Shown here piece by piece: positions 1 to 64,000 of a stretch of 64,000 nucleotides of DNA (its first letter is position 1; each line of letters starts with the position of its first letter). Under the pieces are notes generated by a model. That model saw only the letters and a list, made by a program, of their open reading frames with translations. It was not told the origin of the DNA and ran no database searches. A program made the translations under genes and the position numbers. Source of the DNA: Bacteroidota bacterium (lineage in GTDB: Bacteria; Bacteroidota; Bacteroidia; Flavobacteriales_D; Crocinitomicaceae). The DNA lies in contig JACPUU010000001.1 in the NCBI GenBank assembly GCA_016192075.1, positions 62,001 to 126,000 on the forward strand, in the 5' to 3' direction.

Positions 1-551
1 CAGATCTTTCATGGTCTAAGAAAATTAAACACCCGTCAGAATTCTGCAAAGTAGGTGATAAAATGGAAGTAGTGGTTCTTGAATTAGACCGCGACAACCG
101 CAGAATTGCACTGGGTCACAAACAACTTGAGACAAACCCTTGGGATGTATTTGAATCAACTTTCACAGAAGGTTCAGTTCACCAGGGAACAATCATCGAG
201 GAGAAAAAAGACAAAGCAGCAATCGTTTCATTGCCTTATGGTGTAGAGGGAATTTGTCCTAAAAAACACCTGCGTAAAGCAGACGGTTCAAATGCAGCTG
301 TTGACGAAGTTCTTGACTTCAAAGTAATTGAATTCAACAAAGAAGGAAAGAAAATAGTTGTGTCACACACCCGTACATTCGAAGAAGGAGAAGACGATGC
401 ACCTTCAAGAGGTAAAAAGAAAACAACAGGTGGTGCAGGATCTGCAAATAAAGCCGTGAAAGAAATCAACGATTCAAACGAGAAATCAACCCTCGGAGAT
501 CTTGATGCACTTTCAGCGTTGAAATCTGAAATGGAAGGAAAAGGTAACTAG
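1..551 (+). CDS. rpsA: 30S ribosomal protein S1, C-terminal part (5' end outside window)
   Basis: The frame is open from the left edge (first full codon at position 3), so the gene starts outside the window. S1 binds mRNA and helps load it on the 30S subunit. What is visible is the end of one S1/OB repeat (LSWSKKIKHPSEFCKVGDK) and one complete further repeat (from about GSVHQGTIIEEK to KKIVVSHTR), followed by an acidic and Lys/Ser-rich tail, as in Bacteroidota S1 proteins. The in-frame Met at position 63 is internal and not a start. A strong terminator follows. Confidence 0.93.
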   Translation, partial: DLSWSKKIKHPSEFCKVGDKMEVVVLELDRDNRRIALGHKQLETNPWDVFESTFTEGSVHQGTIIEEKKDKAAIVSLPYGVEGICPKKHLRKADGSNAAVDEVLDFKVIEFNKEGKKIVVSHTRTFEEGEDDAPSRGKKKTTGGAGSANKAVKEINDSNEKSTLGDLDALSALKSEMEGKGN

Positions 552-607
552 TAACCTTGGTCTCGGCTCCGCTCGACCAGCGGTTGTTTGAGATGAACAA
601 AATAGAA

Positions 608-644
608 ACGCCTCCCCGTCTTGGACGGAGGGGCGTTTTTTTTT
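608..644 (+). terminator. Rho-independent terminator of rpsA
   Basis: A GC-rich hairpin with 13-nt arms (acgcctccccgtc / gacggaggggcgt; one mismatch and one G-U pair, loop ttg) runs straight into nine T residues. It lies about 57 bp after the rpsA stop codon. Confidence 0.9.
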
Positions 645-707
645 GGCAATACGTTAAATGACGTCTGACTGAATATATAATCAATCACATTGAAAAGGGC
701 GACTTCT

Positions 708-735
708 GCAGGTTCAGGTCGCGACCTGAACCTGC
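708..735. repeat. Perfect 28-bp palindrome between convergent genes
   Basis: The 14-nt half gcaggttcaggtcg is followed with no spacer by its exact reverse complement. It lies 23 bp beyond the stop of the minus-strand symporter gene and about 60 bp beyond the rpsA terminator. There is no T-run directly after it on the minus strand, so it is not a standard intrinsic terminator. Having no loop, it looks more like a dimer-protein site or a cruciform-forming element; the role is unknown. Confidence 0.7.
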
Positions 736-758
736 TGTGTGGTGGTGCGTTTGGAGAA

Positions 759-2123
759 TCAATCCAGCTTCAACCGGTCAATATCCGGATCTTTTTTATA
801 AGGATGCAATTCCCCTTCCCATTTAGATACAACGGCTGTTGCTACTGCATTACCTACTACATTGGTGGCAGAGCGTCCCATATCCAGAATCTGGTCAATT
901 CCCAAAAGCAGCAAGAGCCCTTCTACCGGAATGCCAAAATAGGTAAGCATACCGGCAATAACCACCAGGGATGCGCGCGGAATGCCAGCCATGCCTTTGC
1001 TGGTGACAAGCAGTATCAATAACATGGTAATCTGATCGCCGGTAGACATGTCTATGCCGTAAGCCTGTGCAATAAAAACCGTTGCAAATGTCATGTACAT
1101 CATTGAGCCGTCCAGGTTGAATGAGTAGCCCAGCGGTAATACAAATGAAATAATGCGGTTACCGCAGCCAAAACGTTCCAGTGATTCGATTGTTTTTGGC
1201 ATGGCGGCTTCAGAACTGGCGGTGCTGAATGCGAGTAGAATGGGTTCTTTGATGTAACTAAGCAACCTGAAAAAATGGATGCGCATGGTAAGGCAAATCA
1301 GGAATAAAACGCCAAAAATGAAAAGCAGCAATCCCAGGTAGAAGGTTGCAATCAGGTACAGGTAACCGGTCAGCACACTGAGTCCCTGCGCGGCAACAAC
1401 GGCCGCAAGTGCTCCAAACACACCAAACGGCGCAAAGGCCATGACGTAATTGGTAACCTTAAACATGATGTGTGAAATGGCATCAAAAAAATCAACGACC
1501 ATTTTTCCCTTAGGCCCAACAGAAGCACAGGCAATTCCAAAGAACAAGGCAAAAACAACAATGGGTAAAATGTCATTCACGGCCATGGATTCTACCACGC
1601 TGTCTGGAATCACATGTTCAATAAATGTTTTAGAGTCAAACTTAGTTGCTTGCCCGCCGCCTGGTACATCTGATTTGTAAACACTTTTAGCAATGGCAAT
1701 GGTTGTATCAACCTGCATTGTTTGTGGATTAACCAACGCAAGTGTTGTGTCAATTTCAGTTTCTGCGGTGGCTGCTTCAGGTAGTTCAAGGGTCATTACC
1801 TTACCGGGTTTGGAGATATTGACAATCATTAAACCAAGCAGCAATGAGATAATTGCAGCGCCGGTAAAATAGAGAATTGTTTTGGCACCAATTCGTCCGA
1901 CCGATTTAAAATCACCCACTTTGGCAACACCCACTACCAACACTGCAAAAACCAATGGGGCAATAATCATTTTAATCAGGCGCATAAAAATGTCGCTCAG
2001 AACTTTGAATCCCGGTGCAACATCAGGCCAGAAATAGCCAATAAGAATACCGAAAATCATTCCCAAAAAAATCTGCACAATCAGGCTTGGACCTTTGAAT
2101 TTCTTTGATTTAACCGTAGTCAT
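759..2123 (-). CDS. dicarboxylate/amino acid:cation symporter (DAACS family)
   Basis: Sodium- or proton-coupled importer of C4-dicarboxylates or glutamate in the inner membrane (GltP/DctA family). At 454 aa the family hallmarks are in order: hydrophobic N-terminal helices, the re-entrant hairpin serines TASSEAAMP (301-309), GYSFNLDG (332-339, family GYSFNLDGT), TSKGMAG (374-380) and the substrate-binding helix with D411 and NVVGN (421-425). A hydrophilic segment at about 103-170 is longer than in E. coli GltP/DctA (about 430 aa) and probably faces the periplasm. Whether glutamate or dicarboxylate is used cannot be read from sequence. A -7 element lies 26 bp before the start. Confidence 0.9.
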   Translation of the reverse strand: MTTVKSKKFKGPSLIVQIFLGMIFGILIGYFWPDVAPGFKVLSDIFMRLIKMIIAPLVFAVLVVGVAKVGDFKSVGRIGAKTILYFTGAAIISLLLGLMIVNISKPGKVMTLELPEAATAETEIDTTLALVNPQTMQVDTTIAIAKSVYKSDVPGGGQATKFDSKTFIEHVIPDSVVESMAVNDILPIVVFALFFGIACASVGPKGKMVVDFFDAISHIMFKVTNYVMAFAPFGVFGALAAVVAAQGLSVLTGYLYLIATFYLGLLLFIFGVLFLICLTMRIHFFRLLSYIKEPILLAFSTASSEAAMPKTIESLERFGCGNRIISFVLPLGYSFNLDGSMMYMTFATVFIAQAYGIDMSTGDQITMLLILLVTSKGMAGIPRASLVVIAGMLTYFGIPVEGLLLLLGIDQILDMGRSATNVVGNAVATAVVSKWEGELHPYKKDPDIDRLKLD

Positions 2124-2148
2124 ACGCTTCTGTTTTTTTGACGAAGAG

Positions 2149-2156
2149 CAAATATA
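2149..2156 (-). promoter_or_regulatory. Bacteroidota -7 promoter element (TATATTTG)
   Basis: On the minus strand TATATTTG matches the TAnnTTTG consensus of the primary Bacteroidota sigma factor. It lies about 26 bp upstream of the symporter start. No clear -33 TTG is seen. Confidence 0.5.
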
Positions 2157-2245
2157 CTGTTTAATCTTTAGTTTAGTTCAGGTATGGCCGGGCCCTTACG
2201 GCACCAATGTTCAGCGCATAATCAGGGTTGGGGGGGAAGGGTATT

Positions 2246-2629
2246 TTAAAAGAATGGAATTTCGTTTTTGGTTTTATCCATAATCATAACGTACACACAG
2301 TTGTTTTTGATTTCTGCAATGTCCATTCCAAAATCCATGAGTTTCATATCCTGAATCTGAATTAATTCAAGATGATTCGGGTCTAATAATGTAAAGATGA
2401 AAAAATGTTTGTCACCAACCTGATCCAGTATTTTATGCATGACTGACAAATCCGTTTCCTGAATTTCATGCCGGCGTTTTGACAATTCTGAAATCTTTAT
2501 TCCGTAATCAGTTTCAAAAATAGTTTTGAGAACGCTGTTTCCTTTAAAAAAATCGTTCATGTTTTGAATTTCCCAGACTTCAAAGTTTTTATACTCGGTG
2601 AGTTTGTTTTTAAAATCGTTTACTAACAT
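2246..2629 (-). CDS. hypothetical protein, last gene of the Fe-S/NO stress cluster
   Basis: 127 aa, no signal peptide, no membrane segment and no cysteine. I do not recognise a family. The predicted pattern (mixed helices, then beta-rich LELIQIQDMKLMDF and NNCVYVMIMDK) suggests a small cytosolic alpha/beta fold. It starts 24 bp after the Rrf2 regulator stop on the same strand, so it is probably co-transcribed with the cluster and may act with it. The stretch KHFFIFTLLDPNHLELIQIQDMK could suit a ligand-sensing domain, but that is speculation. Confidence 0.7.
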   Translation of the reverse strand: MLVNDFKNKLTEYKNFEVWEIQNMNDFFKGNSVLKTIFETDYGIKISELSKRRHEIQETDLSVMHKILDQVGDKHFFIFTLLDPNHLELIQIQDMKLMDFGMDIAEIKNNCVYVMIMDKTKNEIPFF

Positions 2630-2652
2630 AGCGTGCGTGTGGGTTGATAGAT

Positions 2653-3084
2653 TTACCTGACAACAAATAGTTTATGTAAAGTTACATCATGCGCCAGATC
2701 TTTAATACTTTTTGTACTGAATAGTGTAAATAGCTGATCTCTGCATTGCTTGAATGTATCGTGAACGGGGCAGGGTCTTTTTTCTGAGCAGACATCAAGC
2801 CCCAATCCACATTCTTTAAAAAAGCCAAGCCCGTCAATAGCTTCCACAATTTTCAGAATGGGTAACTGAAGATTTTCTGGAGTCATGTAAAATCCACCAC
2901 CAGGCCCTTTGAGCGAAGAAATTATTTTTTTTTGAGAAAGTTCATGAAGAATTCTTCCCGTAAAGGCCTGCGGAATTTTCAGCATATCAGAAATTTCTTT
3001 TCCACCGGTCATTTTTGATTTATCCTGATCAGACGATAAATAAATGACGGAACGAATGGCATATTTACATTTTTGAGACAGCAT
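2653..3084 (-). CDS. Rrf2-family transcriptional regulator with Fe-S cysteines (IscR/NsrR-like)
   Basis: 143-aa winged-helix repressor. The N-terminal MLSQKCKYAIRSVIYLS and wing SLKGPGGGFYMTP (57-69) are typical of Rrf2 proteins. Three cysteines at 92, 99 and 105 (C-x6-C-x5-C) match the cluster-binding triad of IscR and NsrR. It lies inside a cluster with ric (Fe-S repair) and an Fe-S assembly protein, so an NsrR-like NO sensor or IscR-like Fe-S sensor is the best reading; sequence alone cannot separate them. A 28-bp palindrome before ric (6642-6669) is the likely operator, implying autoregulation if transcription reads through the cluster. Confidence 0.9.
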   Translation of the reverse strand: MLSQKCKYAIRSVIYLSSDQDKSKMTGGKEISDMLKIPQAFTGRILHELSQKKIISSLKGPGGGFYMTPENLQLPILKIVEAIDGLGFFKECGLGLDVCSEKRPCPVHDTFKQCRDQLFTLFSTKSIKDLAHDVTLHKLFVVR

Positions 3085-3094
3085 AAATTCTGTT

Positions 3095-3409
3095 TTATCC
3101 GAGTTGTTTCTTTGCCTCTTCTGACATAAAATCAGGTGACCAGGCCGGTTCCCAAACCAGGTTGATTTTTACCTCATAGTGGTCATAGTTCTTTTTTACA
3201 AGCTGCAGGGCATCTTCCTGAATCACATCGCCCATGGGGCAGCCGGGTGATGTAAGGGTCATGGAAACGGTTATCAGCTTTTTTTCTTCGTCGCATAAAA
3301 TTTCATAAACAAGTCCCAGGTCAATGATATTAACCATTAATTCAGGATCAATCACACCCTTTAGCAATTGGTAAATTTTGTCTTCGTTTGTTGAACCGGG
3401 AGTATCCAT
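3095..3409 (-). CDS. MIP18/SufT-like Fe-S cluster assembly protein (DUF59)
   Basis: About 104 aa. MIP18/PaaD/SufT proteins help insert Fe-S clusters. Family features: DPELMVNIIDLGLVYEI (family DPExxxxIxdLGLvy), VSMTLTSPGCPMGDVI with the conserved cysteine, and the C-terminal VNLVWEPAWSPDFMSEEAKKQLG (family VW.P.W....ms..ar..Lg). I use the ATG at 3409 because it lies 1 bp after the stop of the upstream membrane-protein gene; an in-frame ATG at 3436 would overlap that gene. The Rrf2 gene follows after 10 bp. Confidence 0.88.
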   Translation of the reverse strand: MDTPGSTNEDKIYQLLKGVIDPELMVNIIDLGLVYEILCDEEKKLITVSMTLTSPGCPMGDVIQEDALQLVKKNYDHYEVKINLVWEPAWSPDFMSEEAKKQLG

Positions 3410-3410
3410 G

Positions 3411-4673
3411 TCAGCTTTTATTTTTATGAAAAACAATTTTAAAAACGTTCACATTGTAAATCAGCAATGCCACTATCATCAGGCCTGTACCGAATTGGAT
3501 CACTGTGAGATTCTGAAGAATGACGGCTGCTGCAACAACCATAAAACCGGTTGTGAAAAGCCATGTCTGCAGGTTGACTGATTTTTCAGAATACAGGTCT
3601 TTTGGCAGGGGAATTTTTGTTTTTCCCATTTTACCGCGGTATTCTTTTAACCAGATAATGAACGGTAGTGTTTTGAAGGTTTGCCCCATAATTAACGACG
3701 AAATAAATCCGGTAATGACCAGGAATCCATACGCGGTAACAAATCCGGTGTGCAAATTCTCGCCAAAAAAAATCAGCAGGATAAGACTAACCGGAATGAG
3801 TAATGCAAAAAATGCCAGGGCCGATTGTTTCATTCCTGCATCCAGCTTTTTTCGAACACGTTTTTTGTATGCCTGAATGAGGTAAAAAATAAAACTCAGA
3901 ATGCCTGCTGCGGTGATTATTACTCCTGTCAGAATACCCATTTTGAATGCAAAAAATTCAGAGACCAATGCCAGAATTAACCCCATATTGATAGCCGGAT
4001 ATGCAATTTTCAGCGGAGTGGTTTTGAGTTCATGGGAAATCATAAACATGGGGAGTAATTTACTGCCTACGCCGATAATGAGTTGTACAAACCAGCCCAC
4101 CAATCCTGCGTGTGCATGAATTTTAAGCAGGTCCAGGTGTGATTGAGATAAAAAAGGGGTGGTGAAGTTAATTGCCAGCGTGAGCCCCGCAAAACAGGTA
4201 AACAACAGCCAGAGGGAGGCGGTAATGATGAATTTTTTTTCAAGCGTTTTTTTAGGAGATTTCAGGGAGGTGCCCACTAAATTTGCGACGAGGAAAGCAG
4301 TTGAAAGCAATGTGCATAGACCACCCGTAACCAGCAAAATGCCAAAATTGAACTGCCAGAATGAAAGTGAAAGCAGCACCGCACCGGTTGTCAGCAGAAG
4401 CAATGAAATTAGTGCAAATTTTTCACTGTAGAGTGGTGTTTCAAGTATCACGGGAATAAGCTGACAGAGCGCCCCGAAAATGACCATGGTGACCCAGCCA
4501 AGTGCCGCAAGATGTGTCAGCGAAAGAAGTTTGCCATTAAAAAAATGACCCGTCAGCGCATCCGGATGTAAAAAAAGCAGCACTGTTGTCAACAGAATTA
4601 CCAGCCCGCCAATAACAAAGTGCGGTACAATGATGCGGTGATCCGGAGCATTATGACTTGCTGCTTCCTGCAT
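3411..4673 (-). CDS. polytopic membrane protein, heme-copper-oxidase subunit I-like / NnrS-like
   Basis: 420 aa with about 12 hydrophobic segments. Conserved-looking histidines sit in helices: PHFVIGG near the N-terminus, LTHLAALGWVTMVIFGALCQLIPV, and LKIHAHAGLVGWFVQLIIGVGSKLLPMF. These resemble heme-ligand helices of cytochrome oxidase/NO reductase subunit I and the related NnrS group. The place next to ric, DUF2249 and a cluster-type Rrf2 regulator fits a role in NO tolerance or as a heme/copper protein. Whether it is a working reductase is unknown; no subunit II or cytochrome c partner is encoded here. Confidence 0.75.
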   Translation of the reverse strand: MQEAASHNAPDHRIIVPHFVIGGLVILLTTVLLFLHPDALTGHFFNGKLLSLTHLAALGWVTMVIFGALCQLIPVILETPLYSEKFALISLLLLTTGAVLLSLSFWQFNFGILLVTGGLCTLLSTAFLVANLVGTSLKSPKKTLEKKFIITASLWLLFTCFAGLTLAINFTTPFLSQSHLDLLKIHAHAGLVGWFVQLIIGVGSKLLPMFMISHELKTTPLKIAYPAINMGLILALVSEFFAFKMGILTGVIITAAGILSFIFYLIQAYKKRVRKKLDAGMKQSALAFFALLIPVSLILLIFFGENLHTGFVTAYGFLVITGFISSLIMGQTFKTLPFIIWLKEYRGKMGKTKIPLPKDLYSEKSVNLQTWLFTTGFMVVAAAVILQNLTVIQFGTGLMIVALLIYNVNVFKIVFHKNKS

Positions 4674-4679
4674 TTTTTT

Positions 4680-5504
4680 TCAGCGGAATATTAAAAGTTT
4701 GACATCGTTTTCGCCACGAACATTCCAAATGTATCTGAATTTTCGTTCAGCCAGTTCAGGGATGAGGTATTGCGGAACTTTTTTATGATGAACATACAAG
4801 GCAAATCCCTCCGGAAGTTCTTCCAGTTCACCAAGAATAGTCAGCATCGGGAGTGGCATTTCCAGGTCGCGTACATCGGTTTCTTTTAGTTTGCCGTTAA
4901 ATGATTTGTATACTTCATCCAGTTTCTCAGCAGTCACTGCGTGGTCAGGTATTTTAGAATCAATCGTCTGCGTTGTACCTGAAACGTTCATAAAATAGGT
5001 AGTCACCTTATCGGTGTCTTTTTTTACCCAGGTACTAAATCCCTTTTTTTCAAAAATGGTGATGAGTGGCACAGGTTCAAATGAGTTAATGAGTTCCAGC
5101 GCATATCCATCCGGCAACTCGTTCAGTTTATGCTGAATGGTCTGAAATGGATCATTACCTGACTGAATGACCGGGCGCACGTCAAACGAAATCAGCTGGT
5201 TTTTTGAAAGGGCCTGCTGAATTTGCATTACCGGTTGTGTTGAGTCATCCTTGTTTGATGCTGGTATCACTGATTTAGTCGTTTCAATTTCAAAACCAAT
5301 TGCCTGCAGTTTTTCCAACAGATCTTCCGGCTTGCATTTTCCAATTCGTGCAGCATCAGCAACAGAAACGCGCGGGGCCAGAATTCTACGCAAAATCGGG
5401 TTGCGGAGTTTGTTGAAATGCGGATTTACGGAAGCAATGGCTTCAATGGCTTCTTTATTGTGAGCGATAATCACCGAAATTTTTGTGCCGGAATTTATTT
5501 TCAT
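4680..5504 (-). CDS. DUF1858 plus two DUF2249 domains protein
   Basis: 274 aa, cytosolic. Residues about 1-75 resemble DUF1858, which is also the fold at the start of ScdA/Ric proteins (PRVSVADAARIGKCKPEDLLEKLQAIGF). Two DUF2249 units follow (about 103-165, DVRPVIQSGNDPFQTIQHKL; about 205-274, DLEMPLPMLTILGEL), both with the ELPxGxAL motif. DUF2249 is related to TusA-like folds and is common beside NO-stress and denitrification genes. It ends 6 bp before the downstream membrane-protein gene, so the two are co-transcribed. The precise function is unknown. Confidence 0.85.
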   Translation of the reverse strand: MKINSGTKISVIIAHNKEAIEAIASVNPHFNKLRNPILRRILAPRVSVADAARIGKCKPEDLLEKLQAIGFEIETTKSVIPASNKDDSTQPVMQIQQALSKNQLISFDVRPVIQSGNDPFQTIQHKLNELPDGYALELINSFEPVPLITIFEKKGFSTWVKKDTDKVTTYFMNVSGTTQTIDSKIPDHAVTAEKLDEVYKSFNGKLKETDVRDLEMPLPMLTILGELEELPEGFALYVHHKKVPQYLIPELAERKFRYIWNVRGENDVKLLIFR

Positions 5505-5592
5505 ACCTAAAAGAATTTTTGTCAGCAGGCATTTCAGAAACAGTGCCCGGATGCCCAGGTGTATTGAATTGATGCAACCGGTTGAAAAAGTT

Positions 5593-5620
5593 GAGTCATC
5601 ACTGAAAAAAATGATGACTC
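5593..5620 (-). promoter_or_regulatory. Intercistronic hairpin between ric and the DUF2249 gene
   Basis: A perfect 9-nt stem (gagtcatca / tgatgactc) encloses a 10-nt A-rich loop in the 129-bp gap. On the minus strand the stem is followed within 2 nt by TTTTT (from ttgaaaaag), so it may act as a partial terminator or mRNA stabiliser that lets ric be expressed above the genes downstream. Confidence 0.45.
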
Positions 5621-5633
5621 ACTGATTTCCGGT

Positions 5634-6581
5634 TTATTTTAATAGTTCGTTTTCTAGCTCTATGGCTTTTACAAAAAGAATGTTGTTTTCAAGATGAATG
5701 TGCTGATGAAGATCACGTTCAAATTCCTGAAGTTTGCTGAAAAGTACGCGGTATGAAGTACATGCGTCAATAGGCAGGGTGTAGTTTGAACTGAGTTGTC
5801 TTATTTGTTCCATTTCATCACCCACTTCAACGTGTTCCGCCTCCATCATTCTAACCGGATTCTGAATGCTGCCGAACGGTGGACGGCTGATTTTGTTTCC
5901 GCTTTGTTTTGCCTGCCAGAGTTCTTTGATGTATGGAAATAAAATGTGTTCTTCTTTCTGCATGTGCACTGTCAGTTCATTAATTACGCTTTGACACAGG
6001 GTGTCCATTTCAATCAGTTCAGGATGAGAATCACCGTGAACGCGGGCCACCTTTTTAGCTAATTCAGCCAGAACCGGAATAGAATTCACCACATATTTAT
6101 GATGCGTGGCAACAATATAATCTGCCAGAAAATCAAGTGCCCAGCTGTTAAAATCCTGGCTTGGATTGGCTACCTGCTGATCTACTTCAGTAAGTGCTTT
6201 TTCAACCTCTTGCGGGTTCACCCCTTTTTTCTTACAGGCTTCTTCAATGGTTTTGTTTCCGCCACAGCAAAAGTCGAGACCAAATTTTCTGAATACTTCT
6301 GCCTTGCGGTAATCAGCGGCAACAAGTTCTCCAATAGTACTTGATTTTTCGCCGGTGGCAAGTTTGGTAATTCGCACCTGCCATTCTACTGGTCCCTGTG
6401 CAAGATATTCCCAGTTAAAGGTTTCGCCGCGTTCAGCAATCAGCTGATAATACAACGGTTTGGGATCATGATCGTTCAAAATAATGAAGTTTTCGCCGGC
6501 ATTCAGTTCATCAAACTGCCTGAATATGGTTGGATGTTTCAGTCGTGGCTCAATCAGGGTGACGTTTAAAGTGGTTTCCAT
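5634..6581 (-). CDS. ric: iron-sulfur cluster repair di-iron protein (Ric/ScdA/YtfE) with N-terminal DUF2249
   Basis: 315 aa. Repairs Fe-S clusters damaged by NO or peroxide using a hemerythrin-like di-iron site. Order of domains: DUF2249 (about 5-73), ScdA_N/DUF542 with the DFCCGG motif (103-108), and a hemerythrin-like helical domain (about 155-310) with the expected His/Glu ligands (ATHHKYV, HMQKEEHILFPY, MEAEHVEVGDEM, DLHQHIHLENNILF). I chose the ATG at 6581 (METTLNV) over 6626, because the -7 promoter element lies at 6624-6631. The DUF2249 fusion ties it to the DUF2249 protein downstream. An operator-like palindrome lies upstream. Confidence 0.93.
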   Translation of the reverse strand: METTLNVTLIEPRLKHPTIFRQFDELNAGENFIILNDHDPKPLYYQLIAERGETFNWEYLAQGPVEWQVRITKLATGEKSSTIGELVAADYRKAEVFRKFGLDFCCGGNKTIEEACKKKGVNPQEVEKALTEVDQQVANPSQDFNSWALDFLADYIVATHHKYVVNSIPVLAELAKKVARVHGDSHPELIEMDTLCQSVINELTVHMQKEEHILFPYIKELWQAKQSGNKISRPPFGSIQNPVRMMEAEHVEVGDEMEQIRQLSSNYTLPIDACTSYRVLFSKLQEFERDLHQHIHLENNILFVKAIELENELLK

Positions 6582-6623
6582 TTTAATGTGTTTTTTAGCG
6601 TTGATTAAAATTAGTTTACAGCA

Positions 6624-6631
6624 CAAAGATA
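6624..6631 (-). promoter_or_regulatory. -7 promoter element of the ric cluster (TATCTTTG)
   Basis: Minus-strand TATCTTTG fits TAnnTTTG exactly and is about 42 bp before the ric ATG. The expected -33 region is covered by the palindrome at 6642-6669, and no TTG is seen there. Confidence 0.6.
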
Positions 6632-6641
6632 GGGCGACTCT

Positions 6642-6669
6642 TAATAGATTACTAAATAGTAATCTATTA
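6642..6669. promoter_or_regulatory. 28-bp palindromic operator candidate upstream of ric
   Basis: Arms taatagattacta and tagtaatctatta are exact reverse complements separated by only two A residues. The site starts 10 bp upstream of the -7 element and covers the -33 region. That position and its symmetry fit a dimeric regulator; the Rrf2 protein of the same cluster is the obvious candidate. Confidence 0.7.
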
Positions 6670-6739
6670 TTTTAAATGACTTTTGTCATGATTTTTAAGG
6701 GAGAGTGTGCCGGCTAAGGAATCGTATTCCTGCACGGGC

Positions 6740-6771
6740 AAAAAAAAGACAGCCTTTGTGGGGCTGTCTGT
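6740..6771 (-). terminator. Terminator of the DUF5723 gene
   Basis: Hairpin agacagcc / ggctgtct (arms 6747-6754 and 6762-6769), followed on the minus strand by about eight T. It lies 25 bp after the stop of the gene at 6796. Confidence 0.8.
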
Positions 6772-6795
6772 CTTTTCGTTTTATGAAAATGCTTA

Positions 6796-8262
6796 TCAGA
6801 ACCTGAACCGGGCAAAGCCAAATGCTGCCGAAATGGTTGGTTTATTCTGTGAGAAAAAGGTAACAGCATCACGTGAAGCAACACCAAATTCGTAAGCTCC
6901 GCCGCCAAAGCAAAAGTTAACACCAAGCGGAACCTGTACATCGTATCCGCCGCCGCCGGTGAAACCAGCCATCAGAATTATTTTACCGCCTGCTACTTTA
7001 ATGTCTCCGCCAAGCCCGTAAGCAAAACCGTTGATGCTGCCTGGCACGTCATTGAACGGAGAAACAATTTCAGCTCCAATGTGTGCAATTTTACCTAATT
7101 CAAGGCTGGCACCCATGCGCAATGTTCCCGGCAAGGTTACTTTTTTCTCAGTAAGCCCTCTTAGTTTGAATAAGCCGGTACCTTCAAGCATTTCAGGAAC
7201 GGAGTTGGCAATATTCATATCCTGCAAACCATCTCTGGAATAACTTACAACCAATGTGTCAACGGCTTCATAAACATTGCCGGTATAGGTCATAGAACCA
7301 ATGTTTGTAACAGAGGCAGCAACGTGTAGTTTGTTAAAGAAAGTGGCGTTTACACCAAAGTCAACTCCCCAGCCTTGCCCAACAGAACTTCTCCAGAAAT
7401 TTTGAGCCTGTGACGGAAGTGAATTTAGGCCTGCTGCGTAATCAATCTGAAAACCGGGACTGAAAGCCGAGTACATTTGAAGAACACCATCCTGGTTACT
7501 CAAATCCATCATGGCAATTCCCTGAATGTATTTAAAGCCAACACCTCCGTATAAGGTAAAAACACTGTCAATGTTCAGAATTTTTCGACCATAACCAACA
7601 TGGTATTCGCGGTTCAGACTCAGGCGCAGGTAACTGTCACCCACCAATTGAGAAAGCGGAAGCGGAGAAGAAGCTGTACCGCTGATTACGGCAGCAGATG
7701 AGTCTGCTGACATATTCTGGTAATTGGCAATGTTTACTGTGTCGGTGCCATTGTAGTATTGAAGCGAATCAAAATACATGGAGTTGCGGCCCTGGAAAAT
7801 AAGATCAGAAAATTTAGGGCTGAGGCTTGAGCTCCAGGTTGCTCTGGAGCGGATAGAAATTGCAATCCCGCCAAACTTTGGGTTTTGGTAAGAGGCGCCA
7901 AACATGTTATAATCCATGTTAAAGGCAAAGTCAGATGCAAAACCATTAATGGCATCCATCTTTTGTTCGTAGGTGAGTGAGTCCAGCGATCCGCTTTTTG
8001 CCACACCCCAGATATTGTCACGCAAATCCTGTTTGGCAAGTGATTCAGAATAGATAGACATACCAAACTCAGAGCTTCCCATGGTAACGCTTTTTTCATA
8101 TTGCTGCCAACCAAGGTTTGCCGGGTTAATACCCAAACAATGGTAATCTGTCACAAATGTAGATGAAACTCCTTTTCCGGTTGCCGGATAGGCAATGTAT
8201 TCATTTTGCGCAAACGAATTGAATGCGGAAAAACAAGTTAAAATAAGTACTGATTTTTTCAT
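6796..8262 (-). CDS. DUF5723-type outer-membrane beta-barrel protein
   Basis: 488 aa with a signal peptide (MKKSVLILTCFSAFNSFAQ). The body has alternating amphipathic strands rich in Gly/Ala and aromatic residues (VGYGRKILN, YGGVGFKYIQGIAMM, LHVAASVTNIGSMTYTG, IGAEIVSPFNDVPG) and ends in aromatic FGFARFRF, as outer-membrane barrels do. The N-terminal GINPANLGW motif is typical of Bacteroidota OmpP1/PorV-like and DUF5723 proteins. Single gene with its own terminator. Ligand or role unknown; transport or a structural part of a secretion system are possibilities. Confidence 0.8.
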   Translation of the reverse strand: MKKSVLILTCFSAFNSFAQNEYIAYPATGKGVSSTFVTDYHCLGINPANLGWQQYEKSVTMGSSEFGMSIYSESLAKQDLRDNIWGVAKSGSLDSLTYEQKMDAINGFASDFAFNMDYNMFGASYQNPKFGGIAISIRSRATWSSSLSPKFSDLIFQGRNSMYFDSLQYYNGTDTVNIANYQNMSADSSAAVISGTASSPLPLSQLVGDSYLRLSLNREYHVGYGRKILNIDSVFTLYGGVGFKYIQGIAMMDLSNQDGVLQMYSAFSPGFQIDYAAGLNSLPSQAQNFWRSSVGQGWGVDFGVNATFFNKLHVAASVTNIGSMTYTGNVYEAVDTLVVSYSRDGLQDMNIANSVPEMLEGTGLFKLRGLTEKKVTLPGTLRMGASLELGKIAHIGAEIVSPFNDVPGSINGFAYGLGGDIKVAGGKIILMAGFTGGGGYDVQVPLGVNFCFGGGAYEFGVASRDAVTFFSQNKPTISAAFGFARFRF

Positions 8263-8282
8263 GTCTGATCTGTTTTGAGTTT

Positions 8283-8318
8283 AAAAAAATAGCCTTTGTT
8301 TTTGGGCAAAGGCTATTT
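8283..8318 (-). terminator. Terminator of fabI
   Basis: Perfect 12-nt stem (aaatagcctttg, 8287-8298 / caaaggctattt, 8307-8318) with an 8-nt loop. On the minus strand it is followed by a T-run made by aaaaaaa at 8283-8289. It is 40 bp after the fabI stop and just upstream of the next gene start. Confidence 0.85.
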
Positions 8319-8357
8319 CAATTTTCTTTTCATCGAGTGAATTTAAAAAAATTCAGA

Positions 8358-9170
8358 CTATTGTCCAAATTTTTCGATAACCTCTTGTGTAACACCTGTA
8401 TTAGAAAAACCGCCATCGTGAAAGAGGTTTTGCATGGTTACATATTTGGTCAGATCACTGAACATAACAATGCAGTAATTGGCACAATCCAGCGCTGAGG
8501 CATTTCCAAGCGGTGACATTTTTTCTGAGAAGTTGATAAATTCGTTGAAGCCTTTTACACCGCTGCCTGCCGTAGTCATGGTAGGTGATTGTGAAATAGT
8601 ATTTACGCGAACTTTTTTGGCAATACCGTAATGATATCCAAAACTTCTGGCAACCGATTCAAGGTATGATTTATTGTCAGCCATGTCGTTGTAATCAGGG
8701 AAAACACGCTGTGCGGCAATATAGGTTAATGCCAGGATAGAACCCCAGTCATTCACGGCGTCATTTTTCATGGCTGTTTGCAATACCTTGTGGAATGAAA
8801 TGGCAGAAACATCAAGCCCCTTCATGGTAAAGTCATAATTCTGATCGGTATAATGTTTGCCCTTGCGAACATTCATGGACATACCAATAGAGTGGAGAAT
8901 AAAATCAATTTTACCACCAAAATGCTCCATTGATTTTTTTACCAGGTTATCCAGGTCTTCAACGCTTGTAGCGTCGGCCGGAATAATTGGCGCATTGATT
9001 TTTGATCCCAGCTCATTGATTTCACCCATACGCATGGCAATGGGTGCATTACTTAAAACAATTTGAGCACCTTCTTCATGTGCACGTTCAGCTACTTTCC
9101 ATGCAATGGATTGATTATTCAAAGCACCGAAAATGATTCCTTTTTTTCCTTTTAAGAGTCCGTTTGACAT
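8358..9170 (-). CDS. fabI: enoyl-[acyl-carrier-protein] reductase (NADH), FabI
   Basis: Last reductive step of each round of type II fatty acid synthesis. 270 aa from ATG 9170, the usual FabI length. Seen: N-terminal GKKGIIFGALNNQSIAW (FabI NAD motif G-x5-SIAW), catalytic Tyr160-x6-Lys167 (YNDMADNK), and RVNTISQSPTMTTAGSGVKGF, equivalent to the E. coli segment containing the substrate loop. An upstream ATG at 9200 would overlap the -7 element (9198-9205), so 9170 is preferred. Same strand as the GIDE gene, 172 bp upstream of its reading direction, with its own promoter and terminator. Confidence 0.94.
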   Translation of the reverse strand: MSNGLLKGKKGIIFGALNNQSIAWKVAERAHEEGAQIVLSNAPIAMRMGEINELGSKINAPIIPADATSVEDLDNLVKKSMEHFGGKIDFILHSIGMSMNVRKGKHYTDQNYDFTMKGLDVSAISFHKVLQTAMKNDAVNDWGSILALTYIAAQRVFPDYNDMADNKSYLESVARSFGYHYGIAKKVRVNTISQSPTMTTAGSGVKGFNEFINFSEKMSPLGNASALDCANYCIVMFSDLTKYVTMQNLFHDGGFSNTGVTQEVIEKFGQ

Positions 9171-9197
9171 AGATTTGGTCAGGTTGAATTTAGTATG

Positions 9198-9205
9198 CAA
9201 AAGTA
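9198..9205 (-). promoter_or_regulatory. -7 promoter element of fabI (TACTTTTG)
   Basis: Minus-strand TACTTTTG matches TAnnTTTG, 27 bp before the chosen fabI ATG. It decides the start at 9170. Confidence 0.55.
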
Positions 9206-9220
9206 ATTAATCCGGAATGA

Positions 9221-10048
9221 CTAGCCGGTTACCATTGAAATTAAACCATAAATTGCCAGTCCGGCACCCACAATCCAGCACGCAAAGGCACCTATTTTCA
9301 AGCCTTTAATCGATGATCCCAGATCACCTGAAAGTTCTGTTTCTGATTTTGTGGATACAATAAACGGGTAACGTGATTCTTTGGGTTTAGATATCAGCAG
9401 TCTGCCTTCACGGTCGTTGGCATCGCCCAGCACATACAAGGCCTGGTTCAGTGGTATGGCTGTTTCAGTATACCGGTAACCAATGGTTCTGCGACCAGGA
9501 GTGGTATCACCCAAACCAAAAGAAACACCGCCTATTTTGAATTTTACCAGGGCATCGGCATTGGGTTCTCCTTTTTCGAAATTGGAATGAATCTGAATAG
9601 CGTGAAGTTCTGCTTTTGCAGGATCAATCTGAATAAAACCGGTTTCATCTTTAACACCAAAACCATTGGCCCAATTGGTATTGTCTGAAACAACATCTGA
9701 TTTTTTTACCCAGTTTTTGGTCAGTTTTCCCTGCGAATCTCTCCGTTCTTCAAGTCGCTCGTATTCATGAACCACTTTGGACGAATAATAAACAACCTGT
9801 TTTTTGGCAAGTTCAGATGTAATAGGAGTGTCAGAATGTGCAACGCCTTTTACTTCACAGAAATGCGTAAAATTTCCGTTTCCCATTGACGAGCGCATGC
9901 TCTCAAAATTTTCATTGATTTCACTGATTTTTGATGTATCAGTAACTGACAGCAGCGCTGATTTTCCTTCTTTTTTTCCCTTGGAAATCCAAAGAAAAAG
10001 TCCGACGATGGCAACAACTGCACCGGCAATTAATAGTCCTATTCCCAT
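9221..10048 (-). CDS. GIDE-domain (MUL1-like, no RING) membrane protein
   Basis: 275 aa. A membrane helix at each end (about 1-20, GIGLLIAGAVVAIVGLFLW; about 250-272, IGAFACWIVGAGLAIYGLISM) flanks a soluble domain. It carries the pattern of the GIDE/BAM domain named after human MUL1: a short SRMRSS-like entry, FCEVKGVAHSDTPITSELAKKQVVYYSSKVVHEYE, IGYRYTETAIPLNQALYVLGDA and LLISKP. Bacterial members are often auto-labelled E3 ubiquitin ligase, but no RING finger is present here, so ligase activity is not supported. Probable envelope-associated protein of unknown role. Confidence 0.78.
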   Translation of the reverse strand: MGIGLLIAGAVVAIVGLFLWISKGKKEGKSALLSVTDTSKISEINENFESMRSSMGNGNFTHFCEVKGVAHSDTPITSELAKKQVVYYSSKVVHEYERLEERRDSQGKLTKNWVKKSDVVSDNTNWANGFGVKDETGFIQIDPAKAELHAIQIHSNFEKGEPNADALVKFKIGGVSFGLGDTTPGRRTIGYRYTETAIPLNQALYVLGDANDREGRLLISKPKESRYPFIVSTKSETELSGDLGSSIKGLKIGAFACWIVGAGLAIYGLISMVTG

Positions 10049-10346
10049 AGTGTTTGAAATTTTGAGATGAATTTAGAAACTTTTTTGGATTTTGGCTATT
10101 CCGTTTCCCGGTAATACCTCCTTTTCAAAGACTGATTCTTTTGTAAAGAGGGTAGCAGCGAATGGTTCTGCTGACAGGTAACTTACGTTGGACTGAAACA
10201 GCTGCACACTCATTTCAGCTTTTGCGCTAATCGCAACTTCTCCGTTTCCCTAGCGGAATTCAATTTCAAAAGCCCGTCACGTCGGGCTAGGTTTGTCCTG
10301 TTTTCAGTGCATAACTGAGGGCTTAACAAACTAAAATGAAAGCAGC
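10049..10346. other. Intergenic region between divergent genes
   Basis: 298 bp with no convincing ORF. It holds a short hairpin (agcccg / cgggct, 10271-10276 and 10283-10288) and a few small inverted repeats. No TAnnTTTG element is obvious for the plus-strand operon; its promoter must lie here but I cannot place it. Confidence 0.5.
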
Positions 10347-11339
10347 ATGAAAATACTAGTGACAGGTCCTGACGGACTTCTTGGAAGCAACCTGGTGCGG
10401 GAACTATTGAGCCGCAACTACCAGGTAACCGCAATGATTCAAACGCATCACCGGCCAGCCACATTGATTGGTTTACCCATTGATTTTATTACCGGAGATT
10501 TACTGGATGCAAACCGGGTAAAAGAAGCAGTGAAAGAAATGGATATTGTTATTCATTGTGCAGCCAACACATGCATGTTTCCGGCACGGGCTGAGATTGT
10601 TAACCGGGTAAATATTGACGGAACAAAACACGTAATTGATGCTTGTCTGACAAACAAGGTAAAACGCCTGATTGTGGTTGGGTCAGCAAACTCTTTTGGT
10701 CCGGGTTCTATGTTTCAACCGGGAAATGAAACAGTACCTTACCAGGGATACCGTTTTGGGCTGGATTACATGGATTCAAAATATACGGCTAAAGAACTGG
10801 TGCTGGATGCTGTTGAAAAAGATGGATTGGATGCGGTCGTTGTCTGCCCAACATTTATGATAGGCCCCTATGATTCACGGCCCAGTTCCGGTGCCCTGAT
10901 TCTTGGTGTTTACCAGGGAAAAATTCCGGGGTATACCAATGGTGGAAAAAATTACATTGCCGTAAAAGATGTGGCCGTTGGAATTGCCAATGCCATTAAA
11001 AAGGGACGAAAAGGAACCTGTTACATTTTGGGAAATACCAACCTGACCTACAAAGAAGTGTTTCAAAAAATTGGCTCCACCATTTCTGTCAAAGGTCCGC
11101 GGTTTTGGTTACCCGGCAGGCTCGTTATTCTGCTTGGCTGGATGAATTCAAAAATGGCCGGAATTTTTCGTTACAGGCCCGCATTAACCTATGAGCTGGC
11201 ATTGCTTTCAGCGGGTGATCATTATTATTCAGCACAGCGGGCTGTAAAAGAATTGGATTTGCCGCAAACGCCAATTGAAAATGCTATTAAAGAGTGTTTT
11301 GACTGGTTTAAAGAAAACGGATACCTGAACAAAAAATAA
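10347..11339 (+). CDS. NAD(P)-dependent epimerase/dehydratase (extended SDR)
   Basis: 330 aa. N-terminal Rossmann motif TGPDGLLG (family TGxxGxxG) and catalytic Tyr-x3-Lys in GLDYMDSKYTAKE. The order VVVCPTFMIGPYD, then ANAIKKGRKGTCYILG, matches the dihydroflavonol-4-reductase/HpnA-like branch of extended SDRs, which act on nucleotide sugars, sterol-like or other hydroxy/keto substrates. First gene of a four-gene operon; the next gene starts 5 bp after its stop. Its paralog closes the operon (12936-13931). Substrate unknown. Confidence 0.88.
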   Translation: MKILVTGPDGLLGSNLVRELLSRNYQVTAMIQTHHRPATLIGLPIDFITGDLLDANRVKEAVKEMDIVIHCAANTCMFPARAEIVNRVNIDGTKHVIDACLTNKVKRLIVVGSANSFGPGSMFQPGNETVPYQGYRFGLDYMDSKYTAKELVLDAVEKDGLDAVVVCPTFMIGPYDSRPSSGALILGVYQGKIPGYTNGGKNYIAVKDVAVGIANAIKKGRKGTCYILGNTNLTYKEVFQKIGSTISVKGPRFWLPGRLVILLGWMNSKMAGIFRYRPALTYELALLSAGDHYYSAQRAVKELDLPQTPIENAIKECFDWFKENGYLNKK

Positions 11340-11344
11340 TACGT

Positions 11345-12145
11345 ATGATTCATTTTGTTTCAATTGATTTTTCACTGACCCGTCATGATCTTGCAGCTGG
11401 TTTACCGGTAGTATTGACACTTTTGTTTTTCAGTACTTATTGGTTCCTGACACAATCACCTGCTATCAAAAATTGGTTTTATGCGCGGTATGAATTTAAT
11501 GAGGCATCATACCGGCACATTCTGTTCAACCGGTTTGCAGGGTTTGTGCTGATGGGTATTTTTCCGGTTTTGATTTGCCTGGTTTACCTGAATGAATATA
11601 CCCTGGCCGATTACGGATTAACGTTCATTTCTGAAACGGCACTTTTTTCGTTACTCTGGATTATCGGGCTTTGTATGGTTGTAATTCCGCTGGCTTATTT
11701 CAGCGCCCGCAAAGAAAAAAACTGGGCTCAGTATCCACAGATTCGTGCCGCTAGCTGGACACGCCGGATGATGGTGATGAATGCACTGAGTTGGTTTGTT
11801 TACCTGTTTGGGTATGAATTCCTGTTCCGCGGTGTTTTGCTTGTTCCGCTGACTGACACAATGGGGCTGTGGCCGGCAATAGCTGTGAATGTTGCCCTTT
11901 ATGCCGCCACACACATTCCAAAAGGGTTAGATGAAACCATCGGCGCCGTTCCGCTGGGAGTAGTGTTGTGTATTTTAACACTGCAGTCAGGCACCATCTG
12001 GATTGCTTTTTTAGTGCATGTGGCTATGGCGTGGACCAATAGTTTTACAGCACTGAAATACAACCCGGCAACAAACTACTCCGGCAAAAAGGCCGCACAT
12101 ACACCGGTGCGTATTTTGGAAAAACGTAAAACAAAAAACACATGA
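11345..12145 (+). CDS. CPBP-family intramembrane metalloprotease-like protein
   Basis: 266 aa with about seven hydrophobic segments. The CPBP (Rce1/Abi) motifs appear as GYEFLFRGVLL (the Glu-x3-Arg part of EExxxR; the first Glu is Tyr), ALYAATHIPKG (FxxxH motif) and LVHVAMAWTNS (H-x-x-x-x-x-N-like). The family includes CAAX prenyl proteases and bacteriocin-immunity proteins. It overlaps the next gene by 4 bp (ATGA), a sign of coupled translation. Placing a membrane protease between two SDRs and a hydrolase is unusual. Confidence 0.85.
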   Translation: MIHFVSIDFSLTRHDLAAGLPVVLTLLFFSTYWFLTQSPAIKNWFYARYEFNEASYRHILFNRFAGFVLMGIFPVLICLVYLNEYTLADYGLTFISETALFSLLWIIGLCMVVIPLAYFSARKEKNWAQYPQIRAASWTRRMMVMNALSWFVYLFGYEFLFRGVLLVPLTDTMGLWPAIAVNVALYAATHIPKGLDETIGAVPLGVVLCILTLQSGTIWIAFLVHVAMAWTNSFTALKYNPATNYSGKKAAHTPVRILEKRKTKNT

Positions 12146-12939
12146 ACCAGGTTATTCATATCTATCTCCTGCGCGGTCTCACCCGCGAGTCAGGGCACTG
12201 GGGATCGTTTATAGAACTATTTCAGCAGCAAATGCCCGATGCTGTAATTCACCTGCTTGATCTTCCCGGGTCCGGAAAATATGTGCATGAAAAAGCATCA
12301 GTCAGCATTGCCAGGATGGTTGATTTTATGCGGCATGATTTTTTGAAAGAGCAGGGTGAAGGAGAGCGGATTATTTGCGCAACGTCACTGGGTGGAATGG
12401 TTGCCAGTGAATGGGTAATGCGTCATAAATCAGATTTTCAGGGGCTCATCATTATCAATTCCAGTTTCAAAAAAATTTGTACCACGGCTGAACGGGTTAA
12501 GGCTGGTGTACGGCGTGACATGGTCCGTATTTTGTTTACCGGCAATCTGCATAAGCGGGAAGCACTGATTGTAAATGTGAACAGTAACCGGCCTGAAATT
12601 CATGCCGCAATAACGGCTGAATGGGTTGAAATACAAAAAAAACGAACCATGAGCCGCCGCAATATACTGGCACAAACCCTGGCGGGAATGCTTTATGGGG
12701 TGAAACAAAGAAAACCGGAAGTACCTTTGCTTATTTTTGGGTCAAAGGGTGACCGCATGGTATGTACCCGTTGTATTGAAAAAACACATGCAGCTTTTGG
12801 AGGTACGTTGATCTGGCATCCTGATTCAGGCCACGCCCTTCCGCTCGATGAACCGCAGTGGCTGGGTGAACAAATTGCAAACTGGCTCAAAACCGGTTTC
12901 AGGGAAGAACGCAAAAAAACACGAAACGCTGTCAAATGA
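12142..12939 (+). CDS. alpha/beta hydrolase
   Basis: 265 aa. The nucleophile elbow is CATSLGGMV (Ala-Thr-Ser-Leu-Gly-Gly; the first Gly of GxSxG is replaced by Ala). The acid is likely Asp in FGSKGDRMV and the base His in DSGHALPLDEP. The N-terminus (YLLRGLTRESGHWGSF) resembles the oxyanion-hole region of short esterases. It overlaps both neighbours by 4 bp. Substrate unknown; an ester or thioester made or processed by the adjacent SDRs is plausible. Confidence 0.86.
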   Translation: MNQVIHIYLLRGLTRESGHWGSFIELFQQQMPDAVIHLLDLPGSGKYVHEKASVSIARMVDFMRHDFLKEQGEGERIICATSLGGMVASEWVMRHKSDFQGLIIINSSFKKICTTAERVKAGVRRDMVRILFTGNLHKREALIVNVNSNRPEIHAAITAEWVEIQKKRTMSRRNILAQTLAGMLYGVKQRKPEVPLLIFGSKGDRMVCTRCIEKTHAAFGGTLIWHPDSGHALPLDEPQWLGEQIANWLKTGFREERKKTRNAVK

Positions 12940-13931
12940 AAATAGCTGTGACCGGTGCCACCGGATATATAGGCGCACACCTGGTAAAATACCTGGCAGA
13001 ACAGGGACACATGGTGCATGCACTTGTGCGCTCTGTTGAAAAAGGCCAATGCATTAACCGGCCGCAGGTGATTCTTTTTGAAGGTGATATTTTGGATACG
13101 GAATCATTGCAGCGGTGTGTGAATGGTTGTGACCAGGTTTATCACCTGGCTGCTTTTGCCAAAGTATGGGCGCAAAATTCAAAGACGTTTTTTGACCTCA
13201 ATGTAACCGGCACCCTGAATGTGCTGAATGCAGCCGCCAAAGCCGGTGTTCAGCGTACAGTTGTAACTTCAACGGCTGGTGTTTTTGGTCCTTCGATGGA
13301 GGGCTCAGTAACAGAATCGCATGTTCGTTCCATCGACTTTTTCAACGAATATGAAAGTTCTAAAGCATTGTCTGAATCCAGAATAAAAGATTGTGTGGTG
13401 AACGGACAGGATGTGGTTATTGTTTCACCAACCCGGGTTTACGGACCTTACCTTTTTGGTAAACCAGAATCGGTAACCCTGCTTGCTAAAAAATACGTGC
13501 AGGGCAGCTGGCGGTTTATACCCGGTAACGGAAGCAAGTTTGGAAATTATGTGTTTGTTGAAGATGTGGTGAAAGGTCATGTACTGGCAATGGAAAAAGG
13601 AGTAAAAGGGAATACCTATTTGCTGGGTGGTGAAAATCATACCTACACCGCTTTTTTTAATACCCTGGCTGAATGTTCAGGCATCAGGCGTAAAATGGTT
13701 CACATGCCTGATGCTTTTCAAATGCTGTTTGCCCGGTTGCAATTGGTGAAAACCTGGTTTGGAAAAGAGCCGCTGATCACCCCCAAATGGGTTGCCAAGG
13801 GAAAATACGACTGGCATGTAACCGCTGAAAAAGCCCGCCTGGACTTAGGTTTGAAACCAACTCCCTTAAGAGAGGGCCTGCAAAAAACAGTTGATTGGAT
13901 TAAAAAATCAGCAGACCCGACAGCAGGTTAG
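12936..13931 (+). CDS. NAD(P)-dependent epimerase/dehydratase (extended SDR), operon end
   Basis: 331 aa. Rossmann motif TGATGYIG at residues 6-13 and catalytic Tyr-x3-Lys in NEYESSKALSE. VVIVSPTRVYGPYLFG and FGNYVFVEDVVKGHVLAMEKG follow the family order. It resembles the first SDR of the operon in length and branch (dihydroflavonol-4-reductase-like), so the two may act in sequence or be duplicates. It overlaps the hydrolase by 4 bp (ATGA). It faces the LRR lipoprotein gene 21 bp away and I see no clear terminator. Confidence 0.9.
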   Translation: MKIAVTGATGYIGAHLVKYLAEQGHMVHALVRSVEKGQCINRPQVILFEGDILDTESLQRCVNGCDQVYHLAAFAKVWAQNSKTFFDLNVTGTLNVLNAAAKAGVQRTVVTSTAGVFGPSMEGSVTESHVRSIDFFNEYESSKALSESRIKDCVVNGQDVVIVSPTRVYGPYLFGKPESVTLLAKKYVQGSWRFIPGNGSKFGNYVFVEDVVKGHVLAMEKGVKGNTYLLGGENHTYTAFFNTLAECSGIRRKMVHMPDAFQMLFARLQLVKTWFGKEPLITPKWVAKGKYDWHVTAEKARLDLGLKPTPLREGLQKTVDWIKKSADPTAG

Positions 13932-13952
13932 AGGAGATCAGAGGGTGATGCC

Positions 13953-14609
13953 TTAAAAACTGATTTCACAATCGGGCAGCGCTTTTTGAATACGGGCCTT
14001 TTCGGCTTCGTCAAAATTATTGCGCGCCAGGCCCAGGTATTTCAGCTTTTTAAGATTTCCGATAGCAGCTGGTAAATGATCAATGTAGCATCCATACAAA
14101 TAAAGTTCCTCAAGACTCACCAGTTGAGAGAGAACTTCACAGTCGGTAATTCCTGAGTTGTCAGTCAGATCAAGAACCTTCAATTTTTTTAGTTCTGCCA
14201 TTTCTTTTGGAAGCGTGCTGATAGCATTAATCCGCAGCTCAACGCGTTCCAGGTCCGGTAGATTTTTAATCGAAGAAGGTATTTCAGTGATTACGGAACA
14301 GTAGGATGTTTTATTTCCATTTGCATCAACTTCAATTCCACAACAATCCTGACCGGTAATTATGAGCTCACGCAGATGAGTTAATTCAAAAACACAATCC
14401 GGAATATGCTGATCCGGAAAACTGGATGAACTTGCGTAGAAAGAAGTGGCAGTGTCTGAATACTGATCACATTCAAACGGGCCCGGTGTAATCATTACCG
14501 GTTGTTGTGAAAGGGGGACTTCTGTAGTTGTTTCCAGGGGTTGTGATGAGCAACTTAAAGCAAACAAAGCGGCATAAAACAGGCTGCTATTTTTAACGGG
14601 TCCGATCAT
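13953..14609 (-). CDS. leucine-rich-repeat lipoprotein
   Basis: 218 aa. A lipoprotein signal peptide ends in FALSC with the lipid-attachment Cys at residue 20. The C-terminal half holds about four LRR units of the LPxxxxxLxxLxxLxLxxN type (LPDLERVELRINAISTLP, LKKLKVLDLTDN, LVSLEELYLYGC, LKKLKYLGLARN). Two adjacent Cys (GQDCCGIEV) sit before the repeats. A surface or periplasmic protein-protein interaction role is likely. It starts 30 bp after the HU-SPOR gene stop on the same strand. Confidence 0.82.
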   Translation of the reverse strand: MIGPVKNSSLFYAALFALSCSSQPLETTTEVPLSQQPVMITPGPFECDQYSDTATSFYASSSSFPDQHIPDCVFELTHLRELIITGQDCCGIEVDANGNKTSYCSVITEIPSSIKNLPDLERVELRINAISTLPKEMAELKKLKVLDLTDNSGITDCEVLSQLVSLEELYLYGCYIDHLPAAIGNLKKLKYLGLARNNFDEAEKARIQKALPDCEISF

Positions 14610-14639
14610 TCAGCAGAACTAAACCGGGTTTTTCATGGG

Positions 14640-16166
14640 TTATTTTGCCTTAAAAACATAAGCTCCAGCCGCATCACTCTGTACAGAACCCAGGTTGTTT
14701 TTAGCTTCATCACGGCTGCCAAAAGATTTCAGAGAGACCAGGTAAAGGCCATTGTATTTTCCAATATTCTGTGCGCTGTATCCTTTTTCAGTCATCTTTT
14801 TTACATAGTTCTCAGCATTGGTTTCGCTCGAGAACGAGTTGCCAATAATGTGATACGTTCCGCCAGGTGACGTATGCGTTACAACCGGTTCTGTTTTTAC
14901 ATTCTCTTCTACAGGTGTTTCTTCGGCAGTTTCAGTATCGCTGCTTACGTCTTCATAACTGGCAGAATCGGCCGGATCTACGGTGTTCATGATTTCTGTC
15001 TGGAGTGAATCTTCAGGGTGAACAGGTGTTTGAGTATGCGTCGAATCAGTTTCCTGATCGCCTACACCGGCAAAAAGAAAGTGATTGATCTGATCTTTAT
15101 AGAACCAGCCAGCAGCTCCGCCCCCGCCGAGAATAATGATGATAATAGTCCAGAGCACCCAGCGTTTTTTCTTTTTCGGTTTTTTGGATTCCGGGTCCTC
15201 GTGTTTTATTTTTTGAGGTTTGTCTTTTTTGAATTTTTCTTTGATGGATTCTTTTTTAACCGGTTCCTCTTTCTTTTTGCTGTCAGTACCAGGTGCCTTA
15301 TCTGTTAATGGGTTAACGTCATCTGGTTTTTTGTCGTCACCGGTACTTTTGCCGGATAGTGTATCAGACACAGTAACCAGTTTTTCTTCTGTTTTTAATT
15401 CTTCAGACGGTTTGTACACATTTTTAACCTGTGCTGCCGGCTCTTTTTTAGTTGCTTCAGCCAGTGGAATTGTTTTGGTAATTTCAGCCGGTTTTTCAAC
15501 TGTCTTTTCAGCATGTTTTACCGCTTCCGTTTTTTCATCGGCCGGTTTAAAACTATTCTTAACCTGTTTAGAGGCTGATTCTTCAGCTGATGTCAGCTTT
15601 TTATCCAGGGTTGCTTCTGTTTCAACAACTTTTGATTGAACGGTGGCTTCAGACGATTTTAATTTGTCCAGTAAACTTTCTGATTTTTTTGCAGCTGCTT
15701 CTTTTGTTACTTCCGGCGTTGATTTTATTTCTGCTTTGGTGTCAGCTATCTTTTTATCGGTAGTGGTTACAGGTGCTGCCGTTTTCTCAGCAACCGGTTT
15801 TTCCACTTTAACGGCTGGTTTTACGGGTTCTGTTTCGGTTGTCAGAACTGATCCTGCTTCCGCCATAAATTCAATCGTTCCGTCCTTTTTTTTGGAAAAT
15901 TTGCCAAACTGAAAAATGTCAAATGAATTTCCTTTTCCCAGTTCGGCCTCTATTTCACGAACAAATTTGGCAATCTGGTTCTGGGCGGCCTGCTGGTCAA
16001 TTCCTTCTTTTTCAACAATGAATTTGGCCAGGGCCCCATCATTAAATTTCAGGTGTGGATTAAAAACAACTTTGCCGCTTTTGCTGTTACCAATCATCAG
16101 GGCACCAAACCCGGGCAGAATGACCGAATTTTGAAGTTTAATCAATTCAATGAGATACTTATTCAT
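14640..16166 (-). CDS. HU-like (CCDC81-type) plus SPOR domain membrane protein
   Basis: 508 aa. Residues 1-100 resemble the prokaryotic HU-like domain found with SPOR in Bacteroidota (LIKLQNSVILPGFGALM, NDGALAKFIVEKEGI). A long Lys/Glu/Pro/Thr-rich linker (about 110-335) follows, one membrane helix (336-355, WVLWTIIIIILGGGGAAGWF), an acidic Thr-rich stretch, and a C-terminal SPOR domain (about 435-508, YHIIGNSFSSETNAENY to YLVSLKSFGSRDEA) that binds denuded peptidoglycan. Topology: HU-like part in the cytosol, SPOR in the periplasm, so it could link nucleoid or cytosolic partners to the septal wall. Confidence 0.88.
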   Translation of the reverse strand: MNKYLIELIKLQNSVILPGFGALMIGNSKSGKVVFNPHLKFNDGALAKFIVEKEGIDQQAAQNQIAKFVREIEAELGKGNSFDIFQFGKFSKKKDGTIEFMAEAGSVLTTETEPVKPAVKVEKPVAEKTAAPVTTTDKKIADTKAEIKSTPEVTKEAAAKKSESLLDKLKSSEATVQSKVVETEATLDKKLTSAEESASKQVKNSFKPADEKTEAVKHAEKTVEKPAEITKTIPLAEATKKEPAAQVKNVYKPSEELKTEEKLVTVSDTLSGKSTGDDKKPDDVNPLTDKAPGTDSKKKEEPVKKESIKEKFKKDKPQKIKHEDPESKKPKKKKRWVLWTIIIIILGGGGAAGWFYKDQINHFLFAGVGDQETDSTHTQTPVHPEDSLQTEIMNTVDPADSASYEDVSSDTETAEETPVEENVKTEPVVTHTSPGGTYHIIGNSFSSETNAENYVKKMTEKGYSAQNIGKYNGLYLVSLKSFGSRDEAKNNLGSVQSDAAGAYVFKAK

Positions 16167-16237
16167 AGGAGCTACTGGTTCAAGTGAGAGTTAAGGTCTA
16201 CCTAAAATAAGTAAATCCGCCGGAACTGAAAATGAAA

Positions 16238-17089
16238 TTACAATATTTCTTTCAGCGGAAAGGCGTTTTCAAGGCGTACACCCTTCTCGGTATGCTTGAC
16301 AGTACAGCATTCGTTGTAGAAATCGTGTTCCAGAAAAAGAACCAGCTTTTCGTCTGCTGCTTTTTGAAAAAAACGCCCTTTTTCATCCAGGGTAATTAAC
16401 GGACGGGTATCATACCCCATAACATAAGGCAGTGGAATGTGGCCTGTACTGGGCAATAAATCAGCCATAAACACAAGTTTATGCTCTTTGTAATGAATTA
16501 CAGGCAGCATCATGCTGTCGGTATGTCCGTCTACAAACAACAAATCAATTCCATTAAAAACGTTTGAAGTGTAGTCTCCGGTGCGTTCAACAAATTTTAG
16601 CTGACCGCTTTCCCGGATGGGAAGAATGTTTTCTTTCAAAAAAGAGGCCTTTTCACGCGCATTTGGCTCGGTTGCCCATTTCCAGTGACGTTCACTGCTC
16701 CAGTAGGTTGCATTTTTAAAAACAGGTCTGAACTGGTCCTGCCCGTTTCTGGCAATGGCGCCGCCGCAATGATCAAAATGCAGGTGGGTGAGTATCACAT
16801 CGGTTATATCATCCATTGAAAATCCGGCTGCTTCAATACTTTTCTGAAGTGACGCGTCGCCTGACAAATAATAATGACTGAAAAACTGTTCACTTTGTTT
16901 GTCACCAATACCGGTATCAACCAGCATCAGTTTTCCGTTGTCTTCAATTAAAAGACAGCGCATGCTCCATGAACACATGTTGTTTTCGTCAGCCGGGTTG
17001 GTTTTACTCCAGATTGTTTTTGGCACAACGCCAAACATAGCACCGCCGTCCAGTTTAAATTTGCCGGTTTCAATGGGATAGAGTTTCAT
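16238..17089 (-). CDS. metallo-beta-lactamase-fold hydrolase
   Basis: 283 aa from ATG 17089 (an in-frame ATG at 17158 would add an unlikely 23 residues). The zinc motif is THLHFDHCGG (H102, H104, D106, H107), with further ligands in VDGHTDSMM, FMADLLP and LFLEHDF. This is the N-acyl-homoserine-lactonase-like/MBL-fold branch. It is cytosolic, with no signal peptide. The substrate cannot be told from sequence. Confidence 0.88.
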   Translation of the reverse strand: MKLYPIETGKFKLDGGAMFGVVPKTIWSKTNPADENNMCSWSMRCLLIEDNGKLMLVDTGIGDKQSEQFFSHYYLSGDASLQKSIEAAGFSMDDITDVILTHLHFDHCGGAIARNGQDQFRPVFKNATYWSSERHWKWATEPNAREKASFLKENILPIRESGQLKFVERTGDYTSNVFNGIDLLFVDGHTDSMMLPVIHYKEHKLVFMADLLPSTGHIPLPYVMGYDTRPLITLDEKGRFFQKAADEKLVLFLEHDFYNECCTVKHTEKGVRLENAFPLKEIL

Positions 17090-17267
17090 GATGAATTTCT
17101 TTCGTTCAAAGGTGCAAAAAAAAAGTGAGTGAACTGGCCAATAGAAAGCAAGAAACAATCATAATCCAATTTTCTCAAGAGGTGTACTTGAAGCTATAAA
17201 ATTGGAAGCCTTGTAACCTTTCCTTTTGGTAAATCGTCTTAATTTTAGTCTTTTAAAAACGATTAAA

Positions 17268-19469
17268 ATGAAATCAGGTCTCTCACTTTTGGTTTTGATT
17301 CAGTCTTCATTTGTAATAGCTCAAACCTGGACACAGATAGGCCCTTCTGGAGGCTATTTCAAAGAGTTTACGATACATCCTGCCAATGACTCGATTGTTT
17401 ATGCAGGCAGCGATGATGGAGGGGGAGTATGGAAAAGTACTGATCAGGGAAATACCTGGTCCTTGACAACAGGAAATTTTCCCAATATGACCGGGTGGAA
17501 AATAGTGTTGGACGAAAATGCGCCAGATACCCTTTACGCTTGTGATTTATACGGCCGTTATGGAGTTCTTAAATCAACAAATGGAGCAATGAGTTGGGAG
17601 CTGAAAAATACCGGTCTTTCTACAATCTATGATAAGATGGTGTCAGGATTGGTATTAAAAGCGTCTGATACGCTTTTTATTTCTACCGGAGAAGGAGCAG
17701 GTTCAACACCGCCGAGACCAGGCAATGGTGTTTTTTCTAGTTATGACGGAGGTGCCAGTTGGCAATATGCAGGTTTACAAGGCGTCACAGTGCCCTGCAT
17801 TGCCAAGAATAGTTTTGGAACTATTTTCGCTGGTACAGAAGGAGCCGGACTTTATTATACGAATGACAACGGAGCCAGTTGGTTTGTTCATCCTGATGTT
17901 CCGACAACCGGACTGATTAATGAAATGGATGTGAAGGATCAGGTAATAGTGGTAGCATCAACAGAGGGTATTTATTTAAGTCTGAATTGGGGAATTAATT
18001 TCACATACGTTGGCTTGTCAGGCGGATTGAATTTTGATGTTTGCATTCACAAAATAAATCCCGAAATTGAATTGTATTCCTCTACGTTGGGTGGATTACA
18101 GTACTTTTCAAGCGCAACAAACATCTGGAGTTCTGTCCCTGGTCCATTATTTACCGATCAATTAATTATCGGAATAACGTCTGACGGTACCAACTTGTAC
18201 ACCGGAGGTTTTTCAAATAGTCCAGTGATTCGTTCTACAGATGGAGGTCTGACCTGGAGTGAAACGCCAACTTCTCCCTCCGCTCTGGAGTTAAATGATA
18301 TTTTACTGGATCCGGCAGATGAAAATCATTTGTGGACTTGTTTATTGGGTTCCTACAGCCCTACAGGAAATTATGATCGCCCTTCAGTTTATGAAACAGA
18401 CGATGGTGGTTTAACCTGGACCCGGAAAGGGCCTGATGCGCATGCTTTGTGTATGGTTGCAAATCCACAGAATCCGGATGTCATTTACCTTGGAACATTT
18501 GCTCAGGGATTATATAAAACAAGTGATGGTTTTGACTCCTATTCAAACCTTAGTGGTCCAGGCCAGATAGCGGTGAGTGATATTGCTGTTTCTCCACAGG
18601 ATACGAGTGTCGTTTTGCTTTCCGAAGTGGACTGGAGCATTCCCGCTTTTTCTATAAAACGCAGTACAGATGGAGGCCAAAATTTTTCAACGGTTTCTTC
18701 CTTAATTGCAAACCGTATTGTTTTTAATCCGTTGTACGATGATACGGTTTATGTTGCTACCAACAATGGTTTGTATATTTCGGCAAACAATGGGGCCAGC
18801 TTCAATTTCTGGAATCTTTCAGGACACGATTTTATGACACTTGCTGTTGCCGGAAACGTTGTTTATGCCGGAACAAAAGATGGAGACCTGTTTAAAATAG
18901 AAGACGATATTCCTTCTGAGATATCAGGTTCCTGGAATACACCTGTAGAAATCAAAAGTATTCTTGCGCAGGGAGACAACTTATTTGTTGGGTTAAACGG
19001 GGCAGAAAAAGACACGGTGAATGTGATGCAGGGCAGTGTTTGGCGATCATCCAACCAGGGAATCAGTTGGAGTAACATCACCACCAATATGACATCAACC
19101 AATATTTACGGCAACAACGTACTCGTAACGGATGGCGCCGAAATCTATGCAGGAACCTATGGTGGGGGTATTTTTCGTTCCAGCGGACTTCAATTAAATC
19201 TTGGCCTGGATGAAAGTACACAACACGATTTTTTGGTTTACCCAAATCCTGCATTGGATGAGATAGAAATAGGTGGTGGAATTGAAGCTGAACCTTATTT
19301 TAAAATACTGGATATGACAGGAAAAGATGTAACCCCATTGGTTCAACTTGGTAAAAAGGAGGAGCAGAATCAGTATATTCAGATTTCAGCGCTTCCTTCC
19401 GGGACTTACATTCTGCTGCTTCTGGATGCGTCCGGATCAACATATCAAAGTCGCTTTGTGAAAATGTGA
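17268..19469 (+). CDS. secreted BNR/sortilin-like repeat protein with T9SS type A sorting domain
   Basis: 733 aa from ATG 17268 (MKSGLSLLVLIQSSFVIAQ signal peptide); an upstream ATG at 17226 would bury the signal. The body is a series of BNR/VPS10-like beta-propeller blades, recognisable by the repeated VWKSTDQGNTW / FSSYDGGASW / IRSTDGGLTW / VYETDDGGLTW motif. The last about 80 residues are a type A T9SS sorting domain (FLVYPNPALDEIEI to GTYILLLLDASG ... RFVKM). Secreted or cell-surface glycan-handling or adhesive protein; no glycosidase catalytic pair identified. Confidence 0.88.
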   Translation: MKSGLSLLVLIQSSFVIAQTWTQIGPSGGYFKEFTIHPANDSIVYAGSDDGGGVWKSTDQGNTWSLTTGNFPNMTGWKIVLDENAPDTLYACDLYGRYGVLKSTNGAMSWELKNTGLSTIYDKMVSGLVLKASDTLFISTGEGAGSTPPRPGNGVFSSYDGGASWQYAGLQGVTVPCIAKNSFGTIFAGTEGAGLYYTNDNGASWFVHPDVPTTGLINEMDVKDQVIVVASTEGIYLSLNWGINFTYVGLSGGLNFDVCIHKINPEIELYSSTLGGLQYFSSATNIWSSVPGPLFTDQLIIGITSDGTNLYTGGFSNSPVIRSTDGGLTWSETPTSPSALELNDILLDPADENHLWTCLLGSYSPTGNYDRPSVYETDDGGLTWTRKGPDAHALCMVANPQNPDVIYLGTFAQGLYKTSDGFDSYSNLSGPGQIAVSDIAVSPQDTSVVLLSEVDWSIPAFSIKRSTDGGQNFSTVSSLIANRIVFNPLYDDTVYVATNNGLYISANNGASFNFWNLSGHDFMTLAVAGNVVYAGTKDGDLFKIEDDIPSEISGSWNTPVEIKSILAQGDNLFVGLNGAEKDTVNVMQGSVWRSSNQGISWSNITTNMTSTNIYGNNVLVTDGAEIYAGTYGGGIFRSSGLQLNLGLDESTQHDFLVYPNPALDEIEIGGGIEAEPYFKILDMTGKDVTPLVQLGKKEEQNQYIQISALPSGTYILLLLDASGSTYQSRFVKM

Positions 19470-19574
19470 TGTGGAGTTTGCGGGAAAATGTAAGAAACGA
19501 GCTGTTGAAAAGATCAGTTGAAATGGCTCCGCAGACCTTTTCTTTTTCACGACCTTCGTTTTCAAATTCATTCT

Positions 19575-20930
19575 ATGCATGTTCATTTTATAGCCATTGG
19601 AGGCAGCGCGATGCACAACCTTGCCATTGCCCTGAAACGCAAGGGAGTTGAGGTGACCGGTTCAGATGATGAAATTTTTGAACCGTCTAAGTCACGGCTT
19701 GCCAAAGAGGGAATTCTGCCGGCTAAAACGGGTTGGGATCCGGCTTTGATTTCAGCTAAGATTGATGCCATTATTCTGGGCATGCACGCCCGTAAAGATA
19801 ATCCTGAGCTTGTTCGTGCCCAGGAACTGGGGTTGAAAATTTATTCGTATCCTGAGTTTATTTATTCGCAGACCAAAGATAAAATACGGATAGTGGTTGG
19901 CGGCTCACACGGAAAAACAACCATAACCTCCATGCTGCTACATGCCATGAACCGGCTGGGTAAACAAACTGATTTTCTGGTAGGCGCCCTGCTTGAAGGT
20001 TTTGACTGCATGGTTCAGTTGTCTGATGCAAAATACATTGTCATAGAAGGTGATGAGTACCTTTCTTCCCCCATTGACCTGACCCCTAAATTTCACTGGT
20101 ATGCACCGCATTATGCAATTATTTCAGGCATAGCCTGGGACCATATCAATGTTTTTCCAACGTTTGAAATGTATGTAGATCAGTTTAAAATTTTTACAGA
20201 CAGAATAGAACCCGGCGGAACACTGGTCTATTACATCAGAGATTCTGAGCTGCAGAAAATGGTTAAATCGGTGCGGTCAGATATTCGTTTGCTGCCGTAT
20301 GATTGTCCGGACTATTCAGTAGAAAACGGTATTACCTGCATTGAGTCAGAACGCCGCAAATACCCGCTGCAGGTTTTTGGTAAACACAATTTGCAGAATC
20401 TCAACGCCGCAAAACTTATTCTAAACCAACTGGGGGTTGATGACAATGCGTTTTATTCAGCCATGGCTGATTTTAAGGGAGCGGCTAAACGGCTTGAGCT
20501 GATTGCTGAGAATAAAACATGCACAGCATATAAAGACTTTGCGCATTCTCCGTCTAAACTCAAAGCAACAGTTGCTGCGGTTAAAGAACAATTTCCCAAT
20601 CGTAAATTAATTGCGTGTATGGAATTGCATACGTTTTCATCCCTCAAAAAAGATTTTCTTCCGCAGTATAAAAACTGCATGCAGGGGGCTGATGAGGCCT
20701 ATGTGTATTTCAGTCCTGAAGTTGTGCATCATAAAAAGCTGGAACCTATCAGTGCTGACCTGGTTAAAGAATCATTCGCGTCGGCCAACGTGCGGGTTTT
20801 TACAAATTCAGCACAGCTGACAGATCACCTGCGGATGTTAAAATGGGAGAATGCCAACCTGCTTTTAATGAGTTCCGGAAATTTTGATGGCGTTGACCTG
20901 AACGGCTTTGCAAAAGAGCTGATTCACTGA
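19575..20930 (+). CDS. mpl: UDP-N-acetylmuramate:L-alanyl-gamma-D-glutamyl-meso-diaminopimelate ligase
   Basis: 451 aa. Mur-ligase family enzyme that recycles the murein tripeptide onto UDP-MurNAc. I start at ATG 19575 (MHVHFIAIGGSAMHNLA), which fits the Mur ligase N-terminal motif; the ATG at 19518 would add 19 residues. ATP-binding loop GGSHGKTTITS, the GDEYLSSPID segment typical of Mpl, and the SGIAWDHINVF motif are present. The presence of dapD in the window agrees with meso-DAP peptidoglycan. It overlaps the convergent DUF4199 gene by 7 bp. Confidence 0.88.
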   Translation: MHVHFIAIGGSAMHNLAIALKRKGVEVTGSDDEIFEPSKSRLAKEGILPAKTGWDPALISAKIDAIILGMHARKDNPELVRAQELGLKIYSYPEFIYSQTKDKIRIVVGGSHGKTTITSMLLHAMNRLGKQTDFLVGALLEGFDCMVQLSDAKYIVIEGDEYLSSPIDLTPKFHWYAPHYAIISGIAWDHINVFPTFEMYVDQFKIFTDRIEPGGTLVYYIRDSELQKMVKSVRSDIRLLPYDCPDYSVENGITCIESERRKYPLQVFGKHNLQNLNAAKLILNQLGVDDNAFYSAMADFKGAAKRLELIAENKTCTAYKDFAHSPSKLKATVAAVKEQFPNRKLIACMELHTFSSLKKDFLPQYKNCMQGADEAYVYFSPEVVHHKKLEPISADLVKESFASANVRVFTNSAQLTDHLRMLKWENANLLLMSSGNFDGVDLNGFAKELIH

Positions 20931-21481
20931 CGCAAAATAATTTTGCGCATAATGATGGTTCCAAAAAACGAGAAGAACATTGAAAAGATGAAAAGTCCCA
21001 TCATGTGAAAAATAAAAACAGAGAACGAACTGTAAATACCCAGCGTAAGATCTTCCTGTTCTTCAATAAACAAATCAAAATTTTTGTCTTTCCATTTGGG
21101 GTCTGAATCCTGCAGTACTTTAAACGATGCCGCATCCGGATAGGTCTGGTGCAATGATGCATTGCGTGCTTCAATCAATGATTGACGAATGCCGGTATCA
21201 ATGCGTTCATGATAGAGGTAAATGAAGCCCGAAATTAAAAGCGTATAAATAATACCGCTTTGCATGGCTGTTTTGAAATCTTCCAGGTAAAGTGATTCAG
21301 GAAACCCTTTTTCTTTTTTTGTCAGAAATAAGCCCAGTGAAACCGCACAGAGCAGAAAAAAGATATTCAGTAAAATACCGGCGGTAAAAAACGCACGCGA
21401 ATAACCAACCAGGTATATCAACAAATTAAGGATAATCCAGATCAGGGAAACACTTAAAGCAACTTTTACACTTGTCTTCAT
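20924..21481 (-). CDS. DUF4199-type membrane protein
   Basis: 185 aa with four membrane helices: about 8-28, 31-52, 73-93 and 150-175. The pattern (two N-terminal helices, charged loop TKKEKGF, FKTAMQSGIIYTLLISGFIYLYHERID, an amphipathic segment, last helix) fits DUF4199, a small Bacteroidota family of unknown function. It converges on mpl. Confidence 0.78.
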   Translation of the reverse strand: MKTSVKVALSVSLIWIILNLLIYLVGYSRAFFTAGILLNIFFLLCAVSLGLFLTKKEKGFPESLYLEDFKTAMQSGIIYTLLISGFIYLYHERIDTGIRQSLIEARNASLHQTYPDAASFKVLQDSDPKWKDKNFDLFIEEQEDLTLGIYSSFSVFIFHMMGLFIFSMFFSFFGTIIMRKIILRQ

Positions 21482-21517
21482 AGAAGCAAAGATAAAAAGA
21501 ACCTGGAAAGAAGCAGG

Positions 21518-22633
21518 TTAACCGGCAACAGCAGGTTGGCCCAATACTTTCAGCATGCGTGTGTGGTTGGCCAGCGCCCTGAAAAACGACGGTTCTGAAT
21601 TATAGGTAACACCAAATTCACGCGCAGTCTGTTTTACAATAGCTGAAATTTTGCGGTAGTGTACATGGCATATATTTGGGAACAGGTGATGCTCAACCTG
21701 GTAATTCAACCCACCCACAAACCAATTCAAAACACGGTTTTTAGGTGCAAAGTTTCCGGTTGTTTCAAGTTGGTGAACCGTCCAGTTATTTGCCATGTTC
21801 ATATTCTGATCAGCAACCGGGAAATTGGTTTCAGGGATTACGTGTGCCAGCTGAAATACGGTAGACAGAATAATACCAGCCGTAAAATGCATCAGAAACA
21901 ACATCAGTACCAACTGCCACCAGGCAAGGTCCATAAAAATCAGAGGCAGCACAATAATAAAGCCATAGTAAAGCATTTTATCCAAAATCAGTTCCCAGAT
22001 CAGGGGTGCAAATTTTTTATTCTGGGTTTCTGTCAGTCCTTGTTTTTTATAACGGGCAATCTGAACAAAGTCTTTACCGGTGCTCCATGAAATGGTAAGT
22101 AACCCGTAAAAGAACCAGGCATACAAATACTGAAAGCGATGCGCTTTTTTCAGTTCACAGTTTGGCGAAAATCGTAAAAGCCCGCCTGGTGCTGAAATGT
22201 CTTCATCGTGTCCCTGAATATTTGTGTAGGAGTGGTGAAGAATGTTGTGCTGAATTTTCCAGTTGGCAGCAAAGCCGCCGACCAGTATAATTACTTTACC
22301 AATGATTTTATTGATGGTGTCATTTTTTGAGTAGGCGCCGTGGTTTGCATCGTGCATAACGCCCATGCCTATGCCGGCCATACCAATGCCCATTACCACC
22401 CAGCAAAGGGCAATAAGCCAGCCGTTGGTAATAATGCCGGTAAGCATCAGAATAAAAGGGACAAGGTAAATAGCAAGCATTGAAACGGTTTTAACAACCA
22501 TTTCTCCGTTGGCATATTTGGAAATGTTATTTTCTTTAAAGTAGTCGCGTACACGTTTTTTTAAAGTCCGGTCAAAATCAATGTGAGAAGTTTGCGAAAA
22601 TTTAGGGCTGCTAAGCCCGGTATGGTTTGTCAT
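21518..22633 (-). CDS. membrane fatty acid desaturase (acyl-CoA/acyl-lipid type), copy 1
   Basis: 371 aa. The three histidine boxes of di-iron membrane desaturases are present: HDANHGAYS, HNILHHSYTN (HxxHH) and QVEHHLFPNICHVHY. The glutamine-headed third box is typical of front-end/delta-6-type desaturases; no cytochrome b5 domain is fused, so electrons must come from a ferredoxin or separate protein. It is the downstream member of a tandem pair and starts 41 bp after copy 2. Position of the double bond cannot be predicted from this. Confidence 0.92.
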   Translation of the reverse strand: MTNHTGLSSPKFSQTSHIDFDRTLKKRVRDYFKENNISKYANGEMVVKTVSMLAIYLVPFILMLTGIITNGWLIALCWVVMGIGMAGIGMGVMHDANHGAYSKNDTINKIIGKVIILVGGFAANWKIQHNILHHSYTNIQGHDEDISAPGGLLRFSPNCELKKAHRFQYLYAWFFYGLLTISWSTGKDFVQIARYKKQGLTETQNKKFAPLIWELILDKMLYYGFIIVLPLIFMDLAWWQLVLMLFLMHFTAGIILSTVFQLAHVIPETNFPVADQNMNMANNWTVHQLETTGNFAPKNRVLNWFVGGLNYQVEHHLFPNICHVHYRKISAIVKQTAREFGVTYNSEPSFFRALANHTRMLKVLGQPAVAG

Positions 22634-22674
22634 TCGGTTGTTTGTTTAGTGTATTAAAAAAGCGTAAAGGAAAA

Positions 22675-23784
22675 TCAGGCTGCCTGGCCTAATTTTTTGA
22701 GCATGCGCACGTGATTACCCAGGGCGCTTACAAAGGTTGGTTCTGAGTAGTATGGAATGCCAAATTCCTGGGCGGTTTGTTTCACTATTTTGCTCAGTGC
22801 CTTATAGTGAACATGGCATACATTCGGAAAAAGGTGGTGTTCAACCTGGTAGTTCAACCCACCAACGAACCAATAAAAAAAGCGACTTTTTGGTGCAAAG
22901 TTGCTGGTTGTCTGAAGCTGGTGAATGGCCCAGTTGTTTTCAATAGAACTATTAGAGTCCTGCACCGGAAAATCAGTTTCGTTTACAACATGCGCCGGCT
23001 GGAATATGGCTGCCAGAATAATGCCGGCAATAAAATGCATCAGAATAATGCCCAGTGGAATTGCCCACCATGCTATATCCATCACCAGTATTGGAATAAC
23101 CAGTATATAGAGGTAATAAACAATTTTGGTCAGAATCAGTTCGGTCAGCAGGCGTCCGAATTTTTCATTTTCTGTTTTGGTCAATCCCAGTTTTTTGTAA
23201 CGGAATAACTGTGAAAAATCTTTGTTTGTAATCCACGAAAGTGTCATCAACCCATAAAAAAACCAGGCGTAAATGAACTGAAAGCGCTGAATTTTGCGGT
23301 ATTTGTCTTTCGGTGAAAAACGAAGCAGCGAAATTGGGGGAGATACATCTTCATCATACCCCAGAATGTTGGTGTAGGAATGGTGTAAGACATTGTGTTG
23401 AATGTTCCAGGTAGGTGCAAAGCCACCCACTACATTCAGAACCCGGCCAATCCAGAAATTTACTTTTTCATTTTTTGAATAAGCTCCGTGATTGGCATCG
23501 TGCATAATTGATAAACCAATGCCGGCTATTCCAATACCCATTATTGCCCAGCAAAGTACAATAAGCCATGGGTTGGTTATTACACCAAACACCATTAGAA
23601 AATAGGGTGTAAAGTAGAGTGATACCATAAAAATGGTTTTTAAGACCATATTGGCATTGGCAAAGCGTGAAATGTTGTTGTCTTTGAAGTAGTCCCTGAC
23701 TCGCTTTTTCAGGGTTCCATTAAAATCAGCTCCTATTTTCTGCGAAAAACGGATTGGTTTTAATTCCTCGGTGATTGTACTCAT
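22675..23784 (-). CDS. membrane fatty acid desaturase, copy 2
   Basis: 369 aa from ATG 23784. Histidine boxes HDANHGAYS, HNVLHHSYTN and QVEHHLFPNVCHVHY nearly equal those of copy 1. The two proteins align over their full length (DFNGTLKKRVRDYFKDNNISRFAN against DFDRTLKKRVRDYFKENNISKYAN), so they arose by tandem duplication. A -7 element at 23808-23815 lies between the two possible ATGs (23820 and 23784) and supports the shorter start. It is first in the two-gene unit, so the promoter serves both. Confidence 0.92.
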   Translation of the reverse strand: MSTITEELKPIRFSQKIGADFNGTLKKRVRDYFKDNNISRFANANMVLKTIFMVSLYFTPYFLMVFGVITNPWLIVLCWAIMGIGIAGIGLSIMHDANHGAYSKNEKVNFWIGRVLNVVGGFAPTWNIQHNVLHHSYTNILGYDEDVSPPISLLRFSPKDKYRKIQRFQFIYAWFFYGLMTLSWITNKDFSQLFRYKKLGLTKTENEKFGRLLTELILTKIVYYLYILVIPILVMDIAWWAIPLGIILMHFIAGIILAAIFQPAHVVNETDFPVQDSNSSIENNWAIHQLQTTSNFAPKSRFFYWFVGGLNYQVEHHLFPNVCHVHYKALSKIVKQTAQEFGIPYYSEPTFVSALGNHVRMLKKLGQAA

Positions 23785-23807
23785 GGTTTTAGTTTCTGCG
23801 GTATTAA

Positions 23808-23815
23808 CAAATTTA
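23808..23815 (-). promoter_or_regulatory. -7 promoter element of the desaturase pair (TAAATTTG)
   Basis: Minus-strand TAAATTTG matches TAnnTTTG, 23 bp upstream of ATG 23784. No -33 TTG at the expected distance. Confidence 0.55.
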
Positions 23816-23885
23816 AGCATTTAATCGGTTAATAGGAGCGGTTTAGTCGCTTTTTGCCCCTTCAGGGGTGTGAAATACCATAAAT

Positions 23886-23903
23886 GAGGTATATATATTC
23901 CTC
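23886..23903. promoter_or_regulatory. Near-palindrome upstream of the desaturases
   Basis: gaggtatatatattcctc is symmetric except for one base pair (16 of 18 positions). It lies about 70 bp upstream of the -7 element, between yidC and the desaturases. It could be an operator for either unit. Confidence 0.35.
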
Positions 23904-23959
23904 AATGAATGCGGGATACTCAGGTTAAAACCCAATAAATGTTAACGGATTGCTGTGGG

Positions 23960-25885
23960 TTACTTTTTCTTTGAGCGTTCAGCCTGTAATCGCTGAGCTT
24001 CTTCCAGCCGCTGCGCAAACTTTGATTTCTCCTTTTTCACAGGATTGGCTTTATTGGCCTGAATCTGCGCATGAATTTTAACTTCATCAATAATAAAGCG
24101 TTTGATAGCCCACATAATGACAATGGTAATCAGTGTAGAGATAAAGTAATAGTAGCTAAGACCGGCTGAGAAGTTGTTGAAGAAGAAAATCATCAGGAAC
24201 GGGAAAATGTACATGATGTATTTCAGATTTGGCATGCCTTCCTGGGTTGGCTGCTGCATGTTGGCACTGTTGTACCAGGTATAGAGCAGGGTAGTACCAG
24301 ACATCAGCAAGGTAAACAGGGAAATGTGGTCACCGTAGAACGGAATGTTGAAACTGAAATTTAAAATGGAGTCATAGCTTGACAAATCTTCAGCCCACAA
24401 AAACGGTTTCTGGCGCAATTCGAGTGACGATGGAAATAAACGGAAAATGGCAAACAGAATGGGCATCTGAATCAGCATGGGAATACAACCCGCAAAAGGA
24501 CTCACCCCGGTTTCACGGTAGAGTGCCATCATGGCCTGTTGTTTTTTTACCGCGTCTTCTTTTTTAGGGAATTTTTTGCCAAGCTCATCAATCTCTGGTT
24601 TCAGCACTTTCATCATGGCAGATGATTTGTACATTTTGTAGTTCACCGGGCTTAGAATCAGTTTCCAGACAATGGTCAGCAACAATATGGCCATACCAAT
24701 GCCCATGCCCCAGCCAATAAAGAATTTGAACATCGGCCGCATGGCATACACGTTAATCCATCTGAAAAGCCCCCAGCCTAAATCAACAATGTCTTCAGAT
24801 CCGTTTTCATACGTGGCAAGAATGTCGTAATCGTTAGGACCGAAATACCATTTCAGATCAACGGTGTTATTGATTGAAGTAATCCCCAGATCAAGGGTCG
24901 ATTTATATTGTTTTACATACGTTGAATCGGTTTCAGGCAAATCTTTGATTGAAATTTTTGATTTTTCAGTTCTTGGAAAACCGGTCTGACTCATTAGAAT
25001 GGCCGCAAAATAACTCTGTTTAAAGGCTACCCACTGTGTGGTTTGTTCCAATGGCATCCACTGGTTTCCCTGCAGGTAATCGTACGATTCTTCATTGTAT
25101 TTAAAGAATAGTGCCGCTACCTGTTTTTCATTCGGCAGGTATTTTTCAGTAGCCCGTAATTTGAAATCAGACCTGAAGGAGATTGATTTTGCATCAGCCT
25201 CAGAAAATCCTTTAAAAGAAACCTGGAAATCAACATCGTATTTACCTTCTGTCAGTGAATATTTGAATTGTACTTTGCGGCCGGTAGAGTTCAGCATTTC
25301 AGCAGTTGCGCCGGTGGCTGATACATCTGTGAACCGGAACGTGTAGTCATCTGAATGGCGTTTGATGTCTCCTTCAAAAAACTCTATTGCATAGGTTGAG
25401 GCTGAATCAATTAACTGCAGCGGCTCTGCTTTTTCAGTTACAAAGGCATCGTAGGTTTTAAATTTTTTCAGGAAAACGTTTTTGATTTTTCCCCCTTTGT
25501 TGGTCAGTTCAATAATCAGTAAATCGTTTTCAAGGCGCACCAGTTCTTCAGGGTTGTTTGGTGTAGATCCCAGTTTCAATTTGGCAGAATCAATCTGTAT
25601 TGTTTCAGTGGTTTGCGTGAGTACAATAAACGTATCACGGCCGGTCAGGGTGTCGGTATAAACCCAGCGATCAAGTGAGTCAATTAACTGGTTTCCGAGA
25701 GAATCTCTTTTAGGTACAAGGGTTCCGTTTGTAACTGGTTTGTCTGTTTGCGCATCAGTTGTTTGAACGGTAGAGTCCTGGGCAGACGTTGTGTTTTTTT
25801 CAGGCTGCTGGTTGCTGTTGAAAATACTAAAAATAAGAAGGATTGCACCAATAATCAGCAAACCAAGAATTGACCTTTTGTCCAT
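23960..25885 (-). CDS. yidC: membrane protein insertase YidC
   Basis: 641 aa. Inserts and folds inner-membrane proteins with or without SecYEG. N-terminal membrane anchor (about 5-22), a large periplasmic beta-domain (about 85-360; LVRLENDLLIIELTNKGGKIKNVFLKKFKTY), then the conserved five-helix core (FFIGWGMGIGMAILLLTIVWKLILSPVNYKMYKSS; GCIPMLIQMPILFAIFRLFPSS; PFLMIFFFNNFSAGLSYYYF) and a Lys-rich C-terminal tail. Length and order match Gram-negative YidC. It is transcribed in the same direction as pyrG but after a 350-bp repeat-rich gap. Confidence 0.96.
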   Translation of the reverse strand: MDKRSILGLLIIGAILLIFSIFNSNQQPEKNTTSAQDSTVQTTDAQTDKPVTNGTLVPKRDSLGNQLIDSLDRWVYTDTLTGRDTFIVLTQTTETIQIDSAKLKLGSTPNNPEELVRLENDLLIIELTNKGGKIKNVFLKKFKTYDAFVTEKAEPLQLIDSASTYAIEFFEGDIKRHSDDYTFRFTDVSATGATAEMLNSTGRKVQFKYSLTEGKYDVDFQVSFKGFSEADAKSISFRSDFKLRATEKYLPNEKQVAALFFKYNEESYDYLQGNQWMPLEQTTQWVAFKQSYFAAILMSQTGFPRTEKSKISIKDLPETDSTYVKQYKSTLDLGITSINNTVDLKWYFGPNDYDILATYENGSEDIVDLGWGLFRWINVYAMRPMFKFFIGWGMGIGMAILLLTIVWKLILSPVNYKMYKSSAMMKVLKPEIDELGKKFPKKEDAVKKQQAMMALYRETGVSPFAGCIPMLIQMPILFAIFRLFPSSLELRQKPFLWAEDLSSYDSILNFSFNIPFYGDHISLFTLLMSGTTLLYTWYNSANMQQPTQEGMPNLKYIMYIFPFLMIFFFNNFSAGLSYYYFISTLITIVIMWAIKRFIIDEVKIHAQIQANKANPVKKEKSKFAQRLEEAQRLQAERSKKK

Positions 25886-25907
25886 GAGACTTTAAAAAAT
25901 TAGATTG

Positions 25908-25915
25908 CAAAATTA
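25908..25915 (-). promoter_or_regulatory. -7 promoter element of yidC (TAATTTTG)
   Basis: Minus-strand TAATTTTG fits TAnnTTTG, 22 bp before the yidC ATG. A TTTG lies 23 bp further upstream and could serve as a widely spaced -33. Confidence 0.5.
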
Positions 25916-26019
25916 GTAATATTCCCAGATTGTTCTTTCAAAGTTGTTCTAAATCTGGAAATCCATACTGGTTAAGGGAGACGAATGAGTTGGGGGGATA
26001 TTTTAGGAGCGTGGGGAGT

Positions 26020-26195
26020 GAGGGAGTAAGAAATAAGGAGTAAGAGGTAAGGGAGTAAGAAATAAGGGTTAAGGTATGAGAAGTAAGGTGTAAGAAATAA
26101 TACTGGAGGAATAAGGGACAAGATATGAGGGGTAAGGAAGTAAGAAATAAGTAGTAAGGAAGTAAGAAATAAGTAGTAAGGGAGTAAGAAATAAG
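26020..26195. repeat. Degenerate tandem repeat (minisatellite-like) between yidC and pyrG
   Basis: Purine-rich plus strand made of irregular 13-19-bp units around gtaagaaataag(g/t)ag. The core gtaagaaataa occurs six times. Strong strand asymmetry (almost no C on the plus strand). An ORF over it on the minus strand (26211-25972) only translates the repeat into Leu/Tyr/Ser-rich protein and is not a gene. With the yidC promoter it fills the 348-bp gap. Confidence 0.85.
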
Positions 26196-26233
26196 GACTC
26201 CCTCGTGGCACTTGCCTCTTCCCTTTTGCCTGA

Positions 26234-27880
<1,647 letters not shown>

Positions 27881-27893
27881 CTACTACGGGAGA

Positions 27894-27924
27894 CAAAGGT
27901 AAGACAAATATTGCCTGTGATCAA
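27894..27924 (-). promoter_or_regulatory. Promoter of pyrG (TTG-N20-TACCTTTG)
   Basis: On the minus strand TTG (27924-27922), 20 nt spacer and TACCTTTG (27901-27894), a full match to the Bacteroidota -33/-7 pattern, 38 bp before the pyrG ATG. The divergent Lgt-like gene begins 18 bp beyond it. Confidence 0.7.
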
Positions 27925-27942
27925 ACTGTGGAAAAATAAATT

Positions 27943-28803
27943 ATGAAAGGATATGAACAGAAGGATTCGCATGCTGACAAGCCGCGTTTTTTATACTCAC
28001 CTTTTCGTATCTTTGATTTAAAGCAGGTGATTTTGTCATTCCATACGGATTTTCCGGTTTACTTTCAGTTTGGTGCTGTAAGTCTTTATTTGCATACTAT
28101 CCTGGAATCTCTGTCTTTCCTGATAGGTTTCAGGTATTATGTCTGGCTGCGTAAACAAACGCCAGACCAGATTCCGGCCATTAACCGGATCTTTATCTTA
28201 GTTGGTGCAACCGCAGGGGCTCTGATTTTTTCAAGGCTGGTGGGTGCAATGGAGGCACCGTCACGTTTTTTTTCGGGGGATGAGGCATTGGGCTATTATT
28301 TTGTTCATAAGACTATTGTCGGCGGTCTTTTGGGTGGTCTTATAGGCGTTGAACTGGTTAAGAAAATGATTGGTGAAAATTCTTCTTCAGGAGATTTGTT
28401 TACCTATCCAATTATATTGGCACTTATTATTGGCAGAACCGGATGTTTTTCCATGGGAATTTATGAGGCAACCTTTGGTTCAGTCACGCAAAGTTGGGCC
28501 GGGATGGATTTGGGAGATGGCCTGCAAAGGCACCCCATCATGATTTATGAAATGGTCTTTCTGCTGCTGCTATGGCTTGGTATAAGATTCATGGAGGGCA
28601 GCGTTCTTTTGGAACCAGGAGCCCGATTTAAATTTTTTATGGTAGCATTTCTGGCATTTCGTTTTTGTATTGAATTTATAAAACCCGGCGAACGCATTTG
28701 GGCTTTCACGGTTATACAGCTTTGTTGCGCTGCCGGACTCCTATACTACTATAAAGTTTGGACAAAACCAGGAAAATTGATACTGCATGAGAAAAGTAAG
28801 TAA
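27943..28803 (+). CDS. Lgt-family (prolipoprotein diacylglyceryl transferase-like) membrane enzyme, divergent
   Basis: 286 aa with about seven membrane helices. Recognised by IVGGLLGGLIGVELVKK, GRTGCFSMG, RHPIMIYE (family RHPTQLYE) and RFCIEFIKPGER (family RxxxExxR). Lgt moves diacylglycerol from phosphatidylglycerol to a lipoprotein Cys. Two points differ from standard Lgt: the His of the usual HGGLLGG motif is Val here (TIVGGLLGG; the nearest His is three residues before), and the GRxGNFxNxE signature reads GRTGCFSMGIY. A different acceptor or a changed reaction is possible. Its 3' end overlaps the radical SAM gene by 17 bp, so the two are translationally coupled. Confidence 0.85.
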   Translation: MKGYEQKDSHADKPRFLYSPFRIFDLKQVILSFHTDFPVYFQFGAVSLYLHTILESLSFLIGFRYYVWLRKQTPDQIPAINRIFILVGATAGALIFSRLVGAMEAPSRFFSGDEALGYYFVHKTIVGGLLGGLIGVELVKKMIGENSSSGDLFTYPIILALIIGRTGCFSMGIYEATFGSVTQSWAGMDLGDGLQRHPIMIYEMVFLLLLWLGIRFMEGSVLLEPGARFKFFMVAFLAFRFCIEFIKPGERIWAFTVIQLCCAAGLLYYYKVWTKPGKLILHEKSK

Positions 28804-30142
28804 GTATATCTATTACGATCATACAATAAGTCTTTGTAACGTTTGCCGGAAGAAAGTGGATGCTAAAATTATTTTTGAAGGCAACAACGTGTATATGACC
28901 AAGAGTTGCAATGAGCATGGAAGACAAAAGGTGTTGATTTCAAACGACATAGAGTTTTATAAAAGGAAACGCAATTATAACAAACCGTCCGATTATCCGC
29001 TGGCCTTTAATACAAAAACGGAACGCGGTTGTCCGGATGACTGCGGTTTGTGCCCTGATCATGAGCAGCACTCCTGTCTAACTTTGATTGAAGTAACGGA
29101 CCGCTGTAATCTGGCTTGTCCTACCTGTTATGCAAGCTCAGCCCCCAATTATGGGAGGCATCGCACGCTGGAAGAAATTGACCGGATGCTTGACATTATT
29201 GTCAGAAATGAAGGAGAACCCGACGTTGTTCAGATAAGCGGCGGTGAACCAACCATACATCCTCAGTTTTTTGAAATACTGGATCTGGCTAAAACAAAGC
29301 CAATCCGTCATTTGATGGTAAATACAAACGGGATACGGATAGCAAAGGACAAGGAATTTGTGAAACGCCTGGCAGGTTACATGCCAGATTTTGAAATCTA
29401 TTTGCAGTTTGATAGTTTTGACCGGGGTGTTTTAGCTGATATGCGTGGAGAAGATCTTCTGGAGACCAGACAGCAGGCTATTGCTAATCTGAATGAGGTA
29501 AATCTTTCGACAACGCTGGTTGTTACTCTTCAGCGTGGTAAAAATGAGCATGAAATTGGCGAAATTATCCGGTATGGGGCAGCACAAAAATGTGTGCGGG
29601 GTGTTACGCTGCAGGCCACCCAGTATGCCGGAAGGAATGAACACTATAATCCTGACACCGGAAAACTTTCGATTGATGAAATCAGGAAATTAATCCTTGA
29701 GCAAACATCCGTTTTTAATGAAAACGATCTTATACCTGTTCCATGCAATCCGGATGCACTCACAATGGGGTACGCACTTAAACAAGGTAATGAGCTAGTA
29801 CCATTAACCCGGTTTATTGATCCCGAAATGTTATTGGAGAATACAACCAACACCATTGTTTTTGAATCTGATGAAAATCTGAAAGAGAATATTTTTAAGA
29901 TATTCAGTACCGGAACATCTGTTGAAAGGGCCGGAGAGGTACTTAATGAAATTATGTGCTGTCTACCTAAAATTGACGCGCCAAACATGACCTATTCAGA
30001 TTTATTCAGGATTATTTTAATTAACTTTCAGGATGCCTATGATTTTGACATCAGATCTATTAAAAAATCCTGTGTACATATTGTTCACAAGGATGGGCGT
30101 ATTATACCGTTTGAAACAATGAATATGTTTTACAGAAACTGA
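28787..30142 (+). CDS. radical SAM protein of the tetraether-synthase (Tes/MJ0619)-like family
   Basis: 451 aa. Cysteine layout: C17-x2-C20 with C41-x2-H44 (N-terminal metal knuckle, rubredoxin-like in Tes), C82-x3-C86-x2-C89 with C97 (auxiliary cluster), then the radical SAM motif C107-x3-C111-x2-C114 (DRCNLACPTCY). SGGEPTIHPQF and LMVNTNGIRIA follow. The C-terminus VHKDGRIIPFETMNMFYRN also fits the family. Archaeal Tes joins lipid alkyl chains by C-C bonds; bacterial relatives are linked to membrane-spanning lipids. The overlap with an Lgt-like lipid transferase supports a lipid substrate. The reaction here is unproven; a protein- or cofactor-modifying role remains possible. Confidence 0.85.
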   Translation: MRKVSKYIYYDHTISLCNVCRKKVDAKIIFEGNNVYMTKSCNEHGRQKVLISNDIEFYKRKRNYNKPSDYPLAFNTKTERGCPDDCGLCPDHEQHSCLTLIEVTDRCNLACPTCYASSAPNYGRHRTLEEIDRMLDIIVRNEGEPDVVQISGGEPTIHPQFFEILDLAKTKPIRHLMVNTNGIRIAKDKEFVKRLAGYMPDFEIYLQFDSFDRGVLADMRGEDLLETRQQAIANLNEVNLSTTLVVTLQRGKNEHEIGEIIRYGAAQKCVRGVTLQATQYAGRNEHYNPDTGKLSIDEIRKLILEQTSVFNENDLIPVPCNPDALTMGYALKQGNELVPLTRFIDPEMLLENTTNTIVFESDENLKENIFKIFSTGTSVERAGEVLNEIMCCLPKIDAPNMTYSDLFRIILINFQDAYDFDIRSIKKSCVHIVHKDGRIIPFETMNMFYRN

Positions 30143-30150
30143 AAATAAGG

Positions 30151-30459
30151 ATGGAAAATGTAGATACAGATCAGGAAAATGGAGGCCGTAAAGAGTCAAA
30201 AGTGACCAGGAACATACTTCTTTCAATTGTAGGAATTTTGGCTGTGTGTGTTCTGACTTTTTTTGTTATTGGTGAATCCGTTTCGGGTCACTATGCATAC
30301 CTGGGAGCGCTTATTATTTCAATATGGTTGTTCCCCGTCTTGTTTATTATAATGGGTGTTATATATCTGATTTTGAAAATGAAAAAAGAAGGCGGGATCA
30401 TGCTTATTATAGGAGGAAGCTTATTGCTTTTTGGCTTTATTACATGTGGGCGCCTTTAG
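30151..30459 (+). CDS. small three-helix membrane protein downstream of the radical SAM gene
   Basis: 102 aa. A charged N-terminus of about 20 residues, then three helices (about 22-42, 48-72, 80-98) with a short KMKKEGG loop. No family recognised. It starts 8 bp after the radical SAM stop, so it belongs to the same operon and may anchor or assist the enzyme. Confidence 0.75.
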   Translation: MENVDTDQENGGRKESKVTRNILLSIVGILAVCVLTFFVIGESVSGHYAYLGALIISIWLFPVLFIIMGVIYLILKMKKEGGIMLIIGGSLLLFGFITCGRL

Positions 30460-30501
30460 TGAAGAAGCAATTCACAGGAAGAGTCTGCATAAACTGAAAA
30501 A

Positions 30502-31056
30502 TCAATCCATCTTCTCTTTAGCCTCATCCCAAAATGACCGCGGCGCATAAATCGGAACACCGGCTTTCAGGGCCAGGTTTATACTGTCACTCGGGCGCGC
30601 ATCCAGTCTAAGAATGGTACCGTGATCATCAATAACCAGCACGGCATAATAGACACCATCTTCCAGTTTAGTGATAATGATGTGCTGCAGGGTCAGGCTG
30701 CTTTCTGTAAAAATGGTATTCATCAGATCGTATGTAAGCGGCCTGTTTGATTCAAACTCATTCATGGCGCGCACCATGGCAGTTGCTTCACATTCACCAA
30801 TGACCATGATTAAACACCATTTATTGTCTGAATCTTTTTCTACCAGGCGCACCAGCGCCGACATGTCGGCCTCATAAATTCCTTCAACTTCCAGTTCAAT
30901 CAAATCGTCACTGATGTCTTCTTTCAGGGTGTCGGTATCAATTCGCTGACCGTTGGCATTTTGCTGAGGCGGGGTTTCATGTGATTGTGCACAGGTAAAC
31001 AACGGATTTGTAAGATAAAGGGTAAACACAGCCGGGAGAAGCAGGAAGTTTTTCAT
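30502..31056 (-). CDS. secreted bifunctional-nuclease (BFN/DUF151) domain protein
   Basis: 184 aa. A hydrophobic signal sequence (1-23, MKNFLLLPAVFTLYLTNPLFTC) precedes a BFN domain (about 55-178) with the family motifs VIGECEATAMVRAMN, RPLTYDLMN, LEDGVYYAVLVI and DARPSDSINLALKAGVPIYAP. BFN domains are usually cytosolic; the signal, or a lipoprotein reading with Cys22, puts this one in the envelope. Nuclease activity is inferred from the family name only. It converges with the Lgt-like operon. Confidence 0.85.
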   Translation of the reverse strand: MKNFLLLPAVFTLYLTNPLFTCAQSHETPPQQNANGQRIDTDTLKEDISDDLIELEVEGIYEADMSALVRLVEKDSDNKWCLIMVIGECEATAMVRAMNEFESNRPLTYDLMNTIFTESSLTLQHIIITKLEDGVYYAVLVIDDHGTILRLDARPSDSINLALKAGVPIYAPRSFWDEAKEKMD

Positions 31057-31201
31057 AACGTATTTTTTTTCAAAGCAGAAAAAAGTGCTGCTGCAAGCTA
31101 CAAAAAAAATGGATTGTTTCTGTTGAAAGCCTTGTGGTTAAAGTAACCGGCTCATTGTCAGGAATAAGAAGCAGTCGTTTTTTTTAGAAGCGAAATTTCG
31201 T

Positions 31202-31723
31202 TTAATCCAGGCTGTTTTGCAAAGCCACCATTTTTAAACAGGCAAGGGCACATTCAATTCCTTTATTGCCATGTTTGCCGCCTGAACGGTCAATGGATTG
31301 TTGTTTGGTAGTGTCAGTGAGCAGGCAGAAACTTACCGGTGTATTGTATTCCAGGTTTACATGCATAATGCCCTGGGTGGCAGCCTGGCAAACATAATCA
31401 AAATGTTTGGTGTCGCCCTGAATGACACAGCCAATGGCAATAACGCCGTCAATGTCTTCGTCACTTTCCAGCAACAACTGGCAGCCCAGCGGCAGTTCAA
31501 ATGCACCGGGTACATATTTTACAACCACGTTGTCTTCTGTAACTCCGCAATCATTCAGTAGTTGCATGGCTCCCTTCAGCAGGTTGGAGGTAATGTCTCC
31601 GTTCCATTCAGAAACAACAATGCCGATCTTAAAATCGGCACCGTTTTCTTGTCCGTCAGGATATAACTGACGGAGTATTTCTTCTTTGTTATAGTCTGAA
31701 AGATTTTTTTCAGCTGTAGCCAT
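31202..31723 (-). CDS. ribH: 6,7-dimethyl-8-ribityllumazine synthase
   Basis: 173 aa. Penultimate step of riboflavin synthesis; forms capsids or pentamers. KIGIVVSEWNGDITSNLLKGA, VKYVPGAFELPLGCQLLLE, AIGCVIQGDTKHFDYVC (catalytic His) and PVSFCLLTDTTKQQSIDRSGGKHGNKG cover the substrate sites. The N-terminal about 25 residues are an extra tail. Its ATG overlaps the TAA of the TPR gene (TAATG), so the two are coupled. Confidence 0.96.
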   Translation of the reverse strand: MATAEKNLSDYNKEEILRQLYPDGQENGADFKIGIVVSEWNGDITSNLLKGAMQLLNDCGVTEDNVVVKYVPGAFELPLGCQLLLESDEDIDGVIAIGCVIQGDTKHFDYVCQAATQGIMHVNLEYNTPVSFCLLTDTTKQQSIDRSGGKHGNKGIECALACLKMVALQNSLD

Positions 31724-32394
31724 TAGTTCTGAGCTCTGATAATGTATTTATCAATATCCTGGGCCTCCATAGAAGTTGACCAGTCATCTTTAATTTTCTG
31801 GTAAGCAATCACTGCTTTGTCATTCTGGCCAAGCTCCTGGTAAACCAAACCGGCTTTTTTGTAGAACATCGGGCTGGTATACTCATTTGGTTCGCGCAGG
31901 GCCGCCTCTTCAAATTTAGCTGCTGCCTCTTCAAAATTGCCCATTTCAACATAACAGTCACCCATCAGACCAATAACAAGGGTACCCACCATTACGTCTT
32001 CAAACTCAACTTCTTCAAAATAACCCAGCGCAGCTTCAAATTCACCTTTTTCCATAGCTGATACGCCTAAAGCATACGTGGCAATGTTGCCACCCGGGGT
32101 GCCGGCATATTCGTCTGAAATTTGCTCAAAGCCCATGAAATATTCATTTCCGGTACTGGCAACACCTGTGGTATCACCGTTTTCAAATTCATAGAAAGCA
32201 TTCCAGTAAGCGTCCTGAGACTCTTCTGCATGCGGCTCAAGGATAAATTTCTGGTATCCGAAAAAACCGGCAACCACTACAACAATTCCAATTACCCCAT
32301 ACAGGATAAAACGTTTGTTTTTATCAAAGAAAGACTCGGTTGAGGTCAGTTCCTGTGTATCTTCAGCAGTTCTTTTATTCTCTTTTTTTGCCAT
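31723..32394 (-). CDS. membrane-anchored tetratricopeptide repeat protein (YfgM-like)
   Basis: 223 aa. One N-terminal membrane helix (about 30-50, ILYGVIGIVVVVAGFFGYQKF) followed by TPR-type helices (GEFEAALGYFEEVEF, GNFEEAAAKFEEAALREP, GQNDKAVIAYQKIKDDW). The single helix plus periplasmic TPR layout resembles YfgM, an ancillary subunit of the Sec translocon. Transcribed first, with ribH directly behind it. Confidence 0.84.
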   Translation of the reverse strand: MAKKENKRTAEDTQELTSTESFFDKNKRFILYGVIGIVVVVAGFFGYQKFILEPHAEESQDAYWNAFYEFENGDTTGVASTGNEYFMGFEQISDEYAGTPGGNIATYALGVSAMEKGEFEAALGYFEEVEFEDVMVGTLVIGLMGDCYVEMGNFEEAAAKFEEAALREPNEYTSPMFYKKAGLVYQELGQNDKAVIAYQKIKDDWSTSMEAQDIDKYIIRAQN

Positions 32395-32416
32395 GGGCCA
32401 GTTAAAATGATGGGTG

Positions 32417-32424
32417 CAAAATTA
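32417..32424 (-). promoter_or_regulatory. -7 promoter element of the TPR-ribH unit (TAATTTTG)
   Basis: Minus-strand TAATTTTG matches TAnnTTTG, 22 bp before the ATG at 32394. Confidence 0.5.
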
Positions 32425-32452
32425 ATTTTTTTTTGTTTTTATTTGGCCGAAA

Positions 32453-33868
32453 ATGCAGAATTTTACCGTTGAATCTATGAATTCGTTTAAAAGTCCCCTG
32501 AAATACCGCGTTCTGGCGTTGCTTGCAATACTTGCCTCAGGCGGACTGTATTATTACCAGGGATATGTATTGACCCGAAACCAGTTTGAAGGTTTTTTTG
32601 CAAGCTATCTGTTGCTTTTTGGCTTGTTTTACTGGCTTTGGCTGAATCGTCAAAACTTTTCGTTTAACCATTTCCTGGTTTTAGCGGTTGCATTTCGTCT
32701 TATTCTGCTGTTTGCCCTGCCCGTGCTGTCAAATGATTTTTTCCGGTTCATCTGGGATGGGGAACTGGTGACCCATGGGATAAGTCCCTATGCCCACAAG
32801 CCAGACGATCTGATCAGTTTTGGCGGATTTCTGGATGAAGACCACATGCGTAAACTCTATCACGGCATGGGTGAACTGTCTCAGCAAAGCTATACCTGTT
32901 ACCCGCCGCTGAATCAATTGTTCTTTGTCATTCCGGCCGGATTGTCCGATTATATACCTACCCAGGTGCTCATTTTTAAAATTCTGATGATTGCCGCTGA
33001 CCTGGGAATCATACTGGTTGCAAAAAAAATAGCACAACACCTGAACCTTAACGTTCACCAGATCTGGCTTTTTGCCATGAACCCATTTATTATACTGGAG
33101 TTTAGTGGAAATATTCATTTTGAAGGGGTGATGATTTTCTTTTTGCTCAGTGCGGTTTATTTGCTTTTGAAAAATCAATGGCTTTTCAGTTCCGTGTTTT
33201 TTGCTTTTGCCGTTCAGATCAAATTAATACCGCTGATTATTCTCCCGCTTTTTATCAAAAAATTGGGCTTGCGCAAAATGATTGCCTACACAGCTGTTTC
33301 AGCTATTGTGATTCTGTTGATTGGAAAATTATTTTTGAATGAACTTTTTCTGGCCAATATGCTTGACAGCGTGGATCAGTATTTTGGCCGCTTTGAATTC
33401 AACGCCGGTATTTTTTACGTTATTCGTGAAATTGGTTTCTGGATCACCGGGTATGACACCATTCAAACGGTTGGCCCACTGCTCACCCGAATTATTCTCA
33501 TCAGCATTCTTATGCTGGCTTTGTTTCGCAAATACCGCACAGATCAGGACCTGCTGATTTCATGTCTTTTTGCATTTGTTATTTTTTACGGCCTTTCAAC
33601 CACTGTTCACCCGTGGTATATCAGCATGGTTTTGATTTTTTCCATTTTTACGCAGTACCGGTTTGGGGTGGTGTGGTCATTCCTGGTGATGCTCAGTTAC
33701 AGTGCATACACAACGCCGGTGTTTGCTGAAAACACGTATTACCTGCTGGCTGAATACCTGATGCTGGCTCTTGTACTGATGTACGAATTAAAAAAACATT
33801 TCCGGACTGACCTGCTGGATTTTCAGTTTGATAAAATTTGGGCGAAGAAAAATGAACCACATGGCTGA
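32453..33868 (+). CDS. GT-C type membrane glycosyltransferase (mannosyltransferase-like)
   Basis: 471 aa with about 11 helices. The first loop carries SNDFFRFIWDGELVTHGISPYAHKP, the acidic motif of polyprenyl-phosphate-sugar-dependent GT-C enzymes such as bacterial alpha-mannosyltransferases. The conserved NPFIILEFSGNIHFEGVMIFFLL and TTVHPWYISM segments agree. It would add a sugar to a lipid-linked or protein acceptor in the envelope. ATG 32477 (MNSFKSPLKYR) is an alternative start. Its stop overlaps the following gene. Confidence 0.82.
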   Translation: MQNFTVESMNSFKSPLKYRVLALLAILASGGLYYYQGYVLTRNQFEGFFASYLLLFGLFYWLWLNRQNFSFNHFLVLAVAFRLILLFALPVLSNDFFRFIWDGELVTHGISPYAHKPDDLISFGGFLDEDHMRKLYHGMGELSQQSYTCYPPLNQLFFVIPAGLSDYIPTQVLIFKILMIAADLGIILVAKKIAQHLNLNVHQIWLFAMNPFIILEFSGNIHFEGVMIFFLLSAVYLLLKNQWLFSSVFFAFAVQIKLIPLIILPLFIKKLGLRKMIAYTAVSAIVILLIGKLFLNELFLANMLDSVDQYFGRFEFNAGIFYVIREIGFWITGYDTIQTVGPLLTRIILISILMLALFRKYRTDQDLLISCLFAFVIFYGLSTTVHPWYISMVLIFSIFTQYRFGVVWSFLVMLSYSAYTTPVFAENTYYLLAEYLMLALVLMYELKKHFRTDLLDFQFDKIWAKKNEPHG

Positions 33869-34388
33869 ACATATTCCGATTAAAAAAAGCAGACTCCGGC
33901 TGACAGGCATTCTTTATGCTTTTCTGGCGTTGGTTTCACTGGCCGGATTTTTTATGCTGGCCGATCAGGTGTCTGACAACTGGGCATTGGCTCTGAAAAT
34001 AACCGGCGGGGTACTGGCTGTTTTATTTGTGCTTACCGGGGCTGGGGCATTGAAGTCACTGAATGATAAAAATGCCGGACTTCATATAAATACCCAGGGA
34101 TTTGCTGACCATTCAACTTCAATTGGAGTAGGGCAGGTGAGCTGGAAAAATGTGCGTTCACTTGAAGTTGATGAAAAAGAAAAACTGATACGTGTGATAC
34201 TCAAAAATCCGGCAGATGTTATCAAATCAGCCCAGAATAAAGCTATCAGGCAACTGCTTGAACGCAACAACCAGATTTATAAAACACCGGTGATACTGGA
34301 GTCAAAATACCTGGATTGTTCGTTTTCTGAACTGGCAGAAAAAATGCAAAACCGGTTTCAGCCGGGATCAAAAAAAACAGACCTATGA
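33852..34388 (+). CDS. STM3941-like small membrane protein
   Basis: 178 aa from ATG 33852, which overlaps the glycosyltransferase end by 17 bp. Two membrane helices (about 20-37 and 45-63) followed by a PH-like beta domain (LHINTQGFADHSTSIGVGQVSWKNVRSLEVDEKEKLIRVIL). This architecture matches the STM3941 family of unknown function. It overlaps bshB1 by 4 bp (ATGA), so it is co-translated with it. Confidence 0.72.
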   Translation: MNHMAEHIPIKKSRLRLTGILYAFLALVSLAGFFMLADQVSDNWALALKITGGVLAVLFVLTGAGALKSLNDKNAGLHINTQGFADHSTSIGVGQVSWKNVRSLEVDEKEKLIRVILKNPADVIKSAQNKAIRQLLERNNQIYKTPVILESKYLDCSFSELAEKMQNRFQPGSKKTDL

Positions 34389-35101
34389 AAATGGATATTC
34401 TAGCTTTTGCAGCACACCCGGATGACATTGAAATTTCAGCCGCCGGCACCCTGATGCGACATCTTGCCCAGGGAAAAAAAGTAGTCATTGTTGATTTGAC
34501 AGAGGGGGAACTGGGCACCCGCGGAACAATTGAAACACGTGCCGCCGAAGCAGCAGAATCAGCTAAAATAATGGGTGTTTCAGAACGCGTTAACCTGAAA
34601 CTGGCTGATGGTTTTTTTGATCTTTCAAGGGAATCAAAAATCAAATTGATTGAACAGATTCGCCGGTTTAAACCACAGGTTGTATTAGCCAATGCACTTT
34701 CTGACCGTCATCCTGATCACGGCCGTGCTGCACAACTTGCAGCCGAGGCGTGTTTCCTTGCCGGACTGCCAAAAGTAGAAACCAGCTGGGAGGGGAAACC
34801 ACAGGAAGCCTGGAGACCAAAAGCCTTGTATCATTATATCCAGGAGAATTATCACCGGCCTGATTTTGTGGTAGACATTACCGCTTTTGCCGATCGCAAA
34901 ATTGAAGCACTGAAAGCATTCAAAACGCAATTCTACGATCCCGGTTCAAAAGAACCGGCAACACCCATTTCAGGGGAACGTTATTTTGATTTTCTGAAAG
35001 GCCGCTGGCTTGATTTTGGCAAGAGTATTGGTGTAACGTATGCTGAAGGTTTTATTGCCGCACGCCCGATAGGCGTTGATGATTTCACCACGCTGCTTTA
35101 G
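34385..35101 (+). CDS. bshB1: bacillithiol biosynthesis deacetylase BshB1
   Basis: 238 aa zinc deacetylase of the LmbE/PIG-L family that removes acetyl from GlcNAc-malate to give GlcN-malate in bacillithiol synthesis. Metal motif AHPDDIE near residue 10 and the later HPDHGRAAQL His; the C-terminal KAFKTQFYDPGSKEPATPISG is characteristic of the BshB1 branch. bshA and bshC are not in the window. A redox-buffer thiol fits the nearby Fe-S repair functions. ATG 34391 is an alternative start. Confidence 0.9.
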   Translation: MKMDILAFAAHPDDIEISAAGTLMRHLAQGKKVVIVDLTEGELGTRGTIETRAAEAAESAKIMGVSERVNLKLADGFFDLSRESKIKLIEQIRRFKPQVVLANALSDRHPDHGRAAQLAAEACFLAGLPKVETSWEGKPQEAWRPKALYHYIQENYHRPDFVVDITAFADRKIEALKAFKTQFYDPGSKEPATPISGERYFDFLKGRWLDFGKSIGVTYAEGFIAARPIGVDDFTTLL

Positions 35102-35105
35102 TTTC

Positions 35106-36386
35106 ATGTCAGCATTAAGTGAAAAAGATAAGGCGTTTGTCTGGCATCCGTTTACGCAGGCCAGGACAGCATTGACACCTATACCGGTTGTTAAGGCAGA
35201 AGGGGTTTGGCTTTATGCTGAAGATGGCAAACGGTACCTGGATGCAAATTCATCCTGGTGGACAGTAATTCACGGACATGGAAATGCCTACCTGGCAAAA
35301 CAGGTTCACGAACAGTTTCTGAAACTTGATCACGTAATTTTTGCCGGTGTAACGCACCCCAAAGCGGTTGAACTTTCTGAACGAATCATAGATTTGCTGG
35401 GTGGTAATTTTAAAAAAGTTTTTTTTTCAGACAATGGCTCCACCGCGGTAGAGGTTGCTTTAAAAATGGTTTACCAGTATTGGTTTAACCTGGGGCATCC
35501 GAAAAAACGTTTTCTGGCAATTGAAGGCGCTTATCACGGTGATACATTTGGAGCAATGAGTGTGGGGCAGCGCGGCAATTTCAATCAGCCTTTTGAACAC
35601 CTGTTTTTTGAGGTGGATTTTGTGAAATTTCCAAATCAGGCTAACCAGCACAATGTGCTTGCCGAAATGGAAAAACTGTTTGCCACCGGTGAGTTTGCCG
35701 GATTCATTTTTGAACCCCTTGTACAAGGTGCTGCCGGCATGCGTACCTATGATGCTGCCTGGCTGAATGAGGCGCTGAAACTGGCCCGTAAAAATAGAGT
35801 GCTTACGATTGCAGATGAAGTTATGACCGGTTTTTACCGCACCGGAACATTGTTTGCAATTCATCAGTTAGAACAGGAACCGGATATTATTTGTTTGTCC
35901 AAAGGTCTTACAGGCGGGGTACTTCCGCTTGGGTTAACCGTGGCAACCCAGCAGATTTATGACGTTTTTTTAGCCGATGAAACAGTGAAAGCATTGCTGC
36001 ACGGACACTCCTTTACCGGTAACGCACTTGCCTGTGCTGCGGCTTGTGCCTCACTCGATCTGCTGAATAATCCGGATGCAAAACATGCGGTGGAAACCAT
36101 TTCAAAAATGCATGCCGCTTTTGTGAAGGCTCAAAAAAACAACCCGGTTTTTAAAGATGTACGCTCGTGCGGAACCATACTTGCGGTTGAGTTAAATACC
36201 GGAACGGAGAGTTCGTATTTTACAGAAATACGCGACCGGGCGTATGCCTTTTTCCTGGAACGCGGTTTCCTGATCAGGCCACTTGGCAACATAGTTTTCG
36301 TGAACCCGCCGTATTGTATTTCAGAAACAGAATTGAAATCGCTGTACCGGGTTATTCTTGATTTTGCAGCTACGCTTAAGAACTAA
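35106..36386 (+). CDS. bioA: adenosylmethionine-8-amino-7-oxononanoate aminotransferase
   Basis: 426 aa PLP-dependent class III aminotransferase, biotin pathway (KAPA to DAPA). KAFVWHPFTQ at the N-terminus and SSWWTVIHGHGN are BioA-specific; PLP-Lys lies in ICLSKGLTGGVLPLG, and DEVMTGFYRTGTLFA holds the cofactor Asp. I use ATG 35106, 4 bp after the bshB1 stop, rather than ATG 35076 inside bshB1. No other bio gene is present in the window. Confidence 0.95.
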   Translation: MSALSEKDKAFVWHPFTQARTALTPIPVVKAEGVWLYAEDGKRYLDANSSWWTVIHGHGNAYLAKQVHEQFLKLDHVIFAGVTHPKAVELSERIIDLLGGNFKKVFFSDNGSTAVEVALKMVYQYWFNLGHPKKRFLAIEGAYHGDTFGAMSVGQRGNFNQPFEHLFFEVDFVKFPNQANQHNVLAEMEKLFATGEFAGFIFEPLVQGAAGMRTYDAAWLNEALKLARKNRVLTIADEVMTGFYRTGTLFAIHQLEQEPDIICLSKGLTGGVLPLGLTVATQQIYDVFLADETVKALLHGHSFTGNALACAAACASLDLLNNPDAKHAVETISKMHAAFVKAQKNNPVFKDVRSCGTILAVELNTGTESSYFTEIRDRAYAFFLERGFLIRPLGNIVFVNPPYCISETELKSLYRVILDFAATLKN

Positions 36387-36420
36387 AAAAAACCGCAACG
36401 AATTCCGCTGCGGTTTTTTT
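36385..36420. terminator. Bidirectional terminator between bioA and the TPR-like gene
   Basis: Hairpin aaaaaaaccgca / tgcggttttttt with a 12-nt loop; A-run on one side and T-run on the other make it work on both strands. It sits between convergent genes ending at 36386 and 36440. Confidence 0.88.
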
Positions 36421-36439
36421 GATACATGTAGTTGATTTT

Positions 36440-37168
36440 TTAGTTACAGGCCTCGTTATAGAAAGCCATAAACTCATCGTCTTTTTCAAACCATTGTTTA
36501 ATCATACCAACCGTTTCACAGGCTTTGGCTTTTTGATTCAACTTGATCATTGCTTTACTGAATTCAACAACACCCAGTTTCAGCATTTCCAGATCAATGG
36601 GTCTCCAGTCTTCAACACTTTTAACGGCTGACAGGCGTGAGAAAGCTTCTTTCTGTGTTTCTTTGGCTGATCCTTTATCACCGGTATTATATTCAGCAGC
36701 GGCTTTCAGAAAGTATGAGCCCACATCGTTGCGGTCAATTTTATGCAGTTTTGGAATGGCACCGAGTAATTTTGGATAAGCACCGGTTTCAACCAGGTTT
36801 TTAATTTCTTCAACCACTGCCGTTTTCAGATCAGTGAAGTATTTAATGTTTTCACGGTAAATGGTGCTGTCTTTGTCTTTTTTAATGCATTGTCCGCCGT
36901 AGTTAATGGCATCAGCCCAGGCTTTTGGATATTTCTCAAGCCAAACCTGGTCTTTAGACATGTCAAAATTTGCTTTTGAAAGATACAGATAAGGCAGTGC
37001 GTCATTTTTAGTATCGTCTTTCAGCGTATAGGCCTCTGCTTTTTTCAGCAGTTTTTCATAATCACCATCTGCGTAATAGATCAGCAGGTCATCGTATGTT
37101 GGTGGTTGGGCAATAGACGGAACAACCAGTCCCAAAGCCATAAGCGTAAGTAATAAAGCCTTTTTCAT
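36440..37168 (-). CDS. secreted TPR-like helical protein
   Basis: 242 aa from ATG 37168, giving a clean signal peptide (MKKALLLTLMALGLVVPSIAQ); ATG 37195 would add nine residues. The rest is helical with TPR-like spacing (DYEKLLKKAEAYTLK, ALPYLYLSKANFDMSKD, YFLKAAAEYNTGDKGSAKETQKEA). No specific family recognised. Single gene with the shared terminator downstream. Confidence 0.78.
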   Translation of the reverse strand: MKKALLLTLMALGLVVPSIAQPPTYDDLLIYYADGDYEKLLKKAEAYTLKDDTKNDALPYLYLSKANFDMSKDQVWLEKYPKAWADAINYGGQCIKKDKDSTIYRENIKYFTDLKTAVVEEIKNLVETGAYPKLLGAIPKLHKIDRNDVGSYFLKAAAEYNTGDKGSAKETQKEAFSRLSAVKSVEDWRPIDLEMLKLGVVEFSKAMIKLNQKAKACETVGMIKQWFEKDDEFMAFYNEACN

Positions 37169-37324
37169 ATTCAGTTTGTTTGGTATAAACGGCATTTTGA
37201 AGAAAAGTTAACAGCGCAGCTGCAAATAAACTTCAATATCCGTTACATGCGTTTTGGTAAACGTTAAACTCAAAATTGATGCCTAAAGTTACATTTTTTT
37301 GAAATTAACCAATTTTTAACAGCA

Positions 37325-39454
37325 TTAATCTTCGTAATAACTGAGTAAAATCTCCAGTATTTCAATAGCTGCGGCGGCAATTTTGGTACCGGGTCCAAAA
37401 ATTCCCATAACGCCCTGTTTATAGAGGTATTCATAATCCTGCTGTGGAATAACGCCTCCGGCAATTACCATGATGTCTTCACGGTCATGTTTTTTCAGTT
37501 CTTTCATCACCGTAGGAATCAGTGTTTTATGTCCTGCAGCGAGCGAGCTGATACCCAGAATGTGTACATCGTTTTCAATGGCCTGCTGAACTGCTTCTTC
37601 AGGCGTTTGAAATAACGGGCCTATGTCTACATCAAACCCAAGATCAGCAAAGGCGGTAGCAATAACTTTAGCACCCCGGTCGTGGCCATCCTGTCCCATT
37701 TTAGCAACCATTATGCGCGGTCGGCGGCCATCCAGTTCAGCAAACTTATTAGCCATTTCACGGGCCTTTTCAAATTCTTTATCATTCATAGCTTCTGCAG
37801 AATAAACACCTGAAATAGAACGAATGGTGGCCTGGTAACGGCCAAATACGCTTTCCATGGCATCTGAAATTTCTCCCAGTGATGCTCTTTTACGGGCACA
37901 ATCTACTGCAAGTTCCAGTAAATTGGCTTTTGTTTTTGCACCTTCTGTTAGTTTTTCAAGGGCCTGTTTTACGTCGGCTTCATTGCGTGATGCCCGCATT
38001 TTTTGCAGGCGTTCAATTTGTGATTTGCGTACTTTGGCATTGTCAATGTCAAGAATATCGAGCTGTGTTTCTTTTTCTAACTTATACCGGTTCACGCCTA
38101 CAATGATGTCTTTGCCTGAATCAATGCGTGCCTGTTTTCGCGCTGCCGCTTCTTCAATACGCATTTTTGGAATGCCGGATTCAATGGCTTTGGCCATGCC
38201 GCCCAGGCTTTCAACTTCCTGGATATGTTCCCACGCTTTGTGCGCAATTTCGTGTGTCAGCTTTTCTACATAATACGAACCTGCCCACGGATCAATAATT
38301 TTGGTAATTCCGGTTTCTTCCTGAATGTAGATTTGGGTATTGCGTGCAATACGTGCTGAAAAATCGGTGGGCAATGCAATGGCTTCATCGAGTGCATTGG
38401 TGTGTAATGACTGTGTGCCGCCCAGTGCCGCAGCCATTGCTTCTACACAGGTACGTGTTACATTGTTAAACGGGTCCTGCTCTGTCAAACTCCAGCCTGA
38501 TGTCTGGCAATGGGTACGCAGCGGTAATGATTTTGAATTTTCAGGATGAAACTGGTTTACAATTTTTGACCAGAGTAAACGGGCTGCACGCATTTTGGCA
38601 ATTTCCATAAAATGGTTCATGCCAATGGCCCAGAAGAATGAAAGGCGCGGTGCAAAACTGTCAATATCCATGCCTGAATTAATACCGGCGCGAATGTATT
38701 CCATTCCATCTGCCAGGGTATATGCTAACTCCAGATCGGCTGTGGCGCCGGCCTCCTGCATGTGGTAGCCGGATATGGAAATGGAATTGAATTTAGGCAT
38801 GTTCTTAGCCGTGTAGGCAAAAATATCAGCAATGATGCGCATCGAATATGCCGGCGGATAGATGTAGGTGTTACGCACCATAAATTCTTTCAGAATGTCA
38901 TTCTGAATGGTACCTGAAAGTTGTTCGGGTTTTACACCCTGTTCTTCTGCCGCAACAATGTAAAAGGCCAGAATCGGAATGACAGCCCCGTTCATGGTCA
39001 TGGAAACAGACATCTGATCAAGCGGAATCTGATCAAATAAAATTTTCATGTCTTCAACAGAATCAATAGCTACACCCGCTTTTCCAACATCACCCACCAC
39101 CCGTGGATGGTCAGAATCATACCCGCGGTGCGTTGCCAGGTCAAAAGCAACCGATAATCCTTTTTGCCCTGCTGCCAGGTTACGGCGGTAGAATGCGTTG
39201 GAATCTTCGGCCGTTGAAAATCCGGCATACTGCCGAATGGTCCACGGTTGAATGGTGTACATGGTTGAATAAGGTCCGCCCAAAAAAGGAGCCAGACCAG
39301 AAACAAAATTCAAATGCTCACAACCGGTTAGTGATTTGTAGGAGTAGTATGAATTGATTTTTATTTTTTCAGCAGTTTCAAAATCAGATACAGGTTCTGA
39401 AACAGCCTGGTTTATGCGCTTTGGGCTTATATGATCAAATGTTATTCTGCTCAT
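37325..39454 (-). CDS. mutB: methylmalonyl-CoA mutase, large (catalytic, B12-binding) subunit
   Basis: 709 aa. Interconverts methylmalonyl-CoA and succinyl-CoA. N-terminal TIM barrel with [49 protein letters not shown] and the CoA/radical region. C-terminal cobalamin domain carries [16 protein letters not shown] (DxHxxG, His is the lower cobalt ligand) and [12 protein letters not shown]. It overlaps mutA by 4 bp (ATGA). No MeaB chaperone or epimerase gene is near. Confidence 0.97.
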
Positions 39455-40806
39455 GATACAACCGTTTTGGTTTGATGAAATGATTCCAGTGAAAAGGGGC
39501 TTAGTGCTTTAAATGTTTTGCCTGTTCCGGTAGATGCCGGAACTGTCTCTGGTAATTTTATGGGAATCCATTTTTCAAGATTGCTTGGATATTTGTTTAC
39601 GCCCAGAAAGGTTTGTTTTCCGCTGCGCAATTTCTCCACCAGGTAGGTTTGGTTTTCTTCAATCAGGCTTTGAATGGTATTGTTTTGAAGGCACGCAATC
39701 AAACCTCCTTTTTGTTCAATTTCTTTAAAAAGATGCCAGGCTTTTTCAATCAGCTGATCGGTGAGATGTTCGATGTACATGGAACCTGCTGCAGGGTCAA
39801 CAACCTTGTCAAAATAAGATTCTTCACGCAGCACCAGCTGAATGTTTTTAGCCATACGCTGATTCAGGATAGCTTCATCAGGCTGTGTTGTTTTTAACGT
39901 TGAAATGGTCAGTACATCGCATCCGCCCAAAATAGCAGACATGGCCTGTGTGGTCTGGCGCAGGAAATTGGTATTGCGGTCATTCAGGGCGTTAAAACGA
40001 CAACTTGTTTTGGCAAAAATAGCCGGTGTGTGAAAAGTGTAACTGCTGTCGTAAGCTGAAAACAAGAGGGCTGCCAATTCACGGATTACTCTGAATTTGG
40101 CAAGGTTCACAAAATAATTATCATTGACAGAAAGTTGCAGAATGATTTTTTCATTGATGGATTTTAAATCCATACCGGTATCTTTCAGCGCCTGTACATA
40201 TTCATTGAGATGTGCCAGGGTGAATGCCAGTTCCTGAATAGTGCCGGCGCCGGCTTCACCGTATAAAAAACCATCAACCCAAACAGCTTTGGCGGTGTTT
40301 CGTTTTTGAACAAATTCCACAAAATCAGCCAGTGAAAATTTCATTTCGCCCAATGCTGCGTTCAACGAAATGACATCAAAATTCAGGTATGATTCTTTTT
40401 GAACCGGAATTTCAAGAGCGGCCGTTCTACTTTCAAACCGGATATCTGAAACCACATGTTCAAAAAGTATTCCGTCCTGGTCTTTTGAAAACTGATCGGC
40501 CGTAATTGCAGGTATACTGATAGCATCAATGCCTTCATTCAGGTCACGCAGTATTTGTGTATTACTGCCCGCCTGGTATTCACGCCGCACTGACCAGTTG
40601 TTTGATTTTCTGGAATAATTGTTGGCAAGCGTTGTACCCGTTTGATTGTAGTTATCCTGCTGCGGATGGTAATAAGCCTTAATGGATATTTCTTTTTCCG
40701 GATTTGATTCCAAAATTTCCAGCGGTTTGTCTTTCAGATCTTTTTTAATCTGGTTGATCCAGGTCTCATAATCCGCCGGTTTGAAATCGGTGAAAAGTTT
40801 ATTCAT
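39451..40806 (-). CDS. mutA: methylmalonyl-CoA mutase, small subunit
   Basis: 451 aa. Homologous to the barrel of MutB but without the cobalamin domain, as expected for the non-catalytic partner. Parallel segments: [49 protein letters not shown]. First gene of the two-gene operon; promoter element 20 bp upstream. Confidence 0.94.
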
Positions 40807-40825
40807 GGTAATCGGGTTGGTTAAT

Positions 40826-40833
40826 CAAAGATA
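40826..40833 (-). promoter_or_regulatory. -7 promoter element of mutAB (TATCTTTG)
   Basis: Minus-strand TATCTTTG matches TAnnTTTG, 19 bp before the mutA ATG. Confidence 0.55.
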
Positions 40834-40900
40834 CAAAGAATGGGGGAGGAAATGAAAAGAAAGGAAATCCAAAATTATAAACCGTGGTTACCCTTGTCGG

Positions 40901-40964
40901 TCATGCTGAACTTGTTTCAGCATCTGTTAAAAACCGGGCAGATCCTGAAACAAGTTCAGGATGA
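40901..40964. repeat. REP-like inverted repeat element
   Basis: Two 25-nt arms (40901-40925 and 40940-40964), inverted copies with two mismatches, separated by 14 nt. Each arm is itself nearly palindromic around aacttgttt. Such mobile-looking intergenic palindromes recur in many Bacteroidota genomes. The plus-strand ORF across it (40840-41058) is not a gene. Confidence 0.75.
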
Positions 40965-41008
40965 CTTCCCGGTCTGTTTATTATTTTGGATTTCATTTGC
41001 CGGAGAAT

Positions 41009-41176
41009 TTACAAATAAGGCCTCACCAGGTTATACACCAACGTCAGCACAGCTGTAATTCCGATAAACGATGAAACAAAGGTCCGCCAGAACGGGTACC
41101 CTTTTCGTTTTAAAAGTAATGCACTTAAAAAGGACAGTGCCAGGGAGACTAGTGCTATGATTAAGAGGGGAAACAT
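41009..41176 (-). CDS. small two-helix membrane protein (55 aa)
   Basis: Short ORF from ATG 41176 to TAA 41009. The product starts MFPLLIIALVSLALSFLSAL, then a basic turn (LLKRKGYPFWRT) and a second helix (FVSSFIGITAVLTLVYNLV). Hydrophobic helix, positive loop and second helix are what a real small membrane protein shows; a random ORF would not. No recognised family and no strong RBS, so this is a likely but unproven gene. Confidence 0.5.
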   Translation of the reverse strand: MFPLLIIALVSLALSFLSALLLKRKGYPFWRTFVSSFIGITAVLTLVYNLVRPYL

Positions 41177-41198
41177 TATCTCTAAAATTAAAAGGTGT

Positions 41199-41233
41199 GA
41201 CTGTCATCTCTCGCTTCACTCGAGATGACAGTC
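41199..41233. repeat. Short inverted repeat (REP-like)
   Basis: Perfect 12-nt arms gactgtcatctc / gagatgacagtc with an 11-nt loop. It lies between the small membrane ORF and mazG and could act as the 3' hairpin of mazG, although no T-run follows directly. Confidence 0.6.
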
Positions 41234-41276
41234 CTACAAAGAATCATTTGAAATTATAATTTATGATTTTTCCAAT

Positions 41277-42044
41277 TTAGCTTTCTTTCTTAGACCGTTC
41301 CCAGTAAACATCCATTTCATCGAGTTTCATATCGGGTAAGTTTTTGCCGTCTTTTTTGGTTTCGGTCTCCATCCATTGAAAACGGCGGATAAATTTCTGG
41401 TTGGTTCTGGCAAGTGCATCTTCAGGGTTTACACCAATCCAGCGGGCGTAGTTGATCATCGAAAAAAGTACATCACCAAATTCTTCTTCCATTTTGGTTT
41501 TGTTGCCAGCGTCTACTTCCACTTTTAGTTCAGCCAATTCTTCTTCAACCTTGGCCCACACCTGTTCTTTGTTGTCCCATTCAAAGCCAATGCCTTTGAC
41601 TTTGTCCTGGATACGTGTTGCTTTTACAAGGGCGGGTAGTGAGGCGGGCACACCTTCCAGCACCGATTTTTTTCCTTCTTTAAGTTTGAGTTTTTCCCAG
41701 TTGGCTTTCACCTCTTCTTCATCCTGTACCTTAACATCACCATAGATATGAGGGTGCCGGTAAACCAGTTTATCGCAAATAGCATTTAAAACATCTGCAA
41801 TATCAAACGCCTTTTGTTCCGATGCGATTTTTGAATAAAAAACCATGTGCAGCATCAGGTCGCCAATTTCACCTTTTAATCCTTCCAGATCATTGGCAAT
41901 AATGGCATCAGCCAGCTCATAGGTTTCTTCAATGGTCAGGTGGCGCAATGACTCCAGGGTTTGTTTTTTATCCCACGGACATTGGGCGCGTAATTCGTCC
42001 ATGATAATGAGCAATCGCTCAAAAGCTTTCAGTTTCTCTTGCAT
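41277..42044 (-). CDS. mazG: nucleoside triphosphate pyrophosphohydrolase MazG
   Basis: 255 aa. House-cleaning NTP pyrophosphatase with two MazG helical domains. First: CPWDKKQTLESLRHLTIEETYELADAI and GEIGDLMLHMVFYSKIA (ExxE...D ligand pattern). Second: VKGIGFEWDNKEQVWAKVEEELAELKVEV and EEFGDVLFSMINYARW. VYRHPHIYGD is typical. Divergent from the PagL-like gene, with 29 bp between the starts. Confidence 0.95.
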   Translation of the reverse strand: MQEKLKAFERLLIIMDELRAQCPWDKKQTLESLRHLTIEETYELADAIIANDLEGLKGEIGDLMLHMVFYSKIASEQKAFDIADVLNAICDKLVYRHPHIYGDVKVQDEEEVKANWEKLKLKEGKKSVLEGVPASLPALVKATRIQDKVKGIGFEWDNKEQVWAKVEEELAELKVEVDAGNKTKMEEEFGDVLFSMINYARWIGVNPEDALARTNQKFIRRFQWMETETKKDGKNLPDMKLDEMDVYWERSKKES

Positions 42045-42073
42045 TTTGTTACATTTAACCGAATTTTAAAGAT

Positions 42074-43204
42074 GTGAAGTTAGCTTACTTTTTTCTTTTC
42101 CTGTTTTTTTCAGCACCAGTCTTTTCACAAAGGGGGTGGTTGGGTAGAGCCCCTGTCTGCCTGACGCAGTCAGGCAGTGAAACCCCGCTTTCTATTTCTG
42201 TCTTGCCAAAAACCGGGTTTTTAATAGCACACCGGCCCTACATGTCTCATCTGGTGAAGGACCGTAATACGGCCTTTGAATTGGAGTTTTCGCAACAGGA
42301 TAACCGGCACAATGCAACCGCTGATAATTACCGTTTTCCATCTCGCGGCTTCTCACTTCAATACCAGGATTATGGTTACAAAGAGGTATTAGGATCGTCG
42401 TATACCGTTTTTCAATTCACCAAATTTAACCTCATTCAAACTAAAAAGTTTGGTTTTCTGGATTTCAGAATTGGTTCCGGCGTAGCTTTTATTACCAAAG
42501 AATACGAAGTGGTTACCAATCCTAAAAACAATGCCATTGGTTCTAAATGGAATGCCTTTGTCAACTTTCAGCTGGTTTATTCCAAAACCTGGAACAATTT
42601 TTTGTTTGGAGCCGGTTTGGAAATGTCGCATTATTCAAACGCTGCGATTACGATGCCGAACCTTGGATTGAATACTCCCCTGTGTTTTGTTAAAGCCGGA
42701 TATCAGCTTGGACAGCGAAAAGTCTACACCACCAATACAGACGTTTTTATTGACATTCTTCCCCGGGTGGTGAGCAGGTTCCAGGTTAATGTGATTGGCA
42801 GTGTCAAACAAAATCTGCCGGGCTATAATCTCAGTAAATACCTTCCTGTAATTGCTACCCAGGTACTCTACAGAAAATACCTGAATTACAAATGGGATTT
42901 TGAGGCCGGTGTGGATGTGATTTATTGTGAAGCCAACCGCCGGAAGTACGATGACAAATCGTTTACCATGGGTGAAACTATTCAGGTTGGAATTTATGCA
43001 GGTGCAGCCGCCAATTTTTACAAATCGCAAATTTTCTTTGGCCTTGCCGGATATGTATACAACAAAATCAATCCTGCCGGCTGGGTATATAACCGCATTG
43101 GCTACCGTTATAATTTTAATGATCACTGGAATGCGCTGGTTGCAATTAAAGCCAACATTGGTATTGCTGATTACCTGGAAATGGGAGTCGGATACAGGTT
43201 GTAA
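42074..43204 (+). CDS. PagL-like acyloxyacyl hydrolase (outer-membrane barrel)
   Basis: 376 aa. The start is GTG at 42074 (KLAYFFLFLFFSAPVFSQ signal peptide follows); ATG at 42072 is out of frame. The centre has SHYSNAAITMPNLGLN, the His-x-Ser-Asn motif of PagL lipid A 3-O-deacylases, in a beta-rich barrel ending in aromatic MGVGYRL. At about twice the PagL length it is the Bacteroidota acyloxyacyl hydrolase type. A 21-bp inverted repeat lies inside the coding region (42157-42177). Confidence 0.8.
   Translation: MKLAYFFLFLFFSAPVFSQRGWLGRAPVCLTQSGSETPLSISVLPKTGFLIAHRPYMSHLVKDRNTAFELEFSQQDNRHNATADNYRFPSRGFSLQYQDYGYKEVLGSSYTVFQFTKFNLIQTKKFGFLDFRIGSGVAFITKEYEVVTNPKNNAIGSKWNAFVNFQLVYSKTWNNFLFGAGLEMSHYSNAAITMPNLGLNTPLCFVKAGYQLGQRKVYTTNTDVFIDILPRVVSRFQVNVIGSVKQNLPGYNLSKYLPVIATQVLYRKYLNYKWDFEAGVDVIYCEANRRKYDDKSFTMGETIQVGIYAGAAANFYKSQIFFGLAGYVYNKINPAGWVYNRIGYRYNFNDHWNALVAIKANIGIADYLEMGVGYRL
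42157..42177. repeat. Perfect inverted repeat inside the PagL-like coding sequence
   Basis: ctgcctgac-gca-gtcaggcag. It encodes part of VCLTQSGSE, 28-35 residues from the start, just after the signal peptide, where an in-frame insertion would be tolerated. The same type of motif is seen at 45809-45821. Confidence 0.7.
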
Positions 43205-43276
43205 AAAAAATCGCGTGCATTCGCGGCAACCAATGACGGTTGTTAAAATGATGCCAGAAGTAGAATACGACTGCAA

Positions 43277-44026
43277 ATGAAAAAAATAAGTCGACATATC
43301 TTTTTACTGCTGACTTTGACAAGTCTGTTTCTGATATGCTGTAAAAAACCTGCCGACCGCTCTTGTTTTAAAAGCACCGGAGATCAGACGTCTGTTGAGA
43401 TTCCGCTTGATTCAGTTCATACATTCAACCTCTACAAAAATATCCGGTACCGCATTTTTCAGGACAACTCGCGCAAACTGGTTGTAAAGGGAGGCGCAAA
43501 TGTGGTGAACCTGATTGAGGCTAAAAATGAAAACGGTGTTGTTTCTGTTTCCAATAAAAACAAATGCAATTTTTTGCGAAAGAGTGAAGATCTCGTAGAG
43601 GTAGAAATTCACTATCCGTATTTAAATCATTTTTATATTGAACCCAGTGACTCGGTTATTTTCGAAAACACCATAACCGGCGATTCATTGTGGATTCAAA
43701 TGCGCGAGGGGGGCGGAAGTGCACGGCTTGATGTGAACGTGAATTTTCTCTCCATCAACGTATCATACGGCACCGGTGATTATGTTCTTTCAGGGTATGC
43801 GAACAATGCTGAAGTTAAAATTCAGAACAATGGTTTTGCAGATGCCTCACAGTTCAATTCGCCATATGTTTTTGTGTACAATAATTCAACCGGTGATTTG
43901 AAAATTAATCTTGAAAACGCTTATGCATTTGTGGTGTTGGAGGGCACCGGTGAAATTTATTATACCGGCCAGCCTGATTCGTTAAGTCTTGTACAGCCCG
44001 GCAGCGGAGAACTCATTAAATTATAA
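43277..44026 (+). CDS. lipoprotein with DUF2807 (GIN) domain
   Basis: 249 aa. Lipoprotein signal ending LFLICC (Cys21/22). The rest is a parallel beta-helix-like DUF2807 domain with short regular strands (KLVVKGGANVVNLIEAK, DLVEVEIHYPYLNHFYIEPSD, ARLDVNVNFLSINVSYGTGDYVLSGYAN). Such domains are often called putative auto-transporter adhesin heads, but secretion by autotransport is not implied. It starts 72 bp after the PagL-like gene. Confidence 0.8.
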   Translation: MKKISRHIFLLLTLTSLFLICCKKPADRSCFKSTGDQTSVEIPLDSVHTFNLYKNIRYRIFQDNSRKLVVKGGANVVNLIEAKNENGVVSVSNKNKCNFLRKSEDLVEVEIHYPYLNHFYIEPSDSVIFENTITGDSLWIQMREGGGSARLDVNVNFLSINVSYGTGDYVLSGYANNAEVKIQNNGFADASQFNSPYVFVYNNSTGDLKINLENAYAFVVLEGTGEIYYTGQPDSLSLVQPGSGELIKL

Positions 44027-44058
44027 CTGAAATTACTGGTGCATTGACTGAATAATTT

Positions 44059-44066
44059 TATCTTTG
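44059..44066 (+). promoter_or_regulatory. -7 promoter element (TATCTTTG)
   Basis: TATCTTTG matches TAnnTTTG, 26 bp before the ATG at 44093. A TTG 12 bp upstream is too close for a normal -33. Confidence 0.5.
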
Positions 44067-44092
44067 ATCAGTACTATCTAAAACAAAACTAT

Positions 44093-44515
44093 ATGCACAA
44101 ACAAAGATTGTTTATTTTGATCGCCGCCGGCGTAGGATTATTAGGAATGATAATGCCGTGGGCTTCGGTTTGGATTGTTTCTCAGAATGGCTTTAACAGC
44201 GGATTTGCCGGATGGGCGACATTGGCAGGTTTTGGAGCTGCTGCGGGAATTACATTTAAAGCGGAAGATAAAAATCAACCACTTGACTCCTCGTCTAAAA
44301 AAGTTGTTATGGGTGGAGGCGCTGCTGCCGCATTCTTTTCTCTTTTGGCAATGATTCTGCTAAAATCTCAGGGCGGAGGATATTTAACACTCGGAACCGG
44401 TGTATTCCTTTGTTTTATTGCCGGTGCAGCCGTATTGGCAATTCCTTTTATCATTAAAGGAGATGGAAATATGCAAATGCCAACCAAAGATTCAATTAAA
44501 GATGAATTGAAATAA
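44093..44515 (+). CDS. hypothetical membrane protein (140 aa)
   Basis: Three to four helices: about 5-28 (LFILIAAGVGLLGMIMPWASVW), 38-55, 70-88 and 95-120. The N-terminal GMIMPWASVW resembles small DUF4064-like/tetraspan membrane proteins, but no firm family match. It has its own promoter and terminator, so it is monocistronic. Confidence 0.75.
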   Translation: MHKQRLFILIAAGVGLLGMIMPWASVWIVSQNGFNSGFAGWATLAGFGAAAGITFKAEDKNQPLDSSSKKVVMGGGAAAAFFSLLAMILLKSQGGGYLTLGTGVFLCFIAGAAVLAIPFIIKGDGNMQMPTKDSIKDELK

Positions 44516-44539
44516 CGTTTGAGATTACTTATTTAATGG

Positions 44540-44574
44540 ATAGCATCGGGCTTAAACCCGGTGCTATTTTTTTT
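44540..44574 (+). terminator. Terminator of the 140-aa membrane protein gene
   Basis: Stem atagcatcggg / cccggtgctat (one G-U pair), loop of six, then eight T. Confidence 0.9.
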
Positions 44575-44643
44575 GCACAAAAACGATCATAATTAAAATT
44601 CTTTTTTATCTTCATCAAAAATTTAACTAAAACCTTAATAACT

Positions 44644-45096
44644 ATGAGTGATCAAGTTCTAGACAGCAACGGAGGAGGCACAGGAGCCCGTCCAACTTTT
44701 TTGACAGTATTGTGTATTTTAACCTTCATTGGTTCCGGACTTGGTGTATTAGGCGGAATTTTAGGTCTTGTTGGTAGTTCTGCCCTTGCCAGATTCGCAC
44801 CATCAGGAGGCTTGATGATTTGGACTTTACTGGGTCTGGCTGCTGCTGGTTTGTGTCTTTTTGGTGCCATCCAAATGTGGGGATTGAAAAAACAAGGTTT
44901 CATGCTTTATGTTGCCGGCGTAGCGCTTTCAATTGTAGTGAGCCTTATCAACGTATTTACAATGCCTGACCTGGGCGGAAGTGCTTTGGGAAGCTCAGTG
45001 GAAAGTGCGATGTGGACTGGTGTCTTCATTGGAGTAGCTATTAACGTAGCATTTGTTTTGATGTACAACGCTAATCGTAAAGCGCTTATCCATTAA
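44644..45096 (+). CDS. hypothetical membrane protein (150 aa)
   Basis: 150 aa with four helices (about 17-45, 54-74, 83-104, 124-142) and a Gly-rich N-terminus. GARPTFLTVLCILTFIGSG is a start often seen in Bacteroidota DUF-type small membrane proteins. It has no partner gene and its own terminator, 100 bp downstream. Confidence 0.78.
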   Translation: MSDQVLDSNGGGTGARPTFLTVLCILTFIGSGLGVLGGILGLVGSSALARFAPSGGLMIWTLLGLAAAGLCLFGAIQMWGLKKQGFMLYVAGVALSIVVSLINVFTMPDLGGSALGSSVESAMWTGVFIGVAINVAFVLMYNANRKALIH

Positions 45097-45198
45097 TTCT
45101 TGAATAGTACGCGTGATTTTTAAGTGATTGCAAGCCGAATTTCTTAATTGAAAGGCCCGTTTTAATCACTTGTCAGCGTCATTGATATTTGAATTGAT

Positions 45199-45232
45199 AA
45201 CCCGTCCGCCAAAAGCGTGACGGGTTTTTTTT
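45199..45232 (+). terminator. Terminator of the 150-aa membrane protein gene
   Basis: Stem aacccgtc / gacgggtt, with an inner cgc/gcg pair in the loop, then eight T. Confidence 0.88.
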
Positions 45233-45268
45233 GTGACATGAATCACCAGCCGCTCCGATATTCTTCCG

Positions 45269-45276
45269 TAAATTTG
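45269..45276 (+). promoter_or_regulatory. -7 promoter element (TAAATTTG)
   Basis: TAAATTTG matches TAnnTTTG. It is 23 bp before ATG 45299 and 14 bp before ATG 45290; the former spacing agrees better with the other genes in the window. Confidence 0.55.
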
Positions 45277-45298
45277 CAGTATTCAATTCATGCTGCGT

Positions 45299-45502
45299 AT
45301 GAAAATAGCTCTTGTTTCAATTGTTTTATTAGCCCTGGCCTTTGCCGGAATTGCAATTAAAATATGGGCAAAAAAAGGAGGCAAATTTGCAGGTACCTGC
45401 GCCAGCAGCAATCCCTATTTGAATGACGGTGAAGAAACCTGCAGCTTCTGCGGCGCACGGCCTGATGAGCAGTGTAAGAAAGAGGAAGTCGCCGCTTTGT
45501 AA
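45299..45502 (+). CDS. small Cys-motif membrane or secreted protein
   Basis: 67 aa from ATG 45299 (ATG 45290 is an alternative giving 70 aa). One hydrophobic segment (MKIALVSIVLLALAFAGIAIKIW) followed by KKGGKFAGTCASSNPYLNDGEETCSFCGARPDEQC. I recall close relatives in Bacteroidota named membrane or secreted protein, with the same FAGTCAS and CxxCG elements. Three or four Cys could bind a metal. Function unknown. Confidence 0.72.
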   Translation: MKIALVSIVLLALAFAGIAIKIWAKKGGKFAGTCASSNPYLNDGEETCSFCGARPDEQCKKEEVAAL

Positions 45503-45900
45503 GACTCCAAAGCACAAAAGAACAAACCCTTACATTCAAAAAAACAATTTCCAAAGATTAAAGTACAAAATTCCAGACAGGTATTTTTCAGGGGAAAGTC
45601 TGGCTGTCCGGTGGTTTATTGTGATTTAAACGCTGGAGTTTATCTCCCGCTGATCGCGAAGTATTGCTACGCAGAAAAGGCCCGCAGTTGCAATAGGTTT
45701 TAATAACTGTACAAAACAAATCTGCGTGGATTTGCGCGGTTAAAATCTCCGCTAATCAGCGGGAAAAATTAACTCATCCAATTGAATCCATTTTTGATTT
45801 TTAAACCGCCTGTCAGACAGGTTCGCCTGGGATGATACTGGTAACGCCAATGAATCTGACGTATACCGCTTGGATTTGAAATTTAAATTTTGGAATTTCC
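45503..45900. other. Repeat-containing intergenic region
   Basis: 398 bp without a convincing gene. It contains an inverted pair tcccgctgat (45645-45654) and atcagcggga (45755-45764) about 100 bp apart, a tctgcgtgg/tttgcgcgg stretch between them, and a perfect small palindrome cctgtc-a-gacagg (45809-45821). It looks like degenerate intergenic repeat material. No promoter for a plus-strand gene follows. Confidence 0.6.
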
Positions 45901-46710
45901 TCAAACCGCTACCTCATTCTCACGCAGTGCATCGTTCAGTGAAGTCTTCAAATCAGTACTTGCTTTGCGTTTTCCAATAATCAGTGCACAAGGCACCTGG
46001 TATTCACCGGCAGCAAATTTTTTGGTATACGAACCCGGAATGACAACACTGCGTTCCGGCACATAGCCTTTCATTTCAACAGGTTCTGATCCGGTTACAT
46101 CAATAATTTTGGTTGATTTGGTGAGCACCACATTGGCACCCAGCACAGCTTCTTTTCCTACACGTACGCCTTCAACCACAATGCAGCGTGAGCCAATAAA
46201 GGCATTGTCTTCAATAATAACCGGCGCGGCCTGCAGCGGTTCCAGCACACCGCCGATTCCAACACCGCCGCTCAGGTGTACGTGTTTTCCAATTTGGGCA
46301 CATGACCCAACAGTGGCCCAGGTATCAACCATGGTACCCTCATCTACATAAGCGCCAATATTTACGTAAGAAGGCATTAGAATAACACCTTTTGAAACAT
46401 ACGATCCGTAACGTGCAATAGCATGTGGTACCACGCGGACTCCTTTTTCCTTATAGCCGCGTTTCAGTGCCATTTTATCGTGAAATTCAAACGGCCCCAC
46501 TTCAATGGTTTCCATTTTGCGGATGGGAAAATACAACACTACTGCCTTTTTTACCCATTCGTTTACCTTCCATTCACCTGCACCAGCTGGTTCTGCAACC
46601 CGCAAAGAACCTTCATCGAGTTTGGCAATAACGGCATTTATGGCATCCTGCGTCTCTTTTTTTTCAAGAAGACTGCGGTCTTCCCACGCTTTTTCAATAA
46701 TCGCTTGCAT
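45901..46710 (-). CDS. dapD: 2,3,4,5-tetrahydropyridine-2,6-dicarboxylate N-succinyltransferase
   Basis: 269 aa, the usual DapD length. Succinylase branch of lysine/meso-DAP synthesis. Left-handed beta-helix hexapeptides are clear (VILMPSYVNIGAYVDEGTMVDTWATVGSCAQIGKHVHLSGGVGIGGVLEP), and IIEDNAFIGSRCIVVEGVRVGKEAVLGANV carries the conserved acidic residue. Provides DAP for the wall recycled by mpl. Confidence 0.95.
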   Translation of the reverse strand: MQAIIEKAWEDRSLLEKKETQDAINAVIAKLDEGSLRVAEPAGAGEWKVNEWVKKAVVLYFPIRKMETIEVGPFEFHDKMALKRGYKEKGVRVVPHAIARYGSYVSKGVILMPSYVNIGAYVDEGTMVDTWATVGSCAQIGKHVHLSGGVGIGGVLEPLQAAPVIIEDNAFIGSRCIVVEGVRVGKEAVLGANVVLTKSTKIIDVTGSEPVEMKGYVPERSVVIPGSYTKKFAAGEYQVPCALIIGKRKASTDLKTSLNDALRENEVAV

Positions 46711-46729
46711 TTACGTTAATATTTGACAG

Positions 46730-46737
46730 CAAAGATA
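46730..46737 (-). promoter_or_regulatory. -7 promoter element of dapD (TATCTTTG)
   Basis: Minus-strand TATCTTTG matches TAnnTTTG, 19 bp before the dapD ATG. Confidence 0.55.
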
Positions 46738-46824
46738 ATATTCCTTCCAGCTTGCATGCTTACATTTGCGTTCATTCAAGATTGAATTAACGAAAGCAAT
46801 TAATTGAGTTAAATATCCTGAAAA

Positions 46825-47601
46825 ATGGAAATAGTATACCTTGTTCTGATTTCGTTTGCGGCAAGTTGGCTGACTTTTTTCAGTGGCTTTGGGCTTGGAA
46901 CCATTCTCACACCGGTTTTTTATTTTTTGTTTAATGACCTGGCACTGGCTATTGCCGGAACCGCAATTGTTCATTTTCTGAACAACCTTTTTAAGTTTTT
47001 ACTGATGCAAAAAAGTATTGACTGGAAAATTGCAATTCCCTTTGGCCTGGCCTCCATTCCGGCTGCTTACCTCGGCGCCTGGCTGCTGATTCATTTTGAA
47101 GATGTAAAACTGGTGGAGTATGTGTTGGGAACAACCACCTATACCGTTCAGCTGATGAACCTGATTTTTGGTTTGCTGCTGATTGTTTTTGCAATTGTTG
47201 AAATGATTCCGGATTTTACACTGAATATTGAGCGCAGATTTCTCTGGGTAGGAGGTTTGATCAGTGGTTTTTTTGGCGGACTTTCAGGGCACCAGGGAGC
47301 GCTGCGCACTGCGTTTCTCACAAAATATAAACTGGATAAAGAAGTGTTTATTGCCACAGGTATTGTCATTGCATTGGCGGTAGACATTTCACGATCGGTC
47401 AACTATTTTTCAGGTTTTGACCTGGTTGTTCTCCGTGAAAACTGGACCACGCTGCTGGCTTCATTGCTCGCTGCATTTGTGGGCGCCATTACAGGTAAAT
47501 ACCTGCTGAAAAAAATAGATTTAAAGTTTCTAACCATGCTGATTGCCATTTCAATGATGATTTTTGGCATTGCCCTGGCAGGCGGTTTTTTAACAAGGTA
47601 A
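46825..47601 (+). CDS. TauE/SafE family sulfite/anion permease
   Basis: 258 aa with eight helices in two related halves; each half begins with the family GxGxG motif (FFSGFGLGTILTPVFYF and GGLISGFFGGLSGHQGALRTAFL). The family exports sulfite, sulfoacetate or similar anions; the substrate is not predictable. It is followed immediately by the cyclo-ligase gene. Confidence 0.88.
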   Translation: MEIVYLVLISFAASWLTFFSGFGLGTILTPVFYFLFNDLALAIAGTAIVHFLNNLFKFLLMQKSIDWKIAIPFGLASIPAAYLGAWLLIHFEDVKLVEYVLGTTTYTVQLMNLIFGLLLIVFAIVEMIPDFTLNIERRFLWVGGLISGFFGGLSGHQGALRTAFLTKYKLDKEVFIATGIVIALAVDISRSVNYFSGFDLVVLRENWTTLLASLLAAFVGAITGKYLLKKIDLKFLTMLIAISMMIFGIALAGGFLTR

Positions 47602-47604
47602 GTG

Positions 47605-48156
47605 ATGACAAAAAAAGAACTCAGGGAGAAATACAAAAAGCTGCGCAGTCAGTTATCCAATTGTGAACAGGATACCATTTCGCATTTGATTGCCGGTCAT
47701 TTAACAACCCGCTTTGACCTGGAAGGAAAACGAATTTCTTGTTTCGTTCCCATTTCACGACTGAAAGAAGTGAATACCTGGCTCATTCTTGATTCAGTCA
47801 ATGCTTCCTTTTTTTTACCGGTAATTGGTTCAGACGATCAGTTAAAACACATCCGCTACCAGGGAAAAGACAAGCTGAAAGAAAATGCATGGGGTATTCT
47901 GGAACCGCAGTCAGGTGAAGAAATTGATCCGGCTGAACTTGATGTCGTTCTTGTACCATTGTTAACCGTAAATAAGAACGGATACAGGGTTGGTTATGGC
48001 AAAGGGTATTACGATAAATTTCTGGCGCGCTGTAAACCGGGGTGCATTTTTATAGGTCTTTACCAGTTTGAAACGTTTGAAGAAATTGAAGACAGGCATG
48101 ATGCCGATGTAGCACTTCATTATTGTGTTACTCCTGGCGGAATCAGCACATTTTAA
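47605..48156 (+). CDS. 5-formyltetrahydrofolate cyclo-ligase
   Basis: 183 aa. ATP-dependent conversion of 5-formyl-THF to 5,10-methenyl-THF. N-terminal KKELREKYKKLRSQLS, then the diagnostic RVGYGKGYYDKFL near the C-terminus with VLVPLLTVNKNG before it. GTG at 47602, directly after the TauE stop, is an alternative start; ATG 47605 is preferred. Coupled to the permease by position only; no functional link is clear. Confidence 0.92.
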   Translation: MTKKELREKYKKLRSQLSNCEQDTISHLIAGHLTTRFDLEGKRISCFVPISRLKEVNTWLILDSVNASFFLPVIGSDDQLKHIRYQGKDKLKENAWGILEPQSGEEIDPAELDVVLVPLLTVNKNGYRVGYGKGYYDKFLARCKPGCIFIGLYQFETFEEIEDRHDADVALHYCVTPGGISTF

Positions 48157-48181
48157 GGCACTGCTGATTTTGGTTCAATTC

Positions 48182-48212
48182 TTGCTTTATCACAGTTATC
48201 TCATTAAATTTG
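48182..48212 (+). promoter_or_regulatory. Promoter of the DUF547 gene (TTG-N20-TAAATTTG)
   Basis: TTG at 48182-48184, spacer of 20, TAAATTTG at 48205-48212, 22 bp before the ATG at 48235. A full match to the Bacteroidota -33/-7 pattern. Confidence 0.7.
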
Positions 48213-48234
48213 ATACCAACCTTCATTTACCATT

Positions 48235-48957
48235 ATGAAAAAAATTGCCGTTTTTGTTTCCGTGTTGTGCTGTACCGTTTTATCCGGTTTTGGGGCTACG
48301 CAGCCTGATCACTCTATCTGGGACAGATATCTTGGCAATTATGTGAGCAGTTCAGGAACGGTTAATTACAAATCCATGAAACTGGAAATGGATACGTTGG
48401 ATGCGTATCTTATTCAATTGCGGGATCACGGGCCTACCGGTGAGTGGACTAAAAATGAAAAAATGGCCTATTACATCAATGCGTACAATGCGTATACAGT
48501 CAAATTTGTATTGTCAAAATATCCGGTAGAATCAGTGAAAGATATCTCTTACAGCGGTAAAGACATCTGGAATTTTAAAATGGCCAACCTGGGCGGAACT
48601 AATTATACGCTGAACCAGATTGAAAATGATATTTTACGGAAAATGGGTGATGCACGAATCCATTTTGCCATTAATTGTGCATCGTATTCGTGCCCTAAAT
48701 TGTTGAACAAAGCCTATACCGCAGATAAACTCAACTCACAGCTGACTACAGCAACAAAAACCTTTATCAACGATACCAAACACAACATTCTTGCTGAAAA
48801 GAAAATTCAGATCTCTGAACTTTTTTCATGGTATGCAACTGATTTTACCGTTGACGGAAAAACACTGATTGATTTTCTGAATCAGTATTCAGCCGTTACC
48901 ATTTCAGCAACAGCCAAAGTAGAGTATATGCCCTACAACTGGTCGCTGAACGATTAA
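48235..48957 (+). CDS. secreted DUF547 protein
   Basis: 240 aa with a signal peptide (MKKIAVFVSVLCCTVLSGFGA). DUF547 body: WTKNEKMAYYINAYNAYTVKFVLSKYP, IWNFKMANLGGTNYTLNQIENDILRK and ARIHFAINCASYSCPKLLNKAYTAD, with the conserved Asn-Cys and SCPxL. Family function is unknown. Monocistronic, own promoter and terminator. Confidence 0.9.
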   Translation: MKKIAVFVSVLCCTVLSGFGATQPDHSIWDRYLGNYVSSSGTVNYKSMKLEMDTLDAYLIQLRDHGPTGEWTKNEKMAYYINAYNAYTVKFVLSKYPVESVKDISYSGKDIWNFKMANLGGTNYTLNQIENDILRKMGDARIHFAINCASYSCPKLLNKAYTADKLNSQLTTATKTFINDTKHNILAEKKIQISELFSWYATDFTVDGKTLIDFLNQYSAVTISATAKVEYMPYNWSLND

Positions 48958-49034
48958 AATAAAAAGCAGCTGTCCGGTAACATGAAACTTCTGGGCAAAA
49001 CAGGCATTCACCCCTTTTGGGTATTACTGAATAA

Positions 49035-49066
49035 AAAAAGCGATCCGGATTTACAGATCGCTTTTC
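49035..49066. terminator. Terminator between convergent DUF547 and giant adhesin genes
   Basis: Stem aaaaagcgatc / gatcgctttt with a 10-nt loop. A-run and T-run flanks let it work in both directions. Confidence 0.85.
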
Positions 49067-49085
49067 TGTTTTAAGAATCATTCGT

Positions 49086-52000
49086 TTATTTCAGCACTGT
49101 CACATGCCCGCGATGGGTATGCCGTTTATCAGACATGTTTTCTTTGAATTCAATCTGCCACACATAAACACCATCTTCTACAAGCCCCTGGTCTGAATAG
49201 GTTCCATCCCATCCAATGGCGGCGTTGTAAGATTCAAAAACAATTTCTCCCCAGCGGTTGAAAATAATCAGGTGGTAATCAAACGGGTCAAAACCGGATG
49301 TAAATACCGGCTGAAAACCTTCATTGAACTCATCGTGATCAGGTGTAAACACATTTGGAACGTAGAATATAATGACGTCCTGAATGGTGATCAGCTGCTG
49401 GGCGGTATCCGGACACATACCACTGTTTGTTGCAATAAGTGTTGCCAGGTATTGGTTGGGTGCAATAGGGTAGGTGTGTGAAGGATTCACCTGGTAAACA
49501 GTTGCAGTGGTATCACCAAAATCCCAGGCAAAACCATCGGCATTGTCTGACTGATTGAGAAATTCAACTTCGGTGTCATCAATATCAATTACCTGCGGTG
49601 AATATGAAAATGCTGCTTCAGCCTGTTCATAAACCTGGATGTAGTTGGTAACGGTTGCTGATCCAAAACAGCCGTCAGCCGTAGTAACATCCAGCGAAAC
49701 AGAATAGGTGCCGGCAGCAAAAACAGTTGTTACAGTTCCACAGCCGGTAGCGCCAAGGCCCGTACCAAAACTCCATACGCAGTTCTGCCCGGGAATAGAA
49801 GATGTGTTTGTAAAATTGACCGTGTGTGGTTCACACCCTACCAGCGAGTCACCAACAAATGAAACCACCGGATTAGGGTGAATGGTTATGATAAATGTTG
49901 CCGGGTTTCCAACGCAGTTTTGAGGCGACGTAGGCGTAACTGAAACGGTTACCGGTATATCTGTTCCGGTTCCGTTTACGGCCAGAAAAATTGGAATGTT
50001 TCCCGTTCCGCTCAGGCCAAATCCTACGTCAGTGCCGGTAACATTAACCCAGTCAAAAGATGAACCGGCTACGTTTGAAGCAAAACCTTGTACGCTCAGA
50101 TTGGATCCTTCGCAAATTTCCTGGTCAACCAGCGGGTTCATAACCGGAGTTGGATTTATTGAAATGGTTGCATTACCGGTAACGGCATTGGTACAGTTGT
50201 TGGCATCGGTAACAGAAACCAAATCATACGAACCGGCAGCAGCACCTGAAAGAATGTACGGTGTGGAACCGGTCGTAAAAGTTACCGGATTGCCATTAAA
50301 ATTATAGGTAAGATCCCAGTTTGGTGTACCTGCCGTTAAATTGAAAGTAATGTCCGGAAGCGGATCACTTGCACAAATAGCGGTTGTGCCTGAAATGGTT
50401 GCATCTGGCAGTGAATTGACGGTGAGTGTAAAACTGGTTGTCGCTCCAACACAAGTACCAACAGTTGGGGTTACAGTAATCGTTCCACTGATTGCCGGTC
50501 CGCCAATAACGGTTCCGGTGCCATTAAAAGCAGCAATAGATCCTGTTCCGCTTGCACCCAGGCCAATCGTGGTATTGGTGTTTGTCCAGTCAAAGGTTGC
50601 TCCTGCACTTCCCGTAAATCCAATAGCGGTGAAAGATGATCCTTCACACACTGTTTGGTCGGCAACCGGGTTCACAGTTGGTGTCGGTGCTATGGTAAGT
50701 GTGAATGTTGTATTGTCCGGACATGGGCCCGGGGTGGTATAGGTTACTGTATAGGTTGCTGGTGTAGATGTAGCCGGTGTAATTTGTCCGCTTGCGGCAT
50801 TGAGCGTTAATCCGGCAGGTGTAGCTGTAAATGTTCCGCCGGCAACACCGGTAATGGTTGGTGAAGAAGGTGCTTCTGTTTCACAATAAGTGATCGAAGG
50901 GTAAGTAAAAGACGGGTCCTGGAGCGGAGGGAATGGTCCGCCGGTTATAGTTGAAGGACATCCGTTGCCATCTGTTACGGTAAAAGAATAATTTTCTCCG
51001 CCGTTTAGCCCGTTGATAACAAACGTTCCATTATTGGGGGTGGTTGTATTGGCAAAAGAGGCCGTTACCGGAAGCAGGTTACTTGCTGTAAAGTTTGAAC
51101 CATCAATGGCCGGTAGTCCACCTGAAACAGTTACTGTTGAAGTACCGTTGTTACAATCTTCCACAATGGACGAACTAAACTGTGGCAGGTACTGTACCGC
51201 ATAAGGCGGGCCTAATTCATAACAGGGAATGGTACCGTTTACATAACTGTAGGTACCTGATACCATGCTGTACATGGTAATTGGAACGTAGTAGATGATA
51301 TTATCAGTAAATGTTCCCGGAGGGTAAGAATTAATCATTGACAAGTCATTGATGTCTGAAAGATTAAAATCGCTGACAAGCCCCAGAAAACAGGGATCAC
51401 TAGGAACTGTGTTGAATGGGTCAGGTGTAAGCGCAACCGTTGGCGGGCATGAATACATCAGCCACGATACACCTTCATCGTAAACTGGTCCAGGAGGAGT
51501 AAATTGTTCACCCGGACCAATCCAGTCATTGTTGGTGTTAATGTCAATCTGATCACCGTAACACAATACGTAGTTGTTGGCACTGCTTCCGGTAATGGTG
51601 GCCGTAAATGTTCCTATTTCAGCCAGGCAGACGCATGCGGTTGGTGCTGTGTAAGCAATGGTTGATGAACAGGTGGGGTCAGCCGTAAAATAGGCCGTTA
51701 CGGTACTTCCGGCACCATCTGACGGAATTCCTGAAATGCTCCATGTCTGCGGTGAGGTAAACGGCGGGTTAATAATGGTATCATAAATGGTGGTTCCATT
51801 ATCTACTTCAACAATGAGCTGTCCGCCGCCGGGAGGAGTGACAAACGTAAGATCACCATCAACCATATATTCATTGGTTGTTTGATTGCAAAGCCCAATG
51901 TTGGCATTGAACGTACTCATGTTGCAGCCACATATAGGTGCTGTATATGTTACTGTTTGTGTACACGCCGGATCAGCTGTAAAATAAGCTGTAATGTCAC

Positions 52001-52709
52001 AGGCAGCACCGTCCGCATTTTGGTTTGAAATGGTATAGTTGGCGGGCGAAGTAAAAGGTGCATTAAAAACCTGCTGGTTGCCGTTGCAGTCTTCAACAAT
52101 TAGCTGACCTGAAGCAGGTGCGTTGGTAAAAGAGACCTGGCCGGTAGTAGAATAGGTACTTGGCCCGGGTACGCAGGCACCAATGTTTGCGGTCAGGTTG
52201 GTAATGGTGCAGGTAACCGGTGTTGCGCAATTTATAACCCAGCCTGAAGAACAGCCGGTGTTGGTAAGTGTTAATGAACTAAAAGGGATGGTAGAACAAA
52301 CCGTAACCATAACGTCGCCATATCCGGTTACATCGGTACCGCATTGGTATGGACCAATAACGTTTCCGCTGACGCCGACATTAACACCGGTAATGGTAAG
52401 CGCTCCACCTGTATCTGTTGTAAGCGTGGCAAAATCATCGGTGTTTACAGCCGTATAAGCTAAACTCAGACAGGTTACCGGCGGCCCCACAACGCTTGAA
52501 ATCAAAACGCCGCCGCACCCAAATCCACACCAGGCCCCGTTCGTATTAACCGTGCCCGGTACAGAATTGTTACAGGTTGTATTTGAACCCGGTAAATAAG
52601 GTGATGAGCTGGTTCCTGTGGTTGTATAATTACCACAATTGTCTGCGGTTTGAGCAAGTGCTGAAAACGGACAAAGGGTAACCAGCAAAACAACGAACTT
52701 GTTTTTCAT
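49086..52709 (-). CDS. giant secreted protein with PKD-like repeats and gliding-motility C-terminal domain (1207 aa)
   Basis: Signal peptide (MKNKFVVLLVTLCPFSALAQ), a Cys-rich N-terminal region, several Ig/PKD-like modules rich in Thr/Gly/Asn (NPTPVMNPLVDQEICEGSNL; EFLNQSDNADGFAWDFGDTTATVYQVNPSHTYP is a PKD repeat) and a C-terminal CHU_C/TIGR04131-type domain (FYVPNVFTPDHDEFNEGF, FNRWGEIVFESYN, GWDGTYSDQGLVEDGVYVWQIEF). That domain type directs export by T9SS and attachment to the surface. It shares most of its modules with the 1946-aa protein next door. Probable adhesin or gliding-related surface protein. The hairpin at 52735-52778 lies in its leader. Confidence 0.9.
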   Translation of the reverse strand: MKNKFVVLLVTLCPFSALAQTADNCGNYTTTGTSSSPYLPGSNTTCNNSVPGTVNTNGAWCGFGCGGVLISSVVGPPVTCLSLAYTAVNTDDFATLTTDTGGALTITGVNVGVSGNVIGPYQCGTDVTGYGDVMVTVCSTIPFSSLTLTNTGCSSGWVINCATPVTCTITNLTANIGACVPGPSTYSTTGQVSFTNAPASGQLIVEDCNGNQQVFNAPFTSPANYTISNQNADGAACDITAYFTADPACTQTVTYTAPICGCNMSTFNANIGLCNQTTNEYMVDGDLTFVTPPGGGQLIVEVDNGTTIYDTIINPPFTSPQTWSISGIPSDGAGSTVTAYFTADPTCSSTIAYTAPTACVCLAEIGTFTATITGSSANNYVLCYGDQIDINTNNDWIGPGEQFTPPGPVYDEGVSWLMYSCPPTVALTPDPFNTVPSDPCFLGLVSDFNLSDINDLSMINSYPPGTFTDNIIYYVPITMYSMVSGTYSYVNGTIPCYELGPPYAVQYLPQFSSSIVEDCNNGTSTVTVSGGLPAIDGSNFTASNLLPVTASFANTTTPNNGTFVINGLNGGENYSFTVTDGNGCPSTITGGPFPPLQDPSFTYPSITYCETEAPSSPTITGVAGGTFTATPAGLTLNAASGQITPATSTPATYTVTYTTPGPCPDNTTFTLTIAPTPTVNPVADQTVCEGSSFTAIGFTGSAGATFDWTNTNTTIGLGASGTGSIAAFNGTGTVIGGPAISGTITVTPTVGTCVGATTSFTLTVNSLPDATISGTTAICASDPLPDITFNLTAGTPNWDLTYNFNGNPVTFTTGSTPYILSGAAAGSYDLVSVTDANNCTNAVTGNATISINPTPVMNPLVDQEICEGSNLSVQGFASNVAGSSFDWVNVTGTDVGFGLSGTGNIPIFLAVNGTGTDIPVTVSVTPTSPQNCVGNPATFIITIHPNPVVSFVGDSLVGCEPHTVNFTNTSSIPGQNCVWSFGTGLGATGCGTVTTVFAAGTYSVSLDVTTADGCFGSATVTNYIQVYEQAEAAFSYSPQVIDIDDTEVEFLNQSDNADGFAWDFGDTTATVYQVNPSHTYPIAPNQYLATLIATNSGMCPDTAQQLITIQDVIIFYVPNVFTPDHDEFNEGFQPVFTSGFDPFDYHLIIFNRWGEIVFESYNAAIGWDGTYSDQGLVEDGVYVWQIEFKENMSDKRHTHRGHVTVLK

Positions 52710-52734
52710 TTAACTGAATTTTGGTTGTTGATCA

Positions 52735-52778
52735 GCAAAATTTTCGTCTTGATTGGTTAGACGAATCGGCAATTTTGC
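52735..52778. promoter_or_regulatory. Long imperfect inverted repeat in the leader of the 1207-aa gene
   Basis: Outer arms gcaaaatt / aattttgc and inner arms ttcgtct / agacgaa, with a 5-nt one-sided bulge and a 9-nt loop. It ends 25 bp before the start codon. It may be an operator or a leader hairpin affecting translation. Confidence 0.5.
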
Positions 52779-53065
52779 ACTACTAAATTAAACGAAATAA
52801 TCGGGAAAAGGTTGTTTTATTTATTGGCTAAATCTTATAGGTAGAGGTAAATAGCACGAATTTGTACCGTAAAAGCGCCTGAAATTGGTAAAACTGATTG
52901 TTATCACCTGTACCTGTTGCAGAATATAAAAAGGCCCTTTTTAGAGCCATTGGTGGTCTGCTTTTGTGCAAAATCCTGGTTCGTTTGGAAGCGTATTTTT
53001 GCTTTTTTATGATCGGTATCCGATCATCCCTTTTTTAGAATCTGTCCGCTATTTATACCCTAAAG

Positions 53066-53100
53066 AAAGAAAGGGCGAATCATCGTCGCCCTTTCTTTTT
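53066..53100 (-). terminator. Terminator of the 1946-aa adhesin gene
   Basis: Perfect 13-nt stem (53066-53078 / 53086-53098, core aaagaaagggcga) with a 7-nt loop, 20 bp after the stop on the minus strand. It is rich in A and T at the base, so it could act on both strands. Confidence 0.8.
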
Positions 53101-53117
53101 AGTTTTTTGTTATGCTG

Positions 53118-56100
53118 TTATTTCAGAACAGTTACATGCCCGCGGTAAGTGTGCCGCCTGTCCGACATGTTTTCTTTGAATTCAATCTGCCACACATAAA
53201 CACCATCCTGCACAAGGCCCTGGTCTGAATAGGTTCCATCCCACCCAACGGTAGAGTTGTACGATTCAAAAACAATTTCTCCCCAGCGGTTGAAAATGGT
53301 CAGGTGATAATCAAACGGGTCAAAGCCGGATGTAAATACCGGGTGAAAACCTTCATTGAATTCATCATGGTCTGGTGTAAACACATTTGGAACATAGAAA
53401 ATCAGCACGTCCTGAATGGTAATCAGCTGCTGGGCAGTATCAGCGCACATGCCGTTGTTGTTAGATGCAATGAGCGTTGCCAGGTATGAATTCGGCACTT
53501 CAGGATAGGTATGTGTCGGGTTAATCTGGAAAACGTGTAAGGTGGTATCTCCAAAGTCCCATTCATAGGTATCTGCAAAATCTGACTCGTTGGTGAAATT
53601 CACTTCTGTATCACCAATGTCAAGAATTTGAGGTGAATAAGAGAAGGCTGCAACCGGGGTATCAAATACATTAATGTAGTTGGCAATTGATGCGGAACCG
53701 TAGCAGCCGTCAGCTGTGGTGACATTCAGCGATATTGAATAGGTGCCGGTGGCGAATGTATTGGTTACGTCTCCGCATCCCACTGCAGTGAGGCCGTTGC
53801 CAAAATCCCAGACACAATTCTGACCCGGAATGCTGGATGTGTTTGAAAATACCACCACAAAAGGTGAGCAGCCATTCAGTGTATCTGCAACAAATGAAAC
53901 AATCGGGTTGGCGTGAATGGTAATTACAAAATCTTCAGGTAATCCCTGGCAGCCGTTTGGTGAAGTAGGCGTCACAGATACCGTTACAGAAATGTCCGTT
54001 CCGGTACCATTTGTGGCAAGGAAAATTGGAATGTTACCGGTTCCTGCCAGGCCAAATCCAACATCAATACCGGTGGTGTTGGTCCATGCATAGGTTGAAC
54101 CGCCAATGGTTGAACCAAACGTTTGAACCACCAGGTTATTTCCTTCACAAATGTCCTGGTCTGCAAGTGTATTCATAACAGGTACCGGGTACGTTGAGAT
54201 GGTTGCATTTCCGGCAAGTGCGCTGGTGCAGCCATTTGCATCGGTTACAGAAACAAGGTCATACGATCCGATAGCGGCGCCTGAAATTGTATACGGAGAA
54301 CTGGCAATAGTAACAACAACCGGGGCGCCGTTGTAATTATAAGTCAGATCCCAGTTTGGCGTTCCGGCGGTCAGGTTTATGGTTATATCTGGCAATGGAT
54401 CTCCCGGACAAATGGTGGCCGTACCGGAAATGTTTGCTGCAGGTAATTCATTGACCGTAATGTCATCATCAAAAGTTGCCAATGCACATCCGGCAACATT
54501 TATGGTATTGGTAACGGTATAGGTACCGGGTGTGGTTGCACTTACATCAACAAGGCCGGTTGCCGGATTAATGGAAAGACCCGCAGGGGCTGCTGAAAAA
54601 ATTCCACCGCTGCCGCCGTTAATAAAAGTAGGAGAAGGATCAACGGCATTGGCACAATAAACACCAAAGGTAAAATCAGCAATCGGCGCATCGGTAATGG
54701 TGAGGTTTAATGTACTGGTCTGTGGACACAAAGAACCCGGTGCACCAGCAGTGTTGTAAGTAATTGCGTACGTACCCAAATCACTTGCACTGAGATCAAT
54801 AAAACCAGTTGCGGCCGTTAACACCAGGTTTGGCCCGCCGGTTACAACGGTGTATGTAAATGTTCCGCCGGCAAGTCCGGTAATGGTTGCTGTAGGGTCT
54901 GTTGACGTTTGACAATAGGTAAGTCCTGCCGGATAGACAAATGCCGGATCATCGAGTGGATTCACTGTTACCACCACCTGGTCAGTATTTGAACACAAAT
55001 CAGCATTTGTACCGGTAACCGTATAGGTATTTGTTGCAGCGGGGTTAAAGGCTACTCCATCTGTAACACCGTTGTCCCAGGCATATACACCTCCAACTCC
55101 GGCACCTGTTCCGCTCAATGTTACCGGATCACCAATACAGATTGTCTGATCGGGTCCGGCATCAATTACCGGTACCGGGTTTACAGTAACAGTAACCTGG
55201 TCTGTTCCCTGGCAACCACCAGGTCCGGTTCCGGTTACGGTATAAGTCAATGTAGCTGCGGGTGTAAATGTTACGCCATCCGTTACCCCGTTATCCCAGG
55301 TATAGCTGGTTGCGCCTGATCCGCTGAGAACTGATTGGTCACCCATACAAAGTGTCTGATCAGGACCGGCATCTACAACCGGTAACGGGTTAACCGTAAC
55401 AGTTATTGATGCTGTTTGCACACACACCGGGGTGAATGAAATATCATCCAGCGCAAAATCATTGCCGGCTACGTTTGTATTTAAATTGGTAATACAGATG
55501 TTGGCAGATGTTGCCGCACCGGAGTTCCAGGTACTGAAAAATTCATCCCAGATACAGGTTGTTCCCGATGCATTGAGATCAGCTCCGATAGGTACTCCGT
55601 TAATGGTGAATTGCAGAGTGGCCGGATTGGTTGGATAAACTGAGGCCAGCCAGGCAGAGAACATGTAATCTGTATTTGCCGTTACCGGAATGGTTTGACA
55701 CCACACTGTTGCACCCACTACTGAAGAACCGTTCACAACCATCATATTTCCGGCACCGGTGGTATTATCACCACAAGCCGAGAAACCGCCGTTGTAAGTT
55801 TGCGGTGTAGCAGTAATGTTATACTGAGCCTCACCGGTATTGGTAGGGGCTACGTATGTGTAAGCAGAACTGAAACCAGTATTTCCGCCACTGAAATCAC
55901 CATTCACAATCAGGTTTGACCCAAGTGTATAAGAGGTCACATTATAGGTGGTAGTTGTAACCGGGCAAACGTTTTGTGTTGTCAGCGATGAGTCCGTAAT
56001 TCCCGGATTCGGGTCCCACACAAACGAATCGCCGCCGGCTACAGTCAGTGTTGTACAGTCACCCTCGCAAATGGCAACATCCGGACTCACCACAATAGGT

Positions 56101-58958
56101 GTTGGGTTCAGAATGGTAACGGTAATATCATCTGTATCAATACAGCCCGTTGCGTTCAGCGTGAGTGTATAGGTAGTGGTGACGGCAGGTGTGGCAACCG
56201 GGTTCAGAATGTTGGTTGCAGACAAGGTTGCGCCGGGTGCCCAGCTTGGTGTTCCTAAGCCAGACCCGTTGAGCATAATGCTGCTTCCCGGACAAATGGA
56301 AACGTCAGGGCCGGCATTGGCAACAGGCGCGTTGATGATATTGATAACAAGTGTAGAGTCATCGGGGCAGGGACCTGGTGTTGTATATGTAACGTTGTAG
56401 GTTCCGGGGGTAGAGCCGGCTGGTGTAATTTGTCCGGAGACCGCATTGATAGCCAGCCCTGCCGGTGATGATGTAAATGATCCGCCGGCTACTCCCGAAA
56501 TAACCGGGTTCATGGCAGCAGCGGTTATACACAAGGTCGTATTCGGATAATTAAATCCGGGGTTTTGTGAAGGAGGAAATGGTCCGCCGGTTACTGTATA
56601 CGGACATCCGTTTCCGTCATTAACAGTAAACGAATACATTTCTCCGCCATTTAATCCGTTAATTACAAAAGAACCATTGTTTGGTGCTGTTGTGCTGGTA
56701 AAACTTGCCGTTACCGGAAGCAGGTTGCTCGCCGTAAAATTAGTACCATTCAGTTCGGGCAGCCCTCCTGAAACGGTAACCGTTGCAGTACCGTTGTTAC
56801 AGTCCTGAACAATAACCGAGTTGAATTCAGGAAGGTATTGTACCGCATACGGTGCACCCAATTCATAACAAGGCATGGTTGTATTCACATAACTGTAAGT
56901 TCCGTTTGACATGCTGTACATGGTGATTGGAACGTAGTAAATGGTATTGTTCGTGAATGTACCCGGAGGGAACGCATTGATCATTCCCAGGTCATTGAGG
57001 TCAGACAAATTAAAATCACTTACCAATCCAAGGAAACAAGGGTCATCCGGTACATCGGTTACCAGGTTGGGTACAAGTGCTACAGTTGGCGGGCATGAAT
57101 AAATCAACCAGGATACACCCGGATCATACGGTGGCCCCGGAGGCGCAAATTGTTGTGCCGGTGGTATAAAATCCATGTTTGAGTTGATATCAATCTGGTC
57201 ACCGTAACAAAGCACATAGTTATTTGGACTTGAGCCGGTAATGGTTGCTGTAAATGTTCCAATATCAACACCGCATGCGCAAGACGGCGGTGCGGTTGAA
57301 TTGATGACACTGGTACAAGCCGGGTTAGCGCTGAAGAAAACAGTTATGGTAATTGCAGCTCCGTCAGACGGAATGCCGGTGATGGTATAGTTGTCCGGAC
57401 TGGTGAAAGGGGCATTGATGGTGGTGGTGTAGGTTGATGTTCCGTTATCCACTTCAATAACCAGTGTACCGCCGCCGGGCGGAGATGAATACTGTACTGT
57501 ACCGGTAACTTCAAATGTATTGTCAGGTAAACAAGCACCAATGTTGGCGGTGAAGTTGTCCATATTACAGGTACATACCGGCGCCGTGTAGTTTATGGTT
57601 TGTGTACAGGCCGGGTCGGCTGTGAAATAGGCCGTAACATCGCATGCAGCGCCATTGGCGGTCTGTCCGGTCAGGTTATAGTTGGTAGGAGATAGAAACG
57701 GTGCATTAAATACCTGCTGAACGCCATTACAATCTTCAACAATTAACGAGCCAGTCGCAGGTGCATTTACAAAGGTGACCTGCCCGCTTGTAGAATAGGT
57801 ACTTGGTCCCACCACGCAAGCGCCAACGTTGGCTGTAAAATTTGTAATGGAGCACGGTACACTGCAGTCAATAACCTGAACGCTGATTGATGAAGATGAC
57901 TGACAAGGGGGTTGTCCGATAACATAGTTGATGGTGTGTGTACCAACACCTGCCGCTGCAGGATCAAACATACCGGTTGTACTGATACCGGTTCCTGACC
58001 AGTCTCCACCCATGTTTACAGCTGTCATCTGGAATGCAGGATCAGTTGTACACATAACACCAACCGGGTTGATTGTCGGATCAGGAGGACCTGTCTGGGC
58101 AGCTGGCGGCGGTGCCAGATCCATGGTAAATGTTGTCGATGTTCCGCTCCAGTTTTCAACCACAATCATAACTACGTCACCGGCCGTAACGTTGGGTGAC
58201 GGAACCGATGATGTGCAGGGGAAAGAAGTACCAAACTGGTTACAGCCATTGGAAAAATCAGCATAGTTACAACCAATTTCATTGCCGGTATTTTGAATGG
58301 CAACGCAAGGGTCTTGTCCTGTAGGGATATCAAAAATGGCAACATCGAGGAAACCGGTAGCGGCATCACCATCAATTAGTAATTCCAGCGGTCCGCTGGA
58401 TGTGATATAGAGCACAATGTAGGCATAGTCAGGTCCAAAAAAGTCCAGGCATGAACTTACGGGAGGTCCTGGGGTGTTAAATCCAAACGGACCGGCTACA
58501 CCAGGGGTACAAATGGTAATGTCTGTATTACAACCGTTGCCTGATTGTACCGGGGGGGTACAGGTTATTTCCACATCAACACAGGTGGCTGAACTTAAAC
58601 AGGGAAATTCATCAAGCAATAAATTAACGGTGCCGGTAAGCGTTGCCACCCAGGTAATGGTCGATTGTGTACCGCAGTCATCATCATTAGAGCCCAGTAC
58701 TGTAGTACCTGTGCTATTGTATAATGTTAACTCTGTATCAATAGTCGTTCCCCCGCAGGTGGTAAAGGTGTAGGTGTTTCCGCTGGTAACGCTGAGAGAA
58801 ACATATTCTCCCGGATTCATACAACCAATGTTCATGGTACCCGGACAAGCAGGTGGTGTAGCGTCCATGAGAAAGGTGTTGTCGTATGCACATTGAGCGT
58901 TTGAAGCCCATGAAACAAATCCGGCAAAAACAAGGGTTAGTAGTTTTTTCATGTTCAA
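53118..58958 (-). CDS. giant secreted multi-module protein with gliding-motility C-terminal domain (1946 aa)
   Basis: Signal peptide (MKKLLTLVFAGFVSWASNAQ, from residue 3). An N-terminal pre-peptidase-like beta domain (YTFTTCGGTTIDTELTLYNSTGTTVLGSNDD) is followed by many Ig/PKD-like modules. Two near-identical modules lie in tandem in the middle (VDAGPDQTLCMGD... and IDAGPDQTICIGD..., about 75 aa each), one carbohydrate-binding-like insert (SNLIVNGDFSGGNTGF), and a C-terminal type B T9SS domain nearly identical to that of the 1207-aa paralog. At about 200 kDa it should be surface exposed. It follows the coiled-coil gene by 6 bp. Confidence 0.9.
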   Translation of the reverse strand: MNMKKLLTLVFAGFVSWASNAQCAYDNTFLMDATPPACPGTMNIGCMNPGEYVSLSVTSGNTYTFTTCGGTTIDTELTLYNSTGTTVLGSNDDDCGTQSTITWVATLTGTVNLLLDEFPCLSSATCVDVEITCTPPVQSGNGCNTDITICTPGVAGPFGFNTPGPPVSSCLDFFGPDYAYIVLYITSSGPLELLIDGDAATGFLDVAIFDIPTGQDPCVAIQNTGNEIGCNYADFSNGCNQFGTSFPCTSSVPSPNVTAGDVVMIVVENWSGTSTTFTMDLAPPPAAQTGPPDPTINPVGVMCTTDPAFQMTAVNMGGDWSGTGISTTGMFDPAAAGVGTHTINYVIGQPPCQSSSSISVQVIDCSVPCSITNFTANVGACVVGPSTYSTSGQVTFVNAPATGSLIVEDCNGVQQVFNAPFLSPTNYNLTGQTANGAACDVTAYFTADPACTQTINYTAPVCTCNMDNFTANIGACLPDNTFEVTGTVQYSSPPGGGTLVIEVDNGTSTYTTTINAPFTSPDNYTITGIPSDGAAITITVFFSANPACTSVINSTAPPSCACGVDIGTFTATITGSSPNNYVLCYGDQIDINSNMDFIPPAQQFAPPGPPYDPGVSWLIYSCPPTVALVPNLVTDVPDDPCFLGLVSDFNLSDLNDLGMINAFPPGTFTNNTIYYVPITMYSMSNGTYSYVNTTMPCYELGAPYAVQYLPEFNSVIVQDCNNGTATVTVSGGLPELNGTNFTASNLLPVTASFTSTTAPNNGSFVINGLNGGEMYSFTVNDGNGCPYTVTGGPFPPSQNPGFNYPNTTLCITAAAMNPVISGVAGGSFTSSPAGLAINAVSGQITPAGSTPGTYNVTYTTPGPCPDDSTLVINIINAPVANAGPDVSICPGSSIMLNGSGLGTPSWAPGATLSATNILNPVATPAVTTTYTLTLNATGCIDTDDITVTILNPTPIVVSPDVAICEGDCTTLTVAGGDSFVWDPNPGITDSSLTTQNVCPVTTTTYNVTSYTLGSNLIVNGDFSGGNTGFSSAYTYVAPTNTGEAQYNITATPQTYNGGFSACGDNTTGAGNMMVVNGSSVVGATVWCQTIPVTANTDYMFSAWLASVYPTNPATLQFTINGVPIGADLNASGTTCIWDEFFSTWNSGAATSANICITNLNTNVAGNDFALDDISFTPVCVQTASITVTVNPLPVVDAGPDQTLCMGDQSVLSGSGATSYTWDNGVTDGVTFTPAATLTYTVTGTGPGGCQGTDQVTVTVNPVPVIDAGPDQTICIGDPVTLSGTGAGVGGVYAWDNGVTDGVAFNPAATNTYTVTGTNADLCSNTDQVVVTVNPLDDPAFVYPAGLTYCQTSTDPTATITGLAGGTFTYTVVTGGPNLVLTAATGFIDLSASDLGTYAITYNTAGAPGSLCPQTSTLNLTITDAPIADFTFGVYCANAVDPSPTFINGGSGGIFSAAPAGLSINPATGLVDVSATTPGTYTVTNTINVAGCALATFDDDITVNELPAANISGTATICPGDPLPDITINLTAGTPNWDLTYNYNGAPVVVTIASSPYTISGAAIGSYDLVSVTDANGCTSALAGNATISTYPVPVMNTLADQDICEGNNLVVQTFGSTIGGSTYAWTNTTGIDVGFGLAGTGNIPIFLATNGTGTDISVTVSVTPTSPNGCQGLPEDFVITIHANPIVSFVADTLNGCSPFVVVFSNTSSIPGQNCVWDFGNGLTAVGCGDVTNTFATGTYSISLNVTTADGCYGSASIANYINVFDTPVAAFSYSPQILDIGDTEVNFTNESDFADTYEWDFGDTTLHVFQINPTHTYPEVPNSYLATLIASNNNGMCADTAQQLITIQDVLIFYVPNVFTPDHDEFNEGFHPVFTSGFDPFDYHLTIFNRWGEIVFESYNSTVGWDGTYSDQGLVQDGVYVWQIEFKENMSDRRHTYRGHVTVLK

Positions 58959-58964
58959 AGGGGC

Positions 58965-59471
58965 TTAGTCAATAATGGTATAACGTTCTGGCATAGACAA
59001 AATCCGCTCCTGTCGTTCTTTCGGCAGGCGTTCAAATTCTTCACGCGTAAGGGTGGTTTTGATTTGTCCGGCACCTTCATTTGTGGTTGCCTGACTTTTT
59101 TGCCATTCTAGTTTTTTTGCCCGGTATTCCTCATCACTCATGGTTCCCTGCGCTGGTGCATTGGTTTTTTGAGCATACTCAACGGAGTACAGGTAATTTT
59201 CAAGTGATTCAATTTTATGATTGATGTATTTGATCAGGCTTTCTACCCGGGCAATTTCTTCTGCGTTTTGAGAAGGGTTTGATTTCAGTTCATTTAAACG
59301 GATCAGCAAATTTTCTTTTTTACCCTGAAGCCTTGCAATCTCTTCTTTTGGTTCTGGTTTTTCAAATGCCTTTGATAAGGCAGGAGAAAGATTTGTTCCA
59401 CTGCTGTTGGTTTGTCCGTTTACCCAAAGATGGGAGGCAAGTAATGCCAGAAGGAAGAGCGTCTTTTTCAT
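58965..59471 (-). CDS. secreted coiled-coil protein coupled to the giant adhesin
   Basis: 168 aa from ATG 59471 (MKKTLFLLALLASHLWVNGQ signal peptide); ATG 59498 would add nine residues. A long helical, charged section (KEEIARLQGKKENLLIRLNELK, EEIARVESLIKYINHKIESLENYLYSVEYA) predicts a coiled coil. The C-terminal half has LTREEFERLPKERQERIL. No family recognised. It is the first gene of the unit with the 1946-aa adhesin, 6 bp apart. Confidence 0.78.
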   Translation of the reverse strand: MKKTLFLLALLASHLWVNGQTNSSGTNLSPALSKAFEKPEPKEEIARLQGKKENLLIRLNELKSNPSQNAEEIARVESLIKYINHKIESLENYLYSVEYAQKTNAPAQGTMSDEEYRAKKLEWQKSQATTNEGAGQIKTTLTREEFERLPKERQERILSMPERYTIID

Positions 59472-59555
59472 GGTATAGGTTTTTTGATCAAAACACAAGT
59501 GATCTATAATTGTTAAAAAATTAACTATTTATGGATCCTTATGTTACTTGACGGA

Positions 59556-59563
59556 CAAATTTA
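59556..59563 (-). promoter_or_regulatory. -7 promoter element of the coiled-coil/adhesin unit (TAAATTTG)
   Basis: Minus-strand TAAATTTG matches TAnnTTTG, 84 bp before ATG 59471. The leader is longer than that of the other genes here. Confidence 0.45.
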
Positions 59564-59627
59564 TAAAAAGTTGCCTTGGTTGTTTGAACCGTATATCCAG
59601 TAATTCAGCCGATTAACCTATAAGCAT

Positions 59628-59663
59628 AAAAAAAGCCGTTTTACCTGAGCAAAACGGCTTTTT
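59628..59663 (-). terminator. Terminator of the small Cys/Lys-rich protein gene
   Basis: Stem aaaagccgtttt / aaaacggctttt with an 8-nt loop, followed on the minus strand by a T-run. It is 20 bp after the stop at 59683. Confidence 0.88.
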
Positions 59664-59682
59664 CAAAAAGTGTTTAGAATGA

Positions 59683-59877
59683 TTATTTATTCTCTGTTTT
59701 CTTTTTGTCACAGGTAGTGGTAGAACCACCCTGGCAGCAAGAAGATGATTTTTTCTTGGTTGATTTTTTAGAAGTGGTAGTGCTGGTAGTTGTTTTTTTC
59801 TCACCGTCCTGCGCAAAAGAATTGGTTGCTACTCCTGTAAATCCAAGAAGTGCAATTGCTAAAATTAGTTTTTTCAT
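59683..59877 (-). CDS. small secreted Thr/Lys/Ser-rich protein with CC and C motifs
   Basis: 64 aa: signal peptide MKKLILAIALLGFTGVATNS-FAQ, then low-complexity TTTSTTTSKKSTKKK and SSSCCQGGSTTTC. The gene has a proper terminator and a normal signal peptide, so it is likely real. No family recognised; a small metal-binding or scaffold peptide is conceivable. Confidence 0.7.
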   Translation of the reverse strand: MKKLILAIALLGFTGVATNSFAQDGEKKTTTSTTTSKKSTKKKSSSCCQGGSTTTCDKKKTENK

Positions 59878-59992
59878 ATTCTGTAATTAAATAGTATTGA
59901 TTGAAGTAAAAGTAGAAATAAATACTACCGCTGATTGTTAAAAATCTGCTAAATCTTTTTGATGTGCTGAAAAAACAGGCTTAGTGAGTGGT

Positions 59993-60649
59993 TTATAATT
60001 CTCCCAATACGGTGGTTTTTCCCTGTACCACGTCATCTATTTTGACATTTAGTTTGGTGCCAGGTGGAACAAAAATGTCTACCCGCGAGCCAAACTTAAT
60101 GAAGCCAAATTCACTGGCGGCAGAAACTGTTTCATTCGCTTTGGAATAGCAAACAATTCTGCGGGCAACAGCACCTGCAATCTGGCGGAACAAAATTTCT
60201 TTACCATTTGCGTGCTGCACAACAACCGTGGTGCGTTCATTTTCGGTAGATGATTTCGGGTGCCAGGCTACCAGGTATTTTCCCGCGTGATATTTTACAT
60301 ACTTTGTAATACCTGAAATCGGATTCCATTGCACATGAACGTTTAGCGGTGACATGAAAATAGAAATCTGGATGCGTTTGTCTTTAAAATATTCGGTTTC
60401 TTCAGCCTCTTCAATCACCACCACTTTTCCATCTGCCGGGCATATAATCAGGTTATCACCCTGCGGTGCCACCCGGAAAGGAACTCTGAAAAATTGCACA
60501 ATGAGGTAAAACATCACCAGCAGAAATGCGTTGATCAGCCAGTACAAAATCAGGATATCTTTCAGGTAAAGATGGTTAACTGTAAAGATACCCGCGCACA
60601 GAACGAGCGTTATTAAAATAATTACATAACCTTCTTTGTGAATTTTCAT
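59993..60649 (-). CDS. psd: phosphatidylserine decarboxylase (short type)
   Basis: 218 aa from ATG 60649. Makes phosphatidylethanolamine. Two N-terminal membrane helices (about 8-50, IILITLVLCAGIFTV and LILYWLINAFLLVMFYLIV), then PADGKVVVIEEAEE, FMSPLNVHVQWNPISG and GEFGFIKFGSRVDIFVPP, whose Gly-Ser is the self-cleavage site giving the pyruvoyl Ser. The short form matches Bacteroidota/archaeal-type Psd. It starts 8 bp after the cdsA stop. Confidence 0.94.
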   Translation of the reverse strand: MKIHKEGYVIILITLVLCAGIFTVNHLYLKDILILYWLINAFLLVMFYLIVQFFRVPFRVAPQGDNLIICPADGKVVVIEEAEETEYFKDKRIQISIFMSPLNVHVQWNPISGITKYVKYHAGKYLVAWHPKSSTENERTTVVVQHANGKEILFRQIAGAVARRIVCYSKANETVSAASEFGFIKFGSRVDIFVPPGTKLNVKIDDVVQGKTTVLGEL

Positions 60650-60656
60650 AGGGAGA

Positions 60657-61499
60657 TTAGTCAAGTGTAAATGCAAAAATAAATTTCTCTAAAAAAAAGA
60701 TGACGGGTACTACAAAAAGTACGGCGTCAAACCGGTCTAAAATGCCACCGTGACCCGGCAAAATTGTTCCTGAATCTTTTACGTCAACGCTGCGTTTGAG
60801 CATGGATTCTACCAGATCACCCAACGTGCCAATGACACTTGCAACCAATGCATACGCAATAAATTTGACATAGCTCTGATCCAGAAAATAAGCCAATAAA
60901 ATGCCTGCAATCATGGCAAAAACAGCACCACCTATAAAGCCTTCCCAGGTTTTTTTTGGTGAAATGCGTTCAAACAATTTGTGCTTGCCGATTAATCTAC
61001 CTGTCAGATAAGCAAACGTATCATTGCACCAGATTAAAATGAAGATGGAAAGGACAGGCCAGAAATTATATGAACTATCGGTCATACGTGGTTTGTCAGC
61101 CAAAATATTCAATAACAAAAAAGGGATGACCAGGTAGAAAATTCCGGTATAGGTTAATGCAATATTTTCAAACGGTTTTTTTGTTGAGCGAAACAGTTCC
61201 ACAACTGATATCAGAATCAGGCTTGTGAGCAGAATGCCCAGTGTAACTGCTATAAAAAGTTTTGTAGACCCCTGATCAATTAAAATAACTGAAAAGTATA
61301 AAAGCGAACCAATGAGTGTACCAATAACGCGCTGCGGTTTTGTCTCCGTCTTTTCAAACAACTTGTAAAACTCCAGCAAACCAAATAGCACAACCAATCC
61401 AAAAGTTACATGCATGTACCAGCCGCCGAGCAAAATTGCTCCAACTAAAACCACCACAAAAATGGTTCCGGTAATGGCTCTTTGCCAGAAATTAGTCAT
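60657..61499 (-). CDS. cdsA: phosphatidate cytidylyltransferase
   Basis: 280 aa from ATG 61499 (MTNFWQRAITGTIFVV); in-frame ATGs further upstream lie inside the DUF2007 gene. Makes CDP-diacylglycerol from CTP and phosphatidate. About eight helices, and the CDS signature near the C-terminus (SVIGTLGDLVESMLKRSVDVKDSGTILPGHGGILDRFDA). The ATG overlaps the DUF2007 stop by 8 bp. It feeds psd in the same operon. Confidence 0.95.
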   Translation of the reverse strand: MTNFWQRAITGTIFVVVLVGAILLGGWYMHVTFGLVVLFGLLEFYKLFEKTETKPQRVIGTLIGSLLYFSVILIDQGSTKLFIAVTLGILLTSLILISVVELFRSTKKPFENIALTYTGIFYLVIPFLLLNILADKPRMTDSSYNFWPVLSIFILIWCNDTFAYLTGRLIGKHKLFERISPKKTWEGFIGGAVFAMIAGILLAYFLDQSYVKFIAYALVASVIGTLGDLVESMLKRSVDVKDSGTILPGHGGILDRFDAVLFVVPVIFFLEKFIFAFTLD

Positions 61500-61707
61500 G
61501 CAGTTTTTTGATGAGAAGTTTGGCTTTTTCGGCCTGGAGAAGCGGAACATAAAGTTCCACTTTTCCATCCGTAGTTCCATAGGTAGAATCTTTTTTATTC
61601 AAAAGAATCACATCTACATTGGCTTGTAAAAGTTTGTCCTGAACCTGCACAGCATCATTTTCAGCATAAGCTGAAAAAATACAGACCTGGTTTCCGACAT
61701 AACTCAT
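61492..61707 (-). CDS. DUF2007-type small protein
   Basis: 71 aa from ATG 61707, 1 bp after the ftsH stop. NQVCIFSAYAENDAVQVQDKLLQANVDVILLNKKDSTYGTTDGKVELYVPLLQAEKAKLLI matches the small ferredoxin-like DUF2007 fold (putative signal-transducing protein). Cytosolic. Its location between ftsH and cdsA is common in Bacteroidota, which suggests a role in protein or lipid membrane homeostasis. Confidence 0.85.
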   Translation of the reverse strand: MSYVGNQVCIFSAYAENDAVQVQDKLLQANVDVILLNKKDSTYGTTDGKVELYVPLLQAEKAKLLIKKLHD

Positions 61708-61708
61708 T

Positions 61709-63742
61709 TTAGTGCGGTAGCGGTTTAGGTTCGTCACTGGCTAAATCATCTGCAGCATCAGAGGTATTGCTTTCTGTATGGCTCTCTGTTGTATCAGGCG
61801 TGGTGAGTTTATGCTCTTCTTTATCCCACATGCGTTTACCAAAAATGGCCTCCAGATCGTCTTTGAAAATAACCTCTTTTTCCAGCAGTTTTTCAGCCAG
61901 CAAAGAAAGTTTGTCTTTGTTTTCAGCCAGAATTTTTTTAGCTCTGTGATATTGATTTTCAATCAGCTCAGAAACCTCTTTGTCAATCAGCTGCGCACGT
62001 TCTTCAGAATATGGTTTCATGAATGCTGACTGACCTTGCGGATCGTAGTAACTGATGTTGCCTAGTTTATCACTCAACCCGTAAATGGAAACCATGGCGT
62101 AAGCCTGCTTGGTTACTTTTTCAAGGTCACTTAAAGCACCGGTAGAAATTTTACCAAACATAATTTCTTCCGCGGCGCGTCCGCCCAGGGCATAGCACAT
62201 TTCATCTTCCAGCTGTTCGGTGGTTGTGATCTGGCGCTCCTCAGGCAAATACCAGGCAGCACCCAATGAACGGCCGCGTGGTACAATGGTTACTTTAATC
62301 AGCGGAGAAGCGTGCTCCAGCAACCACGATGTGGTAGCATGGCCAGCCTCGTGGTAAGCAATGGTTTTTTTCTCCTCGGGTGTAATGATTTTATTTTTCT
62401 TTTCAAGTCCGCCAACAATACGGTCAACGGCATCCAAAAAGTCTTGTTTCCCAACGGCTTTTTTCTTTTTACGGGCAGCAATCAAGGCAGCTTCATTGCA
62501 AATGTTGGCAATATCAGCACCTGAGAATCCGGGAGTTTGTCTGGCAAGGAAATCAATGTCCAGATCTGTATCCAGTTTCAATGGCTTTAAATGAACCAAA
62601 AAGATTTCTTTCCGCTCATTCACATCCGGCATGTCTACATAAATCTGGCGGTCAAAACGTCCGGCACGCATCAGGGCAGAATCAAGTACATCAGCCCGGT
62701 TGGTAGCGGCCAGAATAATAACACCGCTGTTAGTTCCAAAACCATCCATCTCTGTCAACAACTGGTTCAGGGTATTTTCACGCTCGTCGTTTGAACCCAT
62801 GTTGAGGTTTTTACCGCGGGCACGGCCAATGGCATCAATCTCATCAATAAAAATAATAGACGGTGCTTTTTCTTTGGCTTGTCTGAACAAATCACGCACG
62901 CGTGACGCGCCAACACCCACAAACATTTCTACAAAATCAGATCCTGAAAGCGAGAAGAACGGTACTTTGGCTTCACCCGCAACAGCTTTCGCCAGCAAGG
63001 TTTTTCCGGTACCCGGAGGGCCAACCAGCAAAGCTCCTTTTGGAATTTTAGCTCCCAGCTCCGTATATTTTTTAGGGTTTTTAAGAAAGTCAACAATCTC
63101 TTCAATTTCTTCTTTAGCACCTTGTAAACCGGCAACATCTTTGAAAGTGGTGTTGGTTCCCTTGCCTTTTTCAAATACTTTGGCGCGTGATTTTCCAATG
63201 CTGAAAATATTACCGGCACCGCCTTGTCCGCCACCGCCGCCTGACATCCGGCGCATGATAATAATCCAGAATACGATCAGTATAATTGGGAATAACAGCC
63301 AGCCGAGAATATCAGATACCCAGTCTGTACGGTTTTCATAATTGATGTTGAATTTGTAGTTTGGACCTTTGGCTTCCAGCTCTTTCTCCAGCTCTTTCAT
63401 GTCATCGTTAAACGATTCCATGTCTTTGGTTTCAAACCGGGCATCGGGTGTGCGTCCGCCAAAACCTTCTTTTTTCTGAATGTGCTGGTATTTTACAGTA
63501 TCCAGTAATTTGATTGAATCAAGCTTGTTTTGTTTGAAATAGATTTCTGCCGTTTCCTGGTTTTTGATCACCACCATTTTTTCAACGTACCCGTGCTCTG
63601 CCAATTCATAAAAATCACTTTCCTGAATTTCAAGGTCGCGCCCGCTGAACTGAAACAGGTTGAAACTGATCAGTAATACAGCAATGATAGCGTAAATCCA
63701 GTACGCGTTAAATCCTTGTTTCTTTTTTGGTTCTTCTGCCAT
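61709..63742 (-). CDS. ftsH: ATP-dependent zinc metalloprotease FtsH
   Basis: 677 aa. Membrane-anchored AAA+ protease. Two N-terminal helices (about 13-32 and 146-163) with a periplasmic domain between them, Walker A GPPGTGKT (241-248), Walker B IIFIDEID (296-303), second region of homology [20 protein letters not shown], zinc motif HEAGH (464-468). The acidic C-terminal tail is Asp/Glu/Ser/Thr-rich. It controls LpxC and YidC-type quality control in other bacteria. 12 bp after rsfS. Confidence 0.97.
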
Positions 63743-63754
63743 ACATTTTGTTGT

Positions 63755-64000
63755 CTATTGAAGATTCGGAATATCGGTTCGTTTTGCATCTGCCCATAAA
63801 TCTTCCAGGTTGTAGAATTCCCGTGTTTCTCTGAAAAAAATGTGAACCACCACGTTGACATAATCGAGCAAAATCCATTCTGAATTTCCTACGCCCTCTT
63901 CATGCCACGGTTTTTCTTTCAGTTCTTTACGCGTTTTTCTGACAACTGAGCTTGCCATACCTTCTACCTGGGTGCTTGAATCTCCGGTTGCAATTACAAA
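63755..64000 (-). CDS. rsfS: ribosome silencing factor RsfS, C-terminal part (start outside window)
   Basis: The frame stays open to the right edge. The edge reads FVIATGDSSTQVEGMASSV, then KPWHEEGVGNSEWILLDYVNVVVHIFFRETREFYNLEDLWADA, the standard RsfS core (S-E-W-x-L-L-D-Y-V-N-V-V-V-H-I-F). RsfS binds L14 of the large subunit and blocks subunit joining under starvation. First seen gene of the operon rsfS-ftsH-DUF2007-cdsA-psd. Confidence 0.95.
   Translation of the reverse strand, partial: FVIATGDSSTQVEGMASSVVRKTRKELKEKPWHEEGVGNSEWILLDYVNVVVHIFFRETREFYNLEDLWADAKRTDIPNLQ

Follow-up and report, generated by a model that had tools for sequence, protein, structure and literature searches.

A cassette of three genes at positions 27943-30459 of the window, the 64,000-nucleotide stretch of DNA analysed here, looks like an undescribed lipid-modification system. 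The genome, of ~4.65 Mb, belongs to the phylum Bacteroidota, and the cassette encodes an Lgt-like membrane enzyme, a radical SAM enzyme related to Tes and TrsS, and a small membrane protein. Tes (GDGT-MAS, MJ0619) is the tetraether lipid synthase with which archaea couple lipid tails by joining two sp3 carbons, and TrsS is a radical SAM (seleno)protein. Lgt, the prolipoprotein diacylglyceryl transferase, gives proteins a lipid anchor by moving diacylglycerol from phosphatidylglycerol to a lipobox Cys. We infer that the three genes make an unusual lipid or attach one, for which a coupling of chains would be an analogy with Tes. The cassette is found in at least two bacterial phyla, and over two phyla both enzymes would form one module with a small protein bearing a single conserved cysteine. 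Bacterial Tes homologs have been reported since 2022 with no function assigned (PMC8941075, PMC9433317). A literature search confined to abstracts and term counts found no paper tying Tes-like enzymes to Lgt.

Organization of the three-gene unit

The cassette and its two borders consist of the following genes:

26234-27856, - strand: pyrG, divergent, one border of the unit
27943..28803, + strand: Lgt-like membrane enzyme, a second Lgt in this genome, 286 aa; PF01790, 54 bits
28787..30142, + strand: radical SAM enzyme of the Tes/TrsS superfamily, 451 aa; 17-bp overlap with the Lgt-like ORF
30151..30459, + strand: small three-helix membrane protein, 102 aa; starts 8 bp past the radical SAM ORF
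30502-31056, - strand: BFN-domain (bifunctional-nuclease) gene, convergent, other border of the unit

The unit is closed, with the divergent pyrG on one side and the convergent BFN-domain gene on the other. The coordinates of the three ORFs, the 17-bp overlap and the 8-bp gap given in the initial annotation are all correct, and only the start of the Lgt-like gene is amended. Members of the Lgt-like family begin near residue 30 of the window ORF, and residues 1-30 are poorly folded in the predicted structure (pLDDT 51-59); the true start of this gene is therefore probably the TTG at 28033 or the GTG at 28027. No RNA element was found in the cassette region. About 4 kb from the cassette lie two similar tandem desaturase-like genes with His-box motifs (21518-22633 and 22675-23820, - strand).

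The radical SAM enzyme is a variant of the Tes/TrsS superfamily

In Pfam, the radical SAM protein reaches 98 bits for Radical_SAM and, with a cut-off of 27, 64 bits for Zn_ribbon_HMPTM (PF23545). Its best NCBIfam match is TrsS (NF045646), with 316 bits over residues 12-447 and a cut-off of 490 that is passed by none of the 296 Bacteroidota genomes. The Tes profile (NF045702) scores 273 bits, below its cut-off of 450. Membership in either family was thus rejected on the curated cut-offs. By sequence, residues 12-450 match the Tes structure 7TOL with an E-value of 1.2e-65. The predicted structure (pLDDT 75, with residues 349-397 modelled poorly) matches 7TOM with an E-value of 2.8e-36 and a TM-score of 0.80, and the next fold, SkfB, follows at 1.4e-9. 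An identity as peptide maturase or MoaA-like protein was also rejected, the next-best profiles and folds being far weaker than those of Tes and TrsS. By sequence as by fold, the protein clusters with Tes and TrsS and not with the peptide or cofactor maturases that the initial annotation had named as the contrary outcome.

Four metal-site regions can be recognized in the protein:

28835..28918, + strand: rubredoxin-type site C17-x2-C20-x20-C41-x2-H44, invariant in 51 family members
29030..29077, + strand: N-terminal auxiliary cluster motif C82-x3-C86-x2-C89...C97, invariant in 51 members
29105..29128, + strand: radical SAM core C107-x3-C111-x2-C114, invariant in 51 members
29744..30073, + strand: remodelled C-terminal auxiliary cluster region C320, C391, C392, C429, invariant in the family

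The cysteine plan described in the initial annotation is therefore real, and it is invariant in the 51 family members. The rubredoxin-type site has the same spacing as that of Tes (C9-x2-C12-x20-C33-x2-H36), and C73, C77 and C80 of Tes correspond to the first three cysteines of the N-terminal auxiliary motif (PMC9433317). In contrast, three of the four C-terminal cluster cysteines of Tes are replaced in the window protein (A324, S428 and E443), and only C429 is kept. C320 is also present in most non-Tes relatives. At least 90% of the family keep Met at the position of the labile Met439 of Tes, where the window protein has Ile412, and the conserved Tyr459 of Tes corresponds to Ile432; Met439 and Tyr459 are dispensable for Tes activity. 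In Tes, the C-terminal [Fe4S4] cluster region flanks the pair of lipid pockets and holds the substrate-sulfur intermediate, and phospholipid chains are bound in the active site (PMC9433317). Of the original description as Tes-like, the architecture and the fold stand; the score below the Tes cut-off, the closer match to TrsS and the rebuilt C-terminal cluster site do not agree with it. By the tests run, the enzyme is a variant of the Tes/TrsS superfamily and a member of neither family.

In a phylogenetic tree, the window protein clusters with Lewinellaceae. One branch (support 93/83) parts the radical SAM enzymes associated with Lgt-like genes from Tes and from the relatives associated with methyltransferases, a branching that is provisional because of long branches. 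A protein from another genome of the phylum (L115, G122:C91:56878-58290) scores 494 bits, above the Tes cut-off of 450, and served as a positive control; it may be a true Tes in a bacterium or lie on a contaminant contig.

The Lgt-like protein differs from canonical Lgt

The Lgt-like protein matches the Pfam family LGT (PF01790) with 54 bits for a cut-off of 24.9. Its AlphaFold model has a pLDDT of 88 and, at E<1e-3, a single PDB match, namely E. coli Lgt (5AZB, E-value 8.7e-7). A canonical Lgt (210 bits versus 54) and LspA are encoded elsewhere in the genome, which indicates that the role of housekeeping lipoprotein enzyme does not fall to the Lgt-like protein. The essential residues of E. 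coli Lgt include Y26, H103, R143, N146 and R239, among which R143 and R239 bind phospholipid (PMC4728403; PMC13251419). Two of these positions are marked in the window:

28093..28095, + strand: His51 codon, aligned with Tyr26, which is essential in E. coli Lgt; His51 is invariant in 62 members
28435..28446, + strand: R165-x-G-C168, the R143 equivalent followed by Cys at the essential Asn146 position, invariant in 62 members (all GRxGC)

The fold, the equivalents of R143, R239 and D129, and the RHPxxLYE motif are kept from canonical Lgt (5AZB/5AZC). On the other hand, an alignment with the canonical Lgts of the phylum shows Y26 replaced by His, N146 replaced by Cys and H103 absent. As Y, W or F occupies this last position in some Lgts, the loss of H103 does not decide the matter by itself. 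Moreover, 17 Lgt-like proteins stand apart from 10 canonical Lgts in the tree, with a support of 100/99. The changed residues and the separate clade rule out a canonical Lgt. Thus, the assignment to Lgt made at the outset survives for the PF01790 match and the fold, and fails at three essential residues that are changed or absent. By the tests run, the protein is a variant of Lgt and not a member.

A small membrane protein with a single conserved cysteine

The small protein family has no significant match in Pfam or NCBIfam. In 74 of the 81 loci with enough sequence, the radical SAM gene is directly followed by a small ORF whose end is hydrophobic. A cysteine falls within the last 17 residues in 72 of these 74 unfiltered downstream ORFs; the share in shuffled Cys-bearing sequences is 31%. 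The alignment of the small proteins, whose rows were pre-picked for a Cys near the end, has a mean column identity of 22% and a single invariant column, the cysteine:

30445..30447, + strand: Cys99 codon, in the context G-F-I-T-C-G-R-L; no other residue is invariant across the aligned small proteins

The motif around this near-invariant residue is [GS][LF][GS]xC, and 3-12 residues follow it in all small proteins except one. The prediction of a three-helix membrane protein is in agreement with hydropathy and charge pattern. In 76 of 82 small proteins, the stretch preceding the last helix is more positively charged than the one following it, and the cysteine is therefore predicted at the outer (periplasmic) face. 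This cysteine, absent from the initial annotation, is the best clue to the substrate, and the small protein is possibly an acceptor or a partner in lipid modification.

Conservation of the unit within and beyond the Bacteroidota

Eighty close loci, found by scanning a single genome from each species, and three from relatives gave a set of 83 other Bacteroidota loci. In 78 of the 83, the Lgt-like gene precedes the radical SAM gene in the same orientation, and in 69 of these 78 the two overlap or lie at most 84 bp apart. The Lgt-like gene is missing from five loci, one of which (L081) is truncated by the contig end, and the small-protein gene is missing from a few. Each of four flanking positions is occupied by 26-33 different gene families (71 loci), indicating that the surroundings vary. 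Two variants of the layout were seen: in L158 (5706-8084, genome G070), the small-protein gene separates the Lgt-like gene from the radical SAM gene instead of lying downstream of both, and L081 (1707-2280) carries a tandem of two different small Cys-ending membrane proteins past the radical SAM gene.

Full-length relatives of the radical SAM enzyme (at least 190 bits) are encoded by 26 of the 296 Bacteroidota genomes, and Lgt-like proteins also by 26. Both are present in 25 genomes, each alone in one and neither in 269 (Fisher p ~5e-34, a value that counts related genomes as independent, which descent makes untrue). The only genome having the radical SAM enzyme without an Lgt-like protein is G122, whose enzyme is the L115 protein above the Tes cut-off. 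The only Lgt-like protein without a radical SAM enzyme in its genome is that of G075 (L156, 5653-6498), which belongs to the same clade. In G092 and G328, both enzymes are encoded on separate contigs.

The joint conservation of the three genes, on which the first description had staked its proposal, holds well past close relatives. An Lgt-like gene, two small proteins and a radical SAM gene follow one another on plasmids of Mycobacterium branderi and M. avium. Nonomuraea and the deep Bacteroidota genome G152 have an Lgt-like gene, a small Cys-membrane protein and a Tes-like radical SAM gene, G152 being counted as Lgt-like at a 67-bit threshold chosen after its cassette was seen. The radical SAM enzymes of these plasmids, of Nonomuraea and of G152 are only ~28-30% identical to the window protein. 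The actinobacterial small proteins have a like ending (GGLCTG, GVCTG, GICTG). Two more deep genomes (L149 and L150) combine a radical SAM gene, an ICMT/phospholipid-methyltransferase-type gene, an Lgt-like gene and a small Cys membrane protein, with a DUF4395 gene between the ICMT and Lgt-like genes in one of them (G212, L150). An extra short membrane protein past the radical SAM gene, with the motif DPLRLCVYxTVALLAW, is common to Nonomuraea and G152 (L148 7281-7712; L139 near 1046-1514, - strand).

Proposed mechanism and alternatives

We tentatively favour, at somewhat less than an even chance, a reading in which the three genes constitute one membrane lipid-modification module and the Lgt-like enzyme puts lipid on the cysteine of the small protein. 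The radical SAM enzyme would act on lipid chains, and the Lgt-like enzyme would handle the head side of the lipid used by the radical SAM enzyme. The two kept arginines of the Lgt-like enzyme would hold the phospholipid head, and the phospholipid, or its diacylglyceryl part, would be moved to the small-protein cysteine, which would serve as acceptor or as an essential contact. The product would be an uncleaved, lipid-bearing small membrane protein.

Several findings speak for a single module: the conserved order and strand amid varying flanking families, the co-occurrence that includes the unlinked genes of G092 and G328, and the actinobacterial and G152 sets. The Tes fold, the Lgt fold and the single invariant cysteine with its outer-face charge pattern point the same way, as do the ICMT/phospholipid-methyltransferase-type gene added in two deep variants and the phospholipid chains bound in the active site of Tes (PMC9433317). 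Against it stand the altered Tes site for the substrate-cluster intermediate (the C-terminal cysteines, and Ile412 in the window protein), a small-protein motif that departs from the canonical lipobox (only 10 of 82 match), the five loci without an Lgt-like gene and the few without a small protein. Transfer of diacylglyceryl to cysteine is possibly precluded, because essential residues of E. coli Lgt are absent. The Lgt family acts at the periplasmic face, and the two enzymes would be expected to work from opposite sides of the membrane, which is the weak point of the module reading. A hypothetical lipid spanning or crossing the membrane would reconcile the two faces.

A free lipid route, possible but on the unlikely side, would have the radical SAM enzyme act like Tes and couple or modify the tails of ordinary membrane lipids, with the Lgt-like protein altering head groups or presenting lipids and the small protein serving as a scaffold and not as the acceptor. 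It accords with the Tes architecture over the full length and with the kept equivalents of the phospholipid-binding R143 and R239 (PMC4728403; PMC13251419). However, it leaves the single conserved cysteine of the small protein unexplained, and the C-terminal cluster ligands are unlike those of Tes.

The top NCBIfam match (TrsS, 316 bits), together with the methyltransferase genes that adjoin other relatives in place of Lgt, could instead point to a TrsS-like system acting on a non-lipid substrate, perhaps with a redox or metal function. We consider this improbable, since the score falls short of the 490 bits required for TrsS, the partner belongs to a phospholipid-binding family, and the Lgt-associated forms are split from the methyltransferase-associated ones and Tes (93/83).

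It is quite improbable that the radical SAM enzyme links the small-protein cysteine to another residue, in a thioether-like manner, and that the Lgt-like protein deals with the resulting product within the membrane. The Tes match is full-length and much stronger than that to SkfB (2.8e-36 versus 1.4e-9), no second conserved residue of the small protein offers itself as link partner, and the cysteine is predicted at the outer face. This reading is favoured by the position of SkfB as next fold after Tes and by the adjacency of the radical SAM gene to a small gene with one invariant C-terminal cysteine. Finally, that the Lgt-like protein is a weak spare lipoprotein transferase with an incidental radical SAM linkage agrees with the low Lgt activity presumed for second homologs carrying Y26H and N146C (PMC13251419), and is very improbable given the strict co-occurrence, also where the genes are unlinked, and a clade separate from canonical Lgt at 100/99.

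The module reading has a more specific form, which we regard as unlikely: the Tes-type radical SAM enzyme would make a tail-modified, perhaps membrane-spanning lipid, and the Lgt paralog, with Cys for Asn146, would attach it to the small-protein cysteine, the protein staying uncleaved. If true, the post-translational modification system would be new, and the second Lgt genes of the Mycobacterium plasmids would be part of it. The locus provides a concrete, testable candidate substrate for both enzymes, in aerobic Bacteroidota that grow easily, and bears on whether bacterial radical chemistry on lipid tails exists beyond the known membrane-spanning lipids.

Comparison with known systems

The window enzyme shares with Tes full-length homology, a like fold and the three N-terminal and core motifs in equal order and spacing. 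Unlike Tes, it is bacterial, and its partners are an Lgt paralog plus a small protein with a Cys. The TrsS-side relatives found adjoin methyltransferase genes, whereas the window enzyme adjoins an Lgt-like gene. The cysteine of the small protein is in a position like that of the lipobox cysteine of a signal peptide, at the predicted outer end of a helix, a topology that fits in 76 of 82 proteins; however, just 10 of the 82 sequences conform to the lipobox consensus [LVI][ASTVI][GAS]C.

The locus joins two loose ends, namely the bacterial Tes homologs with no assigned function and the Y26H/N146C second Lgts dismissed as weak (PMC13251419). The passages of that paper covered here do not tie the second Lgt homologs to a radical SAM gene or a small Cys protein. 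The paper describes M. smegmatis MSMEG_5408, a second Lgt homolog with Y26H and N146C for which low Lgt activity is presumed. The window protein shares both substitutions with homologs of this type, and the Lgt-like members of the Mycobacterium plasmids sit in a cassette like that of the window.
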